Shown piece by piece: positions 1 to 64,000 of a DNA stretch of 64,000 nt; within the stretch, counting starts at the first letter, position 1, and every line of letters starts with the position of its first letter. The stretch covers positions 744,001-808,000 of the forward strand of contig NZ_CP045246.1 of the NCBI RefSeq assembly GCF_035189165.1. The letters are read 5' to 3'. Source of the DNA: Arthrobacter sp. JZ12. Lineage in GTDB: Bacteria > Actinomycetota > Actinomycetes > Actinomycetales > Micrococcaceae. The position numbers and the translations under genes were made by a program. The notes under the pieces were generated by a model. That model was not told the origin of the DNA and made no database searches. It worked only from the letters and a program-made list of their open reading frames with translations.

Positions 1-1
1 C

Positions 2-424
2 AATGCCTCGGAGCTGTACGCCGAAGTCTTGCTGGAGGATCATCTGACCCTGCTGGGCAACGTTGTGCGTGAAGGGCTCGGTGGTGGTTCCGCTGTCCTT
101 CTGGAGGGACCAGGACTCATAGATTGCGCCAGTTGGGTTCAGGACGACGGCTACACTTTCGCTTTCGCGAACCTGACGGGAACAGCTGCTCTTCGTGGCC
201 AGCAGAGAAGTGTGTGGCCGCTTGAGGATCTCTGCGCAACAATCGACGTCAGCCGCCTCGCCGTGGCTGCCGGCCGCGACGTTCAACCGGCGGATCTAAC
301 GGTCCGCGTCTTCGGAGCCAACGGTCAAGTAGAAGAAACGGAATGGGCCCTGGACAATTCAGGAGCGGTGCGCGTCCAGCTTGGCGAGGTGCATGAGCTG
401 GGTGCCATCCGGCTGGACTGGTAG
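2..424 (+). CDS. C-terminal part of a probable glycoside hydrolase (5' end outside window)
   Basis: The reading frame is open from base 2, so this is the 3' end of a larger gene that begins left of the window. About 140 residues are visible, ending in GAIRLDW. The part starting ASELYAEVLLEDHLTLLGN resembles the trimerisation/C-terminal region of GH42-like or 'hypothetical glycosyl hydrolase' proteins, where a helix with a conserved Asn precedes a beta-sandwich; this is a weak resemblance. The convergent LacI regulator and the GPH sugar symporter next door fit a role in glycoside use. No catalytic residue is in view, so the family cannot be settled from this fragment. Confidence 0.5.
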   Translation, partial: NASELYAEVLLEDHLTLLGNVVREGLGGGSAVLLEGPGLIDCASWVQDDGYTFAFANLTGTAALRGQQRSVWPLEDLCATIDVSRLAVAAGRDVQPADLTVRVFGANGQVEETEWALDNSGAVRVQLGEVHELGAIRLDW

Positions 425-426
425 AT

Positions 427-1478
427 TCATCGCTTCGGTGCAGGTCCGGTAGATCCTCGCACCACAAGTACGGGCTTCTCGAGCGGGACCTCCTCGGCGA
501 CGGTCTCGCCGAGAAGCCCTATCAGTTTGGCGGCCGCTGCACGGCCGCGCTGCACCGCGAAACGCTGCACAGTGGTCAACTGCGGATCAATCCATTCACC
601 GATCTGAAGTCCTTCGAACCCCACCACCGACAGATCGCGAGGAACATGCAGACCGCGGCTCTGCGCGGTGCGCATGCCGGCGATAGCCATGGTGTCGGTG
701 CCGTACATGATGGCGGTGGGGGACTCCGGCTCATCGAGCAGGCGCGCGGTTTCGCTGGCCGCCTTGGCCGGTGAGTATCTGGTGTTGATCACCGCGTGGG
801 GCTTCAACCCGAGCGAGGCAAGGGTGTCTTCGAACGCATTGCGTCGGATGCTGGGGAGCACCGACTCTGCCGGACCACCGATGTATGCGATCCGCCGATG
901 ACCGAAATCGACCAGATGACGCACCGATTCAGGAATCCCGGCGCTGGGGGATCAGCGTCAACGTACTCCACGACTCCGGGCTTCCATGGGGTACCGATCA
1001 GCACCGCGGGAAGGCCGAGCTGGCGGACCAGCTCGAACCGGGTATCTCCGACCTGAGAGTCCGTCAGGATGATCCCGTCCATGCGTTGCCGTTCGGCAAG
1101 GTTTCGGTAGAACGTCGATTCTTCGTGAGTATCCGTGATGAAAATGTTGAGCAGAAGTCCGTACTCTCTCGGAGCGAGGATGGACTCGATGCCCGATATG
1201 AGGCCCACGTTCGCTGCTCCGACATCGGGAAACTGCGAGGAACTGTTAAGGACCAGGCCTATGGCCTGTGTGCGGGATTTGCGGAGCGCGATCGCAGCGG
1301 CGCTCGGTGCCCAGTTGAGCTTTTGGGCCGCATCGCGAATGCGCTGGCTGGTCGATTCCGAGATCCGGCCGGTGTTGTTGAATACTTTGGACACAGCCGC
1401 CGGAGAAACGCCCGCGAGTGCTGCTACGTCAGAGATGGTGGCGCGGCCGCTCTTGCGAGGTGGAAGCTGAGACGTCAT
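427..1478 (-). pseudogene. LacI-family transcriptional regulator, split by a one-base frameshift
   Basis: The N-terminal part has the LacI helix-turn-helix (TISDVAALAGVSPAAVSKVF) and hinge, followed by the first half of the sugar-binding domain. The frame is lost near base 946-950. The rest of the domain (ESVRHLVDFGHRRIAYIGG onward) continues in another frame to the stop at 427. Adding one base to the G5 run at 946-950 (C5 on the coding strand) restores a continuous protein reading VDADPPSAGIPESVRHL, so one base has probably been lost. The start at 1478 has AGGA five bases upstream; an in-frame ATG at 1502 is an alternative. It lies downstream of the GPH symporter on the same strand and was probably its repressor. 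A sequencing error in the homopolymer is possible. Confidence 0.85.
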
Positions 1479-1563
1479 TGGTGTCCTGTCTGTTTCCTCC
1501 ATGCTATTAGGCGGACCGGCGCAAGTGTGCGTAGGGCGCGGCTGCGCTGGGCGACGTTCTCAG

Positions 1564-2943
1564 CTACCGCGTGGGCGCCTCCGGTTCCACGTTCCGCTGT
1601 TGGATCTGGGCCACGAGGTAGGCGTGCGTCTTGTCGGTCAGCCGGTACCAGGCCATGGCACCCACGGCGAGGAGCAGGATGATCGCCGGCACCAGACCGG
1701 CGGCCGCGCGGATGCCGAGTTCCGCCGTCGTACTCTGCTCAGGCGCCCCCGACGTGTAGCCGCCCCAGGCGAGTGCGAAGGCCGCAAGGCCGCCGCCGCA
1801 GGCCATGCCGAACTTTCGGGTCGACGCGAGGAGTGAGTAGTTGATGCCGTCGGTGCGATGGCCGGATTTCCACTCACCGTATTCCACTGTGTCGGCCACC
1901 AGCGCCCACATCACGATGCTCATCGCCGCCGAGCCGAGCAGGTTGAGAAACATCCCGGCCAGTGCCAGTCCCACCAGGTTTTCGGGCGCAATGAAGACGA
2001 CGATGCCGCCCGCCGCGCCTGCCAGTCCGCCGCTGATGTAGATGGCTCGTTTGCCCCAGCGGGCCACCATGCGCGGGACGGTTGCGGCGAGGGCGAGAGT
2101 GATCACCACCTGGGCTGCGGCCACAACGGCGAAGAGGTCGAGGCGGTGGAAGACCTCCCGAAGGTAGAAGATTTTGGCGGTATTGAGGGCAACGTTGGAG
2201 GTCATGAACAGAAGCGAACTGAGGCACAGGATCAGGAGCGGTCCGTTGCCGCGCAGCACTGCGGCGGCTTCGCGTAGCGAGAGTTTTGGCGCTGACTGGG
2301 GGATATGTTCGCGCGTGGCCAGTGCCGTGAACGCATAGAGCATCGTGCCCAGCACAGCGAAGGAGAGGGTGAGGGTGGTCAGGATGCCCTGGATGTCGGC
2401 GTCGTTGGTCAGTTGAGGGGCGATGAAGATGCCGAGGAAGGAGGTTGTGGTGAGGCCACCGACCGTGCGGGCGCTCGCGAGCCGGGCGCGGCCGCGTGGG
2501 TGCCGGGTGATCGCGCCGGCGAGTGCGCCGTAGGGCACGTTGACCATGCTGTAGACCAGGCAGAACGCGAAGTAGGAGAGGTAGGCGTAGGTCAGGGCGC
2601 CTGCTGGGTCGATATCGGGCACATGGAACATCGCGACGCAGAGTCCGAGCGGAAGGGCGCCCAGCAGCAGGAACGGGCGGAACTTCCCGAGTCGTCGCTG
2701 CGGATTGCGGTCGGCGATGCGGCCGGCCACAACATCCGTGAAGCCGTTGAACAGTCCGGCAAACAGCAGTACCGATCCGGCTGCCGCGGCCGGTATGCCG
2801 GCTACGTCGGTGTAGTAGACGAGCAGGAACATGCCGATGGTACTGAAGGTCATGCTGTTGGCGATGTCACCGGCGCCATAGGCAACGACGCTGACTGCGG
2901 GGAGTTCCTGGTTCAGTTCAGGTTTGGAGCGGCGACGAAACAT
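1564..2943 (-). CDS. GPH-family (glycoside-pentoside-hexuronide) sugar:cation symporter, MFS fold
   Basis: A 459-residue protein with about twelve hydrophobic segments. Near the N-terminus it has the GPH-type region AYGAGDIANSMTFSTIGMF followed by LVYYTDVAG, and DVVAGRIADR in the loop after helix 2. The family moves glycosides, pentosides or hexuronides into the cell with H+ or Na+. AGGAA precedes the ATG at a normal distance, and a 12-bp palindrome lies about 40 bp upstream. The broken LacI gene follows 85 bp downstream on the same strand, and the edge glycosidase fragment ends beyond it, so the three probably formed one sugar-use locus. The substrate cannot be read from the sequence. Confidence 0.85.
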   Translation of the reverse strand: MFRRRSKPELNQELPAVSVVAYGAGDIANSMTFSTIGMFLLVYYTDVAGIPAAAAGSVLLFAGLFNGFTDVVAGRIADRNPQRRLGKFRPFLLLGALPLGLCVAMFHVPDIDPAGALTYAYLSYFAFCLVYSMVNVPYGALAGAITRHPRGRARLASARTVGGLTTTSFLGIFIAPQLTNDADIQGILTTLTLSFAVLGTMLYAFTALATREHIPQSAPKLSLREAAAVLRGNGPLLILCLSSLLFMTSNVALNTAKIFYLREVFHRLDLFAVVAAAQVVITLALAATVPRMVARWGKRAIYISGGLAGAAGGIVVFIAPENLVGLALAGMFLNLLGSAAMSIVMWALVADTVEYGEWKSGHRTDGINYSLLASTRKFGMACGGGLAAFALAWGGYTSGAPEQSTTAELGIRAAAGLVPAIILLLAVGAMAWYRLTDKTHAYLVAQIQQRNVEPEAPTR

Positions 2944-2982
2944 GGGTTCCTGTTCGTTCGCGGTCGCGTTTCGCGTCCTCGG

Positions 2983-2994
2983 GAAAACGTTTTC
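2983..2994. promoter_or_regulatory. Probable LacI-type operator upstream of the GPH symporter
   Basis: The perfect 12-bp palindrome GAAAACGTTTTC with a central CpG has the form of LacI/GalR-family operators. It lies about 40 bp upstream of the symporter start, in the interval between the divergent symporter and AEC permease genes. It differs from the CGAA-N4-TTCG sites of the GH42 operon, so it probably belongs to the neighbouring, now frameshifted, LacI regulator. Confidence 0.6.
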
Positions 2995-3130
2995 TCAGGA
3001 GCAGTATATGTGTTTCTTACGCCCGCGAAGGAAGCTGGTTGGATAGATACAGACGAAACAAGCGAACGGACGTGCCACCATCGACCTCAACGTAGTCATC
3101 GCACTCGTCGGAGCGACGCTGCTCATAGCG

Positions 3131-4054
3131 ATGGGCGCCGCATTCCGACGCCGCTTCATCCAGTCGCCTGACTTCTGGGCCGGCCTCGAAAAGCTCACGT
3201 ACTTCGTTCTCCTCCCGTCCCTGCTGCTAACCGGTCTCGCCCGGGCGGACTTCGCGCGTCTCGAACCGGGCCCCATCGTCCTGGTCCTGTCAGCCTCAGC
3301 CCTCTTCTCCTCGCTGCTCGCCTACGCCGTACGCCGCCCTGCGGCCGGCTCCGACGGGCCGGCCTTCACCTCGGTCTTCCAGGGCACCGTCCGCTTCAAC
3401 ACCTACATCGCAGTTACGACGGCGGCAGCCCTGTTCGGGAGCGACGGAATCGCCATCGCAGCACTCGGCACCGCGGTTCTCGTTCCGCTGGTCAACCTCG
3501 CCTCGACCGTTGCGCTGGCGCACCATGGCCACCACAAACCGCGGGGAGCGGCGCTTCTTCGCACCGTGTTCTTCAATCCGTTGATCCTCGCCTGCGTGAT
3601 CGGCCTGGCCCTCAATCTGCTCGGTTCAATTCCCGCAGTAGGGGAATCACTCAAGGCACCGGTGCCGTCCGCCGTGGTACAACTAATCGCCAGCGTGCTG
3701 GGAATGCTCGGCGGTGCCGCCCTGCCTATCGGGCTGATCTGTGTGGGCGCCGGTCTTCACGGACGGGTTTTCGCCCGCGAATCACTCCGCCCGGTCGTGG
3801 CTGCGATCCTGCTCCGCTTCCTGCCAGTACCGGCCGCAACCCTGGGGCTATGTCTGGCGCTCGGCTTCAGCGGACCGGCCGCCGTCGTTTGCGTGGTTTT
3901 CCAGTCCCTGCCCACCGCCACCAGCTCCTATGTGTTCTCACGCCGGCTGGGCGGCGACGCACCCCTGATGGCGCAGATTACCGCCGCACAAACCATACTG
4001 TCGGGCGCGGTGCTTCCTGCCTGGATCCTCATAGCGACGGCGGTACTGCTCTAG
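3131..4054 (+). CDS. AEC-family (auxin efflux carrier-like) membrane transporter
   Basis: From the first ATG the protein has 307 residues and about nine hydrophobic segments, with the AEC-type stretch FWAGLEKLTYFVLLPSLLL near its N-terminus. AEC proteins are membrane carriers of organic acids, amino acids or peptides. The ATG at 3131 lies inside what should be the first helix: the frame stays open upstream to 3047 and encodes TIDLNVVIALVGATLLIAM, a typical first helix. No ATG, GTG, TTG or CTG codon occurs in that upstream stretch. The real start may be a rare codon such as ATC at 3080, or there may be a sequence error. It is divergent from the GPH symporter. Its substrate is unknown; a threonine dehydratase gene follows 78 bp downstream. 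Confidence 0.8.
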   Translation: MGAAFRRRFIQSPDFWAGLEKLTYFVLLPSLLLTGLARADFARLEPGPIVLVLSASALFSSLLAYAVRRPAAGSDGPAFTSVFQGTVRFNTYIAVTTAAALFGSDGIAIAALGTAVLVPLVNLASTVALAHHGHHKPRGAALLRTVFFNPLILACVIGLALNLLGSIPAVGESLKAPVPSAVVQLIASVLGMLGGAALPIGLICVGAGLHGRVFARESLRPVVAAILLRFLPVPAATLGLCLALGFSGPAAVVCVVFQSLPTATSSYVFSRRLGGDAPLMAQITAAQTILSGAVLPAWILIATAVLL

Positions 4055-4132
4055 AGCGGGGCTCTAGTGCCAGCCATGCGCCAGGAGTAGCTTGTGCTAC
4101 ATGCAGATTAGAGAGTCCTCCTGAGGCCGCCC

Positions 4133-5131
4133 ATGGGACCAACCGACGCCGTCGCCGAAGCCACCCTTGTTACCCTCAACGACATCGAAGCAGCTGCCGA
4201 CCGCATTGGCGATCTCGTGCTTCGAACACCGCTCGTTCAGCTTCCGCATCCACAGTCACCGGATCGGATTCTGCACTGCAAGGCCGAATGCCTACAGCCC
4301 ACCGGCGCCTTCAAGCTCCGCGGTGCCTACAACACCATCGCCCAGGTGCTGGATCAGGCCCGCGCTAACGGGATCGTTGCGCAGTCGTCGGGCAACCACG
4401 CACGGGCTGTCGCCTGGCTTGCCCGCCGGCTCAGCCTACGCGCCGTGATCGTGATGCCCGACGCCGCACCGCCCACCAAGATCGATGCCGTCCGTGAGCT
4501 CGGTGCCGACGTCGAAGTGGTTCCGTCAGCCCTCCGCGACGTCCGCGCCCACGAACTCGCAGCTGAGCACGGTTATGTGCACGTCCCGCCCTACGACGAC
4601 CCCCGCATCATCGCCGGACAGGGAACCGTCGGGCTCGAGATCGTGCAGCAGTTACCCGAGGTCAGCACTGTTCTCGTCCCCATTTCGGGTGGCGGCCTCA
4701 TCTCCGGGATTGCGACCGCGGTCAAGGCGCTGAAGCCGGAGACTCGCGTCATCGGCGTTGAACCGGAGCTCGCCGCCGACGCTGCCCAAAGCCTCCGCGA
4801 GGGCCGACGCATCAGCTGGGATCCGCAGCTGACCTACCGCACTGTGGCTGACGGACTGCGCACGCCCGCGATCGGCGTGCATCCCTGGGCGCATGTGCAG
4901 CGTTACGTCGACGACATCGTCACTGTCACCGAAGACCAGATCCTGGCCGCCATGCGGCATCTCGCCCTGGCGGGTCGGCTGGTTGCAGAGCCATCTGGAG
5001 CGGTGGCTGCCGCCGCCTGGCTGCACAACATCGCAGGTGCAGAAAACGACGGCGGCGCGGTGGCCGCCGTCGTTTCCGGTGGTTCGGTGGATCCGGCGCT
5101 GCTGGCGGCGGTGCTGCAGCCCGCCAGCTAG
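4133..5131 (+). CDS. Threonine/serine dehydratase, PLP-dependent fold II, without ACT domain
   Basis: A 332-residue enzyme of the tryptophan synthase beta superfamily. The PLP lysine is K61 in TGAFKLRGA. SSGNHARAVA follows as the substrate loop, and SGGGLISG is the phosphate-binding glycine loop. Such enzymes deaminate L-threonine or L-serine to 2-oxobutyrate or pyruvate plus ammonia. There is no C-terminal ACT regulatory domain, which argues against the isoleucine-feedback IlvA and for a catabolic TdcB-like or serine-racemase-like enzyme. It follows the AEC permease on the same strand, so the permease may carry a related amino or organic acid. Its stop overlaps that of the convergent next gene in a shared CTAG. 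Confidence 0.85.
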   Translation: MGPTDAVAEATLVTLNDIEAAADRIGDLVLRTPLVQLPHPQSPDRILHCKAECLQPTGAFKLRGAYNTIAQVLDQARANGIVAQSSGNHARAVAWLARRLSLRAVIVMPDAAPPTKIDAVRELGADVEVVPSALRDVRAHELAAEHGYVHVPPYDDPRIIAGQGTVGLEIVQQLPEVSTVLVPISGGGLISGIATAVKALKPETRVIGVEPELAADAAQSLREGRRISWDPQLTYRTVADGLRTPAIGVHPWAHVQRYVDDIVTVTEDQILAAMRHLALAGRLVAEPSGAVAAAAWLHNIAGAENDGGAVAAVVSGGSVDPALLAAVLQPAS

Positions 5132-5682
5132 AGCTGTCCCAGGAAGCGGGTGAGCACCGCCGTCCAAAGTTGTCGCGCGGCGTCGTTCTCTTCCGGCGTG
5201 GCCATGCCCCGCTGGGTGGCGACGATCGACGCTGTCCCGTCCTTCTTCGGCTCACTGGTGACCAGGATGGATGAACCGTCCGACGCCGGTGCGCGCCAGG
5301 TTTTGCGCTTGTCGGTTCCGCTGGTGCGCGGTGCGTCGGCCAGAAGGGACTGCACCTCGCTGTCCTCAGTAGCGAAGCCCACCCACCGGGCCATGAGGTC
5401 CTCGAGGCCCAGGCGGGTGGAGCGGCTGATGCTCATCTGGAAGGTGCCGTCCGAGCGCTGTCCGGGGATACGTCGTCCGATGGCATGCTCGTACGCCACC
5501 GCAATCGATTGCGACCACCAAGCGGCCGACTCCATGGTCCCCTCGAGTTCCGCGAACACCTTCGCGGCAATGTCCTTATGGCTGAGGTTCTCCGCATCAA
5601 TTCCGTTCAGAAACTGCATCCAGTCATCCCATTGACGACGGGTGGACGTTTCGATGGGCTTGATGCGCGGGTTGGCACTCAT
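5128..5682 (-). CDS. SRPBCC/AHSA1-like conserved protein
   Basis: A 184-residue soluble protein. The central region reads WWSQSIAVAYEHAIGRRIPG, followed by GQRSDGTFQMSISR. This pattern occurs in actinobacterial proteins often labelled as activator-of-Hsp90-ATPase or SRPBCC-like; I recognise the pattern but not a function. The start at 5682 is chosen because GGAAGGA lies eight bases upstream, better than the in-frame ATG at 5706. It lies 27 bp downstream of the FBP protein gene and is probably cotranscribed with it. No catalytic residue can be assigned. Confidence 0.6.
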   Translation of the reverse strand: MSANPRIKPIETSTRRQWDDWMQFLNGIDAENLSHKDIAAKVFAELEGTMESAAWWSQSIAVAYEHAIGRRIPGQRSDGTFQMSISRSTRLGLEDLMARWVGFATEDSEVQSLLADAPRTSGTDKRKTWRAPASDGSSILVTSEPKKDGTASIVATQRGMATPEENDAARQLWTAVLTRFLGQL

Positions 5683-5709
5683 GCTGACGATCCTTCCAGA
5701 CGGCACTCG

Positions 5710-6201
5710 CTATTCTGCGACCCGGCTCAGAAACTTCCCTATCCGCTCACGCAGTTCCTCAATCTGCCGCTTGACGACGACGGCGGGGTCCGGGTTGATC
5801 TCGTTGGCCGGCGGGGCTTTGCGTACGTTTGCAGAGCAGATGAAATCTGCGCAGATCAAGGTACCTACCGTATTCCCGTTGCGGCCCGGCTGGCCTGCCC
5901 GTTTCGCCGACCAGAGGAAGACGTCCTCCTTCGAGAATACGTCGCGGCACATTTCGCAGAGCACTGAACGATTCTTCTTGGCTCCGCCTTCGGGCGCGCG
6001 GAGAAGGATGCCGGTCAGACCGCCCTCAGCGGGCACCACAAGATAGCCGCGAAGGGGCATCTTTTCGTCGCGCCAACCAAGGAAATCGAGGTTGTCCCAG
6101 TCGAGGTGGTCGAAGTTCGGCGGGAGATTGAGCTTGGCGGTTTCTGAGCGGGTTGCGTTGATGAAGGATGACCGGATGTCCCGGTCGCTGATTTCTTGCA
6201 T
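5710..6201 (-). CDS. FBP-family protein with EF-G-binding treble-clef zinc finger
   Basis: A 163-residue protein. Its second half has CEMC, and about 38 residues later the CADFIC pair, together forming a four-cysteine zinc site. The surrounding text (KNRSVLCEMCRDVF, KRAGQPGRNGNTVGTLICAD) matches the C-terminal treble-clef domain known from the FusB/FBP elongation-factor-G-binding family. In FusB proteins this domain binds EF-G and rescues it from fusidic acid. In actinobacteria the role is not established. The start MQEISDRDIR at 6201 fits the conserved domain; an upstream extension to 6279 lacks support. It is transcribed towards the SRPBCC-like gene and divergently from the LacI gene at 6440. 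Confidence 0.75.
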   Translation of the reverse strand: MQEISDRDIRSSFINATRSETAKLNLPPNFDHLDWDNLDFLGWRDEKMPLRGYLVVPAEGGLTGILLRAPEGGAKKNRSVLCEMCRDVFSKEDVFLWSAKRAGQPGRNGNTVGTLICADFICSANVRKAPPANEINPDPAVVVKRQIEELRERIGKFLSRVAE

Positions 6202-6323
6202 GGGAAAGAGCCTTTGCAGGTTGGAAGCTGAGGGTGGGCAGAACAAAGCGCCCTTCAGCGAGCCGTTGCATTCTTGCAAAACTGGTGTGGCGAGGCAACG
6301 GGAAAAGTAGTTCGAGCTGGGTG

Positions 6324-6353
6324 TTGCGGATCACAAGCGCGCTGCCGTAGGCT
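6324..6353 (+). promoter_or_regulatory. Possible sigma-70-like promoter of the GH42-GH95-GH31-GH1 operon
   Basis: TTGCGG at 6324-6329 and TAGGCT at 6348-6353 are separated by 18 bp, an acceptable match to -35 and -10 boxes. The predicted start of transcription, near 6360, falls inside the CGAAGCGCTTCG palindrome, which is where a repressor operator would be expected. The -10 match is modest, so this is a proposal only. Confidence 0.35.
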
Positions 6354-6356
6354 CGT

Positions 6357-6380
6357 CGAAGCGCTTCGCTAAGCGCTTCG
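6357..6380. promoter_or_regulatory. Tandem LacI-type operators in front of the xyloglucan-type operon
   Basis: A perfect palindrome, CGAAGCGCTTCG, occupies 6357-6368. A second copy of its AAGCGCTT core with a TTCG right flank occupies 6369-6380, offset by exactly 12 bp. The same CGAA-N4-TTCG pattern recurs inside the GH42 gene at 7516-7527. The operators lie about 60 bp before the start of the LacI-family gene, consistent with autorepression and control of the operon. Binding is inferred. Confidence 0.7.
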
Positions 6381-6439
6381 CTAATTGGTCACCTCTCAAT
6401 CATTCTTCTCTCAGCACAGCTTTGGACACAGGAGTCTGC

Positions 6440-7471
6440 ATGGCTAACATTCACGACGTCGCCCGCGTCGCTGGTGTTTCCATCAGCACCGTGTCCTACG
6501 CACTGAGCGGTAAGCGGTCGGTGAGCGAGGATGCGCGCCGCCGGATCACGGCTGCGGTCCAGGAGCTCGGCTACCTCCCGAATGCTGCTGGAAGAATGCT
6601 CGCGGGAGCCCGAACCCGGATCCTCGCGCTGAGCGCTCCGCTCCGGTCGGACACCTACGCACCCGCCCACATGGCGTTCGTACTCGCGGTCGCAACGGCT
6701 GCCCGCCGGTACGACTACGACATCCTCCTGCTCACCGAAGACGAGGCAACAAACGGTCTGCGCCGCGTTACGTCCAGTCGCCTGGTCGACGCCGTCATCC
6801 TCCTTGACGTCTCGATCGACGACGAGCGTATTGGCTTGGTCCGCGACCTCTCGGTTCCGTCGGTGGTCGTCGGCGTACCGAAGGATGCCACCGGACTCAT
6901 CTGCGTTGACCTGGACTTCGCTGCGGCTGCCCGACTGACCATAGACAGGCTTGCCGAGGCGGGTCACCGCTCGATAGCACTGCTCGGCCACCCCGAAGCT
7001 GTGTACCAGCGAGGATCCAACTTTCCCCATCGCTTCAGAAATGCCTTCCTGGATTACGCGGCGGAGCAAAAGATATCCGCGAAATTTGTCATGCCGGGCA
7101 CCAGTGACACCGATGTTCGTCAGGCCGTCGACCAGATGCTCGACCCTGGCGACTCAGTTACCGGCGTGGTGATGCACTGTGAGGAGTCCATCCAGTCCCG
7201 CGCGCTTCAGGTTATTGCTGAAAGCGGACGCAGCGTTCCCGGGGACCTGTCCGTGATCTCCGCTTGCACCAGCTTTGATACGTCCCATTTCCACCCGCCG
7301 CTCGACGTAATCCCGCTCGTCGCTGCGGACTCCTGCGATCGGGCGGTTGCCCTGATCATGCAAGCGCTCGACGGCGCGGCCGAGCCGCATGTCGAGCTGG
7401 TGGCACCGCGGTACGAATCCCGCGGTTCCCTGGGAAAGCCGGTACAGCCAGCCGTCCCCGAACTCACCTAA
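6440..7471 (+). CDS. LacI-family transcriptional regulator of the glycosidase operon
   Basis: A 343-residue protein. Its first 25 residues form the LacI helix-turn-helix (HDVARVAGVSISTVSYALSG), followed by the hinge helix LPNAAGRMLAGART and a periplasmic-binding-protein-like effector domain. GGAG lies five bases before the chosen ATG. It is the first gene of the locus, 33 bp before the GH42 gene, with palindromic operators just upstream and a third operator just downstream. It most likely represses the operon until an imported oligosaccharide or its breakdown product binds. The effector identity is not readable from sequence. Confidence 0.9.
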   Translation: MANIHDVARVAGVSISTVSYALSGKRSVSEDARRRITAAVQELGYLPNAAGRMLAGARTRILALSAPLRSDTYAPAHMAFVLAVATAARRYDYDILLLTEDEATNGLRRVTSSRLVDAVILLDVSIDDERIGLVRDLSVPSVVVGVPKDATGLICVDLDFAAAARLTIDRLAEAGHRSIALLGHPEAVYQRGSNFPHRFRNAFLDYAAEQKISAKFVMPGTSDTDVRQAVDQMLDPGDSVTGVVMHCEESIQSRALQVIAESGRSVPGDLSVISACTSFDTSHFHPPLDVIPLVAADSCDRAVALIMQALDGAAEPHVELVAPRYESRGSLGKPVQPAVPELT

Positions 7472-7504
7472 ATCCTTCCTTACGTCCTGAAAGAGGCCCA
7501 TTCC

Positions 7505-9556
7505 ATGCCCGTTAGCGAAACGTTTCGACACAGCGCGTCCGCGGAGGGACCAAACAGTGAACAACTGGTATTCGGAGGCGACTACAACCCGGAGCAATGG
7601 CCGGAAGAGACCTGGCACGAAGACGTACGCCTCATGCGCGAAGCACACGTCAACCGAGTTACCGTCGGTGTATTTTCCTGGTCCTCCATCGAGCCCCGTG
7701 AGGGTGAGTACCGGTTCGGGTGGCTGGACCGGGTCATGGATCTCATGGCCGAGAACGGCATCGGCGTCGTCCTCGCGACGCCTACGGCATCACCCCCACC
7801 ATGGTTCACGCTTGCCCACCCCGAAGCCCTTCCCATGACTGCCGATGGAGTCCGGTTGGTCCACGGCAGCAGGGACACCTACAACCCTGCCGCCCCGGCC
7901 TACCGCGCCGCCGCGCGCCGCGTGGCCGCTGCGCTTGCCGAACGGTACGCCTTCCACCCGGCACTTCGGATGTGGCACCTCCACAACGAGTACGGCACCG
8001 TCTCCTACGGCCCAGAAACCAACACAGCGTTCCGCGGCTGGCTACAGGAGAAGTACGGCAGCCTGCAGGCCCTGAATTCCACCTGGAACACGGCCTTCTG
8101 GTCACAGGGGTACGGGGAATGGGAGGAAATCTTCGCGCCGCAGGCCACCCAGTACCTGCCCAATCCCTCTCTGTTGCTCGATTTCAAGCGTTTCTCAGCG
8201 GACGTTCTGCGCGACTGCCTACGCGAGCAGGTGGACGTGGTTCGGGCCGTCCGCCCGGACGTTCCGGTCACCACCAACTTCATGCTGCCCGCCTGGAACC
8301 ACTACGACCAGTGGGACATGGCCGCGGAAATAGACGAGGTCTCGGTGGACCATTATCCGGATACCCCCGGCATTGAGGGTGACGTTCAGGTTGCGTTCGG
8401 CAGCGACCTTGCCCGCTCCTTCAACGGCGGTCGGCCCTGGGTCCTCATGGAGCAGGCCACCACCATGGTCTACGACTACGCACAGGGCCGCATCCTCGCC
8501 CGTGATCCCGGCAAGCTCCTATTCAACACTCTTCAGTACCTTGCCCGGGGCTCCACAGGTTCTCTCTTCTTCCAGTGGCGCTCACCGCGTGCAGGCGCAG
8601 AGTTCTTCCACTCGCCGATGGTGCCGCACGTGGGTGAAAACTCCCGGACCTTCCGGGAGATCGTTGAGCTCGGAACCACCCTGAGCCGCCTTCCCGAACT
8701 GGCGCAGCAGCCGGCAAACGGCAACCGGGTGAACCGGAACCGCGTGGGCATCGTCTGGGATGCCTCCGCGTGGTGGTCGGCCGAGACACGCGCATTGCCC
8801 TCGAACGACGTCGCGTTCCTGCCGGCCGTGAAGTCGGTTCACCGCGCGCTGTGGTTCCTTGGCATCAACGCCGACTTCGTACAGCTGGACCAGGACCTCA
8901 GCGGTTACAGCCTGGTTCTGGTGCCGAGCAAGCTGGCCGCTTCGGACGCTGAGGCCGACAACCTGAGGCGGTTTGTGGCGGACGGCGGACACACCGCCGT
9001 CTGGTACTTCTCAGGTAGCACAGACGAGAACCTCAACGTCCGCCTGGGCGGATTCACCGGAGCGTTTGCCGACCTCCTCGGCATCCGCGTCGAGGAACAC
9101 TTCCCCCAGCCCGCAGGTGACATCCTGAAACTCAGTGACGGCTCCACAGCCGACGGCTGGGCGGAGTCTGTGGAACTTCATGGCGCCGTTAGCGTTGCCG
9201 ACTTCACGGAGTTTCCGCTCGCCGGACGTCCTGCCGTCACACGCAACGAATTTGGCAGCGGCACGGCGCATTACTTCGCAACACGGTTCGGTGAGGACAG
9301 CCTGAAAGACCACCTCGAGCGCATTCTCGACGCCGCCGGAATTTCGAAGGACCACCCGGCAGCAGGCCGTGGGGTCGAAGCAGTCCGCCGTTATGCCGGG
9401 GATCGCAGCTACCTCTTTCTGCTCAACCACACCGGGGAAGCCGTTGACGTGGATGTCCGCGGACAAGATCTCCTTACCGATACGGCGGTCTATGGCTCCA
9501 CCGTCCTGGCTGCCGGCGCCGCCCTGATAGTGCGCGAACCACACGAAACTCCCTGA
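7505..9556 (+). CDS. Beta-galactosidase, glycoside hydrolase family 42
   Basis: A 683-residue protein of normal GH42 length. It opens with the hallmark FGGDYNPEQWPEE. The predicted acid/base is E162 in HLHNEYG and the nucleophile is E316 in LMEQATT. A (beta/alpha)8 barrel of about 390 residues is followed by the trimerisation domain and a small C-terminal beta domain. There is no signal peptide, so it acts in the cytoplasm on imported sugar, releasing terminal beta-D-galactose. GAGG stands before the ATG. A perfect 12-bp operator-like palindrome overlaps codons 4-8. In this operon the likely substrate is the galactose on xylose of xyloglucan oligosaccharides, exposed after defucosylation. Confidence 0.92.
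   Translation: MPVSETFRHSASAEGPNSEQLVFGGDYNPEQWPEETWHEDVRLMREAHVNRVTVGVFSWSSIEPREGEYRFGWLDRVMDLMAENGIGVVLATPTASPPPWFTLAHPEALPMTADGVRLVHGSRDTYNPAAPAYRAAARRVAAALAERYAFHPALRMWHLHNEYGTVSYGPETNTAFRGWLQEKYGSLQALNSTWNTAFWSQGYGEWEEIFAPQATQYLPNPSLLLDFKRFSADVLRDCLREQVDVVRAVRPDVPVTTNFMLPAWNHYDQWDMAAEIDEVSVDHYPDTPGIEGDVQVAFGSDLARSFNGGRPWVLMEQATTMVYDYAQGRILARDPGKLLFNTLQYLARGSTGSLFFQWRSPRAGAEFFHSPMVPHVGENSRTFREIVELGTTLSRLPELAQQPANGNRVNRNRVGIVWDASAWWSAETRALPSNDVAFLPAVKSVHRALWFLGINADFVQLDQDLSGYSLVLVPSKLAASDAEADNLRRFVADGGHTAVWYFSGSTDENLNVRLGGFTGAFADLLGIRVEEHFPQPAGDILKLSDGSTADGWAESVELHGAVSVADFTEFPLAGRPAVTRNEFGSGTAHYFATRFGEDSLKDHLERILDAAGISKDHPAAGRGVEAVRRYAGDRSYLFLLNHTGEAVDVDVRGQDLLTDTAVYGSTVLAAGAALIVREPHETP
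7516..7527. promoter_or_regulatory. Operator-like palindrome inside the first codons of the GH42 gene
   Basis: CGAAACGTTTCG is a perfect 12-bp palindrome spanning codons 4-8 of the beta-galactosidase gene. It shares the CGAA-N4-TTCG pattern of the site at 6357-6368, differing only at two symmetric inner positions. Such a site could act as a transcription roadblock or as a looping partner for the upstream operators 1.15 kb away. The encoded residues (SETF) lie in an unconserved leader before the GH42 fold, so the sequence is free to be kept for binding. Confidence 0.6.
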
Positions 9557-9622
9557 ATACCTCCCTCTGCAACCGGTCTATGACCCGCACAACCGTGCAA
9601 ACAAACCCACGAAAGGATGCCA

Positions 9623-10924
9623 ATGATGGCACTCACCTCAAAGCGGTCTGGAGCTCTCTCAGCCCTCGCGCTCACCACAGTCTCCGCACTCCTGCTCACC
9701 GGCTGTGCGTCAGGCGGAGACGCTCCGTCCGCCGAGGCCGGGCCAGTCACCCTCGAGTTCTGGGGCTGGGCCCCCGGCCTGGAGACCGCCGTCGAACTTT
9801 GGAACGAGGAAAACCCCAACACCCAGATCGAGTTCTTCCGGATGACAGGCGATGACGGAGCAAAGATCCCGGCAGCGATCGACGCCGGCACCGCACCGGA
9901 CGTGGTCCAGATGTCCGTTCACTCGATCCCTGGTCACATCATCAACAACCGGTTGACCGACATCAGCGAGTACACCGAGGGCCTGGAGGAACAGTTCACC
10001 GCCAGCTCCTGGAAAGGCGTCTCCTACAACGACGGCGTCTACGCCATCCCGCAGGACTCCGGCCCCACCGGTCTCATGTACCGCAAGGACCTGTTCGAGC
10101 AGCACGGCGTCGAAGTTCCCACCACCTGGGACGAGTACCTCGATGCAGCCCGGGCACTCAAGGAAGCGGACCCGGAGCTTCACATTGCACAGTTCTCCCC
10201 GAACGAGACCGGACTCTGGCTTGAGACGGTCTGGCAGAACGAAGGAACCTGGTACGGCATCGACGGCGACGCCTGGACCGTGGGCATCGACAATGAGGCC
10301 AGCCAGGAAGTAGCCGAAGTGTGGCAGACGCTCCTTGATGAGGACCTCGTCAAGGTCGTGGACATGTGGACCCCCGAATACTGGGCCGAGGTCAACGCCG
10401 GTACGATCGCCACGATCAATTACGCCGCATGGTTCCCCGGGCTGCTTGAGGAAAGCGCCGGCGACCTTGCCGGAAAGTGGGCCGTTGCGCCGTCACCGCG
10501 GTACGACGGACTCGACACAGCTGGGGAAACCGGCGGCAGCGTCGACGTCATCCCCGAAGGAACCGAGCACGTGGAGCAGGCCGTTGAGTTCACCACCTGG
10601 CTGAACTCTTCACCGGAGGCACTCGAGATCCTGATCACCGAGGGCGGCCTGTTCCCCTCCGCCCTCACCGGCCTCGAAAGCGAGTCCCTGCTCCAGCCCG
10701 AGGAGTACTTCGGCGGCCAGGTCATCAATGAGGTCTTCGCGGGCGAAGCCACCAAGGTGCCGGACACCTGGGTGGAAGGGCCCAGCTTCGACCTTGCGCA
10801 GGACCAGCTGAAGGACGCATTCGCGCAGGTCGCCAACGGCAAGTTGACTTTCGCCGAGGCACTGACCCAGGTTCAGGAGTCAACCGTGCAGGACCTGAAA
10901 GACATGGGGCTGAACGTCAAATGA
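9623..10924 (+). CDS. ABC sugar importer, substrate-binding lipoprotein (SBP family 1)
   Basis: A protein of about 433 residues with a lipoprotein signal ending in LLLTGC, so the mature protein is anchored by lipid outside the membrane. The body (VTLEFWGWAPGLETAVELWN and later the MYRKDLFEQHGVEVPTTWDE region) matches family-1 oligosaccharide-binding proteins. Three in-frame ATG codons lie at 9617, 9623 and 9626. AAAGGA overlaps the first, so 9623 or 9626 is the better start. It is followed by two permeases with 4-bp overlaps. Given the enzymes downstream, the expected ligand is a xyloglucan-derived oligosaccharide. Confidence 0.9.
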   Translation: MMALTSKRSGALSALALTTVSALLLTGCASGGDAPSAEAGPVTLEFWGWAPGLETAVELWNEENPNTQIEFFRMTGDDGAKIPAAIDAGTAPDVVQMSVHSIPGHIINNRLTDISEYTEGLEEQFTASSWKGVSYNDGVYAIPQDSGPTGLMYRKDLFEQHGVEVPTTWDEYLDAARALKEADPELHIAQFSPNETGLWLETVWQNEGTWYGIDGDAWTVGIDNEASQEVAEVWQTLLDEDLVKVVDMWTPEYWAEVNAGTIATINYAAWFPGLLEESAGDLAGKWAVAPSPRYDGLDTAGETGGSVDVIPEGTEHVEQAVEFTTWLNSSPEALEILITEGGLFPSALTGLESESLLQPEEYFGGQVINEVFAGEATKVPDTWVEGPSFDLAQDQLKDAFAQVANGKLTFAEALTQVQESTVQDLKDMGLNVK

Positions 10925-11874
10925 GTACCGCAGCCGCGACACGCGCCGCGGCTGCCCGTACTCCCCGCCGCCGCCGTCGAGGCGGCGGCGGGGAACGGGT
11001 AGCACCGTATGTCTTCCTCGCACCGTTCATCTTCCTGTTCCTCGTGTTCCTGGTGCTGCCGATCATCGTGGCCCTCTACACGAGTTTCTTCCAGACGCAG
11101 CGCAGCGGCCTGGGCTTCGGCGGCGGTGACGGACAGAAGTTCGTCTGGTTCGACAACTACGCGCTCGCGTTCTCGAATCCCGGCTTCATCGAGAGCTTCG
11201 GCCGGGTGCTGCTCTTCGGAGCGGTCCAGGTTCCGGTCATGCTCGCCTTTTCCCTGGTCCTTGCGCTGCTGTTCGATTCCGCCGTCGTTCGGTGGAAGCG
11301 CTTCTTCCAACTGAGTGTGTTCCTGCCCTACGCGGTTCCCTCCGTGGTCGCCGCGCTCATCTGGGGTTTCCTCTACCAGCCGCGGGTCAGCCCGATCGTC
11401 GAGGGTCTTACCAGCATCGGTGTCCCCGTGAACTTCCTGGCACCCGGTACCGTGCTCTGGTCGATCGCGAACGTCGCTGTCTGGTCTGTCGTCGGCGTCA
11501 ACATGATCATTCTGTTCTCCTCACTGCAAACGGTGCCCCGAGAGATGTATGAGGCTGCCCGGATCGACGGCGCGGGCGAACTTCGTATGGCGCTGCAGAT
11601 CAAGCTGCCCATGATCCTGCCCGCCCTGATCCTCACCATGCTCTTCTCGGTCATCGGCACCCTGCAGCTCTTTAACGAACCGATGACCATGCGCTCGGTT
11701 ACCTCGAACATCTCGGGCGATTACACCCCCAACATGGCTGTTTTCTCGGCCACCACCCTCGGTGGTGACATCAATCTCGGCTCCGCGATGGCAATCGTCA
11801 TCGGCCTGGTGACGTTTGTGCTGTCTGTCATCGTCTCAGTGCTCTCCAACCGGAAGCGAGGTAGCGCGAAGTGA
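10921..11874 (+). CDS. ABC sugar importer permease, MalF/UgpA type
   Basis: A 317-residue membrane protein with six predicted helices. The permease EAA loop EAARIDGAGELRMALQIKLP docks with the ATPase. Its N-terminus is rich in Ala and Arg, which is normal for a cytoplasmic leader. Its ATG overlaps the stop of the binding protein in ATGA, indicating translational coupling. With the next gene it forms the heterodimeric membrane channel of the importer. No ATPase gene is present in the operon, so a shared MsiK-type ATPase encoded elsewhere probably energises it. Confidence 0.9.
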   Translation: MSTAAATRAAAARTPRRRRRGGGGERVAPYVFLAPFIFLFLVFLVLPIIVALYTSFFQTQRSGLGFGGGDGQKFVWFDNYALAFSNPGFIESFGRVLLFGAVQVPVMLAFSLVLALLFDSAVVRWKRFFQLSVFLPYAVPSVVAALIWGFLYQPRVSPIVEGLTSIGVPVNFLAPGTVLWSIANVAVWSVVGVNMIILFSSLQTVPREMYEAARIDGAGELRMALQIKLPMILPALILTMLFSVIGTLQLFNEPMTMRSVTSNISGDYTPNMAVFSATTLGGDINLGSAMAIVIGLVTFVLSVIVSVLSNRKRGSAK

Positions 11875-12800
11875 CACAGGTACCTGTCCTTGCCCCGCCG
11901 GTTTCACCCGAACCGGCATCCAAGCCCCGGAACCGCACACGGGTCCACGCCGAAGGCGAACGGCCCAGCCCTGCTGCCCGTGTCGCTGCGTGGATCTTCA
12001 TGGGAGCCACGGCCCTGTACTTCCTCGTGCCCGTCTACTGGCTGATCGTCGCGGCGACGAAGAGTACGTCCGACCTCTTCTCCACGCCGGGCTTCTGGTT
12101 CGCGGAATTCAACCTGTTCACCAACCTCGCTGCCCTCACGGAGTACGACAACGGAATCTTCTGGCGGTGGATGGGCAACTCGCTGATCTACTCCGGGGTC
12201 GGCTCACTGCTGATGACATTCATCAGCCTCATTTCCGGTTACGCGCTGGCGATGTACCGTTTCCGTGGGCGCAGCGTTGTGCTGGCTGCGGTGTTGGGCA
12301 GCATGCTCATTCCGCAGACCGTCCTCGCCCAGCCCACGTACCTGCTGCTGGTGGAAATCGGGCTCAACAACACCATCTGGGGCGTGCTGATTCCCAGCCT
12401 GGCCTATCCGTTCGGCGTCCTCCTCGCCTTTGTCTATGCACAGGCGTCCGTCCCGCAGGAACTGCTTGAGGCAGCCAGACTCGACGGCGCAAGTGAATGG
12501 CGCGCGTTCTTCTCCATCGCCCTCAAACTGCTCAGCCCCGGCGGCGTGACAATCATGCTGTTCGCCTTCATCGGCAGCTGGAACAACTTCATGCTTCCGC
12601 TCCTGGTTATCAGCGATGCACGGCTCATGCCGGTCACGGTGGGCCTCAGCGGATGGAGCCAGGCGGCCATTACGATTCCGGGGCTGCAGACCCTGGTGGT
12701 CATCGGCGCGTTGGTCTCCATCATTCCGATCGTCGTCGTGTTCGTGTCCCTCCAGCGCTACTGGCGCTCAGGTTTGGCGGCAGGCGGTGTGCGTTTCTAA
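11871..12800 (+). CDS. ABC sugar importer permease, MalG/UgpE type
   Basis: A 309-residue protein with six predicted helices and the EAA loop EAARLDGASEWRAFFSIALK. It starts at GTG, overlapping the previous stop in GTGA. The periplasmic loop after helix 1 and the C-terminal SLQRYWRSGLAAGGVRF are typical of MalG-like subunits. It pairs with the MalF-type permease. Its TAA stop directly abuts the ATG of the GH95 gene, so transport and hydrolysis genes are made from one message. Confidence 0.9.
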   Translation: MTQVPVLAPPVSPEPASKPRNRTRVHAEGERPSPAARVAAWIFMGATALYFLVPVYWLIVAATKSTSDLFSTPGFWFAEFNLFTNLAALTEYDNGIFWRWMGNSLIYSGVGSLLMTFISLISGYALAMYRFRGRSVVLAAVLGSMLIPQTVLAQPTYLLLVEIGLNNTIWGVLIPSLAYPFGVLLAFVYAQASVPQELLEAARLDGASEWRAFFSIALKLLSPGGVTIMLFAFIGSWNNFMLPLLVISDARLMPVTVGLSGWSQAAITIPGLQTLVVIGALVSIIPIVVVFVSLQRYWRSGLAAGGVRF

Positions 12801-15227
12801 ATGCCGGTGAACGACCTTCTCTACCGCCGTCCTGCGAAGAACTGGCTCGACGGTCTGCCGTTGGGCAACGGCCGGCTCGGCGCAATGGTGCTGGCCGGCG
12901 ATTCTTCAGTACGGCTGCAGCTCAACGACAGCACGGCCTGGTCCGGCAGTCCTGCCAGCGAGCACCGCCGCGGTCGGGTGGATGCCGACACCGCCGCTGC
13001 TGCCCTGGCAGACGCACGGACGGCAATCGCCGAGAACCGGCCTGTCGATGCGGAGCGCACCCTCGAGCAGTTGCAGTCTGCCTACTCCCAGTCCTACTTG
13101 CCCTTTGCCGACGTCGTGCTCACAGTGTCCGACGACGGCGGACACTGCGGGTGGAAGCTGCAGGACCGCGGACTGTCCCTCGCGGAAGCAACGCACTGCT
13201 TCACCCTTGATGGGCCGGTTTTCCTCACTCAGGAGACCTTTATCAGTCCGGTGGACGGCGTACTTGTCCACCGGCTCCAGTCGACGGCACCCGTGGACGT
13301 GACGATCGCTCTGTCCACTCCGTTGATGGAACTTGGCCGCGCAAGCCGGCCCGACGGCGTCGTACTGAAACTGCGGCTGCCCGCCGACGTGGCTCCCGGC
13401 CACGAACCAAACGAGCCCGCGCTGCGGTGGGAGGCCGACGGCGTGACGCCGCTTGAGGGCGCACTGTGCCTGGCAGCCACACATGATGGCCGGCATGACG
13501 ACCGGCACGACGGCCGGCACGACGGCGGTGCTTCCCTGTTCACAGGGGTCACCGACCTGCTGCTGGTGATCGCGACGGAGACCACGTTCAGCGGGATCGG
13601 GCGGGAGCCGGAGGGCAGCGCAGCAGACTGCGCGGAGGAAGTTCAAGAACGGGTGGAAGCCGCGGTCGAAAAGGGTTGGGATCCGCTGCACCGGGACCAC
13701 GTCGCCGCTCACCGGGACCTGTTCGACCGTGCCTCGCTTACCTTCGAAACCGGCCCGCAGTCCCGGCCGGAGCGCGAGGGGATTTGCACAGATCGACGGC
13801 TGCGCGAAGCGAACGCGCACCCCGCAGGCATCCTGACAGCGGACCCGGAGCTCGTCGCCCTGCTGTTCAACTATGGGCGCTATCTGCTGATCTGCTCATC
13901 ACGCCCGGGAACGTTGCCCGCCACGCTTCAGGGGATTTGGAACGAGGATATGCGCCCGCCGTGGTCCTCCAACTACACGCTGAACATCAACGCCGAGATG
14001 AACTACTGGGGCGCGGAGGCGGCGGCGCTGGCCGAATGCTCTTACCCGCTGTTCGACCTAGCTGAGGCGCTGGCCGAACGAGGACGAAGCACGGCAAGCA
14101 CGCTCTATGGAGCACGCGGTTGGGTCGCCCATCACAACTCGGATGCCTGGGGCTACAGCTCACCCACCGCGGGCCATGCCAGTTGGTCCCAGTGGCCCAT
14201 GGCCGGACCGTGGCTCGTCCGCCACCTCGACGAGAAGCGGCGCTTCGGCTCTGCCTCACCTGCCGATCTCGAACGGCTCTGGGCGCTCGCTGTGGGTGCC
14301 GCAGAATTCGTCTGCGACTGGCTGATTGACGACGGCGGCACCCACCTGCAGACGCGCCCCTCGACCTCACCCGAGAACTGCTACCTCAGCAGCCAGGGCA
14401 GGGCGGCGGTTGCAACGTCGACGGCGATGGACCGTGCGCTGATTCGCGAGCTGTTTCAGGTGGTGCTGGAGTTGGCACCGCTCGTCGGCCAAATCGGTCA
14501 TCCGGTGCTGGACGAGGTCCGTGCCGCACTGCCGCGAATCGCGTCGCCGCAGGTTGGCTCGGACGGCCGCATCCTCGAATGGGGCGCCGGCGACGAGGAG
14601 GAAGACCCGCAGCACCGCCATGTCTCCCACCTGTTCTTTGCCTACCCTGGAAACGGCCCGACGCAGGAACTCACCGGAGCATTGGACAAGTCCCTGAACG
14701 TCCGCGGTGACAATTCGACCGGCTGGTCACTGATCTGGAAGATCTGCCTCCGGTCACGGCTGAGACAGGGCGAAAAGGTCGCGGACCTGCTCCGACTGCT
14801 GTTCCGGCCAGCGGATGCGACGTCCGGTCAGCACGCCGGAGGACTGTACAACAACTTCTTCGCTGCACATCCGCCCTTTCAGATCGACGGCAACCTCGGG
14901 TTCATAGGAGCACTGGCCGAAGCGCTGGTGCAGAGCCATGCGGACACGATCCGGCTTCTGCCAGCACTTCCTGGGGAATTGGGAAGCGGCCGTGTCCGCG
15001 GCCTGGTAGCCCGGCCGGGAATCGCCGTCGACCTTGTCTGGCAGGACGGACAGCTAACGGAAGCGATTCTGACGCCACTCCGTCCGGAGGCGGCAGGGGA
15101 GCGGACCGTCGCCGTTGCCGACTGGGCCGGAGCCGTGACGCTGGCCTTCGGGCAGCGCACAGTGCTTCGCCGAGAGCCGCAATCCGGCACCCCCGTTTTT
15201 TCAACAACACAGCAGGAGAACACGTGA
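12801..15227 (+). CDS. Glycoside hydrolase family 95, probable alpha-1,2-L-fucosidase
   Basis: An 808-residue protein of usual family length. Diagnostic parts are WLDGLPLGNGRLGAMV near the N-terminus, the YTLNINAEMNYW region, STSPENCYL, and PFQIDGNLGF near the end. By comparison with the characterised Bifidobacterium AfcA, the key residues correspond to N395, N397, E525 and D696. The family removes alpha-1,2-linked L-fucose by inversion; a few members are alpha-L-galactosidases. There is no signal peptide, so it acts inside the cell. In a xyloglucan setting it would take fucose off the galactose side chain before the GH42 enzyme works. A 12-bp tandem repeat at 13482-13529 adds a histidine-rich loop in the N-terminal domain. 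Confidence 0.88.
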   Translation: MPVNDLLYRRPAKNWLDGLPLGNGRLGAMVLAGDSSVRLQLNDSTAWSGSPASEHRRGRVDADTAAAALADARTAIAENRPVDAERTLEQLQSAYSQSYLPFADVVLTVSDDGGHCGWKLQDRGLSLAEATHCFTLDGPVFLTQETFISPVDGVLVHRLQSTAPVDVTIALSTPLMELGRASRPDGVVLKLRLPADVAPGHEPNEPALRWEADGVTPLEGALCLAATHDGRHDDRHDGRHDGGASLFTGVTDLLLVIATETTFSGIGREPEGSAADCAEEVQERVEAAVEKGWDPLHRDHVAAHRDLFDRASLTFETGPQSRPEREGICTDRRLREANAHPAGILTADPELVALLFNYGRYLLICSSRPGTLPATLQGIWNEDMRPPWSSNYTLNINAEMNYWGAEAAALAECSYPLFDLAEALAERGRSTASTLYGARGWVAHHNSDAWGYSSPTAGHASWSQWPMAGPWLVRHLDEKRRFGSASPADLERLWALAVGAAEFVCDWLIDDGGTHLQTRPSTSPENCYLSSQGRAAVATSTAMDRALIRELFQVVLELAPLVGQIGHPVLDEVRAALPRIASPQVGSDGRILEWGAGDEEEDPQHRHVSHLFFAYPGNGPTQELTGALDKSLNVRGDNSTGWSLIWKICLRSRLRQGEKVADLLRLLFRPADATSGQHAGGLYNNFFAAHPPFQIDGNLGFIGALAEALVQSHADTIRLLPALPGELGSGRVRGLVARPGIAVDLVWQDGQLTEAILTPLRPEAAGERTVAVADWAGAVTLAFGQRTVLRREPQSGTPVFSTTQQENT
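13482..13529 (+). repeat. Four 12-bp tandem units within the GH95 gene
   Basis: Units at 13482, 13494, 13506 and 13518 follow the pattern CAYGAYGRCCGG and encode HDGR, HDDR, HDGR and HDGG. The period is a multiple of three, so the frame is kept. The insert lies between the conserved N-terminal beta-sandwich and the catalytic barrel and is unlikely to be structural. Confidence 0.85.
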
Positions 15228-17563
15228 AATTCACCGACGGTTTCTGGGAGACCCGTCCCGGCGTCGACGCGCTCTACGCTCAGGAGGCTTACGACATCGA
15301 GGCACGGGACGGACGCCTCACCATCTCAGCACCTACCCGCGTGATCACCCGGCGCGGCGATACGCTCAACCGGGCCATGCTCACCGTGACGGTATCAAGT
15401 CCGTTGGAGGGCGTCGTCGGAGTGAAGATCGAGCATCACCGGGGCGCTTCCGGTTCCGGCGGGTTCGACCTGGTCGGCCGGCAGTCCGGATGCGGAACCG
15501 CGAGTGTCGACTCGATCGGGGGAGTGCTTGACGCCGGATCGATACAGGCCCGCATCGCGGACGGCGATCCGTGGAGCCTGACCTTCGAGGCAGACGGACG
15601 GACGCTCACCAGGAGCGGACGGAAGTCCATCGGCTACGTAACGCTCGCCGCAGACGCGTCCGTTTCAGTGGAACCGGTAGGCCGAACGGGGGTGAGCGCT
15701 ACCGGGCGGCCGCCGTCGTCGTCGTACCTTCATGCGAAGCTGTCCCTGGGTGTCGGCGAGTTGGTCTACGGTTTGGGCGAGCGGTTCGGGCCACTCATCA
15801 AGAACGGACAGACGGTTGACGTCTGGAATGCCGACGGTGGAACCGCGAGCGAGCAGTCCTACAAGAGCATCCCGTTCTATCTGACCAACCGCGGGTATGG
15901 GGTGTTCGTGAACCACCCCGAGCATGTCTCGTTCGAGGTCGGGTCGGAGTCCGTCGAAGAGGTTCAGTTCTCCGTGGCGGGGGAAACCCTTGAGTACTTC
16001 GTGATCTACGGGCCCACTATGAGGGACATCCTCCGCCGGTACACCGAGCTGACCGGCCGCCCGGCCAGTGTGCCCGCCTGGTCCTACGGCCTGTGGCTCT
16101 CTACCAGCTTTACCACTGACTACGATGAGGCCACCGTCAACCACTTCGTCGACGGGATGGCCGAGCGAGGGGTTCCGCTGAGCGTCTTCCACTTCGACTG
16201 TTTTTGGATGCGGGAGTTCAACTGGACTGACTTCGAATGGGACGAACGGGTCTTTCCCGAGCCGGAGCTCATGCTCAAGCGGCTGCATGAGAAGGAACTG
16301 CGCATCAGCGCCTGGATCAATCCCTACATCGCGCAGCGATCGGCCCTGTTCGACGAGGCATCGGAAGCCGGCTACCTGGTTCGCAAGCCCGACGGCGACG
16401 TCTGGCAGTGGGACATGTGGCAGGCAGGCATGGGTCTGGTTGATTTCACCAATCCCGACGCCACGTCCTGGTATCAGGACAAACTGCGGCACCTCATCGG
16501 ACAGGGTGTGGACTCCATCAAGACGGACTTCGGTGAGCGGATTCCCACCGACGTGATGTGGCACGACGGGTCATCACCGGCCGCCATGCACAACCTCTAC
16601 ACCCACCTGTACAACAGGGCCGTGTTCGAGGTGCTGGAAGAGCAACACGGCAAAGGGAACGCCGTACTGTTCGCCCGGTCAGCCACCGCGGGCGGGCAAC
16701 AGATGCCCGTGCACTGGGGAGGCGACAACTCGTCGTCGTTCGAATCGATGGCCGAAACGCTCCGCGGGGGCCTGTCCCTCGCGCTCAGCGGATTCGGGTT
16801 CTGGAGTCACGACATCGGTGGGTTCGAGGGTAATCCGGACCCTGCGGTCTTCAAACGTTGGGTGGCCTTCGGACTCCTTTCCAGCCATTCACGCCTTCAC
16901 GGGTCCACCAGCTACCGCGTGCCGTGGGCCTTCGACACCGGAGAGGAACCGGCAGGGCTGAGCGCCGTCGACATCACGCGACAGTTTGCCAACCTGAAGA
17001 TGGAGCTCATGCCCTACTTCTATGCGGTGGGTGAGCAGGCGAACCTTCAAGGTCTTCCGTTCATGCGGCCACTCCAACTGGAGTTTTCCGGCGATCCTGC
17101 GGTGGACTACCTCGACCGCCAGTACATGATTGGCGACAGCCTGCTGGTTGCTCCGGTCTTCAGCGCCGACGGAGAGGTTGATTACTACCTGCCGGCCGGA
17201 ACCTGGACAAACTACCTCACGGGGGAAGTCGCAGCCGGCGGGGGGTGGCGGCATGAGCGCCACGACTTCAACAGCATCCCGCTGTGGGTCCGGGAAGGAA
17301 GCGTGCTCGTCACAGGCCCGCGGCGCGACCGGCCCGACTACGACTACGCCGCGGACCCGCTCGTCACCGTGTACCCCGGTGCTTCCCGGGGCGATTCAGT
17401 ACGCGTACCCAACCCGCTCGGTGAGAACCTTCTTTTCTCCATCGAGCGGACCGACAACAGCATCACCATCACCAGCAGCAGTGGGACACCGTTCCGGGCG
17501 CGCCTCGCTGCAGACGGTGCAACCATCCACTCAACCTCAGGAAAGGCAGTGCTTAACCCATGA
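15224..17563 (+). CDS. yicI: Alpha-xylosidase, glycoside hydrolase family 31, YicI type
   Basis: A 779-residue protein that parallels E. coli YicI along most of its length, including [33 protein letters not shown] and [16 protein letters not shown]. The nucleophile is D435 in KTDFGE and the acid/base is D501 in HWGGD. The aromatic subsite residues FDCFW, which select xylose over glucose in YicI, are present. The enzyme removes alpha-1,6-linked xylose from the non-reducing end of xyloglucan oligosaccharides (isoprimeverose-type units). It is cytoplasmic and its GTG overlaps the GH95 stop in GTGA. This gene is the strongest evidence that the operon targets xyloglucan rather than milk-type oligosaccharides. 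Confidence 0.93.
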
Positions 17564-19032
17564 CGCAGCACCTCGAAGAAGCCGGCGCTCAAACCGCTGG
17601 AGATCCTGACTACCGCGACGAAGGCCTGGAGTTCCCGCCAGGTTTTGTCTTCGGTTCGGCCACCGCCTCCTACCAGATCGAAGGTGCTGTCGAGGCGGAC
17701 GGACGCGGCCCCTCCATCTGGGACACCTTCAGCCACACGGCGGGCAAAGTGTGGAACGGTGACACCGGGGACATAGCCTGCGACCACTACCACCGGGTGG
17801 AGTCCGACCTCGACCTGATGAAGCAGCTCGGCCTGGAGTCGTACCGCTTCTCCATTGCCTGGCCTCGCATCCAGCCCACCGGCCGGGGGCCGGCCAACGA
17901 GGCGGGCCTGGCCTTCTACGAGCGGCTGGTCGACGGTCTGCTGGCGCGCAACATCAAGCCGATTGTCACTCTCTACCACTGGGACCTGCCGCAGGCACTG
18001 GAGGACGGCGGCGGCTGGACCAACCGGGAGACTGCGCTCGCCTTCGGTGACTACGCGCGAATTGTCGGAGAACGGCTCGGTGACAGGGTGGCCGTCTGGA
18101 CCACACTGAATGAGCCTTGGTGCAGCGCCTACCTTGGTTACGGTTCGGGAGCACATGCACCCGGCCGCACCGAGCCGGCTGCGGCCCTCGCCGCTGTGCA
18201 CCATCTGAACCTGGCGCATGGGCTTGCCGTCTCCGCGCTGCGCGAAGTGGTAACCAATGATCCTGACTTTGCGATCACCCTGAACCTGCATGTTTTCCGC
18301 CCCGACGGTGACACCGGTGCGGAAGCGGTTCGTCGGGTGGACGGGTTGGCCAACCGTTTGTTCCTGGATCCGCTGCTGAACGGAACCTACCCCGAGGACG
18401 TCCTGGCCGATACAGCCGGGATCACTGACTGGTCGTTCATCCAGCAGGGGGACCTGGGCATCATCAGGCAACCGCTGGACCTGCTGGGAGTGAACTACTA
18501 CTCCACAACACGGGTGCGGATGTGGGACGGAAACGGTGAGAAGCAGAACGCAGACGGGCACAAGCCCTCAGCGGGCACGGCTTGGCCCGGCGCCGACGAC
18601 GTCGAGTTCCTTCCCCAGCCCGGCCCGTACACCGAGATGGGCTGGAACATCGACCCGTCAGGACTCGAGGACCTGCTCGTGTCGCTGCATGAACGCTGGC
18701 CGAGCGTGCCGTTGATGATCACCGAGAACGGCGCGGCGTTCTCGGACGTCGTGGAGACGGACGCCGATGGTCAGCGCCGTGTGCACGATTTCGACCGCAT
18801 CGACTACCTGCGTCGCCACTTCACCGCCGCCCACCGCGCCATGAGCCGCGGCGTCGATCTGCGCGGCTACCAGGTGTGGTCGCTGATGGACAACTTCGAG
18901 TGGGGCTACGGCTATTCCAAGCGGTTCGGCATTGTGCACGTCGACTACGAGACGCTTGAGCGCACCCTAAAGGACAGCGCCCGCTGGTACGCCCGCCTGA
19001 TTCGGGAACGCCGCATCCCCGGGCTGGAGTAA
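17560..19032 (+). CDS. Beta-glucosidase, glycoside hydrolase family 1
   Basis: A 490-residue protein of normal GH1 length. It has [15 protein letters not shown] at the N-terminus, the acid/base E185 in TLNEPW and the nucleophile E389 in [16 protein letters not shown] and the [13 protein letters not shown] region near the C-terminus complete the family pattern. It would split the beta-1,4-glucose backbone left after removal of xylose. It is cytoplasmic. Its ATG overlaps the stop of the alpha-xylosidase gene in ATGA, and it ends the operon just before a strong hairpin. Confidence 0.93.
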
Positions 19033-19041
19033 GCCCGCGAT

Positions 19042-19076
19042 GGGCCGGCTGTAGCCATAGCTGGCAGAGCCGGCCC
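19042..19076. terminator. Hairpin after the glycosidase operon
   Basis: GGGCCGGCT at 19042-19050 pairs perfectly with AGCCGGCCC at 19068-19076 across a 17-base loop. It begins 9 bp after the GH1 stop, where an operon terminator is expected. The downstream strand lacks a clear T-run, so intrinsic termination is only probable. Confidence 0.5.
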
Positions 19077-19086
19077 TGTTCGGGTG

Positions 19087-19341
19087 CTACCCGCCAGCCT
19101 GCTGCGCGTCGGAACCACCCGAGACCCGTCCGCTGGACTTCTGCAGTCGGTCGATGTGTTCCGATGCCTGTGCCTTGGTGAGGTCGGCGGGTAATTCCTC
19201 GCCGGCCTCGCGGGCCAGGGTGTCCAGATAGCTGCGCTGCGCGTCAGTCATGGGTTCATCGCCGGTGACCCAATCTTCAGGGTCACGTGCAAAGCCGCCT
19301 TGAGGCTCCGGCGTCGGGCTTCCCAGTGTTTCATCGGACAT
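19087..19341 (-). CDS. DUF3072 family small protein
   Basis: An 84-residue acidic protein with the typical core DPEDWVTGDEPMTDAQRSYL and TLAREAGEELPADLTKAQAS, which I recognise as DUF3072. The family is widespread in actinobacteria and has no known function; the core looks like a SAP-like or LEM-like helical bundle that could bind DNA, but this is inference. GGAG precedes the ATG. It lies 35 bp downstream of another hypothetical gene on the same strand. Confidence 0.8.
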   Translation of the reverse strand: MSDETLGSPTPEPQGGFARDPEDWVTGDEPMTDAQRSYLDTLAREAGEELPADLTKAQASEHIDRLQKSSGRVSGGSDAQQAGG

Positions 19342-19376
19342 GGTGTTGCTCCTTCGTTGATGCAGGGGAATGGTTC

Positions 19377-19841
19377 TTAGCTGGCTGTCTGGCTCGCTTC
19401 GGGGGGCAGCGCCTCATGGTGCTCGCGTCCGTGGGTACGGCGGTCTTCCTTCATCTCCGCTTCGAACAGATGTCGTTTGCCCTCGACGAGTTGGTCGCGT
19501 GCGCGCTTCTCAATCGCCTTGAACTGGGCGTAATAGTGGTCGTCGTAGTCCTCCACGATCTGGAACGTCCAGCGACCCTCGATCACGTTACGACCAACGA
19601 TGTCGCGGTTCACCTCATCGGCGAGTTCTGTGTGCCCGGCCTCGCGCAACAGGTCAACGGCTTCTCCCAGTGCCAGGTCGGCGGTGCCGGTCAGCCGGTG
19701 GAAGCCGTACAGGAGACCGCGTGCGTGTTCCACCACCTCCAGTGCCTCGGAGAGTTTGCCGAGCGCCTCGATGGTCTTGTCGGACGCACCATTTGGTCGC
19801 TGGTGGTTGCTGTCCGGTCCGTCGGATCCTGAAATAGTCAT
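19377..19841 (-). CDS. Conserved hypothetical protein, helical, acidic and histidine-rich tail
   Basis: About 154 residues from the start at 19841 (MTISGSDGP); GTG or ATG codons upstream at 19853 and 19886 are alternatives and none has a strong ribosome site. The protein is predicted all-helical, with the central region EVVEHARGLLYGFHRLTG and a charged C-terminus. I recognise similar actinobacterial hypothetical proteins but no function. It is probably in one unit with the DUF3072 gene. Confidence 0.65.
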   Translation of the reverse strand: MTISGSDGPDSNHQRPNGASDKTIEALGKLSEALEVVEHARGLLYGFHRLTGTADLALGEAVDLLREAGHTELADEVNRDIVGRNVIEGRWTFQIVEDYDDHYYAQFKAIEKRARDQLVEGKRHLFEAEMKEDRRTHGREHHEALPPEASQTAS

Positions 19842-20008
19842 ACTGCTTACCATATACAGCAGGGAAGCCGGTTGGGCAGAGGGCAAGCTGCACTGTGACC
19901 CCGCGCGTAGCAGGATTGATAAGCCGGCTGGCTAACGCCTAATCTGGAGCTGTTCAGCAGAGAGCCACATACCCTCTCGCTTGGGAGATTCAAGGATGGG
20001 TGGTCAAT

Positions 20009-21157
20009 ATGCGGACATTCGGCGTAGAGGAAGAGTTCCTCCTGATCGATCCGACCAAGTTGTGTCCTGAACCTGCCGCAGACGCCGTTTTTCTGGCCGC
20101 CGGTCACCATGACGTGACCCGCGAGGTCAAGCAGGAACAGATAGAAACAGGCACGCACCCTCAGTCGTCCCTTGAGGAGCTCTACGCTGACATCCTCCGG
20201 CACAGGGCGCTTGCGGACGAGGCGGCTGTGCGAAGTGGGGTCCGGATCGCAGCCCTGGGAACCTCCCCCATCGTCACGGGCACCCGCGTCACCCATGAGA
20301 CGCGCTACCTGCAGATGCAGGAGCGGTTCGGAGCCACCCTTCGCGATCAGCTGACCTGCGGCTGCCATGTTCACGTTTCTGTGGAGTCGGATGAGGAGGG
20401 CGTTGCTGTACTGGACCGCATTCGGGTGTGGCTGCCGGTGCTGGCTGCCTTAAGTACAAACTCACCGTTCTGGGCGGGAGAGGATTCCGGTTTCGCAAGC
20501 TATCGCGGGCAGGCCTGGAACCGGTGGCCTACCGCGGGCCCCTGTGAGATCTTCGGATCCGCGGAGGCATACAGCGCCCTGATCGCCCAACTGCTTGCGA
20601 CTGGTGTGCCGCTCGATGGCCAGGCTGTCTACTTTGATGCCCGCCTGAGCACACGTCATCCAACGGTCGAGGTTCGCGTGGCGGATGTCTGCCTCCAGCC
20701 TGACGATGCTGTCCTGCAGGCCGCTCTCACCAGGGCGCTGGTGGAAACTGCGGTGAGGGAGTGGACCGCCGGGGTTCCGCCGATCCCTATGCCGGCCGCC
20801 CAGTTGCGACTCGGGTGCTGGAGGGCAAGCCGCTTTGGGATCGACGGTGAACTGCTCGACCCGTTGAGCGGCACGCTTCGCGACGCCCATGAGTTGGCCC
20901 GCGCGCTGCTTGAGTACGTGCGACCGGTTCTTCGCGAGCAGGGCGAGGACCTCCTCGTGGAGTCACTGCTCAACCAGGTCCTCATTCGGGGAACCGGCAG
21001 CACCCGCCAGCGTGCCGTCTATGCCCGGACCGAGAGCCTCGCGGAAGTAGTGTCGGACGCCGTTTTCCTCACCGGGGCGGGCCAGGGCTCACTGGAGGAA
21101 CGCCACGCGGATTCTGCCTGCTTCCACATGCGTGGGAACGAACTGTTCCGCATCTAG
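20009..21157 (+). CDS. ybdK: Carboxylate-amine ligase, GCS2/YbdK family
   Basis: A 382-residue protein with the family start RTFGVEEEFLLID, the CGCHVHV metal/ATP motif and AYFDARLS-like strand VYFDARLSTRHPTVEVRV. These belong to the glutamine-synthetase-like fold of glutamate-cysteine ligase type 2. YbdK shows weak gamma-glutamylcysteine ligase activity; the true substrate in this organism is uncertain, since actinobacteria make mycothiol and ergothioneine rather than glutathione. The ATG at 20009 has a purine-rich site about eight bases upstream; a GTG at 20000 is an alternative. It is monocistronic and is followed by four tandem repeat units. Confidence 0.85.
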   Translation: MRTFGVEEEFLLIDPTKLCPEPAADAVFLAAGHHDVTREVKQEQIETGTHPQSSLEELYADILRHRALADEAAVRSGVRIAALGTSPIVTGTRVTHETRYLQMQERFGATLRDQLTCGCHVHVSVESDEEGVAVLDRIRVWLPVLAALSTNSPFWAGEDSGFASYRGQAWNRWPTAGPCEIFGSAEAYSALIAQLLATGVPLDGQAVYFDARLSTRHPTVEVRVADVCLQPDDAVLQAALTRALVETAVREWTAGVPPIPMPAAQLRLGCWRASRFGIDGELLDPLSGTLRDAHELARALLEYVRPVLREQGEDLLVESLLNQVLIRGTGSTRQRAVYARTESLAEVVSDAVFLTGAGQGSLEERHADSACFHMRGNELFRI

Positions 21158-21209
21158 CTGTCACGCCGGCCTGTCACGCCGGCCTGTCACGCAGGCCTGT
21201 CACGCCGGT
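21158..21209. repeat. Four 13-bp tandem units after the ybdK stop codon
   Basis: Units of CTGTCACGCCGGC start at 21158, 21171, 21184 and 21197, with one substitution in unit 3 and a changed end in unit 4. They begin immediately after the TAG stop and end just before the stop of the convergent oxidoreductase gene. Such an array could form alternating hairpins, but there is no T-run. Confidence 0.85.
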
Positions 21210-21210
21210 G

Positions 21211-21870
21211 TCAGGCGACGTCGGCATATCGTCTCGCCTCGGCGAGCCCCTTGCGCACCTGGTCGACGTCGTACTCCGGGCCGTAGACAGGTGTATCGCG
21301 CTGGAAGCGCCAGCCTTCGGCGAGCGGACCGGCGTCGACCACGTCAAACCCGAACTGGTCGATCAGGGCAGCAACGGTGCGCTTTGCGTCGTCGTCGTCC
21401 CCTGCTATTGGAAGCGCACGGCGGCCGGGAGTGCCGGGGGCGCTGGCCTTGGATGTGAGGTGGGCGGCGTAGATGTTGTTGAAGGCCTTGACCACGTGCG
21501 CGTCGGGGAGTCGCTGCTGGAGCAGCTCGCTGGTGGTGGTCGACTCGTCGTCTAGTTCGCGGATGTTCCCGTCGCGCTGGGGGTAGTAGTTGTTGGTGTC
21601 GATCACGGTCTTGCCCTTGAGCGGGCCTGCGGGCACCGCATCAATCGCCTTGAGAGGCACACTTACGACGACGACGTCGCCCGCCTCCGCTGCCTCCTGC
21701 GGGGTGGCGGCGCGCGCGTGATCGCCCAGTTCTTCGATGAGGTCCACGAGGGTTTCGGGGCCACGGGAATTGCTCATGACGACCGAGTAGCCGTTGCTGA
21801 CTGCGAGGCGGGCGAGCTGAGAGCCGATATGTCCGCTGCCAATGAAGCCGATGGTCTGCACATTTTCCAT
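21211..21870 (-). CDS. F420-dependent NADP oxidoreductase-family protein
   Basis: A 219-residue protein with the N-terminal dinucleotide-binding motif IGFIGSGHIGSQLARL and the strand VVVVSVPLKAI, followed by VIDTNNYYP and VVKAFNNIYA. This is the pattern of the F420-dependent NADP reductase (NADP_Rxtase_F420) family. Many actinobacterial members use only NADP. The start at 21870 (MENVQT) is chosen because the glycine-rich motif follows directly; a longer frame up to 21981 is unconserved. The physiological substrate cannot be told. It converges on ybdK. Confidence 0.8.
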   Translation of the reverse strand: MENVQTIGFIGSGHIGSQLARLAVSNGYSVVMSNSRGPETLVDLIEELGDHARAATPQEAAEAGDVVVVSVPLKAIDAVPAGPLKGKTVIDTNNYYPQRDGNIRELDDESTTTSELLQQRLPDAHVVKAFNNIYAAHLTSKASAPGTPGRRALPIAGDDDDAKRTVAALIDQFGFDVVDAGPLAEGWRFQRDTPVYGPEYDVDQVRKGLAEARRYADVA

Positions 21871-22105
21871 GGCGGGTACAACCGTGGTGTGCCGTGGATA
21901 TTCCGGAAGCTGTAGTTGGGGTGGGCCAGCTCGGGTTGGTTTGCTCTGCTTGTGGTGGATCCGCTGCCGCTGACCAGGCACTTCCCCTTCCGACCTGCAC
22001 GAACGTCAGCCAGCTCTGCGCCCTTTTCGGTCGTGCTTCTGGTGCACTCTTTCCCCGTTTCACGCCTGCTGCAGGAATGTCAGTGGTGGGTGATGTGATG
22101 GGTTT

Positions 22106-23542
22106 ATGGCGGGGATGGGTTCTGCGGGGAAACATTGGGTTGCTGAGGAGACGGCGTTATGGGCGTCGGACTCCGTCGTGGGCCCGCTCGCCGGGCAGCT
22201 TGCCCATCACCCGGTAGCTAACCGGGATCTGGACCGGTCGCTGGAATGCCTGGAGGAGCTGGCGTCGTTGCGGGCGTGGGTGGATGCGCAGGAAGCCAAG
22301 CTGCTGGCCCGGATTTCGGAGCTCGCGCTCGGATCCATGGCCGAGCGGGGTTATGCCGGGCCGTCGGCGGAGGAGTCCGCTCAGACCCTGGCCGCCGCCG
22401 ACGTGGGTGCGGTGCTGAAGGTGCCGGAGGGGTCGGCCGGGAAACTGGTGGAGCAGGCGAAGCTGTTGGTGAACTTCTTCCCGGCTACCGTGGAGGCGCT
22501 GCAGTTGGGCAGGATTTCCCGCCGGCACGCGGTCACGGTGGCGCAGGAATGCTGCGGGGTCCCCGAACATGAGGTCCCCGGGTTCGAGGAACAGTTGTTG
22601 GAGATCGCCCGGACCACCACAGTGGCGAAGCTCGGGCACCGGGCGCGCCGACTCCGTGAACGCCTGCACCCCGAAGCGTTGGGTGTGCGGCGGGAGAAGA
22701 AGGCCCGCGAACGGTGCGTGGTGGTCGACCCGGACCGTGACGGTATGGCCTGGCTTAGTGCCTACCTGCCCGCCGAGACGGCGTACGGGATCGCGCACCG
22801 TGTGGACATCACCGCCCGCACCCTAAAGGGCCCTGATGAGGACAGGATGTTGGGCCAGTTGCGGGCGGACGTGTTCGCTGACCTGCTCACCCACACCTGC
22901 CCCAGCGACCCCACCATCATCGATCCCATCCTCATCGATCCCACCGTTACCGCCGGCGGGACCTTCGGCGCCGCGACGGGTTCCGGGCAACGAGGGGGCT
23001 CAGGAGCGGAAAATACTGGTCAGTTCGACGAGGGATATCGGGGGATCAGGGCGCGGGTGTTCGTCACCGTCCCGGTAATGACCCTGCTCGGCGGGGACCA
23101 GCCGGCGGAGTTGGACGGGTACGGTCCGATCGACGCGGACACCGCCCGCCGGCTGGCCGGCCACGCACCCTCGTTCACCCGGCTGCTGACCCACCCAGAG
23201 TCGGGGGCGGTGCTCTCGGTGGGCAGGACACGGTACCGGCCGCCGAAAGACCTGCAGGACTGGGTCCGGGTCCGCGACAGGACCTGCCGGCACCCGGGCT
23301 GTAACCGCTCGGCGGCCGGCTGCGAGATCGACCACACTATCCCCTGGCATCAGGGCGGGTACACCCGCGCCGACAATCTCGCCGCGCTCTGCAAACGCCA
23401 CCACATGTTCAAATCCGAAGGGCTCTGGCACTACACCCAGCCGAACGAAGGCACCATCAAAGCCACCTCCTTCGCCGGCAGGATCTACACAACCGAACCC
23501 GAAACCGACCCCGCACAAGCCCAAGCACCACCACCGTTCTAA
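22106..23542 (+). CDS. DUF222 protein with C-terminal HNH endonuclease domain
   Basis: A 478-residue protein. Residues 30-300 form the helical DUF222 region, with LRERLHPEALGVRREKKARE and RDGMAWLSAYLPAETAYGIA. The HNH nuclease domain is at the end: CRHPGC, then CEIDHTIPWHQGG and NLAALCKRHHMFK, giving both zinc cysteine pairs and the HNH histidines. These are 13E12-type proteins, which occur in many copies in mycobacteria and Arthrobacter. Their function is unknown; mobility or DNA repair has been suggested. Start codons at 22106 and 22115 are both possible. A second, divergent copy lies at 52.1 kb. Confidence 0.85.
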   Translation: MAGMGSAGKHWVAEETALWASDSVVGPLAGQLAHHPVANRDLDRSLECLEELASLRAWVDAQEAKLLARISELALGSMAERGYAGPSAEESAQTLAAADVGAVLKVPEGSAGKLVEQAKLLVNFFPATVEALQLGRISRRHAVTVAQECCGVPEHEVPGFEEQLLEIARTTTVAKLGHRARRLRERLHPEALGVRREKKARERCVVVDPDRDGMAWLSAYLPAETAYGIAHRVDITARTLKGPDEDRMLGQLRADVFADLLTHTCPSDPTIIDPILIDPTVTAGGTFGAATGSGQRGGSGAENTGQFDEGYRGIRARVFVTVPVMTLLGGDQPAELDGYGPIDADTARRLAGHAPSFTRLLTHPESGAVLSVGRTRYRPPKDLQDWVRVRDRTCRHPGCNRSAAGCEIDHTIPWHQGGYTRADNLAALCKRHHMFKSEGLWHYTQPNEGTIKATSFAGRIYTTEPETDPAQAQAPPPF

Positions 23543-23562
23543 GGGACGGATGAGAGTTGCAA

Positions 23563-24480
23563 TCAGTTTGGGAAGTACCGGCCTCGATCTGGCGTGCGCC
23601 GGTACTCCCCAATCTGGGCTATACGAACTGAGCTACTTGGTGAGGCCGTTGGGGACTGGGGGATGGTTAGGTCGGCGATGATCGGCAGGTGGTCTGAAGA
23701 CATCGAGTTGATGACCTCAGCGTGACGTGGCTCGACGTCGCCACGGGTCAGGATGTAGTCGATACGACGGTTCGGATTGACCACCGGGTAGGTGTAGGCG
23801 TTGTCTTGCCCGAGTTCGTCGAAGACGTCGTCGAACTCGGTGAGGATCGATTCCATTTCCGGAGTGCCGGGAACGGCGTTGAGGTCGCCGACCAGGACGG
23901 CGGGGCGCTCGGATTCACCGGTGATATCGAGGATCTCCTTCACCTGCGACTGACGCTGCTCACTACGCTGGTGGTCGAGGTGCGTGTTGTAGACGCTGAT
24001 GTGATTGCCCTCGACATTGATGACGGCCTCAAGCAGCCCACGCTGTTCAGTGGGACGCTCGGCGTACTCAATGCTGGTCAGCAAGTGGTTTCCCGAGCTG
24101 AGAATCGGGTACTCGCTCAGGATGGCTGTACCGTACTGCCGGCGTTCTGTCTGCCCGGCAGCCGGATCCAGATTGAGATTGGCGGCATACGCGTAGTGCA
24201 TGCCAAGACGCTCCGCGAGTACCGCGGCTTGGTCCTGGAAGTCGCTCCGCGACGACCAATGATTGTCGACCTCCTGCAGGCCGATGATTTCGGCGCCTGA
24301 GTCTTCGATGACTCCGGCAACGCGCTCAAGGTCCAGAACGTCGGTGCGGTCCGCGCCATGGTGGATATTGAAGGCCATTACACGGATATCGGTGTCGGCC
24401 GGTGCAGCGGCAGCAGGAGCACTGCCGACTCCCACCGCAAGAGCTGCAACTGCACAGACGGATATGAGTTTCCTGAACAC
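23563..24480 (-). CDS. Secreted endonuclease/exonuclease/phosphatase (EEP) family protein
   Basis: A 305-residue protein with a signal peptide ending near APAAAAPAD, so it is exported. The EEP core is complete: VMAFNIHHG, LQEVDNHW (metal Glu), VYNTHLDH, VLVGDLNAVPG and, at the end, SSDHLPIIADL (catalytic Asp-His). The family hydrolyses phosphodiester or phosphomonoester bonds in nucleic acids, phospholipids or inositol phosphates; the substrate is not readable. It starts at GTG with GGAG upstream. It lies 132 bp downstream of the sortase gene on the same strand. Confidence 0.85.
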   Translation of the reverse strand: MFRKLISVCAVAALAVGVGSAPAAAAPADTDIRVMAFNIHHGADRTDVLDLERVAGVIEDSGAEIIGLQEVDNHWSSRSDFQDQAAVLAERLGMHYAYAANLNLDPAAGQTERRQYGTAILSEYPILSSGNHLLTSIEYAERPTEQRGLLEAVINVEGNHISVYNTHLDHQRSEQRQSQVKEILDITGESERPAVLVGDLNAVPGTPEMESILTEFDDVFDELGQDNAYTYPVVNPNRRIDYILTRGDVEPRHAEVINSMSSDHLPIIADLTIPQSPTASPSSSVRIAQIGEYRRTPDRGRYFPN

Positions 24481-24612
24481 GGGGTCTCCTCGCTAGCGGT
24501 TCGATGAAGGCGCTGCGAGCACATACGCAACGCCACCGGCGAGGCTAGGCGAGCCAGGTGACTGTCCGCCGTCGTCCATTCAACCGGCCGGTGAACCAAG
24601 AGGGGCCGGAGT

Positions 24613-25368
24613 TCAGGTTTGCAGCTTCGCGTAGATCACGTAGTTGTCATTGAAGGTCCCGGAAGCAGGGTCATAGCCGTCGCAAGTAATTAGGCGAAGC
24701 TCAGGACCCGGGGTATTTCCATACACCGCGAGCGTGGGAAAAGCGTTTTTGGAGTACTGCTCTCCCCGCTCCACGGTGAAGGTCGCGACCGTACCGTCTT
24801 CACGGGCAATTTCTATGGAGTCACCAGGAGCCAACTGTTTGATCCAGGCGAAGACCCCTGGTCCGCCGTCGTCTGCGTTGACATGGCCAAGGAAGATGGA
24901 CGGGCCCGGCTCACCCGGCGTCGGCGAGTTCCTGTACCAGGCAGCAGGTGCCCCGGGATGTCCTGGTGGGACTTCAAGCGTGCCGTCTGGCTGCAGCCCC
25001 ACGTACAGCAATCCGGACTGGACGCCGTGGGTGGGCATGGTGAGGGTCGTCGGTAGCGAGCGCTCGAATACTGACGGCTTCTGTGCCGCCGTTGACGGCT
25101 CAGCGGACGACGGCGCCGGACCAGTTTCGGCTGCATCATCACCATTAGACGGTGTTGCGGGAGTGGACGGTGTACGAGGACTTGACGATTCGGCGGACGG
25201 AGCAGCGGTCTTGGTGCGATCAGCTTCGCCTGCCACGACGGTGAAAGTGGGCTGGTCCCCGGCAGTTGGGGCTTCTGAGGACGCACCCCCGCAACCGGTG
25301 ACGAGCAGCAAAGGGACCGCTGTCGCAGCCAAAAGGCTCCTCCAGCGGTCCCGAACAAGGCTTGCCAT
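24613..25368 (-). CDS. Class F sortase, predicted lipid-anchored
   Basis: A 251-residue protein. An N-terminal lipobox, LLVTGC with Cys26, suggests lipid anchoring. A Ser/Pro/Thr-rich linker spans residues 35-100, and the sortase domain follows. The catalytic His is H162 in FLGHVN and the catalytic Cys is C229 in LITCDG. Class F sortases join a substrate's C-terminal sorting signal to the cell wall or process it. A very likely partner, an excalibur protein with a hydrophobic, Arg-tailed C-terminus, ends 32 bp upstream in the same operon. The ribosome site before the ATG is weak, which may mean translational dependence on the upstream gene. Confidence 0.88.
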   Translation of the reverse strand: MASLVRDRWRSLLAATAVPLLLVTGCGGASSEAPTAGDQPTFTVVAGEADRTKTAAPSAESSSPRTPSTPATPSNGDDAAETGPAPSSAEPSTAAQKPSVFERSLPTTLTMPTHGVQSGLLYVGLQPDGTLEVPPGHPGAPAAWYRNSPTPGEPGPSIFLGHVNADDGGPGVFAWIKQLAPGDSIEIAREDGTVATFTVERGEQYSKNAFPTLAVYGNTPGPELRLITCDGYDPASGTFNDNYVIYAKLQT

Positions 25369-25400
25369 GGGTAAAAAGCTATCCGATCAGCAGCCTCGGG

Positions 25401-25796
25401 TCAGTTCTGCACACGACGACGGACGGCGTACGTGCCGCCTGCCGCCAGCGCGACGACAAGTCCGCCTCCTAGCGCCAGCATGGCGGTATTGTCTGTGCTC
25501 TTCACCTCGACGCCAGTGGCTGCGCCGCCAACGGGCATCGTTGTGACCTGGTTGTTGTGGACAGGTACGAGGTTCGGGTTATAGGCGACGCTGGCGTTTT
25601 CGCAACCGATTCCGTCCAGGTCAGAGTCGAGATGAGTTGCGTAACCCGGCGAACCTGCCGGGATGTTGTATACCCCTAGGGCTGCCGCTGCTGAGCAGTT
25701 CGGGAATGGCGGGTGACTTGCCGACGCTGGCGCTGCCGAGAGAGCAACAAAGCCGGCTGCCGCTGCCACAGCCAGACCCACTGATGTCTTCTTCAT
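25401..25796 (-). CDS. Exported excalibur-domain protein with sorting-signal-like C-terminus
   Basis: A 131-residue protein. Residues 1-27 are a signal peptide ending in APASAS. Residues 31-66 are an excalibur domain, with paired Cys34/Cys65 and the calcium loop DSDLDGIGCE. A linker holds MPVGGAATG at 87-95, then a hydrophobic helix at 105-125 and an RRR tail. Signal peptide, hydrophobic helix and basic tail make the layout of a wall-anchored sortase substrate, but no LPXTG is present; MPVGG may be the variant motif. The ribosome site AAGGGGA is strong. The class F sortase follows at once, supporting an enzyme-substrate pair. Confidence 0.85.
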   Translation of the reverse strand: MKKTSVGLAVAAAAGFVALSAAPASASHPPFPNCSAAAALGVYNIPAGSPGYATHLDSDLDGIGCENASVAYNPNLVPVHNNQVTTMPVGGAATGVEVKSTDNTAMLALGGGLVVALAAGGTYAVRRRVQN

Positions 25797-25975
25797 GTTT
25801 TCCCCTTATCTAGTTCCGCGAGTGATGTGACGCGGATTACACGAGGCTAATCAGCTGGCTTATTACCGGTCAAGGAATTATTCACAGTTTTCTCCTTCCA
25901 AGTGACTAGCCCTTCCGCATGTGCTAGGCGAGAGCCCCGTACGATGGATGGACCGTCGCACCACCTGGGGAATCA

Positions 25976-27343
25976 ATGAACAACAAGCCGCTGCCGCCTG
26001 CCTTCAACTCGTTGGCATCAAGCCATAGTCGTAAGGCAAAGAAGTCCACACCGATTGTTGCCGGCTTGGGGCTCTTCCTCATTGCTTTAGGGTTCATTTC
26101 CGGAGGCATCGGAGGCGCCATAGTCCTGGCAGCGATCCTCGGTTTGTTGACCGGTCTTTACACCCTGCTGACGGGCCGCGGATCCTGGGCACGCCTTGCA
26201 GGACGCAAGGCAGGCTCGATCGTCATGGGCGTGAGCATTGTTGCCGTGCTCATTGGTGGAGCGTTGTCACCGGAGATCGACGACCCAGTTCCGGCAGCCA
26301 CCGCCGAGCGGACTGACGCTCCATCTGCAGAGCCTTCGAAGTCACCATCATCGTCCAAGCCGAGCCCTCGCGAGACCAAACCTGAACCCAGCCAAACCGC
26401 CACCGCGGACGCCGACGTCGCACCCGTCGATGAAGACAGTGTTCCCGAAGCGGCGGACAACCCCTCGGCTCTCCAAACCCAGATCGAGTACGGAACCCGC
26501 GCACTCGATCTGCTCGAAACACTCGCCATCAAGGGCCGTGCTCCCCAAACCGGATACGACCGTGACCAGTTCGGAGAGGCCTGGCTCGACGTCGACCGCA
26601 ACGGATGCGACACCCGCAACGACATGCTCAACCGTGACCTCAAGAACATCACCCACGTCAATTCAGTCCCCTGCAAGGTCCGGTCCGGCACTCTGAACGA
26701 CCCCTACACAGGTAGCACCATCAGCTTCCTGCGCGGTCAGGACACAAGCAGTGACGTTCAGATCGATCACGTTGTTGCCCTGGCTGACGCCTGGCAGAAG
26801 GGCGCCCAACAGTTGAGCTTCGAACAGCGGGTTGCGTTCGCCAACGATCCGCTCAATCTCCAGTCGACTGACGGACCCACTAACCAGCAAAAGGGCGCAG
26901 GCGACGCCGCCACCTGGCTGCCGCCTAACCGGTCCTTCCGGTGCGACTACGTTGCACGCCAAATCTCTGTGAAGGCCACGTATAACCTTTGGGTGACACA
27001 AGCCGAACACGACGCCATGGTCCGCGTCCTGGCGAACTGCACCAACACGCTTGCCCCGACAAGCCAGGCCGCACCGAAACCGGCACCTGCTCCCGCCCCT
27101 GCACCGGCTCCCGCCCCTGCACCGGCACCTGCACCTGCTCCCGCCCCTGCGCCTGCTCCGGCTCCAGCTCCTGCACCCGCCCCTGCACCGGCACCGGCAC
27201 CCGCTCCCGCGCCTGCTCCCGCGTCTGCTCCCTTCGTGAACTGCACAGCGGCAAGGTCAGCCGGTGCGGCTCCGGTTTATGCCGGCCAACCGGGTTACGG
27301 TCCGCACCTTGACGGCGACGGCGACGGGGTGGGCTGCGAATAG
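25976..27343 (+). CDS. Membrane-tethered DUF1524 HNH nuclease with Pro-Ala stalk and excalibur domain
   Basis: A 455-residue protein in five parts: basic leader, three hydrophobic segments at about 25-43, 47-66 and 80-97, a Ser/Pro/Glu linker, a DUF1524 nuclease at 160-355, a Pro-Ala stalk at 369-419 and an excalibur domain at 420-455. The nuclease shows VQIDHVVALADAW (H265), DPLNLQ (N294) and the NQQKGAGDAATWLPP end motif. Excalibur ends in DGDGDGVGCE. The nuclease is expected outside the membrane, since excalibur domains are extracellular. It is divergent from the excalibur-sortase pair, and the two excalibur domains are alike. It may degrade environmental DNA or act in competition. The start has GGGGAA upstream. 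Confidence 0.85.
   Translation: MNNKPLPPAFNSLASSHSRKAKKSTPIVAGLGLFLIALGFISGGIGGAIVLAAILGLLTGLYTLLTGRGSWARLAGRKAGSIVMGVSIVAVLIGGALSPEIDDPVPAATAERTDAPSAEPSKSPSSSKPSPRETKPEPSQTATADADVAPVDEDSVPEAADNPSALQTQIEYGTRALDLLETLAIKGRAPQTGYDRDQFGEAWLDVDRNGCDTRNDMLNRDLKNITHVNSVPCKVRSGTLNDPYTGSTISFLRGQDTSSDVQIDHVVALADAWQKGAQQLSFEQRVAFANDPLNLQSTDGPTNQQKGAGDAATWLPPNRSFRCDYVARQISVKATYNLWVTQAEHDAMVRVLANCTNTLAPTSQAAPKPAPAPAPAPAPAPAPAPAPAPAPAPAPAPAPAPAPAPAPAPAPAPAPASAPFVNCTAARSAGAAPVYAGQPGYGPHLDGDGDGVGCE
27080..27232 (+). repeat. Pro-Ala coding repeat (stalk of the DUF1524 protein)
   Basis: About 51 codons alternate proline and alanine, with mixed synonymous codons (CCG/CCT/CCC with GCA/GCT/GCC). It encodes a stiff extended stalk between nuclease and excalibur domains. 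The repeat is prone to length change by slippage in units of six bases. Confidence 0.9.
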
Positions 27344-27447
27344 CCGTTCGTAAATTCCGGAAACAGTTGGACCGTCCCGCATCCAGGTTCGGGCCTCCGG
27401 GCGCTACTGTGTAACCACTCAGGAGGCCATGCGGGAAGAGGGGGCAA

Positions 27448-28482
27448 ATGGTTCCGGATTCCACTCACGAACAGCTCATGGATCAGTGGCTGAAGGAGTA
27501 CGCTGCGTCCCAACAGCAGAAGCGGGCGGCAGCCAGCGCCATCCAGGACGCAATCGCAGCACGCCTCGATGACGACGGACTGAACTACCACGCCATCGAT
27601 TACCGCGTGAAGGACCACCAGTCCCTCGAACAAAAGCTGCGACGGCTCAACCCGGACGGATCACTCAAATACCCCGACGGCCTTCAAGCGATCGACGACG
27701 TCATCGGAATCCGCGTGATCACATTCCTTCAGCTCGACGTGGAACGCGCCATGCGTGCGCTCCGCAACTCGTTCGAGGTGATTGCGCACGTAGACAAGAC
27801 GGCTGAACAGCGGGAGAAGGGCGAATTCGGCTACTCGGGCCAACATCTGGTCCTGCGTGTGAACGACGCAGCTCCAAACGGTTGCCGCAACTTCACCGGT
27901 GAACGCTTTGAAGTACAGTTCCGGACCATCCTTCAGCACGCCTGGGCTGAATTCGAACACGACATCCGCTACAAGAGCGCAGGTCCCGTCCCCCCTGAGG
28001 TCAACCGCGCCTTCACCCTTGCCTCAGGTCTCATCGAGCTTGCTGACAACCAGTTCAGCACCATCAGCAACGTGGTCGCCGCCGAAAAAGCCAACCTCGA
28101 AGAATCGACCAAGCTGCTGCCTGTGGGCCTGACCGGCGAGGCACTCGAACGCATTCTCGAACAGGCGCTGCCCAAGAACCCGCGCAGCCGCGTCGAACAG
28201 TACGAGTGGCTGCGGGAACTGCTCGAAACGCACGGCATCACCACGGTTGCCCAGGCATCGGACCTGATCGGCTCCGCGGACTGGGACGCCATTGCACGAC
28301 GCATCCAGTACAAATTCGCTCCCGGCCACGTGCGCGCCGCTGACGACCTGCTGCTGCTCACATTCGGCGAGGACCACATTGAAAAGACACAGGGGCTGGG
28401 CCATGACCGCAACCGACTCGGCAAGCTGAACCACCGCCTGCGCCGGCTCCGCGAAACGGGTAGAGCCGGCAGTCCTGCCTAG
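27448..28482 (+). CDS. RelA/SpoT synthetase-domain protein (small alarmone synthetase-like)
   Basis: A 344-residue protein. The synthetase fold spans about 45-180: DYRVKDHQSLEQKLRR, DDVIGIRVITF with the acidic metal residues, GYSGQHLVL at 128-136 and EVQFRTILQHAWAEFEHD at 155-172. The family makes (p)ppGpp or related nucleotides from ATP. In most members the third motif reads GYRSLH or GYKSIH; here it is GYSGQH. There is no HD hydrolase or TGS/ACT domain. A C-terminal region of about 165 residues with a basic tail has no domain I can name. GAGGGGG gives a strong ribosome site. Product and role are open: housekeeping alarmone enzyme, or a toxin-like member. Confidence 0.8.
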   Translation: MVPDSTHEQLMDQWLKEYAASQQQKRAAASAIQDAIAARLDDDGLNYHAIDYRVKDHQSLEQKLRRLNPDGSLKYPDGLQAIDDVIGIRVITFLQLDVERAMRALRNSFEVIAHVDKTAEQREKGEFGYSGQHLVLRVNDAAPNGCRNFTGERFEVQFRTILQHAWAEFEHDIRYKSAGPVPPEVNRAFTLASGLIELADNQFSTISNVVAAEKANLEESTKLLPVGLTGEALERILEQALPKNPRSRVEQYEWLRELLETHGITTVAQASDLIGSADWDAIARRIQYKFAPGHVRAADDLLLLTFGEDHIEKTQGLGHDRNRLGKLNHRLRRLRETGRAGSPA

Positions 28483-28491
28483 ATGACTCTC

Positions 28492-29367
28492 TTACAGGGC
28501 AGCCGAAGGAGCGCCCTCATGCGCAATGACGCGCTGCCGCTGCTCGCCGAGGCCGTCGATGCCGATCGTGACTGTGTCGCCCGGCGCAAGGAACGGAAAC
28601 TTCCCGGACACAGCTACACCTTGTGGCGTTCCGGTGTTCACCACGTCACCCGGATCCAATGCCATGTACTGGGACAGGTCCCGGATGATCTCGGCAACGC
28701 TGAACACCATGTCAGCGGTCGTAGAGTCCTGGCGCCGTTCGCCGTTCACAGCTGAATACAGGTGCAGTGCTTGCGGATCCGGTATGTCCTCCGCCGGAAC
28801 CAGTGCAGGACCCATGGGATTGAAGGTCGGGGCACACTTGCCCTTCGACCATTGGCCGCCTGAGTGGTGCATCTGGAAATCGCGCTCGGACACGTCGTTG
28901 CTGATGGTGAAGCCGGCGATGCACTGCAGCGCCTCGTCAGCGCTGGAAAGGTAGGAAGCCCGCTTGCCGATAACCACCGCCAGCTCCACCTCCCAGTCCA
29001 CCTTCTGCGCTCCGGGCGGGATGACGACGTCGTCGTTCGGTCCGATGACAGTGTTGGGATGTTTGAAGAAGATGATGGGCGCCTTTGGCGGCTCGTCACC
29101 GGTCTCCGCTGCATGAGCGGCGTAATTCTGACCCACACAGACGACGGCGCCGATGCCGTTCAGCGGGGCACCCACCCGCAGCGCGGATGCGTTATCCAGT
29201 ACCGGCAGGTTGCCGGACGCCAGGGCAGCACGGACCTTTACGATGCCCCCAGAGCCCAGAAACGCACCCGTGATGTCGTCGGTGATGCCGCGCAGGTCGT
29301 AGTATTCCGCACCCTCGCGAACCACTGGCGTTTCCCTCCCGGGTTCGCCCAACCGCATCAGTTCCAT
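28492..29367 (-). CDS. Fumarylacetoacetate hydrolase (FAH) family protein
   Basis: A 291-residue protein with the FAH catalytic domain from about residue 70: VCVGQNYAAHAAETG, IFFKHPNTVIGPND, DWEVELAVVIGK (metal-binding acids), FTISNDVSERDFQ and VNTGTPQGV. The overall text is close to the group that includes 2,4-diketo-3-deoxy-L-fuconate hydrolase, the last step of the non-phosphorylating L-fucose and L-rhamnose pathways, but other 2-keto acid hydrolases share it. AAGGGAG precedes the ATG. It converges on the RelA-like gene with 10 bp between stops. Exact substrate uncertain. Confidence 0.85.
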   Translation of the reverse strand: MELMRLGEPGRETPVVREGAEYYDLRGITDDITGAFLGSGGIVKVRAALASGNLPVLDNASALRVGAPLNGIGAVVCVGQNYAAHAAETGDEPPKAPIIFFKHPNTVIGPNDDVVIPPGAQKVDWEVELAVVIGKRASYLSSADEALQCIAGFTISNDVSERDFQMHHSGGQWSKGKCAPTFNPMGPALVPAEDIPDPQALHLYSAVNGERRQDSTTADMVFSVAEIIRDLSQYMALDPGDVVNTGTPQGVAVSGKFPFLAPGDTVTIGIDGLGEQRQRVIAHEGAPSAAL

Positions 29368-29463
29368 GTCGATCTCCCTTCCCAGCCAGCAACGCTACTG
29401 GTCACTGGCGGCACATGAAAAACCCCGAAATACTTTAAGAAGCAGCAGGAAAGCGGGGTACCC

Positions 29464-30039
29464 ATGACCGATCGAAGTGAACGCGCCCGCCGCATGCAGC
29501 GGATCGCTGACTATCGGGCCGCCCGCCGCTCGGGCAGCGATGCAGCCGAAGCGCTCGAACATCTGGACGACGAGAACGACAACGCCCCCACGATCGATTT
29601 TGCTGCCAAAGCCGACTGGGAGATCCGACAGGCCACAGCCCGCGGCGACTTCGACAACCTGAAATACGCCGGCAAACCCATTCCCGGGCTGGGAGCGACG
29701 CTGGACCCCGACTGGTGGGTGAAGGGACTGATCGAACGTGAGAAGCTCTCGGGCCTGGCACCGGCACCGTTCCGCTTGCGCAAGGAAGACGCCGAGCTGG
29801 ACGAAAAGCTGGACCGGCAGTACACCGAAGCTCAGGTCCGCGAGATTCTCGTCGAGTTCAACCGGCAGATCATCGAAGCGCGTCGACAGTTGCTCGGCGG
29901 GCCGCCGGTAGTCACTCCGACACGCGACGTCGAACTGGAAATCGCGCGATGGCGCGAACGCCGCAAGGCCGCCCAGCCGGCGGAAGAGCCGCAGGAACAA
30001 AAGGAAAGCCGCCCGCGCTGGTGGCGCCGCCGTCGTTAG
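29464..30039 (+). CDS. DUF1992 (DnaJ-homologue C28-like conserved domain) protein
   Basis: A 191-residue protein. Residues 45-125 form the conserved domain: ADWEIRQATARGDFDNLKYAG, GKPIPGL and PDWWVKGLIERE. The family is found from bacteria to human DNAJC28 and has no established function. Here there is no J-domain. The C-terminus is strongly charged and ends in RPRWWRRRR. It is monocistronic; short tandem repeats start in its last codons. Confidence 0.85.
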   Translation: MTDRSERARRMQRIADYRAARRSGSDAAEALEHLDDENDNAPTIDFAAKADWEIRQATARGDFDNLKYAGKPIPGLGATLDPDWWVKGLIEREKLSGLAPAPFRLRKEDAELDEKLDRQYTEAQVREILVEFNRQIIEARRQLLGGPPVVTPTRDVELEIARWRERRKAAQPAEEPQEQKESRPRWWRRRR

Positions 30040-30080
30040 GCAAACAGCGCCCGTTAGGCAAACAGCGCGTCGTTAGGTAA
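30035..30080. repeat. Three short tandem copies around the DUF1992 stop codon
   Basis: GTTAGGCAAACAGCGC begins at 30035 and 30053, and a shortened, changed copy (GTTAGGTAAGCGCC) begins at 30072. The period is 18-19 bp. Each copy carries the TAG stop, so the stop codon region itself has been duplicated. Confidence 0.8.
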
Positions 30081-30103
30081 GCGCCGTCGTCATCTAGGGA
30101 GAC

Positions 30104-30400
30104 TTAGTCCGCCGGTACCAGGTCCTGGTACTCGGGATGGCGCTTGATCCAGGCGGCAATGAAAGGGCAGAGCGGTACGGCGTGAAGGCCGCGCTGACGT
30201 ACGTCGTCGAGGGCGAAGCGGGCGAGGGTTGTGCCGAGGCCATGACCTTCGAAAGCGGAGTCAACCTCGGTGTGCGTGAAAATTACCCGACTGTTCCTCA
30301 GTCGGTACTCGGCAAAACCGGCGGGCTTTCCGCCCACGCTGACCTCGTACCGCCGCTCATCTGCGTTGTTCTGAACCTGTACGTCCACGTCCACATTCAC
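30104..30400 (-). CDS. GNAT-like N-acetyltransferase (PF14542 / YidJ type)
   Basis: About 98 residues from a GTG at 30400. The protein carries ERRYEVSVGGKPAGFAEYRL, then FEGHGLGTTLARFAL (acetyl-CoA loop) and CPFIAAWIKRHPEYQDLV at the end, the pattern of the short, single-domain GNAT family PF14542. Human and bacterial members have poorly known substrates. An ATG at 30451 would extend the protein by 17 unconserved residues into the upstream gene, so the GTG is preferred. It is probably cotranscribed with the small gene before it. Confidence 0.8.
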   Translation of the reverse strand: MNVDVDVQVQNNADERRYEVSVGGKPAGFAEYRLRNSRVIFTHTEVDSAFEGHGLGTTLARFALDDVRQRGLHAVPLCPFIAAWIKRHPEYQDLVPAD

Positions 30401-30416
30401 AGTTCTATGCCGCGGA

Positions 30417-30656
30417 CTAGTCTGCTGCAAATTCTCCGTTGGCGATCGCATCGGCGTATTTGCTCAGGTCAGGTCCGGGTTCGAAGTCGATGAACTGCGG
30501 CTGGAGCTTCTCGAATAGGAACTTGTATACCTCGTTGCGGTCACCGCCCGAATGCTTCCCGGCAGCCTCGCGCACCGCATCCTGCAGCGCCTTGTCCGCG
30601 TCCGACAGGATCTTCTCGCGGGCCTGCTCGTTCCACTGCACGTCGTTGATGTTCAC
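30417..30656 (-). CDS. Small conserved acidic protein of unknown function
   Basis: A 79-residue protein starting at GTG with a perfect GGAGG site. It is predicted helical in its first half (REKILSDADKALQDAVREAA) and carries many acidic residues near the C-terminus. I recognise similar small actinobacterial proteins but no function. It ends 16 bp before the GTG of the GNAT gene. Confidence 0.65.
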   Translation of the reverse strand: MNINDVQWNEQAREKILSDADKALQDAVREAAGKHSGGDRNEVYKFLFEKLQPQFIDFEPGPDLSKYADAIANGEFAAD

Positions 30657-30798
30657 GAAACCTCCAATAGTAAGTAGACTTCTGATTATCCATCAGGCTA
30701 CGGCTGGACTTCGGGCGTCACAACCCCCAAGGGGGGCCGGAGGTCCTCCTCGCCTACTATGATCCAAGGCATCATCAGGAAGTCGAGGTGGTACGGGC

Positions 30799-31536
30799 AT
30801 GGCGGAGCAGGCGAGTGAAACTGCAATTCGCAGCGAGTTGCAGGATCTTGTCCTTGAAAGTACTGAGTTCGGAGAATTCCTCAATGGGTTCGTGAATGTC
30901 GCAGCCCGCGAGCTTTCTGAGCACACCGGCAGGACGATCTACTCTGCCGTCACCCTGTTGCGACCCAAGCATGCGGGAACTGTTGCAAGCAGCAGTGAAG
31001 AGGCCCAGAATATGGATGAGATCCAGTACGGCTTCGATGACGGACCGTGCCTGCGTGCAGCACGCGGGCACACAACTGTTCTGGTGCAGGATTTTGAGGC
31101 CGAACACCGCTTCGGTAACTATACGAAGGCCGTCATAGCGCATGGGATCCGCTCGGCCCTCGGTGTTCCGATCATCGTTGAAGGCGCAGTGGACGCCGGG
31201 CTGGACCTTTACTGCCGCGAGCCGGGAGTGTTCGATCCAGCCACGATTGCGGAAGCGGAAAAGTTCGCGGTACAGGCTTCGCGCTCGCTGCGGTTGGCAG
31301 TACGGATCTCCGCTCTCGAGGAGCTCAGCAACCACTTGAGTGCCGCCATGGAGAACCGAACCACCATCGACCTGGCGGTAGGCATCATCATGGGCCAGAA
31401 CCGGTGTAGTCAAGAGACAGCGGTGAACATTCTCAAGGCAGCCTCCAGTGCCCGGAATATCAAGCTCCATGCTGTGGCCGCCGCAGTGGTTGCCTCGGTG
31501 GGGGAGACCGAACCCGCAACCCACTTCCAGGCTTAG
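30799..31536 (+). CDS. GAF-ANTAR domain protein (probable RNA-binding antiterminator)
   Basis: A 245-residue protein. An N-terminal GAF sensor domain spans about 20-165 (EIQYGFDDGPCLRAA, IRSALGVPI). The ANTAR three-helix domain spans about 170-230 (LSAAMENRTTIDLAVGIIMG, CSQETAVNILKAASS). ANTAR domains bind paired hairpins in RNA and prevent transcription termination; GAF domains sense small ligands or redox state. No kinase or target operon is adjacent, so it is an orphan by position. GAGGTGG precedes the ATG. Confidence 0.88.
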   Translation: MAEQASETAIRSELQDLVLESTEFGEFLNGFVNVAARELSEHTGRTIYSAVTLLRPKHAGTVASSSEEAQNMDEIQYGFDDGPCLRAARGHTTVLVQDFEAEHRFGNYTKAVIAHGIRSALGVPIIVEGAVDAGLDLYCREPGVFDPATIAEAEKFAVQASRSLRLAVRISALEELSNHLSAAMENRTTIDLAVGIIMGQNRCSQETAVNILKAASSARNIKLHAVAAAVVASVGETEPATHFQA

Positions 31537-31545
31537 TTGTAGTAC

Positions 31546-32262
31546 CTAGGAGGCCAGCGCCGGTTCCTTCCGACGCTGCTCGTGCCGGTCCTGGCGATGG
31601 CGAAGGTGGCCGGCTCCTGCCACCACTGCTGAGAGAACCGCAGACAGGGCAACTCCCACCCACAGGTCCACAAGTAGAGCGAAGGCGCCGGCCACCGCAC
31701 CCAGTCCAATCAACAGGATCGCGAGTGCCCGGCGGACCCAGTGCTTCCCCTTACCTCCAGCCAGCCGGGAATCCGATGCCAGTCCGGTAATGGTTGAAGT
31801 GACGACGACGGTAGTCACCTCTGCGATCGCCAGGCGTTTCGCTGTGCCGGCCTGGATCCCCATGATGAGCGCCAGCCCGGAGGTTACAACACTGCCGAGT
31901 ACCTCATCCGCAGTCACGTCAACCAAGGCGAGCAGGACTGCCAGACCGGCGGCTCCGACCGCCACCGCCGCAAAGGTGCACGATGTTGCCGAGGACCAAC
32001 CTGACGGAGCCTTCCGCAGGGCCCTACCCGCCAGTGCCGCGCCAACCATGAAGAAGAGCAGCGCCAGCGCCGGTCGAAGGACGGGTAAATCATCTCCGCC
32101 CGCGACAGCCATACCCAAAAGTACGACGTTGCCGGTCATGTTGCCCGTGAACACCCGGTCCAGGCCGAGGTAACCCACCGCGTCCACCACTCCGGTGGAG
32201 AAGGTCAGGATCAGCATGAGGGTGAGGTGCAACCGTTCGGTGGACATGCGTCTGGCGGGCAT
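31546..32262 (-). CDS. DUF1275 (YoaK) family membrane protein
   Basis: A 238-residue protein with about six hydrophobic segments. The family signature TFSTGVVDAVGYLGLDRVFTGNMTGN is split here as VDAVGYLGL and VFTGNMTGNVVLLG near the N-terminus. The C-terminus is a charged, histidine- and arginine-rich tail. Function is unknown; a transport or channel role is assumed from topology. AGGAG precedes the ATG. Confidence 0.85.
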   Translation of the reverse strand: MPARRMSTERLHLTLMLILTFSTGVVDAVGYLGLDRVFTGNMTGNVVLLGMAVAGGDDLPVLRPALALLFFMVGAALAGRALRKAPSGWSSATSCTFAAVAVGAAGLAVLLALVDVTADEVLGSVVTSGLALIMGIQAGTAKRLAIAEVTTVVVTSTITGLASDSRLAGGKGKHWVRRALAILLIGLGAVAGAFALLVDLWVGVALSAVLSAVVAGAGHLRHRQDRHEQRRKEPALAS

Positions 32263-32434
32263 TGGGTGCTCCTTCTGAGGGGGAGGCGCGACTGGGAACT
32301 TTCAGAAACACTCTTGTAATGAATGTATACGAAGATTAGGCTCGTGCAAGCGATTGTATTCAATCTTCCATCTGTGGGGCCGATTGAAGGCAGAAGATCG
32401 ACGCACAAAGCCGTGACTCGACCAGAGGATTCGT

Positions 32435-34102
32435 ATGACAACCAGTAGCCAGCGAAGCGCAAAGGTGCTTCAGACCGCGGTGGCCGGCGCCGCCGTCGTC
32501 CTTGCTGCCACCGCGTGCCAGCCACTTCAGGCGCTGGAACAGGCACCCGAACGGGAAGACATCACGTCCGTATCTGCGGAGGGCCGCCAGCTCGTGGAGG
32601 GCGGGGACCTGGTGATGGCGCTTTCCGCTGAACCCGACAGACTGGACCCGACAACGTCATCCTCTCTGTACACGCGGTACGTCATGCAGACCATGTGCCA
32701 GAAGCTGTACGACATCGATGCCGACGGCGAGCTGGTGCCCCAACTGGCCACCGCGCTGCCGGAAGTCTCGGCTGACGGACTGACCGTCACCATCCCGGTA
32801 CGCGACGACGCGGTCTTTGCCGATGGCGCCGAATTCAACGCCGACGCCGTTGCGGCAACACTCGAACGCCACCTCACCCTTGAGGACTCCTCGCGAAAGA
32901 GCGAGCTGGGGCCGATCGCAGACATAGAAGCGGTAGACGATACACACGTGCGCGTCACTTACGAGACGCCGTTCGCTCCGCTTACCGCTGCGCTCGCCGA
33001 CCGTGCAGGCATGATGCTCTCGCCGAAAGCGCTGGAGGAGAACGGCGAGAACTTCGGCGAACACCCCGTCTGCGTCGGCCCTTTCAAGTTCGTGAACCGG
33101 GTACCGCAGACATCAATCACCGTCGAACGGGACCCGCTTTACTACGACGCCGAGAACGTCCACCTCGACACCATCACCTACCGCATCATCACCGACGCAA
33201 ACATTCGTGCCGCGAACCTGCGGTCAGGAGACGTCCAGGTGGCAGACACCATCTCACCGCAGGATGTGGACGCACTGATGCAGGAAGAAGGGGTAAATGT
33301 TCTGCAGGTGGGTTCCCTCGGGTACCAGGGCCTGACGATCAACGTCGGCAACACCGACGGCGTAGGCGAGCCGGTCGGAGAGATAGACACCCCGCTGGCA
33401 AAGCAGGCCGCAATCCGCCTTGCGTTGTCCATGTCGATCGATCGTGAAGCACTCGTCAACACGGTCTTCAACAGTTGGTTCCAGCCCGCGTGCTCGCCGA
33501 TCTCGCCGTCGAGCCCGTTCACCTCCGAACTGAGCGAAGACTGCCCGCCATACGATCCGGAAGGAGCCAAGGCACTGCTGACGGAAGCGGGGGTCGAAAC
33601 GCCCTACGCCATCGAGATGCAGGTGAGCAACACGCCTGACACCCTCCGCTTCGCGCAGGCGCTGCAGGCCTCGGTTGCCGACGCCGGATTCAAGATCACG
33701 ATCCTGCCGGTTGAGTACTCGACCCTGCTTGATGTCCAGTCCCGCGGAGACTTCGAGATGCTGCAGCTCGGCTGGTCCGGCCGCGTCGACCCGCACGGAA
33801 ACATGTTCAACTTCCTCTCAACGGGCGGCGGCAACAACTACTCGGGCTACAACAACGCGGAGGTGGACCGGCTCCTGAAGAGCGCCGCGCAGACCAACGA
33901 CCAGGCCGAACGCGCCGAGCTCTACGGCCAGGTGGTCAAGCAGGTACAGGAAGACAACCCGCTCATCTACCTGTACCGGCAGCGCAGCCTCACTGCCTAC
34001 ACCGACAACGTCACCGGCATCGAAACCTTCGCCGACGGCGTGGTCCATCTGAGCAACGCAGCATTCGTTGCTGATTCCGGCGAACTAGAAGGACAGGACT
34101 GA
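32435..34102 (+). CDS. Oligopeptide-type ABC importer, substrate-binding lipoprotein (SBP family 5)
   Basis: A 555-residue protein with a lipobox ending LAATAC, so it is lipid-anchored outside. It has ALSAEPDRLDPTTSSSLYTR at the start of the mature part and the SBP5 features of DppA/OppA proteins. It starts an operon of two permeases, a gamma-glutamyltransferase-like enzyme, a double ATPase and a GntR regulator. Given the enzyme, the ligand may be a gamma-glutamyl peptide or glutathione-like compound; this is inference. GAGGA precedes the ATG. Confidence 0.9.
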   Translation: MTTSSQRSAKVLQTAVAGAAVVLAATACQPLQALEQAPEREDITSVSAEGRQLVEGGDLVMALSAEPDRLDPTTSSSLYTRYVMQTMCQKLYDIDADGELVPQLATALPEVSADGLTVTIPVRDDAVFADGAEFNADAVAATLERHLTLEDSSRKSELGPIADIEAVDDTHVRVTYETPFAPLTAALADRAGMMLSPKALEENGENFGEHPVCVGPFKFVNRVPQTSITVERDPLYYDAENVHLDTITYRIITDANIRAANLRSGDVQVADTISPQDVDALMQEEGVNVLQVGSLGYQGLTINVGNTDGVGEPVGEIDTPLAKQAAIRLALSMSIDREALVNTVFNSWFQPACSPISPSSPFTSELSEDCPPYDPEGAKALLTEAGVETPYAIEMQVSNTPDTLRFAQALQASVADAGFKITILPVEYSTLLDVQSRGDFEMLQLGWSGRVDPHGNMFNFLSTGGGNNYSGYNNAEVDRLLKSAAQTNDQAERAELYGQVVKQVQEDNPLIYLYRQRSLTAYTDNVTGIETFADGVVHLSNAAFVADSGELEGQD

Positions 34103-34105
34103 CCC

Positions 34106-35059
34106 ATGGCGCGTTACCTGCTTACCAGGCTCTGGCAGTCAGCCCTCACGCTGCTGCTTGCCTCGATCGTGGTCTTCATCGGGGTGCGTCAGCTTCCAGG
34201 CGACCCTGCCCTGGCAATGGCCGGCGAAGAAGCGACGCCCGAACAGCTCGCCGCCATCCGCGCGGAAATGGGCCTCGACCAGCCCCTGTTCGTCCAGTAC
34301 TTCACGTTCATCGGCAACATCCTGCGCGGTGACTTCGGCGAGTCAACCCGTACTGGCACACCGGTGACGGAACTGATTGCGACCACGCTTCCCGTGACCC
34401 TGTGGCTGTCGGCGTACGCGATAGTGGTCGCCGTCGTCGTCGGAATTGTGTTCGGCGTAATCGCCGAACGCTACCGCGGGCGCTGGCCTGAGTGGATGGC
34501 CAACGGTTTCGCGCTCATCGGGCTCTCCGTACCGAACTTCTGGCTGGGAATTCTCGCCATCCTGTATCTGGCGGTGTTCCTCGGCTGGTTCCCGGCCTCA
34601 GGCTACGTCGATGTTGCCGCTGAACCCCTGCGCGGCATCTACTACCTGACCCTGCCGGCCATCATCCTCGGCACCGGCCTGGCGGCGGTGATCATGCGGC
34701 AGACACGCGCCTCGATGATCGAGACCATGAGCACTGATTACGTCCGGACAGCGCGCGCCAAGGGCCTGGGCCGCGGGCGCGTACTGATGCGGTACGGACT
34801 GCGGAACTCGCTGATCGTCGTTGTGACAATCGTCGGTCTCCAGCTCGGCGGGCTCATCTCGGGCGCCGTGGTCACCGAACGCATCTTCGCCCTCCCCGGC
34901 TTCGGCAAGCTCACCCTCGACGCCGTCTTCACCCGCGACTATCCGGTGATCCAGGCAGTGGTCCTCATCATCACGCTCAGCTATATCGTCATCAACCTCG
35001 CCGTGGACATTCTGTACTCCGTGGTCAACCCCAAAATCCGAGTCGGAGGAAGCAACTGA
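34106..35059 (+). CDS. ABC peptide importer permease, DppB type
   Basis: A 317-residue protein with six predicted helices, starting MARYLLTRLWQSALTLLL, which is the usual DppB N-terminus. The first external loop carries RQLPGDPALAMAGEEATPEQ. The ATPase-docking loop includes YVRTARAKGLGRGRVLMRYG. It follows the binding protein by 3 bp and overlaps the next permease by one base (TGATG). Confidence 0.92.
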   Translation: MARYLLTRLWQSALTLLLASIVVFIGVRQLPGDPALAMAGEEATPEQLAAIRAEMGLDQPLFVQYFTFIGNILRGDFGESTRTGTPVTELIATTLPVTLWLSAYAIVVAVVVGIVFGVIAERYRGRWPEWMANGFALIGLSVPNFWLGILAILYLAVFLGWFPASGYVDVAAEPLRGIYYLTLPAIILGTGLAAVIMRQTRASMIETMSTDYVRTARAKGLGRGRVLMRYGLRNSLIVVVTIVGLQLGGLISGAVVTERIFALPGFGKLTLDAVFTRDYPVIQAVVLIITLSYIVINLAVDILYSVVNPKIRVGGSN

Positions 35060-35958
35060 TGGCAATGACAGAAACCGTCACGACGACGGCCCACCCCTCA
35101 GAAGCCACGCTCGGATCCGGCCGGGGCCGGCTCTGGCGCCGCCTGCGCAGCAACCCACTCGGCATGACCGGTGCGGTGATGCTCGCCGTCGTCGTCCTGG
35201 CCGCGCTGCTCGCGCCGGTCATTGCACCCTATGACCCGGCGGAAGTGCACTTCGAGACCCCGTTCCAGAAACCCCTGACCGTCGGCTTCCTGCTCGGAAC
35301 CGATGACCTGGGCCGCGACATCTTCTCGCGCATGCTCTACGGAATGCAGGCCTCGCTGCAGGTGGGTTTCCTGTCGGTCCTGCTCGCAGTGCTCATCGGC
35401 ACGCCGCTCGGTCTGTTGGCCGGGTACCTGAAGGGATTCGACGCCGTAATCTCCCGACTCACGGACGTCACCCTCGCCTTCCCCTTCCTGATTATCGCCG
35501 TGGGACTGGCAGCAATCAGCGGACCGAGCCTTGCCAACGCCGCCATCGCATTGGGTATCGCACAGATCCCCACCATGATTCGAGTGGTACGCGGCGAGAC
35601 GCTGCGCATCAAGGAGAGCGACTTCGTCCTGGGCGCCAGGACCATGGACGCGTCGGGCCTGCGGATCATGCTGCAGCACGTCCTGCCGAACGCAACGTCT
35701 GCCATCATCGTGCAGGCCACCGTGATCATGCCCGTCGCGGTCATCGGCGAAGCTCTGCTGTCCTTCCTCGGCCTCGGCATTCAGCCGCCTACGCCCAGCC
35801 TCGGCATCATGCTCTCCGACGCGCAACAGTACATCTTCCGGTCGCCCACCGCCGCGATCTTCCCCGGAATCGCGATCGCCGTGATCTGCCTGGCATTCAA
35901 CCTGTTCGGCGATGCGCTGCGCGACGCCCTCGACCCCACCAACACCCGTCGAAAGTAG
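35059..35958 (+). CDS. ABC peptide importer permease, DppC type
   Basis: A 299-residue protein with six helices. It has the DppC-type LLGTDDLGRDIFSRMLYGMQ before helix 2 and the ATPase-docking part GARTMDASGLRIMLQHVLPN. GGAGG precedes the ATG, and its start overlaps the stop of the DppB gene. It pairs with that subunit to form the channel. Confidence 0.92.
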   Translation: MAMTETVTTTAHPSEATLGSGRGRLWRRLRSNPLGMTGAVMLAVVVLAALLAPVIAPYDPAEVHFETPFQKPLTVGFLLGTDDLGRDIFSRMLYGMQASLQVGFLSVLLAVLIGTPLGLLAGYLKGFDAVISRLTDVTLAFPFLIIAVGLAAISGPSLANAAIALGIAQIPTMIRVVRGETLRIKESDFVLGARTMDASGLRIMLQHVLPNATSAIIVQATVIMPVAVIGEALLSFLGLGIQPPTPSLGIMLSDAQQYIFRSPTAAIFPGIAIAVICLAFNLFGDALRDALDPTNTRRK

Positions 35959-35968
35959 ATTTGCCTCC

Positions 35969-37780
35969 ATGACCTCCTTCACACCTCCGGACCCGTTCAC
36001 CACGCGCCCCACCCTGCAGGGCAGCTTCGGTATGAGCGCCTCCACACACTGGCTGGCGACGGCGTCAGCGCAGGCCGTGCTGGAACGCGGCGGCAACGCG
36101 TTCGACGCGGCAGTAGCCGGAGCCTTCGTACTGCACGTCGTCGAACCGCACCTGAACGGTCCAGGGGGCGACATGACAGGTGTCTTCGCCACCGCCGACA
36201 ACCCATCAGAGCCCGTTGTCCTGATGGGACAGGGACCGGCACCGGCAGCTGCCACCCGCGAGCACTACCTGGCTGAAGGCCTGGAACTGGTGCCGGGCGC
36301 CGGTGCACTCGCCGCCGCGGTACCTGCCGCCGTCGACGCCTGGCTTCTGCTGCTGCGAGACCACGGCACGTGGGAACTCGGCGACGTGCTGGCCTTCGCC
36401 ATCGGTTATGCACGAAACGGGCACCCCATCGTGGGCCGCGTTGGTGCCACCATCAACGCGGTGAAGGACCTGTTCATCGAGCACTGGCCCACCTCCGCTG
36501 ACCTCTGGATGCCGGAGGGCCGGGTGCCCGCCGAAGGTGACATCGTCAAGAACGAGGCCTACGCGTCCGTGCTTGACCGCCTGGTCTCTGCTGGGTTGCC
36601 CGATTTGAGCAGGGAAGAGCGGATTGACGCCGCCCGCCGGGAGTGGCGCGAGGGCTTCGTGGCACAGGCCGCCGTCGAATTCATCAAGACACCCCACCGC
36701 CACTCCTCGGGCCAGGATCACGCGGGAGTGATGAGCCTTGAGGATTTCGCCGGGTTCGAAGCAGGCTACGAGCAGGCCGCGACTCTGCGGTTCCGGGGTT
36801 ACACCATCGCCAAGACCGGTCCCTGGGGGCAAGGCCCGGCGCTGCTGCAGACCCTCGCCATCCTCGACGGATTCGACGACGAACGGCTGGACCCTTCCAC
36901 CGCCGTCGGCGCGCACACCATCCTGGAAGCACAGAAGCTTGCCATCGCCGACCGCGAGGCCTACTACGGCGACGCGGACGTACCGCTGGACTACCTGCTT
37001 TCCGCCGAGTACGCCGAACAGCGACGCGCACTCATCACCGACCGCGCGTCGGTCGAGTTCCGGCCCGGAACCGTCCCCGGCCACAGCCCGTTCATCCCGC
37101 CGCTCCGCACCGAGTACACACCGCCGGCCCTCGCCGGAAAGCTGGCATTCGCCGGCGTAGGGGAGCCGACCGTCTCGCGTAGCGGTGAGACGCGCGGCGA
37201 CACCTGCCACATCGACGTCGTCGACAAGTGGGGCAACATGGTCTCCGCAACGCCTTCGGGAGGCTGGCTGCAGTCGTCACCGACCATTCCGGAGCTCGGC
37301 TTCTGCCTCGGCTCACGATTGCAGATGACTTGGCTCGAGGAGGGCGCGCCGTCGTCCCTGGAACCCGGCAAGCGTCCGCGCACCACCCTCACGCCCACCC
37401 TGATCCTGAAGGACGGCAAGCCTGTGGTCGCACTCGGCTCCCCGGGCGGCGACCAGCAGGACCAGTGGCAGTTGCTCTATATCCTGCGCACCATCGTCGG
37501 CGGCTACACACCCCAGCAAGCCATTGATGCGCCCTCACTGCATACGACGTCGATCCCCGGTTCATTCTGGCCCCGCACCTGGGAACCCGGCGGCGCGGTG
37601 GTCGAGGACAGGCTCGGCGACGAGGTCATTGCAGACCTGGAAGCGCGCGGCCACACCGTAACCCGGGCAGGGGATTGGGCACTTGGGCGCCTGTCCTCGG
37701 TAGTAAGCGATCCATCCACCGGCGTGCTGATGGCCGCCGCCAACCCGCGAGGAGCGCAGGGCTATGCAGCAGGACGCTAA
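35969..37780 (+). CDS. Gamma-glutamyltransferase-like Ntn hydrolase, cytoplasmic
   Basis: A 603-residue protein. It begins with GMSASTHWLATASAQAVLERGG, followed by NAFDAAVAGAFVLHVVEPH, which is the GGT large-subunit start. The autocleavage nucleophile is T412 in RGDTCHIDVVDKWGN, preceding the small subunit; the end region has LGSPGGDQQDQWQLLY. GGT enzymes cleave or transfer the gamma-glutamyl bond. No signal peptide is present, unlike most bacterial GGTs, so it should act on imported substrate. It sits between the permeases and the ATPase of a peptide importer, which supports that idea. Close relatives act on other amides (acylases), so specificity is open. Confidence 0.85.
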   Translation: MTSFTPPDPFTTRPTLQGSFGMSASTHWLATASAQAVLERGGNAFDAAVAGAFVLHVVEPHLNGPGGDMTGVFATADNPSEPVVLMGQGPAPAAATREHYLAEGLELVPGAGALAAAVPAAVDAWLLLLRDHGTWELGDVLAFAIGYARNGHPIVGRVGATINAVKDLFIEHWPTSADLWMPEGRVPAEGDIVKNEAYASVLDRLVSAGLPDLSREERIDAARREWREGFVAQAAVEFIKTPHRHSSGQDHAGVMSLEDFAGFEAGYEQAATLRFRGYTIAKTGPWGQGPALLQTLAILDGFDDERLDPSTAVGAHTILEAQKLAIADREAYYGDADVPLDYLLSAEYAEQRRALITDRASVEFRPGTVPGHSPFIPPLRTEYTPPALAGKLAFAGVGEPTVSRSGETRGDTCHIDVVDKWGNMVSATPSGGWLQSSPTIPELGFCLGSRLQMTWLEEGAPSSLEPGKRPRTTLTPTLILKDGKPVVALGSPGGDQQDQWQLLYILRTIVGGYTPQQAIDAPSLHTTSIPGSFWPRTWEPGGAVVEDRLGDEVIADLEARGHTVTRAGDWALGRLSSVVSDPSTGVLMAAANPRGAQGYAAGR

Positions 37781-39401
37781 GGAAACGATGCTCAGCATCA
37801 GCAACCTCGAGGTGAGCTTCGGTGACATCCCGGTGCTGCACCGGGTCAGCTTCGACCTGAAGAAGGGCGAACGCGTGGCGATCGTCGGCCAGTCTGGCTC
37901 CGGCAAGTCCACCACCATCGCCGCCGTCCTGCGCCTGCTTCCCGGACTAGGAAGCATCACCGGCGGTTCCATCAGGCTGGTCAGCGGAGCCGACGCCGTC
38001 GACATCGCTGCAGCGTCCGAGGCAGAAATGCGGTCGATCCGCGGCACGCGTCTCGGACTGGTACCCCAAGACCCCATGTCCAACCTCAACCCATCCATGA
38101 AGGTCGGCGCCCAGATCGCCGATGCACTGAAAAGCAACGGCATGCGTGGACGGGCTGAGGTGCAGCGCCGGGTTGTTGAGCTGATGACGGAAGCCGGCAT
38201 CCCCGATGCGGAACGCCGCTCGGGCCAGTATCCGCATGAGTTCTCCGGCGGAATGCGCCAGCGTGTGCTGATTGCCGTCGCCCTGGCGGGTGAGCCTGAC
38301 CTGCTGATCGCGGATGAGCCGACGTCGGCCCTCGACGTGACGGTACAGCGCCAGATCCTGAACCACCTGCAGACCCTCGTCGACGCACGCGGCACCTCAC
38401 TGCTGTTCGTCACCCATGACCTGGGCCTCGCCGCCGACCGCACCGACCGCATCATCGTCATGGCCGAAGGTCGCATCGTCGAGGTCGGCACACCGCGCGA
38501 AATCCTCCTCAACCCGCAGGAGGAGTACACGCGGAAGCTGGTCGCAGCGGCTCCCTCAGTGACTGCCGCACTTCAGATGGAGGTGCCGGGAGCTGCAGCG
38601 GCTTCCTCCGCCGCACCCGCGCCCATCCTCGAGGTTCGGGACCTGTGCAAGGAGTTCGCCCTTCGCGGCCAGCGCGGGGGTACGGTCCGCGCAGTGGACA
38701 ACGTCTCCTTCACAGTGAAACGGGGCACAACGACCGCCGTCGTGGGTGAATCAGGCTCGGGCAAGACCACGGTGGCACGCATCATCCTCGGCCTGGAGAC
38801 CGCTACTGCGGGTCAGGCGCTCATCGACGGCAAGAGCATCACGGACAGCAGGGGAGCCGAACGGCGAGCCCTTCGCAGGATGGTACAGCCGGTTTTCCAG
38901 GACCCGTATGGATCGCTGGATCCCACCCACAGTATCGAACGCCTAATCGATGAGCCGCTGCGCATCTTCCGCGTGGGGGACAAGGAAAGCCGACGACGCC
39001 GCGTGGCTGAGCTGCTTGACCAGGTCGCCCTGCCGCACGCGGTGGCACAGCGTCGTCCCAACGAACTGTCCGGCGGACAGCGGCAACGGGTTGCAATCGC
39101 TCGTGCGCTGGCGCTGGAACCGGAACTGATCATCTGCGATGAAGCCGTCTCCGCACTTGACGTGCTGGTGCAGGACCAGATCCTCAATCTCCTGGCCGAT
39201 CTGCAGGATAGGCTGGGACTGACCTACCTTTTCATCACCCATGATCTCGCTGTGGTCCGTCAGATCGCGCACAACGTGCTGGTGATGAAGTCGGGCTCCG
39301 TGGTGGAGGAAGGCACCGTCGACAAGGTGTTCCTCCGCCCTGAAGCCCAGTACACCGAGGAGCTACTTGGAGCAATCCCGGGGGCAAGCTTTGCCGCCTG
39401 A
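37764..39401 (+). CDS. ABC peptide importer, two ATPase domains fused (DppD-DppF type)
   Basis: A 545-residue protein with two ATPase domains. The first has Walker A GQSGSGKST, signature FSGGMRQR and Walker B LLIADEPTSA. The second has Walker A GESGSGKTT, signature LSGGQRQR and LIICDEAVSALD. An alanine-rich linker joins them near residue 275. It overlaps the transferase gene by 17 bp and powers the importer encoded upstream. Fusion of the two ATPases is common in actinobacterial peptide importers. Confidence 0.93.
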   Translation: MQQDAKETMLSISNLEVSFGDIPVLHRVSFDLKKGERVAIVGQSGSGKSTTIAAVLRLLPGLGSITGGSIRLVSGADAVDIAAASEAEMRSIRGTRLGLVPQDPMSNLNPSMKVGAQIADALKSNGMRGRAEVQRRVVELMTEAGIPDAERRSGQYPHEFSGGMRQRVLIAVALAGEPDLLIADEPTSALDVTVQRQILNHLQTLVDARGTSLLFVTHDLGLAADRTDRIIVMAEGRIVEVGTPREILLNPQEEYTRKLVAAAPSVTAALQMEVPGAAAASSAAPAPILEVRDLCKEFALRGQRGGTVRAVDNVSFTVKRGTTTAVVGESGSGKTTVARIILGLETATAGQALIDGKSITDSRGAERRALRRMVQPVFQDPYGSLDPTHSIERLIDEPLRIFRVGDKESRRRRVAELLDQVALPHAVAQRRPNELSGGQRQRVAIARALALEPELIICDEAVSALDVLVQDQILNLLADLQDRLGLTYLFITHDLAVVRQIAHNVLVMKSGSVVEEGTVDKVFLRPEAQYTEELLGAIPGASFAA

Positions 39402-40104
39402 CACTGGAGGACAGCGGGGCGCCGATGAGGACACCCCGCCGAAGCAGCGCGTCCAGGATGAGATCCGCAGGGATATCATCTTCGGTACGCTGCCGCCCGG
39501 CACTCGTGTAACAGAGACCGCGCTTGCAACCAAGTACGGAATTTCACGCGTACCCGTACGGGAAGCCTTGCGCGCCCTCGAGGCGGAGGGCTTTGTTGAA
39601 TCGAAGCCCTACGCCGGGTCCACCGTCTCCAAGATTCCTGTCGATGACGCTGAGGACCTGTTCTTTGTCCGGGAGGCGCTGGAGTCGGCCACAGCCCGGC
39701 GGGCAGCACGGCGGGCTGCGGCGCAGTTCGATTTAGGTGCGCCAAGCGCGGACTGGTGGCAGGCCCGCAAGGCGCTCGCCGGTATCCTGGACGAGGGGGA
39801 CCGGGCCGTTGCACAGAACCGGTTGGAACTTCTTCCCGAACTCAATATCCGCTTCCACCTCGGGGTGGCCGAGTTGAGCGGGAGCGCCTCGCTGACCGCC
39901 CTGTTGCGGCAGATCGCCGGCAAGATCGAGTGGCTGTACGCGACCGACGTGGACACCCGCGGCAAGGAGTCCTGGGGCGAACACCGCACCATCCTGGCCG
40001 CTATCGACGCCGGCAACTTCGCGGAAGCGGAGCGGCTGATGGCTCACCATGTGCACCAGTCCAAGGAAGGCTATCTGGACCGGTTCGCCTCCGAGGTCGG
40101 CTGA
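39367..40104 (+). CDS. GntR-family regulator, FadR/FCD subgroup
   Basis: A 245-residue protein. The winged helix spans about 25-95: VQDEIRRDIIFGTLPPGTRV and YGISRVPVREALRALEAEGF. An all-helical FCD effector domain follows, with metal-site histidines such as NIRFHLGVAE, WGEHRTILAA and MAHHVHQSKEG. It starts at TTG with GAGGAG upstream and overlaps the ATPase gene by 35 bp. As the last gene of the importer operon it probably controls it in response to the imported compound or a product. The start codon is uncertain because no ATG occurs near. Confidence 0.88.
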   Translation: MEQSRGQALPPDTGGQRGADEDTPPKQRVQDEIRRDIIFGTLPPGTRVTETALATKYGISRVPVREALRALEAEGFVESKPYAGSTVSKIPVDDAEDLFFVREALESATARRAARRAAAQFDLGAPSADWWQARKALAGILDEGDRAVAQNRLELLPELNIRFHLGVAELSGSASLTALLRQIAGKIEWLYATDVDTRGKESWGEHRTILAAIDAGNFAEAERLMAHHVHQSKEGYLDRFASEVG

Positions 40105-40167
40105 GCCAGGCAGATCCGGGCCGGGCCGTAGCTTCCGGCCGTCAGTTCCCGGGCGGAGAGAAACGCC

Positions 40168-41424
40168 CTACAGGAAGGGACGCAGCGGCGCGAGGATGGC
40201 CTCGCTGATCCGCGCCACGATGTGGCGGCTGTTCCACTCCTCAAGCCCAAGCTCACGGCAGTTGCTGCTGTCGATCTCGAAGATCTTCTCCATGTCGGCG
40301 GCCAGGCGACGGTCGAAGAGTTCGATGTTGATCTCGTAGTTGCCGGTGAGGCTGAGGCGGTCGATGTTGGCGGTGCCCACGGTGGTCCACTCGCCGTCGA
40401 CCGTTGCGGTCTTCGCATGGATCATCGCGTTCTGGTACAGCAGGACCTTCACCCCGGCCCGGAGAAGGGCTGAATAGAATCCGCGGGACAGCCAGTCAGA
40501 CACCACGTGATTCGAGTCCTCGGGCAGGATCACCCGAACGTCAACGCCGCGCTTGCTGGCCCGCAGCAGGGCTTCGAGGATCTGCTGGTCCGGGATGAAG
40601 TAGGCAGTGGTGATGTAGATGTGGCTGTGCGCACGGTTGATCGCATCGAGGTAGACACCGCGAATAGGGAACACCAGGTTCGCCGGGATGTTGTTCACCG
40701 CACGGAGCCGCGGTTCCCAGAATTCGGCGCTGGTCTCTTCCAGTTCCCGGTGGCGCTGGGTCGGAGCCGAATTCCAGAACGCCACAAAAGCCTGGCGCAG
40801 CTCCCAAACGGACTTGCCCTCAAGCTTCAGGTGGGTGTCTCGCCACTTGGATGCATACAGGGAGCCGATGTTATAGCCGCCCACATATCCGATGGAGTCA
40901 TCCACCACCAGAATCTTCCGGTGGTCGAATCCCGTGCCCCGGATGTTGGTGAACAGGATCGAAGGCCGCACCAAGGGAAACCGGAAGACCTCGATGTCCG
41001 GATGGAACCGGTAGAACGACGGGGGAACCACCAGGTTCGCGAAGCCGTCGTAGATGACGTACACCTTCACACCGCGTTCGGCGGCCTCGTTCAACGCATC
41101 CTTGAACTGGCGGCCGATCGCGTCGCCCTTCCAAATGTACGTTTCGAGCATGATCGTGTGCTTGGCGCCCTGGATGGCGTCCAGCATGTCCTCATAGAGA
41201 TCGTGCCCGTAGGTAAAGACGGTGGTGCTCGAGCCGGCAACCTCGGACTCGAACGTCCCTGGGTGGGGAAATCCTGGACGCTTGCTGCGCAGCTTCTTCT
41301 GAACCGCATCCACCAGCACGATGACGGCAATCACCGCTGCCTGCACGGTGGCGAACGCCATGGTGGCCCGCACCAGCAGCGACCGGGTCAGGGCAAATAG
41401 ATGGAGGCGGCGAAGGGTGCGCAT
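40168..41424 (-). CDS. Phospholipase D-like / cardiolipin synthase-type protein
   Basis: A 418-residue protein with one N-terminal hydrophobic segment at about 22-40 and two HKD motifs: H168-K170-D175 (FDHRKILVVDD) and H336-K338-D343 (IHAKTATVDG). The layout matches bacterial cardiolipin synthases of the Cls type, which join two phosphatidylglycerols. It is membrane-bound on the cytoplasmic side. Other PLD enzymes cannot be excluded. It converges on the GntR gene and stands alone as a transcription unit. Confidence 0.88.
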   Translation of the reverse strand: MRTLRRLHLFALTRSLLVRATMAFATVQAAVIAVIVLVDAVQKKLRSKRPGFPHPGTFESEVAGSSTTVFTYGHDLYEDMLDAIQGAKHTIMLETYIWKGDAIGRQFKDALNEAAERGVKVYVIYDGFANLVVPPSFYRFHPDIEVFRFPLVRPSILFTNIRGTGFDHRKILVVDDSIGYVGGYNIGSLYASKWRDTHLKLEGKSVWELRQAFVAFWNSAPTQRHRELEETSAEFWEPRLRAVNNIPANLVFPIRGVYLDAINRAHSHIYITTAYFIPDQQILEALLRASKRGVDVRVILPEDSNHVVSDWLSRGFYSALLRAGVKVLLYQNAMIHAKTATVDGEWTTVGTANIDRLSLTGNYEINIELFDRRLAADMEKIFEIDSSNCRELGLEEWNSRHIVARISEAILAPLRPFL

Positions 41425-41483
41425 GGGTCTAAGCCTATAGACCCGCGGGACGCGGCTCGCACGTTGCCGGAAAAGGTGACTGG

Positions 41484-42128
41484 TCAGGGCTGGGTTCCCA
41501 CACGGGCTGGGGGATTGTGCCCGGGGCAGACCCAGCCCACGGTCCCGCCGTCGATCAGCTCCTGCAGTGCCGCCGTCGTTCTGGCTGCCAACGGATTGTC
41601 GCTGTTCAGGGCCGCGTAGAAGCGCTCAATCCGGCCATCGCGGTGCACCCGTACCGCGTCACCGGTGAACATGACATCGCCGAATTGGAAGGCAATCTGC
41701 CCTGGAGTGTGACCAGGGATGGGAAAAGTCTTCACACCCTCGAACAGGTCACGTTCGCCGTCGAGCTCAGACACCGAATCGGGAAGCCTGGTGGGCATCA
41801 GCCTGAACAGGACACGGCGGAAGCGGGTAGGCGGCGGCACGTCCCGGCGCAGGATCGCCGCATCCGCGGCCCCGAGCCACACGGTTGCACCCAACTCACG
41901 CTGCAGGCGAAGAGCCACCTGGGCGTGGTCGGCGTCGTAGTGGGTGAGCAGTATGTCGGTGACCGGGCCGATAATCGGGCCCGCATCCCGTAGTTCACCC
42001 AGCAGGCTGTCGAAGGCACCGTCCATGCCGGGATCAACGACGGCGGTGTGCTCACCCGCCCGGATAAGGTATCCGTTGGCGCCGCGCGAACGCTGCAACT
42101 GGTAGCAGTTGGTGGTGATGGTTCGCAC
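41484..42128 (-). CDS. MBL-fold metallo-hydrolase
   Basis: A 214-residue protein with the metal motif THYDADHA (H63, D65, D67, H68), IPGHTPGQ as the next histidine and MFTGDAV with the bridging aspartate. The fold includes glyoxalase II, lactonases and thioesterases; the substrate is unknown. It starts at GTG overlapping the stop of the lipoprotein gene by one base, so it is coupled to the kinase-lipoprotein pair upstream. Confidence 0.85.
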   Translation of the reverse strand: MRTITTNCYQLQRSRGANGYLIRAGEHTAVVDPGMDGAFDSLLGELRDAGPIIGPVTDILLTHYDADHAQVALRLQRELGATVWLGAADAAILRRDVPPPTRFRRVLFRLMPTRLPDSVSELDGERDLFEGVKTFPIPGHTPGQIAFQFGDVMFTGDAVRVHRDGRIERFYAALNSDNPLAARTTAALQELIDGGTVGWVCPGHNPPARVGTQP

Positions 42129-42685
42129 TAGTCGTCGCCCTTTTCGAGTTCCTCCTGCTGCTCCTCCTGTTGCTTCTCAAGTTCCTTCTGCTGCTCTTCG
42201 GCCTGTTTCTGGGCCTCCTTGGCTTCCTCCTCAGCGCGCTTCTGCGCCTCCTTGGCGGCCTCCTCCGCGGCGTCCCTTTCGCGTTCCTCCCGGGATCCGC
42301 TGTCCTCGTTCAGACGGGAGGGGGCAGGAGCGGCCGGTGGCGCCTCCAGCGTCGGCGGTGCGGTGGTGGTGGCCGGCGCGGGCTTCTCGGTGGCTTGCGT
42401 GGCGGGCTTCACCGACTCAAGGAAGGCATCGATATTCGCCTGGATGCGTTGGGCACGGCCGGGGGTGACGGCGCCGGAAGCAGTTGCCTGCTCGACCTCG
42501 GCCCTGAGGGCCGTTGCCTGTTCCATGGCGGCTTCCACGTTGCCTTCCTTCGTGACCGTGGCGATTTCACGCACCTTCACCTGCAGGGATTCAGCTGTGC
42601 CGGCCTCGATCGACGTCGGACCGCTGCACGCACCCAGTGCAGGCAGCGTCAGCGCCAGGGCAAGGATCCATCTGCTGTTTCTCAT
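42128..42685 (-). CDS. Lipoprotein with glutamate/lysine/glutamine-rich coiled-coil tail
   Basis: A 185-residue protein with a lipobox ALGAC, so the mature part is lipid-anchored outside the membrane. A helical region covers about 28-95, followed by a Pro/Ala/Thr linker and, from residue about 128, a coiled coil made of repeats such as AAKEAQKRAEEEAKEAQKQA. I cannot name a family. Its ATG overlaps the kinase stop in ATGA, so it is translated together with the kinase and is a natural candidate for a partner or a kinase-linked envelope sensor. An upstream frame extension is unconserved. Confidence 0.75.
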   Translation of the reverse strand: MRNSRWILALALTLPALGACSGPTSIEAGTAESLQVKVREIATVTKEGNVEAAMEQATALRAEVEQATASGAVTPGRAQRIQANIDAFLESVKPATQATEKPAPATTTAPPTLEAPPAAPAPSRLNEDSGSREERERDAAEEAAKEAQKRAEEEAKEAQKQAEEQQKELEKQQEEQQEELEKGDD

Positions 42686-43971
42686 GGTTGCACGCTCTCG
42701 TAGAGTTCGGACAGGCGCTCGCCGGGCACACCCGGCACTGACGGCAACGGTTCCGGTTCGGACACCGGCGACAACATCCCGGACAGCATTACAATCGCTG
42801 CGGCCACTATCAGGACAAGCACGACGGCGACTGCCGCCCACCAGCGGCGGTGCTGGCTCTTGCGGGCCGCTTGTTTGCGGGCCTGCGGCTTGGGTCCCGT
42901 CTTCGTCGCTGTGTGGACCTTGGTGGCTTGCGCGGTTGGCGAAGGCTGCCCGGCGGAAGCGTCGTCGTCGTTCAGCCCAAGCACAAAGGCGGGCCGGTGA
43001 GCTTCGGCGGGCGAAGAGGGGGGAGCATGGCCGGGGACCGGGCCGGGAAGGACGGCGGTCGCCGGTCCCGCACTCGCTGCCAGAAATGCGGCACGTTCTT
43101 CGACCAGAATGGTGGCAACCTGCGCAGCGGACGGCCGGTTGCCGGCGTCGAGCGCGGTCATTCGGGTGATGAGGTCCCGCCAGGCGGGGGTGACCGAGGC
43201 GGGAATTTCGGGTGCCCGATGCAGTCGGGCCAGGGCGGTCTCCAGACCGCGGCCCTCGAACGCAGGTTCGCCGGTGAGACATTCCAGGATCACCAGGCCG
43301 AGTGCATAGATGTCCGTGGCGGGGCTGACCGCTCCGCCGCGCGCCTGTTCGGGGCTGAAGTAGGCGGCTGTGCCGATCGTCTCGCCGGTGGCGGTAAGCC
43401 GGTCGCTGCCGGCCATTTGCGCTATGCCGAAATCGGTCAGAACGTACGCAAAGAGCCCCGAGGACGGGTCCGCTTCACGGGCCAGGATGTTTGACGGCTT
43501 GACGTCGCGGTGGGTGATGCCCTTCGCATGAACGTAGGCAAGCGTCCGGGATACGTCATGCGCAACGTTCCAGGTGCGCTGCAGGTCCAGGGCGCCGCCA
43601 TGGAGCAGTCTGTGCAGGTCGGATCCGTCGATGAGATCCATGACCACCCAGCCTGCGTGCGGTGCATGGCCGACGTCGTGCACCTTGACAACGCCCGGAT
43701 GGTCAAGGGAAGCCAGGAGTTGCGCCTCCGAACGCTCGCGGCTGGTAAGGCGCGTTTCGGGCTGGCCGCGGAAGAGCTTGATGGCAATATCACGCCCAAG
43801 GACCTGGTCATGGCCGCGGCGAACCTCCGCCATGCCACCCGTGCCGAGCAGATTCCCGAGGGAGTAGCGTCCGCCCAGCAGCTCATCCTGCCGCACACCT
43901 GGGCTGCTGCCAGTGCGACCGGGTTCGGACGTGACTTCGGGCGACCTGCCCGGGGGAGGAGGAAGCTGCAT
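42682..43971 (-). CDS. Membrane Ser/Thr protein kinase, PknB-like (Hanks type)
   Basis: A 429-residue protein. Kinase core: glycine loop GTGGMAEV at 43-50, K65 in DIAIKLF, catalytic HRDVKPSN at 154-161 and DFG at 180-182. A Pro/Ala-rich juxtamembrane region with an Arg/Lys cluster leads into a helix at about 377-397. Only about 30 residues follow outside, so there are no PASTA repeats, unlike the PknB that senses peptidoglycan. It starts the unit kinase-lipoprotein-MBL hydrolase. The coupled lipoprotein might act as its external domain. Confidence 0.9.
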   Translation of the reverse strand: MQLPPPPGRSPEVTSEPGRTGSSPGVRQDELLGGRYSLGNLLGTGGMAEVRRGHDQVLGRDIAIKLFRGQPETRLTSRERSEAQLLASLDHPGVVKVHDVGHAPHAGWVVMDLIDGSDLHRLLHGGALDLQRTWNVAHDVSRTLAYVHAKGITHRDVKPSNILAREADPSSGLFAYVLTDFGIAQMAGSDRLTATGETIGTAAYFSPEQARGGAVSPATDIYALGLVILECLTGEPAFEGRGLETALARLHRAPEIPASVTPAWRDLITRMTALDAGNRPSAAQVATILVEERAAFLAASAGPATAVLPGPVPGHAPPSSPAEAHRPAFVLGLNDDDASAGQPSPTAQATKVHTATKTGPKPQARKQAARKSQHRRWWAAVAVVLVLIVAAAIVMLSGMLSPVSEPEPLPSVPGVPGERLSELYESVQP

Positions 43972-44095
43972 GATGGGTCTTCCTTCCGTCAGCTGTCCGT
44001 TGTATGTCCATGAAAGCCCACGTGCATGACGTGACTCAAGGCGATGGATGCGGTTCTCACCACATTCTCATCTCAAAACTTCTATCCAGAAAAGA

Positions 44096-44134
44096 ATGGA
44101 GCGGCGCAGGGATCCGATCCCTGCGCCGCTCCAT
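44096..44134 (-). terminator. Strong intrinsic terminator after the 66-residue gene
   Basis: Two 19-base arms (44096-44114 and 44116-44134) pair perfectly around a single-base centre, with mostly G-C pairs. Read on the minus strand, it begins 15 bp after the stop at 44149 and is followed by TTCTTTT. This fits a rho-independent terminator. It also separates the small gene from the kinase unit. Confidence 0.85.
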
Positions 44135-44148
44135 CCAGTGGGAGGGGC

Positions 44149-44349
44149 TTAGCCGAGCAGGCCGCCCAGTCCGCCGCCGCCACCCAGTTTCCCGAGGAGG
44201 TCCTGGGGATTGATGCCGAGCTTGCTCAGCAGTCCGGAGTCACGGTCGGTGTCCACCTGGTCGGGCAGTTCCTGATCTGCCTGCTGGGCTTTGTCGTGAT
44301 CGCCCTGGTTCTTCAGAAGGTCGAGAATCTGCTGCTTGTCGATGTTCAT
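44149..44349 (-). CDS. Small conserved protein with glycine-rich C-terminus
   Basis: A 66-residue protein. It begins MNIDKQQILDLLKNQGDHDK, then has acidic residues, and ends GKLGGGGGLGGLLG. AGGAG precedes the ATG. I recognise it as a small hypothetical protein common in actinobacteria; no function is known. The N-terminal helix resembles short helical repeats, and the tail may be flexible. It lies 56 bp downstream of the MscS-type helix gene and ends at a strong terminator. Confidence 0.7.
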   Translation of the reverse strand: MNIDKQQILDLLKNQGDHDKAQQADQELPDQVDTDRDSGLLSKLGINPQDLLGKLGGGGGLGGLLG

Positions 44350-44405
44350 GGTGTTCTCCTGTAGTTAGAGAGTGTTGATAGGCGGATTAGGGTTGGCTCC
44401 GGCTT

Positions 44406-45218
44406 CTACCGGAAGCGGGGTGCACTCGGATCCTCAGGACGGTGGACCTGGGTGCTGCCACCTACTTCTGTGGTCTGGGTGCGCGCCTTGGCATCCTGGG
44501 CAGCGCTCTTCAGCTGCTCGGATGCGGACGGCGAGGACTGGGCTTCGGCCTTCATGCGGGGCGCTTCGGCCTCGGCCCGGTTCAGGTAGTGCTCCCAACG
44601 CTGGGACATGGGCTTGACCAGCCCGCCGCCGACGCCGACAACAATGACGCCCACAATGGCGGCAAGAACTGCAATAAGGATCGGGGTGGTGACGGTGGTA
44701 GCTATTTCGACCTGGTTCAGGGCGGCGATGATGCCGATTCCCAGGATGAAGACGCTCGCGATGTTGGCCAGGATCCTGCCGTAGGACAGGCCGCCAAGGG
44801 TTCCCTGGATAAGGTTCTTGACTGCTGCTGCGATCGCGGCGCTGATGATCACGATGATGATGGCAACGACGATCTTTGGCAGGAAGGCGATGATTCCCGC
44901 AAGCAGGTCACTGACGGGGTTCGGTCCGAAGACACCGAAGGCGAACTGCAGTACGAAGAGCACAAGCGCGTAGTAGACGATCTTGGCGATGATGTCGCTG
45001 GCATCGAGCGATGACTTGGACAGTGCCTTCTTGACACCGCCGCGCTCCACCACGCGGTCGAACCCGACCCGTTCGAGAAGCTTTTCCAGCGCCTTCGAGA
45101 TCGCCTTGGCAATGAGCAGGCCGACGATCAGGATGACGAGGAAGAGCAACAGCTTGGGCACGAAATCAATTACTGACGCGAGCCCGGTCCTCAGGGTTTC
45201 TTCCAAGGGAACCTCCAT
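44406..45218 (-). CDS. Conserved TM-helix (MscS-associated, PF05552-like) membrane protein
   Basis: A 270-residue protein with about five hydrophobic segments. The repeated pattern FLVILIVGLLIAKAISKALEK is the TM-helix domain often found in mechanosensitive-channel relatives. The MscS beta domain itself is absent. The last 75 residues are polar, Ala/Glu/Ser-rich and lie in the cytoplasm. It may be a small channel or a membrane organiser; this is inferred from family. The ribosome site is weak. Confidence 0.8.
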   Translation of the reverse strand: MEVPLEETLRTGLASVIDFVPKLLLFLVILIVGLLIAKAISKALEKLLERVGFDRVVERGGVKKALSKSSLDASDIIAKIVYYALVLFVLQFAFGVFGPNPVSDLLAGIIAFLPKIVVAIIIVIISAAIAAAVKNLIQGTLGGLSYGRILANIASVFILGIGIIAALNQVEIATTVTTPILIAVLAAIVGVIVVGVGGGLVKPMSQRWEHYLNRAEAEAPRMKAEAQSSPSASEQLKSAAQDAKARTQTTEVGGSTQVHRPEDPSAPRFR

Positions 45219-45374
45219 CTATGAGCTTCGAGAAGCTGCCGTGCCGGCGGAGCGGGTGCCCCACCGGGTTTGCACGGATCAACAGTAAGCATACTGACGA
45301 TAAATAGGAAGGTTGCTTAGTAATGTTTTCTTTGTCGTGTCCCGGCTGCTGTGCTTCCCCTAGGGCTTGCCCGG

Positions 45375-46214
45375 TCAGGGGTGCCGCGTACCTTCGCCTC
45401 TCAAAACGGCCCGGTAACCTTCCCGGAAAGTCGGGTACGCGAACGTGAACCCGGATGAGGTGAGCAGCGTATTGCTGCACCGTTTTCCGGTGGCGGGGGC
45501 GCCGTCGTCGTCATTGGGCAGTCCGAGCGGAACACCAAGTTCCCCAGCCAGGAATCGCTGAACATCGGTGAGCAGCGCGGGCTCACTGTCCGTGCCGAGA
45601 TAGGCTGCAGCCGCCTCCTGAAGCCCGGCGAGGTGAACGATCGCGGCGGCCGCGTCGTCACGGTGGATGCGGTTGGTCCAGTGCGGTGACGTAGTTCGCA
45701 CGGTTCCGCCCTTCACCTGGTCAATCAGCCTCGTCCGCCCTGGACCGTAGATCCCGGAAAGCCTGAGCGCAACTGATTGTGGGGCACGGGCGGCGAGCAG
45801 TTCCTCGGTCTCCCGCAGCACCCCTCCGGTGGGTGTCGACGGCGCCGGGACCTCGGTCTCGTCGATCCACCCGCCGTCGTCGTTGCCGTAGACAGCGGTG
45901 GATGAGACGAAGATGATCCGCCGCGGCGCCACGCCGTCGCGCTCGAGTGCGTCGAGGAGGCTGGCTGTGCCCCCGAGATAGGTGGTGCGGTAGGCAGCCT
46001 CGTTCCGCCCATCCGCGGTAAGCGCGATAACGACGACGTCGGTGTCGCCCGGGACGGTGGGCAGCGTGCCGGTGATGTCGACAGCTGCGCCTTCGATGGC
46101 GGGCGGCAGCTTCTTCGGGGAGCGCCGCCACCCGATCACGCGGTGCCCCGCCTCGGCGAAGTACAGTCCGGCCTGGGTTCCGAGGTCACCGCATCCGGCG
46201 ATCAAGACAGTCAC
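45375..46214 (-). CDS. NAD(P)-dependent epimerase/dehydratase-like SDR protein
   Basis: A 279-residue protein. The N-terminal nucleotide motif is LIAGCGDLGTQAGLYF. FVSSTAVYGNDDGG gives the Ser-Tyr catalytic pair region, but the usual YxxxK is replaced by a Thr-Gly-Gly region (PSTPTGGVLRETEELL), so it is an atypical extended SDR as in YeeZ relatives. LSGIYGPGRTRL and NRIHRDDAAAAI complete the pattern. It starts at GTG. Substrate unknown; divergent from the phosphoesterase gene. Confidence 0.8.
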   Translation of the reverse strand: MTVLIAGCGDLGTQAGLYFAEAGHRVIGWRRSPKKLPPAIEGAAVDITGTLPTVPGDTDVVVIALTADGRNEAAYRTTYLGGTASLLDALERDGVAPRRIIFVSSTAVYGNDDGGWIDETEVPAPSTPTGGVLRETEELLAARAPQSVALRLSGIYGPGRTRLIDQVKGGTVRTTSPHWTNRIHRDDAAAAIVHLAGLQEAAAAYLGTDSEPALLTDVQRFLAGELGVPLGLPNDDDGAPATGKRCSNTLLTSSGFTFAYPTFREGYRAVLRGEGTRHP

Positions 46215-46301
46215 CCCGGAAGCTTCTCACGTAGGGCCGCCCGCTGTTGAGCGTTGCCCGGGAGCACTGCTTTGCCCGCGCTACGTGCCAGACTTGCTCG
46301 C

Positions 46302-46808
46302 ATGGCGCTTCGACTGCTTATGCTCGCTGACACGCACGTACCGAAACGCGCCCGGCAGATGCCCCAGCAGGTCTGGGACGCGGTTGATTCCGCCGACGTG
46401 GTCGTCCACGCCGGCGACTGGGTGGATGTTCCGCTCCTGGATGAGCTGGAACGGCGGTGCCGTCGCCTGATCGGCGTTTATGGCAACAACGACGGCGCAG
46501 ATCTCCGCGCCCGCCTGCCCGAGATTGCCCGGGCCGAGCTCGAGGGCGTCCGGTTCGCCGTCGTGCATGAAACGGGTGCGGCCACCGGACGGGAGAAGCG
46601 CATGGACGAGGCGTTTCCGGATACGGACGTCCTGGTCTTCGGTCACAGCCACATTCCCTGGGACACGACCACCCCCGCAGGAATGCGGCTGCTCAACCCC
46701 GGCTCGCCGACTGACCGCCGGCGCCAGCCTGCGTGCACCTATTTCACTGCTGTGGCCGACGACGGCGAGTTGCGGGACGTGCGCCTCGAACGGCTTCCAG
46801 CGCGGTAG
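46302..46808 (+). CDS. YfcE/MJ0936-type metallophosphoesterase
   Basis: A 168-residue protein with LMLADTHVPKR (metal D and H), VHAGDWVD, GVYGNNDG and VFGHSHIPW, the full calcineurin-like dimetal site. Small proteins of this type hydrolyse phosphodiesters in vitro. The start at 46302 (MALRLL) opens directly on the first strand; an upstream extension is unconserved. It stands alone, 94 bp before the HtrA-like gene. Confidence 0.85.
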   Translation: MALRLLMLADTHVPKRARQMPQQVWDAVDSADVVVHAGDWVDVPLLDELERRCRRLIGVYGNNDGADLRARLPEIARAELEGVRFAVVHETGAATGREKRMDEAFPDTDVLVFGHSHIPWDTTTPAGMRLLNPGSPTDRRRQPACTYFTAVADDGELRDVRLERLPAR

Positions 46809-46908
46809 CCGCTCCTTTTGCTCAAACCGCGTTGTTGGTAGGAATAACTGAAGTAAACGTTTTGGTGCGTACAAACTGCAGCAGACATCACGGCACAAGG
46901 AGCTCAGT

Positions 46909-48006
46909 GTGGAGAATGGCCAGCGACAATTGCCCATCGTTCGGAAGAGCGCGGTAACCGCCGTCGCAGTGTGCCTGGCGCTCTCGGGCTGCACCGAGTC
47001 CCCCGAGCCGCCGGGTGAGGAGACGCAGGAGTCCGGCTCCGCCGCCGCGACTCAGGGCGGCGAAGGCGGCGGTGCAGCAGCGGACACTCCAGCGGCCGCT
47101 GGTACCGACATCCCTCAGCTCATCGACAACGTGCAGCCGTCGGTGGTCACCGTTTTCCTTGAGAGCGGCGGCCTGGGCAGCGGCGTGATCTACAACGAAG
47201 ACGGGCTGATCCTCACCAACGAGCATGTAGTGGGGGGCGCTGAGGAAGTGCAGGTGGCCTTCGCCGACGGCCAGCGGGTGTCCGGCACCGTAGTGGCGAC
47301 CGACGTCGTTACGGACCTTGCGCTGGTGCAGGCCGACCGTACCGGGCTGCCCGCTGCCGAATTCCAGACCGAGCTGCCCGACGTCGGAGAGCTGGCAGTT
47401 GTCATTGGAAGTCCACTCGGCTTCGAGAACACCGCCACTGCCGGCATCATCTCCGGACTGCACCGTGAAATTCCGGGATCGGCAACCAACAGCGCTTCGC
47501 TGGTGGACCTCATCCAGACGGATGCCGCGATCAGTCCCGGCAACTCCGGTGGTGCCCTCGTGAACAGCCAGGGACAGGTGATCGGGATCAGCGAGGCCTA
47601 TATCCCGCCACAGGCCGGCGCGGTGTCCCTGGGATTCGCGATACCGGCGGGAACCGCCGTCGAAGTGGTGGAAGAACTGCTGGAAGACGGCAAGGCCGAC
47701 CACGCCTTCCTCGGACTGGTGCCGCGGACCCTCACCCCGCAGATCGCCGAACAGCTCGGTGTCGATGCGGAGCAGGGGGTTGCCGTGCTTGCCGTCGAAG
47801 ACGACAGCCCTGCCGACGACGCCGGAATCCGTGCGGGCGACATTATGGTCTCCCTGGACGGTGAGCCGCTGGAAAGCGCGGAGCGGCTGCTGGCGGCCCT
47901 CCGTGCTTTCGATCCCGGCGACTCCGTCTCCGCTGAGTTCGTGCGCGAGGGTGAAACACGTGAAGTCGAAATGACGCTGGGAGAGCGCCCGGCCGAGGAA
48001 GGGTAG
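46909..48006 (+). CDS. HtrA/DegP-like trypsin-fold serine protease with PDZ domain, lipoprotein
   Basis: A 365-residue protein. A lipobox ends LALSGC (Cys28), followed by an acidic Gly/Ala-rich linker. The protease domain spans about 70-255 with the triad H106 (LTNEHVVGG), D136 (VTDLALV) and S213 (SPGNSGGAL). A PDZ domain covers about 265-355, with AFLGLVPRTLT and AGIRAGDIMVSLDG. The enzyme degrades misfolded envelope proteins outside the membrane. It starts at GTG with AAGGAG five bases upstream. Confidence 0.92.
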   Translation: MENGQRQLPIVRKSAVTAVAVCLALSGCTESPEPPGEETQESGSAAATQGGEGGGAAADTPAAAGTDIPQLIDNVQPSVVTVFLESGGLGSGVIYNEDGLILTNEHVVGGAEEVQVAFADGQRVSGTVVATDVVTDLALVQADRTGLPAAEFQTELPDVGELAVVIGSPLGFENTATAGIISGLHREIPGSATNSASLVDLIQTDAAISPGNSGGALVNSQGQVIGISEAYIPPQAGAVSLGFAIPAGTAVEVVEELLEDGKADHAFLGLVPRTLTPQIAEQLGVDAEQGVAVLAVEDDSPADDAGIRAGDIMVSLDGEPLESAERLLAALRAFDPGDSVSAEFVREGETREVEMTLGERPAEEG

Positions 48007-48007
48007 G

Positions 48008-48589
48008 TCAGCGGGCGGACGCGCGCTCGGCCGGTCGGTTGAGCATGAAGGAGAACGCGAAGGCCAGGATTGCGGCGGCGAAAAGGACAAATTTCGCCGT
48101 GGTGAGGAAGCTCGCGAAGGCCACCTCGGATGCAGTTATGTCCACCGAGGCGAAGGCAGCCTCCAGGGCCAGGTTCTCGGCGACATCAACGGCCGCGTAG
48201 ACAACCGCAATCACATAGAACAACCACCTCAGTGGTGAGTGTCCGCCGAACCGCTGAACCAGGAGGATGATCAACGCGGCGAAGGCCACGGGAAACACCA
48301 GATCCCAGAAGTAGTGGACGCTTTGGTAACGCTCAATCACCGGGGCATCCAACTCGTCTCGAACGGCTTGCACATGATCCGCGCTGTAGCCGCCGATCAT
48401 GGTGTCCGGAAGCTGAAGACCGACCGCCCGCTGAACGGATTGCAGCTGCAGCCAGCCGAGCGCCAATGAGGATACCGATACTGCAGCGACGGCCGCGATC
48501 AGCCAGGCTGAGACGCGTTTGAACCTCGTGCTCTTGTTCCTTGCCGTATGCGTACTCTTGTCTGCTTTTATTCGTGCCATATCTTCCAT
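48008..48589 (-). CDS. Hypothetical four-helix membrane protein
   Basis: A 193-residue protein with hydrophobic segments near 27-47, 97-113, 120-138 and 158-178. The loop between helices 1 and 2 is about 50 residues long (QLPDTMIGGYSADHVQAVRD) and probably outside. Both ends are basic and cytoplasmic. I do not recognise the family. It converges on the protease gene with 1 bp between the stops. Confidence 0.6.
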   Translation of the reverse strand: MEDMARIKADKSTHTARNKSTRFKRVSAWLIAAVAAVSVSSLALGWLQLQSVQRAVGLQLPDTMIGGYSADHVQAVRDELDAPVIERYQSVHYFWDLVFPVAFAALIILLVQRFGGHSPLRWLFYVIAVVYAAVDVAENLALEAAFASVDITASEVAFASFLTTAKFVLFAAAILAFAFSFMLNRPAERASAR

Positions 48590-48655
48590 TGTGGAAGCTA
48601 AGTGTGCTGATCAAGCTCACGATTCCGTTACGATGGCTGTGCCGCCTGACTGATT

Positions 48656-49537
48656 TCAGGAACTGAGCTTGTCAACCAGCTTGCGGGCGCGCTCCACCTC
48701 GCGCTCCGCTTCCTTCGCAGTCCGCTCCGCTTCGGTGCGCTCGCGGGCGGCATCGTCGGCAGCGTCGTCGATGTCGTCAATCTCCTGCTCGAGTGCCCGC
48801 ATTCGTTTGCGTAGTTCGCGGACCTGAGACACCAGTCCTTCCCGGTCGCGGTCAAGTCGATCCACGTGCTCCCGCGCCCGCTTGAGCCGTTCAGCGGCTT
48901 CCTCCTCGCGGTCCTCGGCTTCCTCGAGTTCGAGCCGCGCCTCCGCTGCGGGATCGGGGGTGTCCTCGCCTTCGTCGCCGTGTTGCTCAGTTGCATGGGC
49001 CGACGCGAAGCTCCCCAGCTCAGTACCTGCATCGAAAGGGCCGCCCACTGCGTCGGTGAGGTCCACCGCGTCCCAGCCGCTTGCCTCAAGCGGCCGCACG
49101 AGGCGGGCCGTCGAGACCGCCGCGGCAGCACCGGCGTCGGCCATGGCTGCACGCAGCGTCTGCTCTACTTCGGTGGACACCGCTGCGCTGACCTGGTGTC
49201 CCAACTCCCGCGACAGGGCGGTTCCGTCCTTGACGAGAGCTGAGATCAGCTGCTGGCGCTGGACACCGAGCTTCTTCAACTCGCTGCCGTCGAGTTCCTC
49301 CTGCGCCTGACGCATGGCCGCTCCCAGTTGAAGGGCCTGGGTCAACTGGGAGCCGCGATGCAGGTTCATCATGTTGAGGAGCCAGGCAGACGCGGACGGC
49401 TTTCGCAGGGCCCGGACCTCCTTGGCCAGCGCCTTGTCACTGACCTCCTTCGCCCGGGCATTCCTGGCAGCGGTGAATTCATCCAGTGGAATTGCGTACA
49501 GTTCCGAAGCGATGTCAGCGAGATCGGGTTCCGGCAA
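48656..49537 (-). CDS. Coiled-coil protein of unknown function
   Basis: A 293-residue soluble protein. The first 165 residues are helical, with FTAARNARAKEV and LRKPSASAWLLNMM. The last 105 residues are an almost pure charged coiled coil with heptads such as AERLKRAREHVDRLDRDREG. This pattern occurs in actinobacterial hypothetical proteins. It starts at TTG with GGAGAG upstream. No enzyme motif is seen. It is probably in one unit with the proline-rich small gene 26 bp upstream. Confidence 0.7.
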   Translation of the reverse strand: MPEPDLADIASELYAIPLDEFTAARNARAKEVSDKALAKEVRALRKPSASAWLLNMMNLHRGSQLTQALQLGAAMRQAQEELDGSELKKLGVQRQQLISALVKDGTALSRELGHQVSAAVSTEVEQTLRAAMADAGAAAAVSTARLVRPLEASGWDAVDLTDAVGGPFDAGTELGSFASAHATEQHGDEGEDTPDPAAEARLELEEAEDREEEAAERLKRAREHVDRLDRDREGLVSQVRELRKRMRALEQEIDDIDDAADDAARERTEAERTAKEAEREVERARKLVDKLSS

Positions 49538-49563
49538 GGCTCTCCATTTTGTGGTTGTTCAGT

Positions 49564-49776
49564 TCAGGGCAAAGGTGGAACCGTCGGCCCGGGCTCCGGG
49601 AAGGGCCGGTCCGGCGAGGGGCCGGGCTCCGGTTCAGGAGGTATGCCTGGGGTGTCAGGTCCCGGGTCGGGGATAGGGTACGGCGACGGCGAGGGCTGCG
49701 GTTCCGGGGCCGGTTCTCCTGGCGGCCTCGGCTGCGACGGGTCAGGGTGAGGCTCGTAGGGCGGGGGGATGGTCAT
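49564..49776 (-). CDS. Small proline-rich protein (70 residues)
   Basis: The protein is almost half proline, with repeated PEP, PDP and PSP steps (PEPQPSPSPYPIPDPGPD). It has AGAGGA about nine bases before its ATG and lies 26 bp before the coiled-coil gene on the same strand. Proline-rich frames occur by chance on high-GC DNA, so coding is not certain; the good ribosome site and spacing are the only support. Confidence 0.45.
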   Translation of the reverse strand: MTIPPPYEPHPDPSQPRPPGEPAPEPQPSPSPYPIPDPGPDTPGIPPEPEPGPSPDRPFPEPGPTVPPLP

Positions 49777-49949
49777 CGCGCTGTCCTCTCTTCATCTTCG
49801 TCGATGTGGAACCACAGTACGCCGCTCGGGGCTGGTCGGAAATGGACTGCCAAAATGGACCCGGGAATAAGCCGTGCACATCCCGGCTTGCTATTCCTGG
49901 CTGGCGCCGACCGGTAGCGCCGCCTCAGCGCCTTCACAGGGGGAACCTC

Positions 49950-51494
49950 TTGCAGCAACGCACAGACCAGCGCGATCGGACAACCGACGCACCCGCCACC
50001 GATACCGCCGTCGGCAGTAGCCTACCCATGGCCGCCGACACGGTGTCCGCGCGCGACCGGCTGGTGATCTCCCTGCTGCTCGTGTCGGCCTTCGTGGTTA
50101 TCCTCAACGAAACCATCATGGGCGTCGCCCTTCCGCGCCTGATGGAGGATCTCCAGATCACCGCCTCGACAGGGCAGTGGCTTACGACGGCGTTCATGCT
50201 CACCATGGCGGTGGTCATCCCCATTACGGGCTTCCTGATCCAGCGCTTCAACACTCGACCGGTCTTCTTCGCCGCGATGACTCTCTTCAGCGTCGGCACC
50301 CTGGTTTCTGCGCTCTCTCCTGGCTTCGAGATGCTCCTCGTCGGACGCGTGATCCAGGCCGGCGGAACCGCCATCATGATGCCGCTGTTGATGACGACCG
50401 TCATGACACTCGTGCCGCCGGCGTCACGGGGTAAGACCATGGGCAACATCTCGATCGTCATCTCGGTGGCTCCGGCTATTGGTCCAACGATCTCCGGCAT
50501 CATCCTCAGCGTGCTGGACTGGCGCTGGATGTTCTGGCTGGTGCTGCCCATTGCCGTCGGGTCCCTGGTGCTGGGCGGGCTTCGCATTCAGAACGTAACC
50601 ACGCCGAACCGCGTCCCCGTCGACGTCGTGTCGGTCATCCTGTCCGCCTTCGCGTTCGGTGGCATTGTCTATGGGCTGAGCCAGTTTGGTGAGGCCTCCG
50701 TAGGCTCCTCGGTTCCGGCCTGGGTTCCGCTCGCCGTCGGGCTTGTAGGCCTGGCCGGATTCATTGCCCGGCAGCTTTCCCTGCAGCGCCACGACCGCGC
50801 ACTGCTGGACTTGCGCACCTTCCGTTCCCGTACGTTCACGGTCTCCATCCTTGTCCTGTCGATCAGCATGATGGCCCTGTTCGGAACGGTGATCCTCCTA
50901 CCCATTTACCTGCAGGACGTCCTCGGCCTTGAACCCGCTGCCGCAGGGCTGATGCTGCTCCCCGGCGGCCTTGCGATGGGTCTGCTGGGACCGGTAGTCG
51001 GCCGGATTTTCGACCGGCACGGGCCGCGCGTCCTCGTGGTTCCCGGTGCTGTCCTGGTGGCGGCAGCCTTCTGGACTCTGACGCTGCTGGACGGGTCCAC
51101 ACCCGTACCGCTGGTGCTTGCCTGCCATGTGATCCTGAGCATCGGACTCGCCGGCATGTTCACGCCGCTGTTCACCTCCGCGCTGGGATCGGTCCGTCCG
51201 CAGCTTTACTCGCACGCGAGCGCCGTCGTCGGTACCGTCCAGCAGTTGGCCGGCGCCGCCGGTATCGCGTTGTTCGTGTCCGTGATGACCATCCAGACCA
51301 GTGCCCTGATGGGGTCCGGCGCCGCTGAGCTGCCTGCGCTCGCCGGAGGTATCCGGGCGGCATTCCTCTGCGGCGCAGTGATCTTCCTGTTCGCGGTGAT
51401 GGCGGCGCTGTTTGTGCGCAAGCCCGCTGCCGCTGTCCCGTCGTCGGATGGTCATGACGACGCCGGTGTCCCGGCTTCCCCGCTGGGCCACTAG
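49950..51494 (+). CDS. MFS transporter, DHA2 (EmrB/QacA, 14-helix) family
   Basis: A 514-residue membrane protein from the TTG at 49950, which has AGGGGGA six bases upstream; an ATG at 50028 gives a shorter leader. It begins with RLVISLLLVSAFVVILNETI and has motif C-type VISVAPAIGPTISG and WRWMFWLVLPIA. The DHA2 family exports drugs, dyes and metabolites by proton antiport. About fourteen hydrophobic segments are visible. No regulator gene adjoins it. The substrate is not known. Confidence 0.88.
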   Translation: MQQRTDQRDRTTDAPATDTAVGSSLPMAADTVSARDRLVISLLLVSAFVVILNETIMGVALPRLMEDLQITASTGQWLTTAFMLTMAVVIPITGFLIQRFNTRPVFFAAMTLFSVGTLVSALSPGFEMLLVGRVIQAGGTAIMMPLLMTTVMTLVPPASRGKTMGNISIVISVAPAIGPTISGIILSVLDWRWMFWLVLPIAVGSLVLGGLRIQNVTTPNRVPVDVVSVILSAFAFGGIVYGLSQFGEASVGSSVPAWVPLAVGLVGLAGFIARQLSLQRHDRALLDLRTFRSRTFTVSILVLSISMMALFGTVILLPIYLQDVLGLEPAAAGLMLLPGGLAMGLLGPVVGRIFDRHGPRVLVVPGAVLVAAAFWTLTLLDGSTPVPLVLACHVILSIGLAGMFTPLFTSALGSVRPQLYSHASAVVGTVQQLAGAAGIALFVSVMTIQTSALMGSGAAELPALAGGIRAAFLCGAVIFLFAVMAALFVRKPAAAVPSSDGHDDAGVPASPLGH

Positions 51495-51503
51495 ACTCCC
51501 GCT

Positions 51504-52085
51504 ATGTCTCCGTCGCCCTTCATTCCGCCGGCAGTCCTCACCACGCCGCGGCTTCGGTTGGAGCCGCTCGGCCCCGAGCATTTCGAAGGTTCCTGGGCTG
51601 CGCTTCAGAATCCGGAATCGATGCGCCTGACGGGGACGCATCAGCAATTCACCCGTGAGCAGGTGGAGCGCTGGCTTGCCGGTCTGGCAGAGACCGACGG
51701 CAGAGCCGACTGGGCGATCATCACGGTGGAAGACGGTGTCCACATCGGCGAGGTGGTACTCAACGACTACGACGCCGCCAACCGGTCCCTGGGCTTCCGG
51801 ATCGCGCTCGGTGCCGACCACACGTTCGGCAAGGGCTACGGGACCGAGGCAACCCGCGCCGTCGTCGACTACGCCTTCGACGAGATTGGGGTCCATAGGA
51901 TCGGGTTGGAGGTTTACGCGTTCAACCCGCGGGCGCAGCGTGTGTATGAGAAGTGCGGTTTCCGCGTGGAGGGGCGCATGCGCGATGCACTCCTCTGGGA
52001 TGGGGAGTGGGTTGATGCAGTGCTGATGGGCATGCTTGCGACCGATCCGCGACCCTGGAGTCGCTTGGTTGCATCCGTTAAATAG
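51504..52085 (+). CDS. GNAT-family N-acetyltransferase, RimJ/RimL-like
   Basis: A 193-residue protein. It opens with LTTPRLRLEPLGPEHFEGSW, the classic RimJ/RimL start, and has the acetyl-CoA motif GYGTEATRAVVDYAFDEIGV and VYEKCGFRVEGRMRDALLW near the end. Substrates of this group include ribosomal-protein N-termini and antibiotics such as tabtoxin; the specific one is unknown. It follows the exporter gene by 9 bp and may share its message, which might suggest a detoxification pair. Confidence 0.88.
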   Translation: MSPSPFIPPAVLTTPRLRLEPLGPEHFEGSWAALQNPESMRLTGTHQQFTREQVERWLAGLAETDGRADWAIITVEDGVHIGEVVLNDYDAANRSLGFRIALGADHTFGKGYGTEATRAVVDYAFDEIGVHRIGLEVYAFNPRAQRVYEKCGFRVEGRMRDALLWDGEWVDAVLMGMLATDPRPWSRLVASVK

Positions 52086-52108
52086 AGCCGGATGGGCCGC
52101 AGGCAGTT

Positions 52109-53818
52109 TTGTCAGAGGCGGATGATTCACTGCTTTGTATGGGAATCGGAGCAGCGCTTGAGCGAGTTGAGCAGTGTACTGCTGATGAGCTGGCTGCAGA
52201 TTCGCTGTCTGCTGATTCGCTGTCTGCAGAGACTGCGCTCGAAGAGGCATATGCCGAGGCCTCGTCTGGAATACCTGAGCCTGTGCTGGAGCGGGTTGTT
52301 TTCGGTGGTGAGTCTGTGGCTGATGATGCCGTCTCTGAGGATCATGCACGCAGCCGCGTCGAAGAGGCATCACCCTACGCGCTGATGTTTCGGTTGCTTG
52401 ATGAGGCGTCACCGGACACGAGGGATGCGCCGGGTTCCGCGAGGTTCCGTGCACTCAGCGACACGTTGGACCTCCTGCGGGCGGCGGATCGGTTGGCGTC
52501 GTGGGTGGCGGCGAGGCAAGCGCTGCTGACCGCAGAGGTCTTTCACAAGGTCCACGCATCTGAGCAGCCCGGTGCGGGAAGAGATAGAGATGGGGCGCGC
52601 CCGGACACGAGTTTCATGCTGGCGGCGCAGGAAATCGCACCGCTGCTGCGCGTTCCTGGCCCGACCGCGCATCGAATGATCGGAGAGTCCCTCCGGCTGA
52701 CCGAGGAACTTCCGACTACTTGGGAGGCCCTGGACGCGGGGAAGATCAGTCCCGTTCAGAGCCGGGTGATAGTGGAAGAGTCGGGGTCCATCCCATTCGA
52801 GGCGCTGGCTGGGTTCGAAGCGACTGCACTCGAGTCAGCAGGCGCACTGACCCGCCCGAAACTCGCGAGAAAGTGTCGCCGTCTGCGGGAGGAGTTGCAT
52901 CCGGAAACTATCTCCGCCAGGAAGATTCGCGCCGCGAAGGACCGGAACGTCTCAGTCCAGCCTGAGCAGGACGGTATGGCCTGGCTGGGCGCCTTCCTGC
53001 CCGCCGAGCAGGCACACGGAATATTCAACCGGGTCGACGCCGCCGCCCGCTCCCTGCAGGGACCTGACGAGCCGCGTACGCTGTCCCAACTGAGGGCAGA
53101 CGTTCTCGCTGACATCCTGACGCACACCTGCACTGGCAATCCCAAGCAGGGAACCGGGTTCCGCGGGGTGGGAGCAACCGTCTTCGTCACCGTTCCGGTC
53201 ATGACACTCCTGGGGCGCTCGCGATCGGACTGGCAGCAACCGGTCGGTTCCGCTGAGGCGGCCGCTGGGAAGGTTTCCGCTGAGGCGGCCGCTGGGAAGG
53301 TTTCCGCTGAGGCGGCAACTGCGTCTAATTGCGATGAAGCGGCATCTGACTGCGATGAAACAGTTGCGTCCGACCTGGCCGCGTGTGAGAACGGCTTGCT
53401 TGAGGGATACGGCCCGATCGATCCGGAAACCGCCCGGAACCTTGCAGCCCACGCGCCGAGTTTTACGAGGATTTTGGTTCATCCCGAAACCGGAGCGGTG
53501 GTCAGCGTTGGCCGGGACCGATATCGGCCACCCAAACACTTACAGGATTGGGTGAGAATCACTCATCCCACCTGTGTCCACCCGGGATGCAACCGGTCAT
53601 CGTGGTCCTGCGAGATCGACCATGTCACCCCGTGGGCAAGCGGCGGGAAAACGGCACTCAGCAATCTGGCGCCGCGGTGCAAGCTCCACCATATGCTCAA
53701 GACGGAAGGCATCTGTACTGCTGGTCAGGACCACCGAGGCAAACAGCATGTGACGTCACTCGGCGGGAAGGGCCTACACCACTCTCCCCGAGCCGCCGCC
53801 ACCGTTTTGACAGGTTGA
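52109..53818 (+). CDS. DUF222 protein with C-terminal HNH endonuclease domain (second copy, repeat-bearing)
   Basis: A 569-residue protein with the DUF222 helical region at about 110-380 and HNH at the end: CVHPGC, CEIDHVTPWASGG and CKLHHMLKTEG. The DUF222 core (LHPETISARKIRAAKDRN, DGMAWLGAFLPAEQAHGIF) matches the copy at 22.1 kb in order but is clearly diverged. Two low-complexity stretches are unique: SLSADSLSAET near the N-terminus and AEAAAGKVS repeats before the HNH domain. It may start at TTG 52109 or ATG 52139. Function unknown, as for the family. Confidence 0.83.
   Translation: MSEADDSLLCMGIGAALERVEQCTADELAADSLSADSLSAETALEEAYAEASSGIPEPVLERVVFGGESVADDAVSEDHARSRVEEASPYALMFRLLDEASPDTRDAPGSARFRALSDTLDLLRAADRLASWVAARQALLTAEVFHKVHASEQPGAGRDRDGARPDTSFMLAAQEIAPLLRVPGPTAHRMIGESLRLTEELPTTWEALDAGKISPVQSRVIVEESGSIPFEALAGFEATALESAGALTRPKLARKCRRLREELHPETISARKIRAAKDRNVSVQPEQDGMAWLGAFLPAEQAHGIFNRVDAAARSLQGPDEPRTLSQLRADVLADILTHTCTGNPKQGTGFRGVGATVFVTVPVMTLLGRSRSDWQQPVGSAEAAAGKVSAEAAAGKVSAEAATASNCDEAASDCDETVASDLAACENGLLEGYGPIDPETARNLAAHAPSFTRILVHPETGAVVSVGRDRYRPPKHLQDWVRITHPTCVHPGCNRSSWSCEIDHVTPWASGGKTALSNLAPRCKLHHMLKTEGICTAGQDHRGKQHVTSLGGKGLHHSPRAAATVLTG
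53252..53316 (+). repeat. 27-bp tandem duplication inside the second DUF222 gene
   Basis: GCTGAGGCGGCCGCTGGGAAGGTTTCC is seen at 53252-53278 and 53279-53305, identical in both units, and the first 11 bases recur at 53306. It encodes AEAAAGKVS twice and then AEAA. The identity shows that the duplication is recent. Confidence 0.9.
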
Positions 53819-53866
53819 GGAGTTGAGCGGGGGCAAGGGCCGCTTCATTCTGAAGGGTGGGGACCG

Positions 53867-54274
53867 CTAGCGCTTCTTGCCGCCGTCGAGGATGAGCGCC
53901 AGCGCAATTCCGAGCATCCAGACGTCCTTTGCCACGGGCGTGCCTTCCTGGCTGGGACGGATGGCGTCGTCCTGGGTCATGCCCGGAGTGCGGAAATACA
54001 TCGCGAGCAGCCCGCCGGAGAATGCTGCCAGCCCCAGGCCAACTAGGTGGCTGGGAATGAACGGCAGCAGCAGGGCAGCGCCCAGAGCTGTTTCCGCGCC
54101 TGCCAGTACCTTGCCGAATTTCTCGGGGTCGAGCTGCTTGACCTGCGGAAAGGCATTCGCCGCCATGCCCTGCAGGTACGCTGCGGTATCCCGATCGAGG
54201 TCCTGCTTGCCGATGCCGGAGTTCAGGATGAACGCGCCCGTGCTGAGGCGAAGCGGAATGTGGCTGAGCTGCAT
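53867..54274 (-). CDS. DoxX-family membrane protein
   Basis: A 135-residue protein with four hydrophobic segments. It begins RLSTGAFILNSGIGKQ and has QLDPEKFGKVLAGAETALGA, which matches actinobacterial DoxX-like proteins. The start at 54274 has GAAGGAG six bases upstream. The family takes part in membrane redox or sulfur metabolism in some species; here its role is unknown. It lies 61 bp downstream of the M50 protease gene on the same strand. Confidence 0.75.
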   Translation of the reverse strand: MQLSHIPLRLSTGAFILNSGIGKQDLDRDTAAYLQGMAANAFPQVKQLDPEKFGKVLAGAETALGAALLLPFIPSHLVGLGLAAFSGGLLAMYFRTPGMTQDDAIRPSQEGTPVAKDVWMLGIALALILDGGKKR

Positions 54275-54335
54275 TGGAACTCCTTCAATGGAACCGTTGG
54301 ACTGCTTCGAGCCTACGTCCGCAGCCAGAGCATGG

Positions 54336-55058
54336 CTAGAGCCCGACTCCGGCGCGAACCACCATCCACGCCCAGCCGAACGACCCCGCAATGACCGCGG
54401 TAAAGAGGAGCAGCCACACGAGAGCCGGAACACCAGTGGAGCGGTACAGGAGGTAGGCATCGGACTGTCCGCGGTCCCGCCGTCGTCGGTAGTGCACCGA
54501 TGCCACCTTGCCAAGATCCCGGACCGAACCGACCAGCAAGGCCAGCCCGAGGGCAACCACCACGTGTCCGGTGAACTCGACCGGCACCGCGACCACGAGC
54601 CCGGCCGAAACAGCGACCACGCCCAACAGGATCAGGATCCCGCCGGCATTGCGGATGAACAGCAGCGACAGAAGGAGCACCAGCGCGCCGACCGAGAGAG
54701 CTGCCGGCGCCCAACCGGCAAAGCCTGCCCAGACCAGAACTGCACCCACGACGGCGGGCACCGGGTAGCCCCAAAAGGTTGCCCAGGCGGTGCGCCAGCC
54801 GGGACGGCCGAACGACGTCGTCAGTCCGGAATGGTCGAAGTTCAACTGGATGCCGGTCACCCGCCTGCCCGCAAGCAATGCCGCGAACACATGTCCCAGT
54901 TCGTGGACCACAGTGCTGAACAGGCCGAAATAACGCCACGTCGCCGAGGGAAGCGAAAGGGCCGCGGCTGCAAGAAGGATGACCGCGACTTCAGTGAGGG
55001 TCAGCTCAGGCGGCTGGCTTCGGCTGAAACCGGCAAGCAACCGGTCCCACCACGTCAT
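54336..55058 (-). CDS. M50-type membrane metallopeptidase (M50B-like)
   Basis: A 240-residue integral membrane protein. The zinc motif HELGH lies on a hydrophobic helix (FSTVVHELGHVFAALLAG), as in site-2 proteases and actinobacterial 'M50 family metallopeptidases'. About six further hydrophobic segments follow. The third zinc ligand in the usual NxxPxxxxDG motif is not evident, so activity is uncertain. The start at 55058 has GGAG six bases upstream; an ATG at 55091 has GGAGG directly against it and looks too close. Confidence 0.7.
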   Translation of the reverse strand: MTWWDRLLAGFSRSQPPELTLTEVAVILLAAAALSLPSATWRYFGLFSTVVHELGHVFAALLAGRRVTGIQLNFDHSGLTTSFGRPGWRTAWATFWGYPVPAVVGAVLVWAGFAGWAPAALSVGALVLLLSLLFIRNAGGILILLGVVAVSAGLVVAVPVEFTGHVVVALGLALLVGSVRDLGKVASVHYRRRRDRGQSDAYLLYRSTGVPALVWLLLFTAVIAGSFGWAWMVVRAGVGL

Positions 55059-55234
55059 CAAGAACTCCACGCTCGGATGGTATCGGGCCATCCTCCAAGG
55101 AAGCTGACCCGAATACCGCTTAGGAGCGGGGAGTATTAACGGACTCGCCGCGGAACGTTCATCTTCCGGCAGGAAACGCTCTGCTTTGATGAACGTGAAT
55201 GAGTGAAAGCTATTCGAGCTATCAGAAGGCGATC

Positions 55235-56146
55235 ATGAACCTGCGGACGGCCGAGCATCCACGACCGCAACACTTCATCCTGCACATGAGCGACACCCAT
55301 CTGGTGGGCGGCCCCGACCTCCTTTACGGAGCTGTGGACAGTGAAGCCCGGCTCCGGCAGGTATTCAAAGAACTGGAAGCTTCCGGATCACGGCCTGAAG
55401 CGATCGTGTTCACCGGCGACCTCGCGGACCGGGGCGAAGCACAGGCCTACGCAAAGCTGCGGGCCATCGTTGAACCGGCCGCCCAGAAACTCGGCGCGCA
55501 GGTCATCTGGGCCATGGGCAACCACGACGACCGCGCCACCTTCCGCAGTGAACTGTTCCGTGAGCCCGCGGGTACAGCACCCGTGGACCGCACCTACAAC
55601 GTCAACGGCCTGCGGATCATCACGCTGGACTCCACAGTGCCGGGTCACCATCACGGCGAGATCAGCCACGAACAGCTCGTCTGGCTGGCCAACGAACTGC
55701 TGACGCCTGCCCCCTATGGCACCATTCTCGCCCTGCACCATCCGCCGGTACCGTGCGTGCAGGACCTTGCGGTCCTCGTCGAGCTCCGTGACCAGAACCG
55801 CCTGGCCAACGTCCTTCACGGCACCGACGTGCGGGCTATCCTGGCCGGTCACCTTCACTACTCCACCAGCGCGCTGTTCGCTGGAATCCCCGTCTCGGTG
55901 GCGTCCGCCACCTGCTACACACAGGACCTCGCGTACGACGACGGCGGCACCCGCGGTCGCGACGGAGCCCAGGCGTACAACCTGGTGCACGTCTACGAGG
56001 ACACGGTGGTCCACTCGGTGGTGCCGGTCGGAAGCTACCGGGCAGTGGGGGAAACCGTGCCCCGGGAGGAAACCCGCCGCCGGCTCGCCGCAGCCGGTGT
56101 CAGGATTGCAGAGCCGACACCGGCGAAGGCGCTCACTGGCGCCTGA
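55235..56146 (+). CDS. Metallophosphoesterase, CpdA-like phosphodiesterase
   Basis: A 303-residue protein with all calcineurin-fold motifs: [37 protein letters not shown] and LAGHLHYS. It resembles bacterial cAMP or glycerophosphodiester phosphodiesterases of the CpdA/Icc type. The start at 55235 has AGAAGG about six bases upstream; an ATG at 55199 adds twelve residues without a good site. Three 24-bp tandem units overlap its last codons. Confidence 0.85.
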
Positions 56147-56206
56147 TTGGCGGCCCTAACCGGCGCCTGATCGGCGCCCCTAACCGGCGCCTGACCGGCG
56201 GCCCGG
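56138..56206. repeat. Three 24-bp tandem units around the stop of the phosphodiesterase gene
   Basis: Units GGCGCCTGATTGGCGGCCCT plus AACC begin at 56138 and 56162, and a third, partial and diverged, begins at 56186. Each unit contains the TGA stop, so the 3' end has been duplicated with it. No hairpin terminator is obvious. Confidence 0.85.
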
Positions 56207-56232
56207 ACGAAACCGAACGACGGCAGGTTTGC

Positions 56233-57828
56233 CTAATTCTCCCAGGGAGCCTTCACCGGGAAGTACTTCTCGAGGAAGTCCGTCACCACGCGAGCCCGCT
56301 CTTCGGCCGGCACCTCCGGGAAACTGCCGTCATTGAGGCAGAAGAGGTCCATGTTGCGCTTGTCGAGGAGCTTGTGAAGCATCCGTAGGCCAGATCGCAT
56401 GGTGGTGTCGATGTACTTCACCTTCGCCGACTCCTGGGTGACTGCGCGACCGGTCAGCAGGGCGTAGTAGTGGTACAGCGAGTTGGTGACCGAGATGTTG
56501 TCCTTGGCCCTGAACTTCGAGGCGGCCGTTGCGGCGAATTCATCCTCGAACTCTTCCTCCATCTCCAACATCACGCTCTTGCGCAGCGGCGCGGCCGTGT
56601 GTTCGAGGTGGCGCGTGGTGATGCGTCCGAACCGCTCGTGAAGCAGCCGCCGGTTGACGCGGGCGGCGTTCTCGAAGCCGCTCCGCTCGGCGTCGTTCTC
56701 GCCGAGCCCAATGCGGGTGTCCGCCTGGATGAACTTGGTTACCCCACCGGGAGAAAAGAACATGTCAGGACCCACCGGCCTGCCGAAGAACATGTCGTCA
56801 TTGGAGTAGAGGAAGTACTCCGAGAGCCCGGGGATGTGGTGCAGCTGGCACTCGACCGCCTGCGAGTTGTAGGTGGGCAGGACGGAAGGATCGCGGAAGT
56901 GCTCGTGCGAACGGACAAGCGTCACCGACGGATGATCGGCCAGCCACTCGGGGCGGTCGGAGTCGGTGGCGATGAAGATCCGGCGGATCCAGGGGGCGAA
57001 CATGTAAACCGAGCGGAGCGCGTACTTCAGTTCGTTGATTTGGCGGTAGCGCGCCTCGTGGTCGTCGCCCTCACCGACGACGGCGTCCTTCATCCGCTCA
57101 GCCCGTGCAGCCAGGTACTCGGGCGAGCTGCCGTCGACCCATGAGAAGACCAGGTCGATCTCAAAGTCGATGTCGGTGGCATGATCGGCGAACATGTTAT
57201 CGATCGTTGGCCACATCAGACCATGCCGCTTCACGGAACCACGTACCACCTCGCTGGAGGGCAGGCTCCGCCGGGTGAGCGAATTCTCCACAGGCAGCAC
57301 AATCTGGTCGCCGTCCAGGGACCAAAGCTCAATCTGCACACCGGCGGAAGCACCAAAGGTCAATCCACCGATGGGTTCAACGCGCGGTCGGTAGAGCCGA
57401 AAGATGCGGGCTTTGTCGCTGTGGGAGAGAACGCCGTCGGCCACCAGAAGTGTGCTGCGCCGTTTCGTGTCCACGGTGCGCGAATAGAACGGCTCGTTCC
57501 GGCACGCGTCCACGAGGGCGCAGCGGAGCTCCTCGCCGTCCTTCAGGTCCACGGCGATGACCGGCCGCTCGTCATTTCCCCTCACCAGGAGGTACTCAAT
57601 ACCGGCGTCGTCCAGTGCTGCTCGAATGAACAGAAGATCCTCCACCATTGCCTGATGCGGCGTGGTGTCCGTATTGATCAGGGCAAAGCGGCGCTTGACC
57701 GTGGTGATGTCGTCCCGGTCGGTCAGCCGGGCAACTGAGGCGGTGGAGGCAGACTCTAGGAGCTCAGTATCGCTGTCCAGCTCAGGGGCGCCGAAATACA
57801 CGTCATGCTGGGCGGCAGTGTCTGTAAT
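56233..57828 (-). CDS. Stealth-family protein (sugar-phosphate/capsule polysaccharide transferase)
   Basis: About 531 residues. The four Stealth conserved regions can be seen in order: DIDFEIDLVFSWVDGSSPEY (CR1), RYRQINELKYALRSVYMFAP with RRIFIATDSDRPEW (CR2), TRHLEHTAAPLRKSV (CR3) and a C-terminal SLYHYYALLTGRAV region (CR4). Known members transfer sugar-1-phosphate to capsular or teichoic-type glycans. The N-terminal 240 residues are a less conserved region typical of actinobacterial members. No ATG or GTG with a ribosome site fits; GGAGG lies five bases before an in-frame ATT at 57828, and the next GTG (57801) is 32 bases away from it. The start therefore remains provisional. Confidence 0.8.
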   Translation of the reverse strand: MTDTAAQHDVYFGAPELDSDTELLESASTASVARLTDRDDITTVKRRFALINTDTTPHQAMVEDLLFIRAALDDAGIEYLLVRGNDERPVIAVDLKDGEELRCALVDACRNEPFYSRTVDTKRRSTLLVADGVLSHSDKARIFRLYRPRVEPIGGLTFGASAGVQIELWSLDGDQIVLPVENSLTRRSLPSSEVVRGSVKRHGLMWPTIDNMFADHATDIDFEIDLVFSWVDGSSPEYLAARAERMKDAVVGEGDDHEARYRQINELKYALRSVYMFAPWIRRIFIATDSDRPEWLADHPSVTLVRSHEHFRDPSVLPTYNSQAVECQLHHIPGLSEYFLYSNDDMFFGRPVGPDMFFSPGGVTKFIQADTRIGLGENDAERSGFENAARVNRRLLHERFGRITTRHLEHTAAPLRKSVMLEMEEEFEDEFAATAASKFRAKDNISVTNSLYHYYALLTGRAVTQESAKVKYIDTTMRSGLRMLHKLLDKRNMDLFCLNDGSFPEVPAEERARVVTDFLEKYFPVKAPWEN

Positions 57829-57963
57829 GGGGTCCTCCAAACAGTCGAAAGGGCGGGTGGCCGGTAGGCATCGCAGATTGCTTGCACGGTCGCTGGTCCA
57901 ATGATAAGCCTGCACTACATGAGCCCCGGGCATGCCCCGGGGTGCCCGGGATGGAAGGACACC

Positions 57964-58494
57964 ATGGCACACACCAGTTTCACCTCTTTGTTGGCTCAGC
58001 AGATCGGCAACGAATTCGCAGCGTCCCAGCAGTACCTGGCCATCGCGGTCTGGTTCGACGGACAGGACCTGCCGAGGCTCGCCGCACACTTCTACAGGCA
58101 ATCGCTCGAAGAGCGAAACCATGCACTCATGATGGTCCAGTACATGCTGGACCGTGGCCACGAGGTGAGCATTCCCGGTGTCGAAGCCGTCCGCAACGAG
58201 TTCTCCTCCGTCGAGGAGCCGATTGCCCTGGCGCTTGAGCAGGAGAAGCAGGTCACCAGGGACATCGAGGCGCTGTTCGCCCAGGCCCGAGCGGAGAACT
58301 ACGCTCTGGGCGAGCAGTTCATGCTCTGGTTCCTCAAGGAACAGGTGGAAGAAGTGGCGTCCATGACCACGCTGCTGACCATTGTGAGGCGGGCGGACAA
58401 CCTGTTCGACGTGGAGAACTTCCTCGCCCGCGAAACTGTGGGCGATGAAGGCAACGACCCGAACATGCCGCCGGCCGCCGGCGGGGCACTGTAG
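57964..58494 (+). CDS. Ferritin, BfrB-like
   Basis: A 176-residue protein. The ferroxidase ligands are present: E17 (GNEFAASQQY), E50 and H53 (EERNHALMM), then EQEKQVTRD and EQFMLWFLKEQVEE. The four-helix layout and the C-terminal PPAAGGAL tail match mycobacterial BfrB, an iron-storage protein forming a 24-subunit cage. GGAAGGA precedes the ATG. It is divergent from the Stealth gene, and the 135-bp interval between them contains a GC-rich inverted repeat. Confidence 0.92.
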   Translation: MAHTSFTSLLAQQIGNEFAASQQYLAIAVWFDGQDLPRLAAHFYRQSLEERNHALMMVQYMLDRGHEVSIPGVEAVRNEFSSVEEPIALALEQEKQVTRDIEALFAQARAENYALGEQFMLWFLKEQVEEVASMTTLLTIVRRADNLFDVENFLARETVGDEGNDPNMPPAAGGAL

Positions 58495-58508
58495 GGAAAT
58501 CGAGCAGT

Positions 58509-59201
58509 ATGGAAGCCTTTCCCCTGGACTGGCAGCGTGCCCTGGTACTGATGGCACATCCCGACGACGCCGAATACGGCACTTCCGCCGCCGTCGCTGA
58601 ATGGGTGGCACAGGGCAAGGAGGTCAGATACGTGCTGGCCACTCGCGGAGAGGCCGGCATCGCCGGGTTGCCACCGCAGGAGAGCGGCCCGTTGCGTGAG
58701 CAGGAGCAGCGCAGCGCATGCGACCGTGTGGGAGTTGAAGTCCTCGAATTTCTCGACTACCCGGACGGCCGCATTGTCGAGTCACTCCAGCTGCGCCGCG
58801 ACCTCGCCGAGGTTATCCGCCGGCACCGGCCCGACGGCGTCGTAACCCTGAACCATAGCGACTCCTGGGGGTCGGGCACCTGGAACTCCGAGGACCACCG
58901 CGCCTTGGGCCGTTCGGTGCTGAATGCTGTGGCGGACGCGGCCAACGAATGGATCTTTCCCGACCTGGCCGGTCCGCCGCACCGCGTCGACTGGACCGCG
59001 ATCCTGACCCTGAAACCCACGCACCTGATGCCGGTGAGTGAGGAAAGCGTGCAGAAGGCGATCCAGTCGCTCGCAGCGCACAAACGCTATCTGCGGGCGC
59101 TGAACTCCAGGCCCGTGGAAGAGCAGGCGACCGAGCAGGTGCGGTGGGCCACCGCCCTGCACGGAAGCACCGGCGTCGGATTCGAGGTTTTCGGGCTCTA
59201 G
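58509..59201 (+). CDS. PIG-L family deacetylase (LmbE-like)
   Basis: A 230-residue protein with the zinc motif AHPDDAEYG (H17, D19, D20) and the later SEDHRALGR histidine. The family removes N-acetyl groups from GlcNAc-type sugars, including MshB in mycothiol synthesis and mycothiol conjugate amidase. MshB and Mca are usually longer, near 290 residues, so this is probably another member. It follows the ferritin gene by 14 bp, and the two may be cotranscribed. Confidence 0.88.
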   Translation: MEAFPLDWQRALVLMAHPDDAEYGTSAAVAEWVAQGKEVRYVLATRGEAGIAGLPPQESGPLREQEQRSACDRVGVEVLEFLDYPDGRIVESLQLRRDLAEVIRRHRPDGVVTLNHSDSWGSGTWNSEDHRALGRSVLNAVADAANEWIFPDLAGPPHRVDWTAILTLKPTHLMPVSEESVQKAIQSLAAHKRYLRALNSRPVEEQATEQVRWATALHGSTGVGFEVFGL

Positions 59202-59205
59202 GCAG

Positions 59206-60699
59206 TCAGGACCCGTTCCGTTCCGCCGCGAGCTCGAGGATCCTTCCGCGGCACAGTCGCCAGCCAAGCATCAGCGCCGGAATCACGATCAGCAGCGACG
59301 CAATCGTCCACGTACCCACCGGGCTGTCGAACGCCATCAGCACCAGCACGGCAGCAAGGAACGCGAGCGTGAGCCAACCTGTCACCGGAGAACCGGGCAT
59401 GCGGAATGAGGGCCGCAGCACCTCACCGCGGCGGGAAAGCCGAACCAGTTGCATCTGGCAGAGCACGATCATGCCCCACGTACTGATGATGCCCAGCGAT
59501 GCGATATTCAGGACGATCTCGAACGCATCCGCTGGGACGATCGCGTTCAGTGCCACCCCGAGGCACGCGACAACGGCCGTCAGCGCGATGCCGCCGTAGG
59601 GGACTCCTGCCCTGTTCATCCGCCCGGCGAACTTGGGTGCCGAACCGGTGACCGCCATCGAACGCATGATGCGGCCGGTGGAGTAGAGCCCTGCGTTCAG
59701 CGAGGAAAGGGCGGCGGTCAGGACCACCAGGTTCATGATCGCGTCCACGCCGCCGACGCCGATGGAACCGAAGAAGGTGACGAACGGACTCTCACCGGCC
59801 TTGTAGGCGGTGTAGGGGAGCAGCAGGGACAGCAGCACCAGCGAACCGATGTAGAAGACGGCGATGCGAAGGATTACGGTGTTGACCGCCTTGGGCATGA
59901 CCTTCTCGGGGTTCTCGGTCTCGCCGGCGGCGGTACCGATCAGTTCGATGGATGCGTACGCGAACACCACTCCCTGCATGACGACGACGGCGGGCAACAG
60001 CCCGTTGGGGAATAGTCCGCCATTGTCGGCGATGAGGCTGAATCCAACATCCTGTCCGGCGACAGGGGTGCCGAAGATGACGAAGTAGACGCCGACCACG
60101 AGGAAGGTCAGCAGCGCAACGACCTTGATCAGCGCAAACCAGAATTCGAGTTCACCGAACACTTTCACGGAGATCAGGTTGAGGCCCAGCACCAGAACCA
60201 GCGCCGCGAGTGCCCACACCCATTGCGGAACATCGGCGATGGGAGCCCAGTACTTCCTGAAGAAGTTCATGTAAAGCGCGACGGCGGTGATGTCCACGAC
60301 CGCTGTCATCGCCCAGTTGAGCCAGTAGAGCCAGCCGGTGACGAATGCCGCCTTCTCCCCGAAGAACTCGCGGGCGTAGGAGACAAACGAGCCCGAGGAG
60401 GGGCGGTGCATGACCAGTTCACCCAGGGCGCGGAGGATCATGAAGGCAAAGAATCCGCAGACCGCGTAGCTGAGGATCAGGGCAGGGCCCGCTCCGGCCA
60501 ATCGGCCGCCGGCGCCCATGAAGAGGCCCGTACCGATTGCACCGCCGATGGCGATCATCTGAATCTGGCGTGCCTTGAGGCCCTTGTGGTAGCCCTCGTC
60601 TTCCCGATGAAGCGTGGCTTCCGAGGCGTGGGCGTGGGCTGGAATGGTGTGGTCGGTGATCGGCGCTGCCGGTTGGGCGTCGAGGGGGAGCTTTTTCAT
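59206..60699 (-). CDS. Amino acid permease, APC family, probable L-asparagine permease (AnsP-like)
   Basis: A 497-residue protein with twelve hydrophobic segments. [20 protein letters not shown] and [20 protein letters not shown] match the AnsP group closely. It imports asparagine with a proton. Its place at the end of the unit regulator-asparaginase-aspartase-permease on one strand supports this substrate. AGGA precedes the ATG. Confidence 0.88.
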
Positions 60700-60735
60700 G
60701 GGAGTCCTAGTGGGGTAGGGACTGGAAGGTAGTTG

Positions 60736-62169
60736 CTACTTGGTGAGGTTCGCCAGGCGCTCGGGGCTGAGGAGATCCTGCAGCTGTGACTGGGTCAGGA
60801 GGCCATGCTGCAGGACAAGTTCTGCAACACCCCTTCCGGTGGCCAGGGCTTCCTGGGCTATGGCGGTGGCGGCTGCGTACCCAAGGTAGGGATTCAGGGC
60901 GGTGACCAGGCCGATCGATTGCTCCACTGTTTGCCGGAGGTGTTCCGTGTTCGCCGTGATGCCTTTGATGCAGCGGGACGTGAGCGTCCGGCAGGCAGCT
61001 TCAAGATGGGAGATGCTCTTGTGGAGGCTGTGGACGATGATCGGCTCGAACGCGTTCAGCTGCAGCTGTCCCGCCTCGGCAGCAAGAGTGATGGTCACGT
61101 CGTTGCCGATGACTTCGTAGGCCACCTGGCTGACCACTTCGGGGATTACGGGGTTGATCTTGCCGGGCATGATGGAGGATCCGGACTGCACGGCGGGCAG
61201 GTTGATCTCGCCGATCCCGGCTCGGGGACCGGAGGAGAGCAGCCGGAGGTCGTTGCAGATCTTGGAGAGCTTGACTGCTACCCGCTTCAGCACGCCCGAG
61301 AGGTGGACGAAGGCACCGACGTCCTGCGTGGCCTCGATGAGGTCGACCGCGGTGACCAGCGGCAGGCCGGTGATCTCTGCCAAATGCCGGCAAGCAGCCT
61401 CGGCGTAGCCCGCCGGTGCGTTGAGCCCGGTCCCGATGGCCGTGGCGCCAAGGTTGATCTCGTGGATCAGCACTTCGGCCTCGGCCAGGCGAAGCCGGTC
61501 TTCTCCGATAGTCACCGCATAGGTGCCGAATTCCTGCCCCAGCGTCATCGGCACGGCGTCCTGAAGCTGCGTCCGGCCCATCTTCACGACGGTGCGGAAT
61601 TCGCCGGCCTTCCCGGCGCACGCCTGTTCAAGCTCCTCGAGTGCTGCAAGGAGCTGTTTGATCCCGAAGATCGTCGCCAGCTTCACGGCGGTGGGGTACA
61701 CGTCGTTGGTCGACTGGGAGAGGTTGACGTGATCGTTCGGGTGGAGGCGGGAGTAATCGCCCTTGGGATGACCGAGGATTTCCAGTGCCCGGTTGGCGAT
61801 GACCTCGTTGGCGTTCATATTCGAGGAGGTCCCGGCGCCGCCCTGGACAACGTCGACGACGAACTGGTCGTGGAGCAGTCCGTCCATGACGTCCTGGCAG
61901 GCCTGATCGATGGCGGCCGCCCGCTCCGGGTCGAGAAGCTGAAGCTCGCGGTTGGTTCGCGCGGCCGCCTGCTTCACGGCTGCCAGACCCCGGACCAGAT
62001 AAGCGTTAGTGGCAAGAGGCTGACCGGTGATGGGGAAGTTTTCTACCGCCCGGAGCGTATGCACGCCCCAATATGCTTCGGCGGGGACGTCGCGGTCTCC
62101 GAGCAGGTCATGTTCGGAGCGCGTACCCGCCGCAGCGGCGGGTACGTCGGTGGTGGTGGTGGTGGTCAT
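60736..62169 (-). CDS. aspA: Aspartate ammonia-lyase (aspartase)
   Basis: A 477-residue enzyme of the fumarase/aspartase superfamily. It has the substrate loop GSSIMPGKINPVIPE, GGAGTSSNMNANEVIANRA and LSQSTNDVYPTAVKL. It converts L-aspartate to fumarate plus ammonia. The start at 62169 (MTTTTTTDVP) has GGAAGGA about six bases upstream, and the frame beyond is unconserved. It lies between asparaginase and permease genes, which gives asparagine to aspartate to fumarate. Confidence 0.93.
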   Translation of the reverse strand: MTTTTTTDVPAAAAGTRSEHDLLGDRDVPAEAYWGVHTLRAVENFPITGQPLATNAYLVRGLAAVKQAAARTNRELQLLDPERAAAIDQACQDVMDGLLHDQFVVDVVQGGAGTSSNMNANEVIANRALEILGHPKGDYSRLHPNDHVNLSQSTNDVYPTAVKLATIFGIKQLLAALEELEQACAGKAGEFRTVVKMGRTQLQDAVPMTLGQEFGTYAVTIGEDRLRLAEAEVLIHEINLGATAIGTGLNAPAGYAEAACRHLAEITGLPLVTAVDLIEATQDVGAFVHLSGVLKRVAVKLSKICNDLRLLSSGPRAGIGEINLPAVQSGSSIMPGKINPVIPEVVSQVAYEVIGNDVTITLAAEAGQLQLNAFEPIIVHSLHKSISHLEAACRTLTSRCIKGITANTEHLRQTVEQSIGLVTALNPYLGYAAATAIAQEALATGRGVAELVLQHGLLTQSQLQDLLSPERLANLTK

Positions 62170-62290
62170 GAAAGTCCTTCCATGGCTTCGTTGACGGGTT
62201 AGGACGGTTAGAGCGGATCGGAAAAGGCTGCACAGGGCAGCACGCAGGAATACCTGGGAATCAGCGGGAACATACGAAATAGCGCGGTTC

Positions 62291-63343
62291 TTAGGACAGG
62301 AAGTCTGTTGCCTGCAGCACGCCAACCGGACGGCCGCCGCCAAACACGGGCAGGACACCGAGATCAGACGACGGGGCAGGGTCCAGGCCAAGGCTCTCGA
62401 GGACCCTCACAGTGGCCGGCATGCGCGCCCGGTCACCGCCGTCGGAAATCTTGACGGCCACGGCGCGTCCGTCCGGTAGACCTACCAACTGCACACCCTC
62501 GAAGCCGTCCTTGGCCACGGCTCCCGGAAGCCGGCGCATGAGTTCGGTGACGTCCCGCCGCTCCCCGGCGACCATGTCGGGGTGTTGCTGCATTGCCAGC
62601 CCGACGGCGGCTTCCGCACTCAACGGAGCGACCGCGCCGTCGTTTGCACCCCCGCCCTTGGCAGAGCTTGCTGCAGAGGCGATCCGCCCGAAGGCGGAAG
62701 CCATGCCGCGGAGGGTGAGGGAGAAGAGGGGAGTGCCGCAGCCGTCGGTACTCAGCCCGAAGGGCTCCTCGCCGGTCAGGTCGATGACCGTGCGCGCGAC
62801 AAGCTGTTGCAGTGGGTGGGCAGGGTCCAGGTAGCCCTTCACCGGCCACCCGTTGATCCTGCAGGTGGCAACCATCGAGGCGTGCTTACCCGAGCAGTTC
62901 TGCGCCAGCTGGGTCGGCGAGCCACCCGCGCGCAGCCAGTCCTCCCGCTCCGCTTGGCCGTACGGGAGATCCGCGCTGTTCTCCAGGTCATCCGGGGTGA
63001 GCCCGTGCATTTCGAGGATTTCCAGCGCACCGTCGCGGTGCTGGGCGGCACCGGAGTGGCTGGAGGCCGTCAGCGCGAGCAGGCGTGCAGGAAGTTGCAG
63101 CCCCGCCCGTACCAGGGCAACAGCCTGGAGCGGCTTGAGCGACGAGCGCGGGTAGAAGGGCGCCAGCGGGCTACCGGCTGCGGCCAGGGTCGAGCCGTCC
63201 GGTGCCGTGGCGATGGCCGACCCGTAGTGGGCGCTTTCGGCCAAGCCGTCACGGCTGGCAACGACGAGGACAGTGTGCTGCGGCAGGTCCTGCGGAAGAT
63301 AAGGTGCAGGGCGGAAGGCAGCGGAAGTGACAGGGGTTGGCAT
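62291..63343 (-). CDS. L-asparaginase, type with DUF1172-like/AnsA-II fold (PF06089)
   Basis: A 350-residue protein. It has ESAHYGSAIATAPDG, FYPRSSLKPLQAVALV, LTASSHSGAAQHRDGALEIL and NCSGKHASMVATC, which match the thermolabile-hydrolase-like asparaginase family PF06089 of soil bacteria. It hydrolyses L-asparagine to aspartate and ammonia. The serine and lysine of PRSSLKP and the SGKHASM loop are the likely catalytic parts. The start at 63343 has AAGGA six bases upstream. It is coupled to the regulator 13 bp upstream. Confidence 0.88.
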   Translation of the reverse strand: MPTPVTSAAFRPAPYLPQDLPQHTVLVVASRDGLAESAHYGSAIATAPDGSTLAAAGSPLAPFYPRSSLKPLQAVALVRAGLQLPARLLALTASSHSGAAQHRDGALEILEMHGLTPDDLENSADLPYGQAEREDWLRAGGSPTQLAQNCSGKHASMVATCRINGWPVKGYLDPAHPLQQLVARTVIDLTGEEPFGLSTDGCGTPLFSLTLRGMASAFGRIASAASSAKGGGANDGAVAPLSAEAAVGLAMQQHPDMVAGERRDVTELMRRLPGAVAKDGFEGVQLVGLPDGRAVAVKISDGGDRARMPATVRVLESLGLDPAPSSDLGVLPVFGGGRPVGVLQATDFLS

Positions 63344-63356
63344 AACGTCCTTGAAG

Positions 63357-64000
63357 CTACTTGCGGAGAATTGAATCGAGTGCGGCGCCGACGGCCTGGA
63401 GGTGTGCTTCCATGGCGGTCCTGGCGTCGTCGGCCGAGCCGGCCTCCAGAGCTGCGAGGATTCGCTGGTGCTCGAGATCGGAGGCATGCCGGCGATCAGC
63501 CATCATGTTGAGCGTCTCGGACTGGTGGGCGAGTGCGCCGCGGATCTCCGCCACCACAGATGCAAAGACCTTGTTGCCGCTGGCCCGGGCGATGGTTTCG
63601 TGGAAGCTGGAATCCAGCGCAACCCAGGATTCCGGGTCCGTTTCCGCTGCCATTTCCTCGACGAGGCCGCGTAGCATATCCAGTTCTTCAGCGGTGCGCC
63701 GCACTGCGGCGAGACTGGCCGCTGGAACCTCGATGTGCGGGCGCGCCTCGGTGAGATCGCGCGCCGAGTATCCGCCCAGAGTGAGGTCGTTGGCCACAGC
63801 GTCGGCGACCACGAACGTGCCCTTGCCCGTCTTGGTGACTGTCAGTCCCAGTGCGGTGCAGGAGCGAAGGGCCTCACGAACCACGGACCGGCTTACGCCG
63901 TATTCCTGGGCAAGAGCCGCTTCCGAACTGAGCTTGGTACCGACGGGGAGCCGACCCGACTCGATCTCGGACCGGAGCTCATTGAAGAGAGCCTCTGCGG
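63357..64000 (-). CDS. GntR-family regulator, FadR/FCD subgroup (5' end outside window)
   Basis: The frame is open to the right edge, so the start lies outside. About 214 residues are seen. The winged helix reads FNELRSEIESGRLPVGTKLS and YGVSRSVVREALRSC. The FCD domain has DSSFHETIARASGN, AEIRGALAHQ and the last helix. The metal-site histidines are present. It is the first gene of the asparagine operon and ends 13 bp before the asparaginase start, so it probably regulates the operon. Confidence 0.88.
   Translation of the reverse strand, partial: AEALFNELRSEIESGRLPVGTKLSSEAALAQEYGVSRSVVREALRSCTALGLTVTKTGKGTFVVADAVANDLTLGGYSARDLTEARPHIEVPAASLAAVRRTAEELDMLRGLVEEMAAETDPESWVALDSSFHETIARASGNKVFASVVAEIRGALAHQSETLNMMADRRHASDLEHQRILAALEAGSADDARTAMEAHLQAVGAALDSILRK

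Follow-up and report, generated by a model that had tools for sequence, protein, structure and literature searches.

Loci in which an ABC importer is encoded together with GH31, GH42 and beta-glucosidase enzymes are known from Gram-positive bacteria, and the available text of PMC4780118 mentions alpha-fucosidase genes in some related clusters. In Ruminiclostridium cellulolyticum, Ccel_2451-2458 comprises an ABC importer with no ATPase gene of its own nearby and cytoplasmic GH31, GH42 and beta-glucosidase enzymes, as does the locus studied here. The R. cellulolyticum locus has a GH3 enzyme, a two-component regulator and two divergent clusters, whereas GH1, LacI and a single operon are found here; its endoglucanases are cellulosomal, no fucosidase belongs to the cluster as described, and Fig. 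12, by its legend, includes related clusters with alpha-fucosidase genes (PMC4780118). Athe_2052-2057 of Anaerocellum bescii likewise combines an ABC importer with GH31, and its solute-binding protein (SBP) was shown to bind XXXG. According to the available parts of that study, this SBP belongs to Cluster G and has 551 residues, whereas the one described here is 435 residues long and closest in sequence to GL-BP; GH42 is encoded elsewhere, and a putative fucosidase is not far from the locus (PMC12710961). In both Gram-positive studies, as far as their available text goes, tamarind material was used and import of fucosylated fragments was left open (PMC4780118, PMC12710961). The Xanthomonas XyGUL shares with the present locus GH31, GH95, a beta-galactosidase and the same stepwise removal, but the beta-galactosidase is GH35 rather than GH42, import relies on TonB-dependent transporters, and GH74 and an acetylesterase are part of the locus (PMC8245568, as available).

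The window analysed here is a 64,000-nucleotide stretch of the genome of Arthrobacter sp. JZ12 (the home genome). Gene content, protein families, catalytic residues, the shared motif and the association of importer with GH95 were computed. Eight collinear genes on the forward strand occupy positions 6440-19032, in the order given by the preliminary description. A LacI-family repressor (6440..7471, from an ATG, with an alternative TTG start at 6422; Pfam LacI, 64 bits, and Peripla_BP_3, 74 bits) is followed by a predicted cytoplasmic GH42 beta-galactosidase (7505..9556; Pfam GH42, 432 bits, GH42M and GH42C). Next are the SBP, a lipoprotein (9617..10924; SBP_bac_1, 101 bits), and two ABC permeases, P1 (10921..11874) and P2 (11871..12800), with BPD_transp_1 scores of 48 and 45 bits and matches of 71% and 76% to their homologues in genome G448, where the P1 homologue belongs to a GH95-GH42-GH31-GH1 locus. 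The last three genes encode predicted cytoplasmic enzymes: a GH95 alpha-1,2-L-fucosidase (12801..15227; catalytic domain 439 bits), a YicI-type GH31 alpha-xylosidase (15224..17563; barrel 308 bits) and a GH1 beta-glucosidase (17560..19032; 529 bits). The 4-bp overlaps earlier reported at nearly every step occur at four of the seven junctions (SBP-P1, P1-P2, GH95-GH31 and GH31-GH1); P2 and GH95 abut, and gaps of 33 and 60 bp separate lacI from GH42 and GH42 from the SBP gene. The four enzymes, said to lack signal peptides, indeed have no N-terminal hydrophobic segment (maximum 15-residue hydropathy 0.27-0.91), as judged by a hydropathy scan over the first 60 residues rather than by a signal-peptide program. 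The SBP has such a segment (hydropathy 2.08), followed by the lipobox LLTGC.

The operon has the importer (SBP and two permeases) encoded with the enzymes and, judging by sequence, the cytoplasmic GH31 alpha-xylosidase, GH42 beta-galactosidase and GH1 beta-glucosidase of Gram-positive ABC-type xyloglucan-oligosaccharide loci. In this soil-type actinobacterium it very probably brings in small xyloglucan fragments of plant cell walls and trims them to simple sugars, fucose first, which makes it another case of a pathway type already known. That such a system is little described holds in part, given the Gram-positive loci of this type, some with fucosidase genes, in the available text of PMC4780118. 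No Pfam match to the SusC/SusD pair, the hallmark of Bacteroidetes XyGULs, was found among the 20 window ORFs scanned. Also similar are the plain LacI-SBP-P1-P2-GH31-(GH1) operons of Micrococcales (for example, L165-L170), most of which carry the same operator motif and to which LacI, GH31 and, where present, GH1 match at up to 66, 75 and 70%. These operons differ in their importer (permeases 25-34% identical), have no GH95 and mostly no GH42.

The cluster is quite likely a LacI-repressed operon for xyloglucan oligosaccharides, fucosylated ones included. The import and cytoplasmic trimming that had been proposed, fucosidase included, are well supported by the neighbouring genes, by the common operator and by the subfamily to which GH31 belongs. 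For the substrates, the order of action, the repression and the inducer, we infer the following scheme. An endoglucanase, secreted by this strain itself or by some other organism, would release oligosaccharides such as XXFG, which the lipoprotein would capture and the two permeases, powered by an ATPase encoded elsewhere, would import whole. In the cytoplasm, GH95 would remove alpha-1,2-fucose and GH42 beta-1,2-galactose; GH31 would then cleave the exposed alpha-1,6-xylose from the non-reducing end and GH1 the glucose so uncovered, the two enzymes alternating. LacI would sit on the TCGAARCGYTTCGA palindromes ahead of lacI and at the beginning of GH42 until freed by a breakdown product.

The GH95 protein has all three GH95 domains, catalytic, N and C, and the catalytic Asn-x-Asn and Asp of XacAfc95 (7kmq) are conserved in the alignment. 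Two Asn and an Asp are the catalytic residues of XacAfc95; the family also includes an alpha-L-galactosidase, and the -1 subsite gives no readout of specificity (PMC8245568, as available). The window enzyme is a predicted alpha-1,2-L-fucosidase. The GH42 protein carries NEYG and MEQ motifs that align with solved GH42 structures. These motifs have a catalytic role in the family. The protein shares only 29% identity with a GH42 located close to a GH95 in Ruminiclostridium cellobioparum, and beta-1,2-galactosidase activity therefore does not follow from close homology.

The pathway had been called complete, and this fits the exo-glycosidases only: the home genome has no L-fucose isomerase (FucI, PF02952) by profile search, no FucD orthologue (the FucD query gave two places with partial matches of 34-36%) and, in an endo-xyloglucanase search that covered these two families, no GH5 or GH12. 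Seven places match the PF13378 profile; of these, the best two were compared with solved structures and four others were judged by eye. As candidates for L-fuconate dehydratase the best two were rejected, one fitting L-talarate/galactarate dehydratase and the other matching a putative racemase and enzymes akin to it. Complete L-fucose catabolism, taken as PF02952 or an L-fuconate dehydratase orthologue, was thus not found in the home genome, which leaves the released fucose without a known fate and raises the question of what a fucosidase would gain this host. A rhamnose operon recognized by eye at L214 might offer fucose a side route.

The importer itself looks linked to fucose-bearing fragments. 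The SBP, whose nearest solved relatives are GL-BP 2z8d and 7vfq, falls in a clade of nine members (tree support 100/99) that is mostly GH95-linked. Within the fetched stretches, GH95 directly follows the permeases in eight of the nine clade members vs none of 11 outside the clade. Eighteen regions were fetched for this count, 11 as the best by SBP score and seven near GH31; none was picked for GH95. In two clade loci (L197 and L199) the operon runs on with a FAH-family hydrolase and an enolase-superfamily protein, and an aldo-keto reductase further on; the L197 enolase-superfamily protein scores 653 bits against L-fuconate dehydratase and the L199 protein is 84% identical to it. Six importer-GH95 loci (L194-L199) show no GH31 within the fetched stretch, and one of them (L194) carries a GH2 beta-galactosidase.

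GH95, GH42, GH31 and GH1 occur together with ABC genes in Cryobacterium (L035), G448 (L192) and G570 (L179). This recurrence indicates that the gene cluster is no chance assembly, and it rules out an operon unique to the home genome. The same enzymes are accompanied by other importers in Cryobacterium L035 (SBPcan type), G570 L179 (SBPb) and G020 L127/L175 (SBPb); GH95 therefore does not depend on the clade importer. Nor is GH95 general in GH31 loci, being within the stretch in one of 18 fetched regions.

One explanation is that the operon serves galactosylated rather than fucosylated xyloglucan, with GH95 cutting another bond, for example alpha-L-galactose as in BACOVA_03438, and fucose not involved. 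The polyspecificity of GH95 (PMC8245568, as available), the failure of the PF02952, PF13378 and FucD searches to find known fucose catabolism in the home genome, and the lack of GH95 within the stretch in 17 of the order's 18 fetched GH31 regions (in one of these, from G020, it lies some 10 kb off) favour this reading. The importer clade, with GH95 in eight of nine members and twice an L-fuconate dehydratase-type gene, argues against it, and we regard it as unlikely. L-galactose can stand in for fucose on xyloglucan, so this alternative would alter the sugar more than the system.

Evidence for a xyloglucan operon is also regulatory. The palindrome TCGAARCGYTTCGA precedes lacI and recurs at the GH42 start. 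A palindrome scan gave the predicted LacI operator O1, TCGAAGCGCTTCGC (6356..6369, no strand assigned), upstream of lacI and overlapped by a second, imperfect copy at 6368-6381; predicted operator O2, GCGAAACGTTTCGA (7515..7528, likewise strandless), lies inside the first codons of GH42. In a genome-wide scan the perfect 13-mer, to whose definition O1 itself contributed, is found at three separate positions in the home genome, each of them at one of its two GH31 loci, with 0.34 expected by composition. A further candidate LacI site lies at C1:3094727. With one mismatch allowed, there are 30 strand matches in the home genome vs 36 for the reversed control; there being no excess, only perfect sites are informative there. 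Across loci, sites with at most one mismatch are present in 20 of 30 longer GH31 loci, 10 being without, vs two of 111 loci without GH31; among GC-rich loci only, two of 40 without GH31 hold a site, and both are xyloglucan-type loci. In G448, sites precede the SBP-GH95 unit and GH42-GH31; no site was found in the six importer-GH95 loci without GH31. The LacI proteins of two GH31 operons from the same genus share 65-66% identity with the one here. Since the home genome has two GH31 loci with one operator motif, the window operon is probably not the whole xyloglucan system.

These observations also bear on another doubtful alternative, in which the substrate is a different fucosylated beta-galactoside (arabinogalactan-protein side chains or H-antigen-type glycans) and GH31 and GH1 are general helpers. 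The nearest solved SBP, 2z8d, binds galacto-N-biose/lacto-N-biose, GH42 and GH95 would fit such glycans too, and L194-L199, without GH31 in the fetched stretch and with GH2 in L194, are in line with it; the GH31 match to the YicI model, the operator common to GH31 loci and the conservation of LacI, GH31 and GH1 with plain GH31 operons speak against it.

A broader model, tentative and given somewhat less than even weight, is that the SBP-permease-permease clade is dedicated to importing alpha-L-fucosylated plant oligosaccharides and moves with GH95 as a cassette. Here it would have taken the place of the usual importer in a Micrococcales xyloglucan operon, whose operator would now control it, within an order-wide regulon set by the palindrome, and the host would strip fucose without using it, simply to get at the underlying sugars. 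Dicot primary walls commonly contain fucosylated xyloglucan. With its candidate operator and candidate binding protein, and with importers to compare that do or do not go with GH95, the operon makes import of fucosylated fragments testable.

The GH31 protein is, by its scores and residues, a YicI-type alpha-xylosidase, as first proposed: it scores 1149 bits against the curated alpha-xylosidase model NF007940 (cut-off 606) and 858-861 bits against YicI structures, and D416, D482 and C307-F308 of YicI, functional residues of that enzyme, are all kept in the alignment. That it is instead an alpha-glucosidase in an unrelated mixed glycoside operon is highly improbable, for although GH31 is polyspecific and its structure matches include alpha-glucosidases, two alpha-glucosidase models score only 266 and 252 bits and C307-F308 is retained. 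GH1 scores 588 bits against TIGR03356 (cut-off 478.5), with 1gnx as its nearest solved structure. A xylose isomerase is present in the home genome.

The operon of Arthrobacter sp. JZ12 (home genome of 3.3 Mb in one contig; window G000:C1:744001-808000) comprises eight genes that were found collinear at 6440-19032 in the order first described: LacI, GH42, a solute-binding lipoprotein (SBP) with a lipobox, two permeases (P1 and P2), GH95, GH31, and GH1. The 4-bp overlaps, which the preliminary description placed at nearly every step, occur at four of the seven junctions; one further junction is abutting and the remaining two are neither. As had been proposed, the GH31 protein is predicted to be of the YicI type, with 1149 bits for the YicI alpha-xylosidase model, whose cut-off is 606, versus 266 and 252 bits for two alpha-glucosidase models. 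D416, D482, and C307-F308 of YicI, which we take to be functional residues of alpha-xylosidase, are conserved in the alignment (positions derived from the chain numbering as printed). None of the four enzymes has an N-terminal hydrophobic stretch, in agreement with the claim that they lack signal peptides. The alignment of GH95 shows conservation of the Asn-x-Asn and the Asp that are named as catalytic in a Xanthomonas study (PMC8245568).

The window operon looks like an ordinary GH31 operon of the order that has another importer and, in addition, GH42 and GH95. Of 396 genomes searched from the order, 151 encode a YicI-like GH31 (E<=1e-100). For 18 such genes from other genomes, chiefly the nearest relatives of the window GH31, the surrounding region was fetched; 14 of these regions carry an importer of a different type (SBPcan) beside GH31, frequently in the layout LacI-SBP-P1-P2-GH31, with GH1 in some. 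The window LacI, GH31, and GH1 are up to 66, 75, and 70% identical to their counterparts in these operons; the permeases are only 25-34% identical.

The window SBP matches 206 of the 396 genomes at E<=1e-40. From the matches listed, 18 regions were taken, 11 for the highest SBP scores and 7 for proximity to a GH31, and a tree was built of these, the window, and locus L174. In this tree of 20 SBPs, the protein of genome G448 is the sister of the window SBP inside a clade of nine (support 100/99). GH95 directly follows the permeases in 8 of the nine, the ninth (L193) having a GH1-like gene and GH31 in that place, and was found in 0 of 11 SBP loci outside the clade within the fetched stretches. 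One genus contributes four of the clade members and a second genus two, which leaves fewer than eight independent cases. In G448 the SBP-P1-P2-GH95 unit adjoins GH42, GH31, and GH1, the same gene set as in the window. An AXE1-type esterase adjoins the importer in all six loci L194-L199; L194 also carries a ROK regulator after GH95 and a GH2 beta-galactosidase upstream. In L197 and L199 the operon is extended by genes for an FAH-family hydrolase and a protein of the enolase superfamily, joined by 4-bp overlaps; an aldo-keto reductase is encoded beyond them. The best solved relative of the L197 enolase-superfamily protein is L-fuconate dehydratase (653 bits), and the L199 protein is 84% identical to it. 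Importer and GH95 are thus tied to L-fucose or L-galactose, the latter because enzymes of the L-fuconate dehydratase route may also accept L-galactose. An FAH-family-like protein is also encoded at 28492-29367 (minus strand) of the window, with 48-51% identity to the FAH genes of L197 and L199 within a broad family.

Read in reverse, from GH95 to this importer, the association does not always hold. The GH95, GH42, GH31, and GH1 set is accompanied by the SBPcan importer in Cryobacterium (L035) and by a further type, SBPb, in G570 (L179) and G020 (L127/L175). Other importers may therefore also carry fucosylated fragments; alternatively, GH95 acts on little of their cargo. This slightly lowers the odds of the reading of the SBP-P1-P2 clade as a dedicated importer of alpha-L-fucosylated plant oligosaccharides, moving with GH95 as a cassette and swapped into an ordinary operon, which is plausible but falls somewhat short of an even chance.

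A palindrome search predicted an operator, TCGAAGCGCTTCGC, at 6356 upstream of lacI; in several ordinary operons, similar palindromes precede LacI or lie in the LacI-SBP interval. When TCGAARCGYTTCGA was matched with no more than one mismatch, counting the longer loci rather than short search snippets, a site was found in 20 of 30 loci with GH31 versus 2 of 111 without (2 of 40 for GH31-free loci with GC over 0.6); L127 and L175 overlap and have sites in common. The two GH31-free loci with a site, L033 and L127, are both xyloglucan-type. In GH31 loci, two real palindrome forms occur 9 and 4 times, versus a mean of 0.02 and a maximum of 1 for 56 shuffled-half-site palindromes. The perfect 13-mer core is found at three distinct places in the home genome (0.34 expected by composition): one precedes lacI, another lies at the start of GH42, and the third is at C1:3094727. 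Genome-wide, one-mismatch sites show no excess (30 versus 36 in the control), and no match to the motif letters was found in the literature.

The C1:3094727 site is near the divergent starts of a GH3 and an SBP gene in a second GH31 locus; the longest GH3 reading frame would span it, and the GH3 domain starts well inside that frame. Two one-mismatch sites directly precede the second GH31. This locus, amid pectin genes at C1:3092-3112 kb, encodes GH3, an ABC importer, LacI (38% identity), GH31 (57%), GH42 (42%), a second importer, and an AXE1-type gene. Since the surrounding island (L163-L164) bears the operator motif of the window operon, the latter is probably half of a two-locus regulon. The island, a second one for plant polysaccharides (C1:3086-3116 kb), also has a pectate lyase, a pectinesterase with a GDSL domain, and a rhamnogalacturonan lyase. 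Near it, an isomerase, an aldolase/dehydrogenase, and a kinase (L214:5628-10304) probably form a rhamnose operon, judging from their first residues.

The pathway had been called complete, which applies to its exo-glycosidases only; FucI, an FucD orthologue, GH5, and GH12 were not found in the home genome, and xylose isomerase is present. It had also been called little described. ABC-type loci for xyloglucan oligosaccharides are of a known kind: R. cellulolyticum was shown to import these oligosaccharides by an ABC system and to degrade them in the cytoplasm with GH42, GH31, and beta-glucosidase, as encoded in the window operon, and related clusters with alpha-fucosidase genes are drawn in Fig. 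12 of the same paper (PMC4780118). The SBP of A. bescii that binds XXXG is of another type than the window SBP (PMC12710961). In the open-licence literature, judged mostly from titles and abstract starts, no description of such an operon in an actinobacterium was found. To this known kind the present case adds an arrangement as one LacI operon in a member of the Micrococcaceae, the importer clade linked to GH95, and the candidate operator.

GH95 is single-copy in the home genome. Within the family, 26 of 245 genomes contain it at E<=0.001, 18 of them above the cut-off; among the other same-genus genomes listed, 0 of 14 have it. Among the best 80 of 91 loci encoding a relative, the closest are Arthrobacter L033 (72%), Arthrobacter L034 (70%), and Cryobacterium lactosi L035 (54%). 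L034 is a 5-kb fragment with GH95-GH31-GH1, 70, 89, and 91% identical to the window counterparts. L033 represents the same chromosomal site (window flank 3071-5595 aligns at 73%) and has GH42-GH95-GH1 under a perfect operator; LacI, importer, and GH31 were not found by tblastn in its 20-kb stretch. With flank and operator as in the window, L033:5169-13893 represents remodelling of an operon at a single chromosomal position. The GH95 context is different, that of fucose or rhamnose, in another Micrococcaceae genus (L122:4867-10851 and L126:2820-10840), where GH95 lies close to a fusion of class II aldolase with short-chain dehydrogenase and adjoins AXE1; of these two loci, the scan for FGGY kinase covered L122. 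In L010 (G144:C1:2415770-2417041), the GH95 match is interrupted by one in-frame stop codon and is perhaps a decayed gene.
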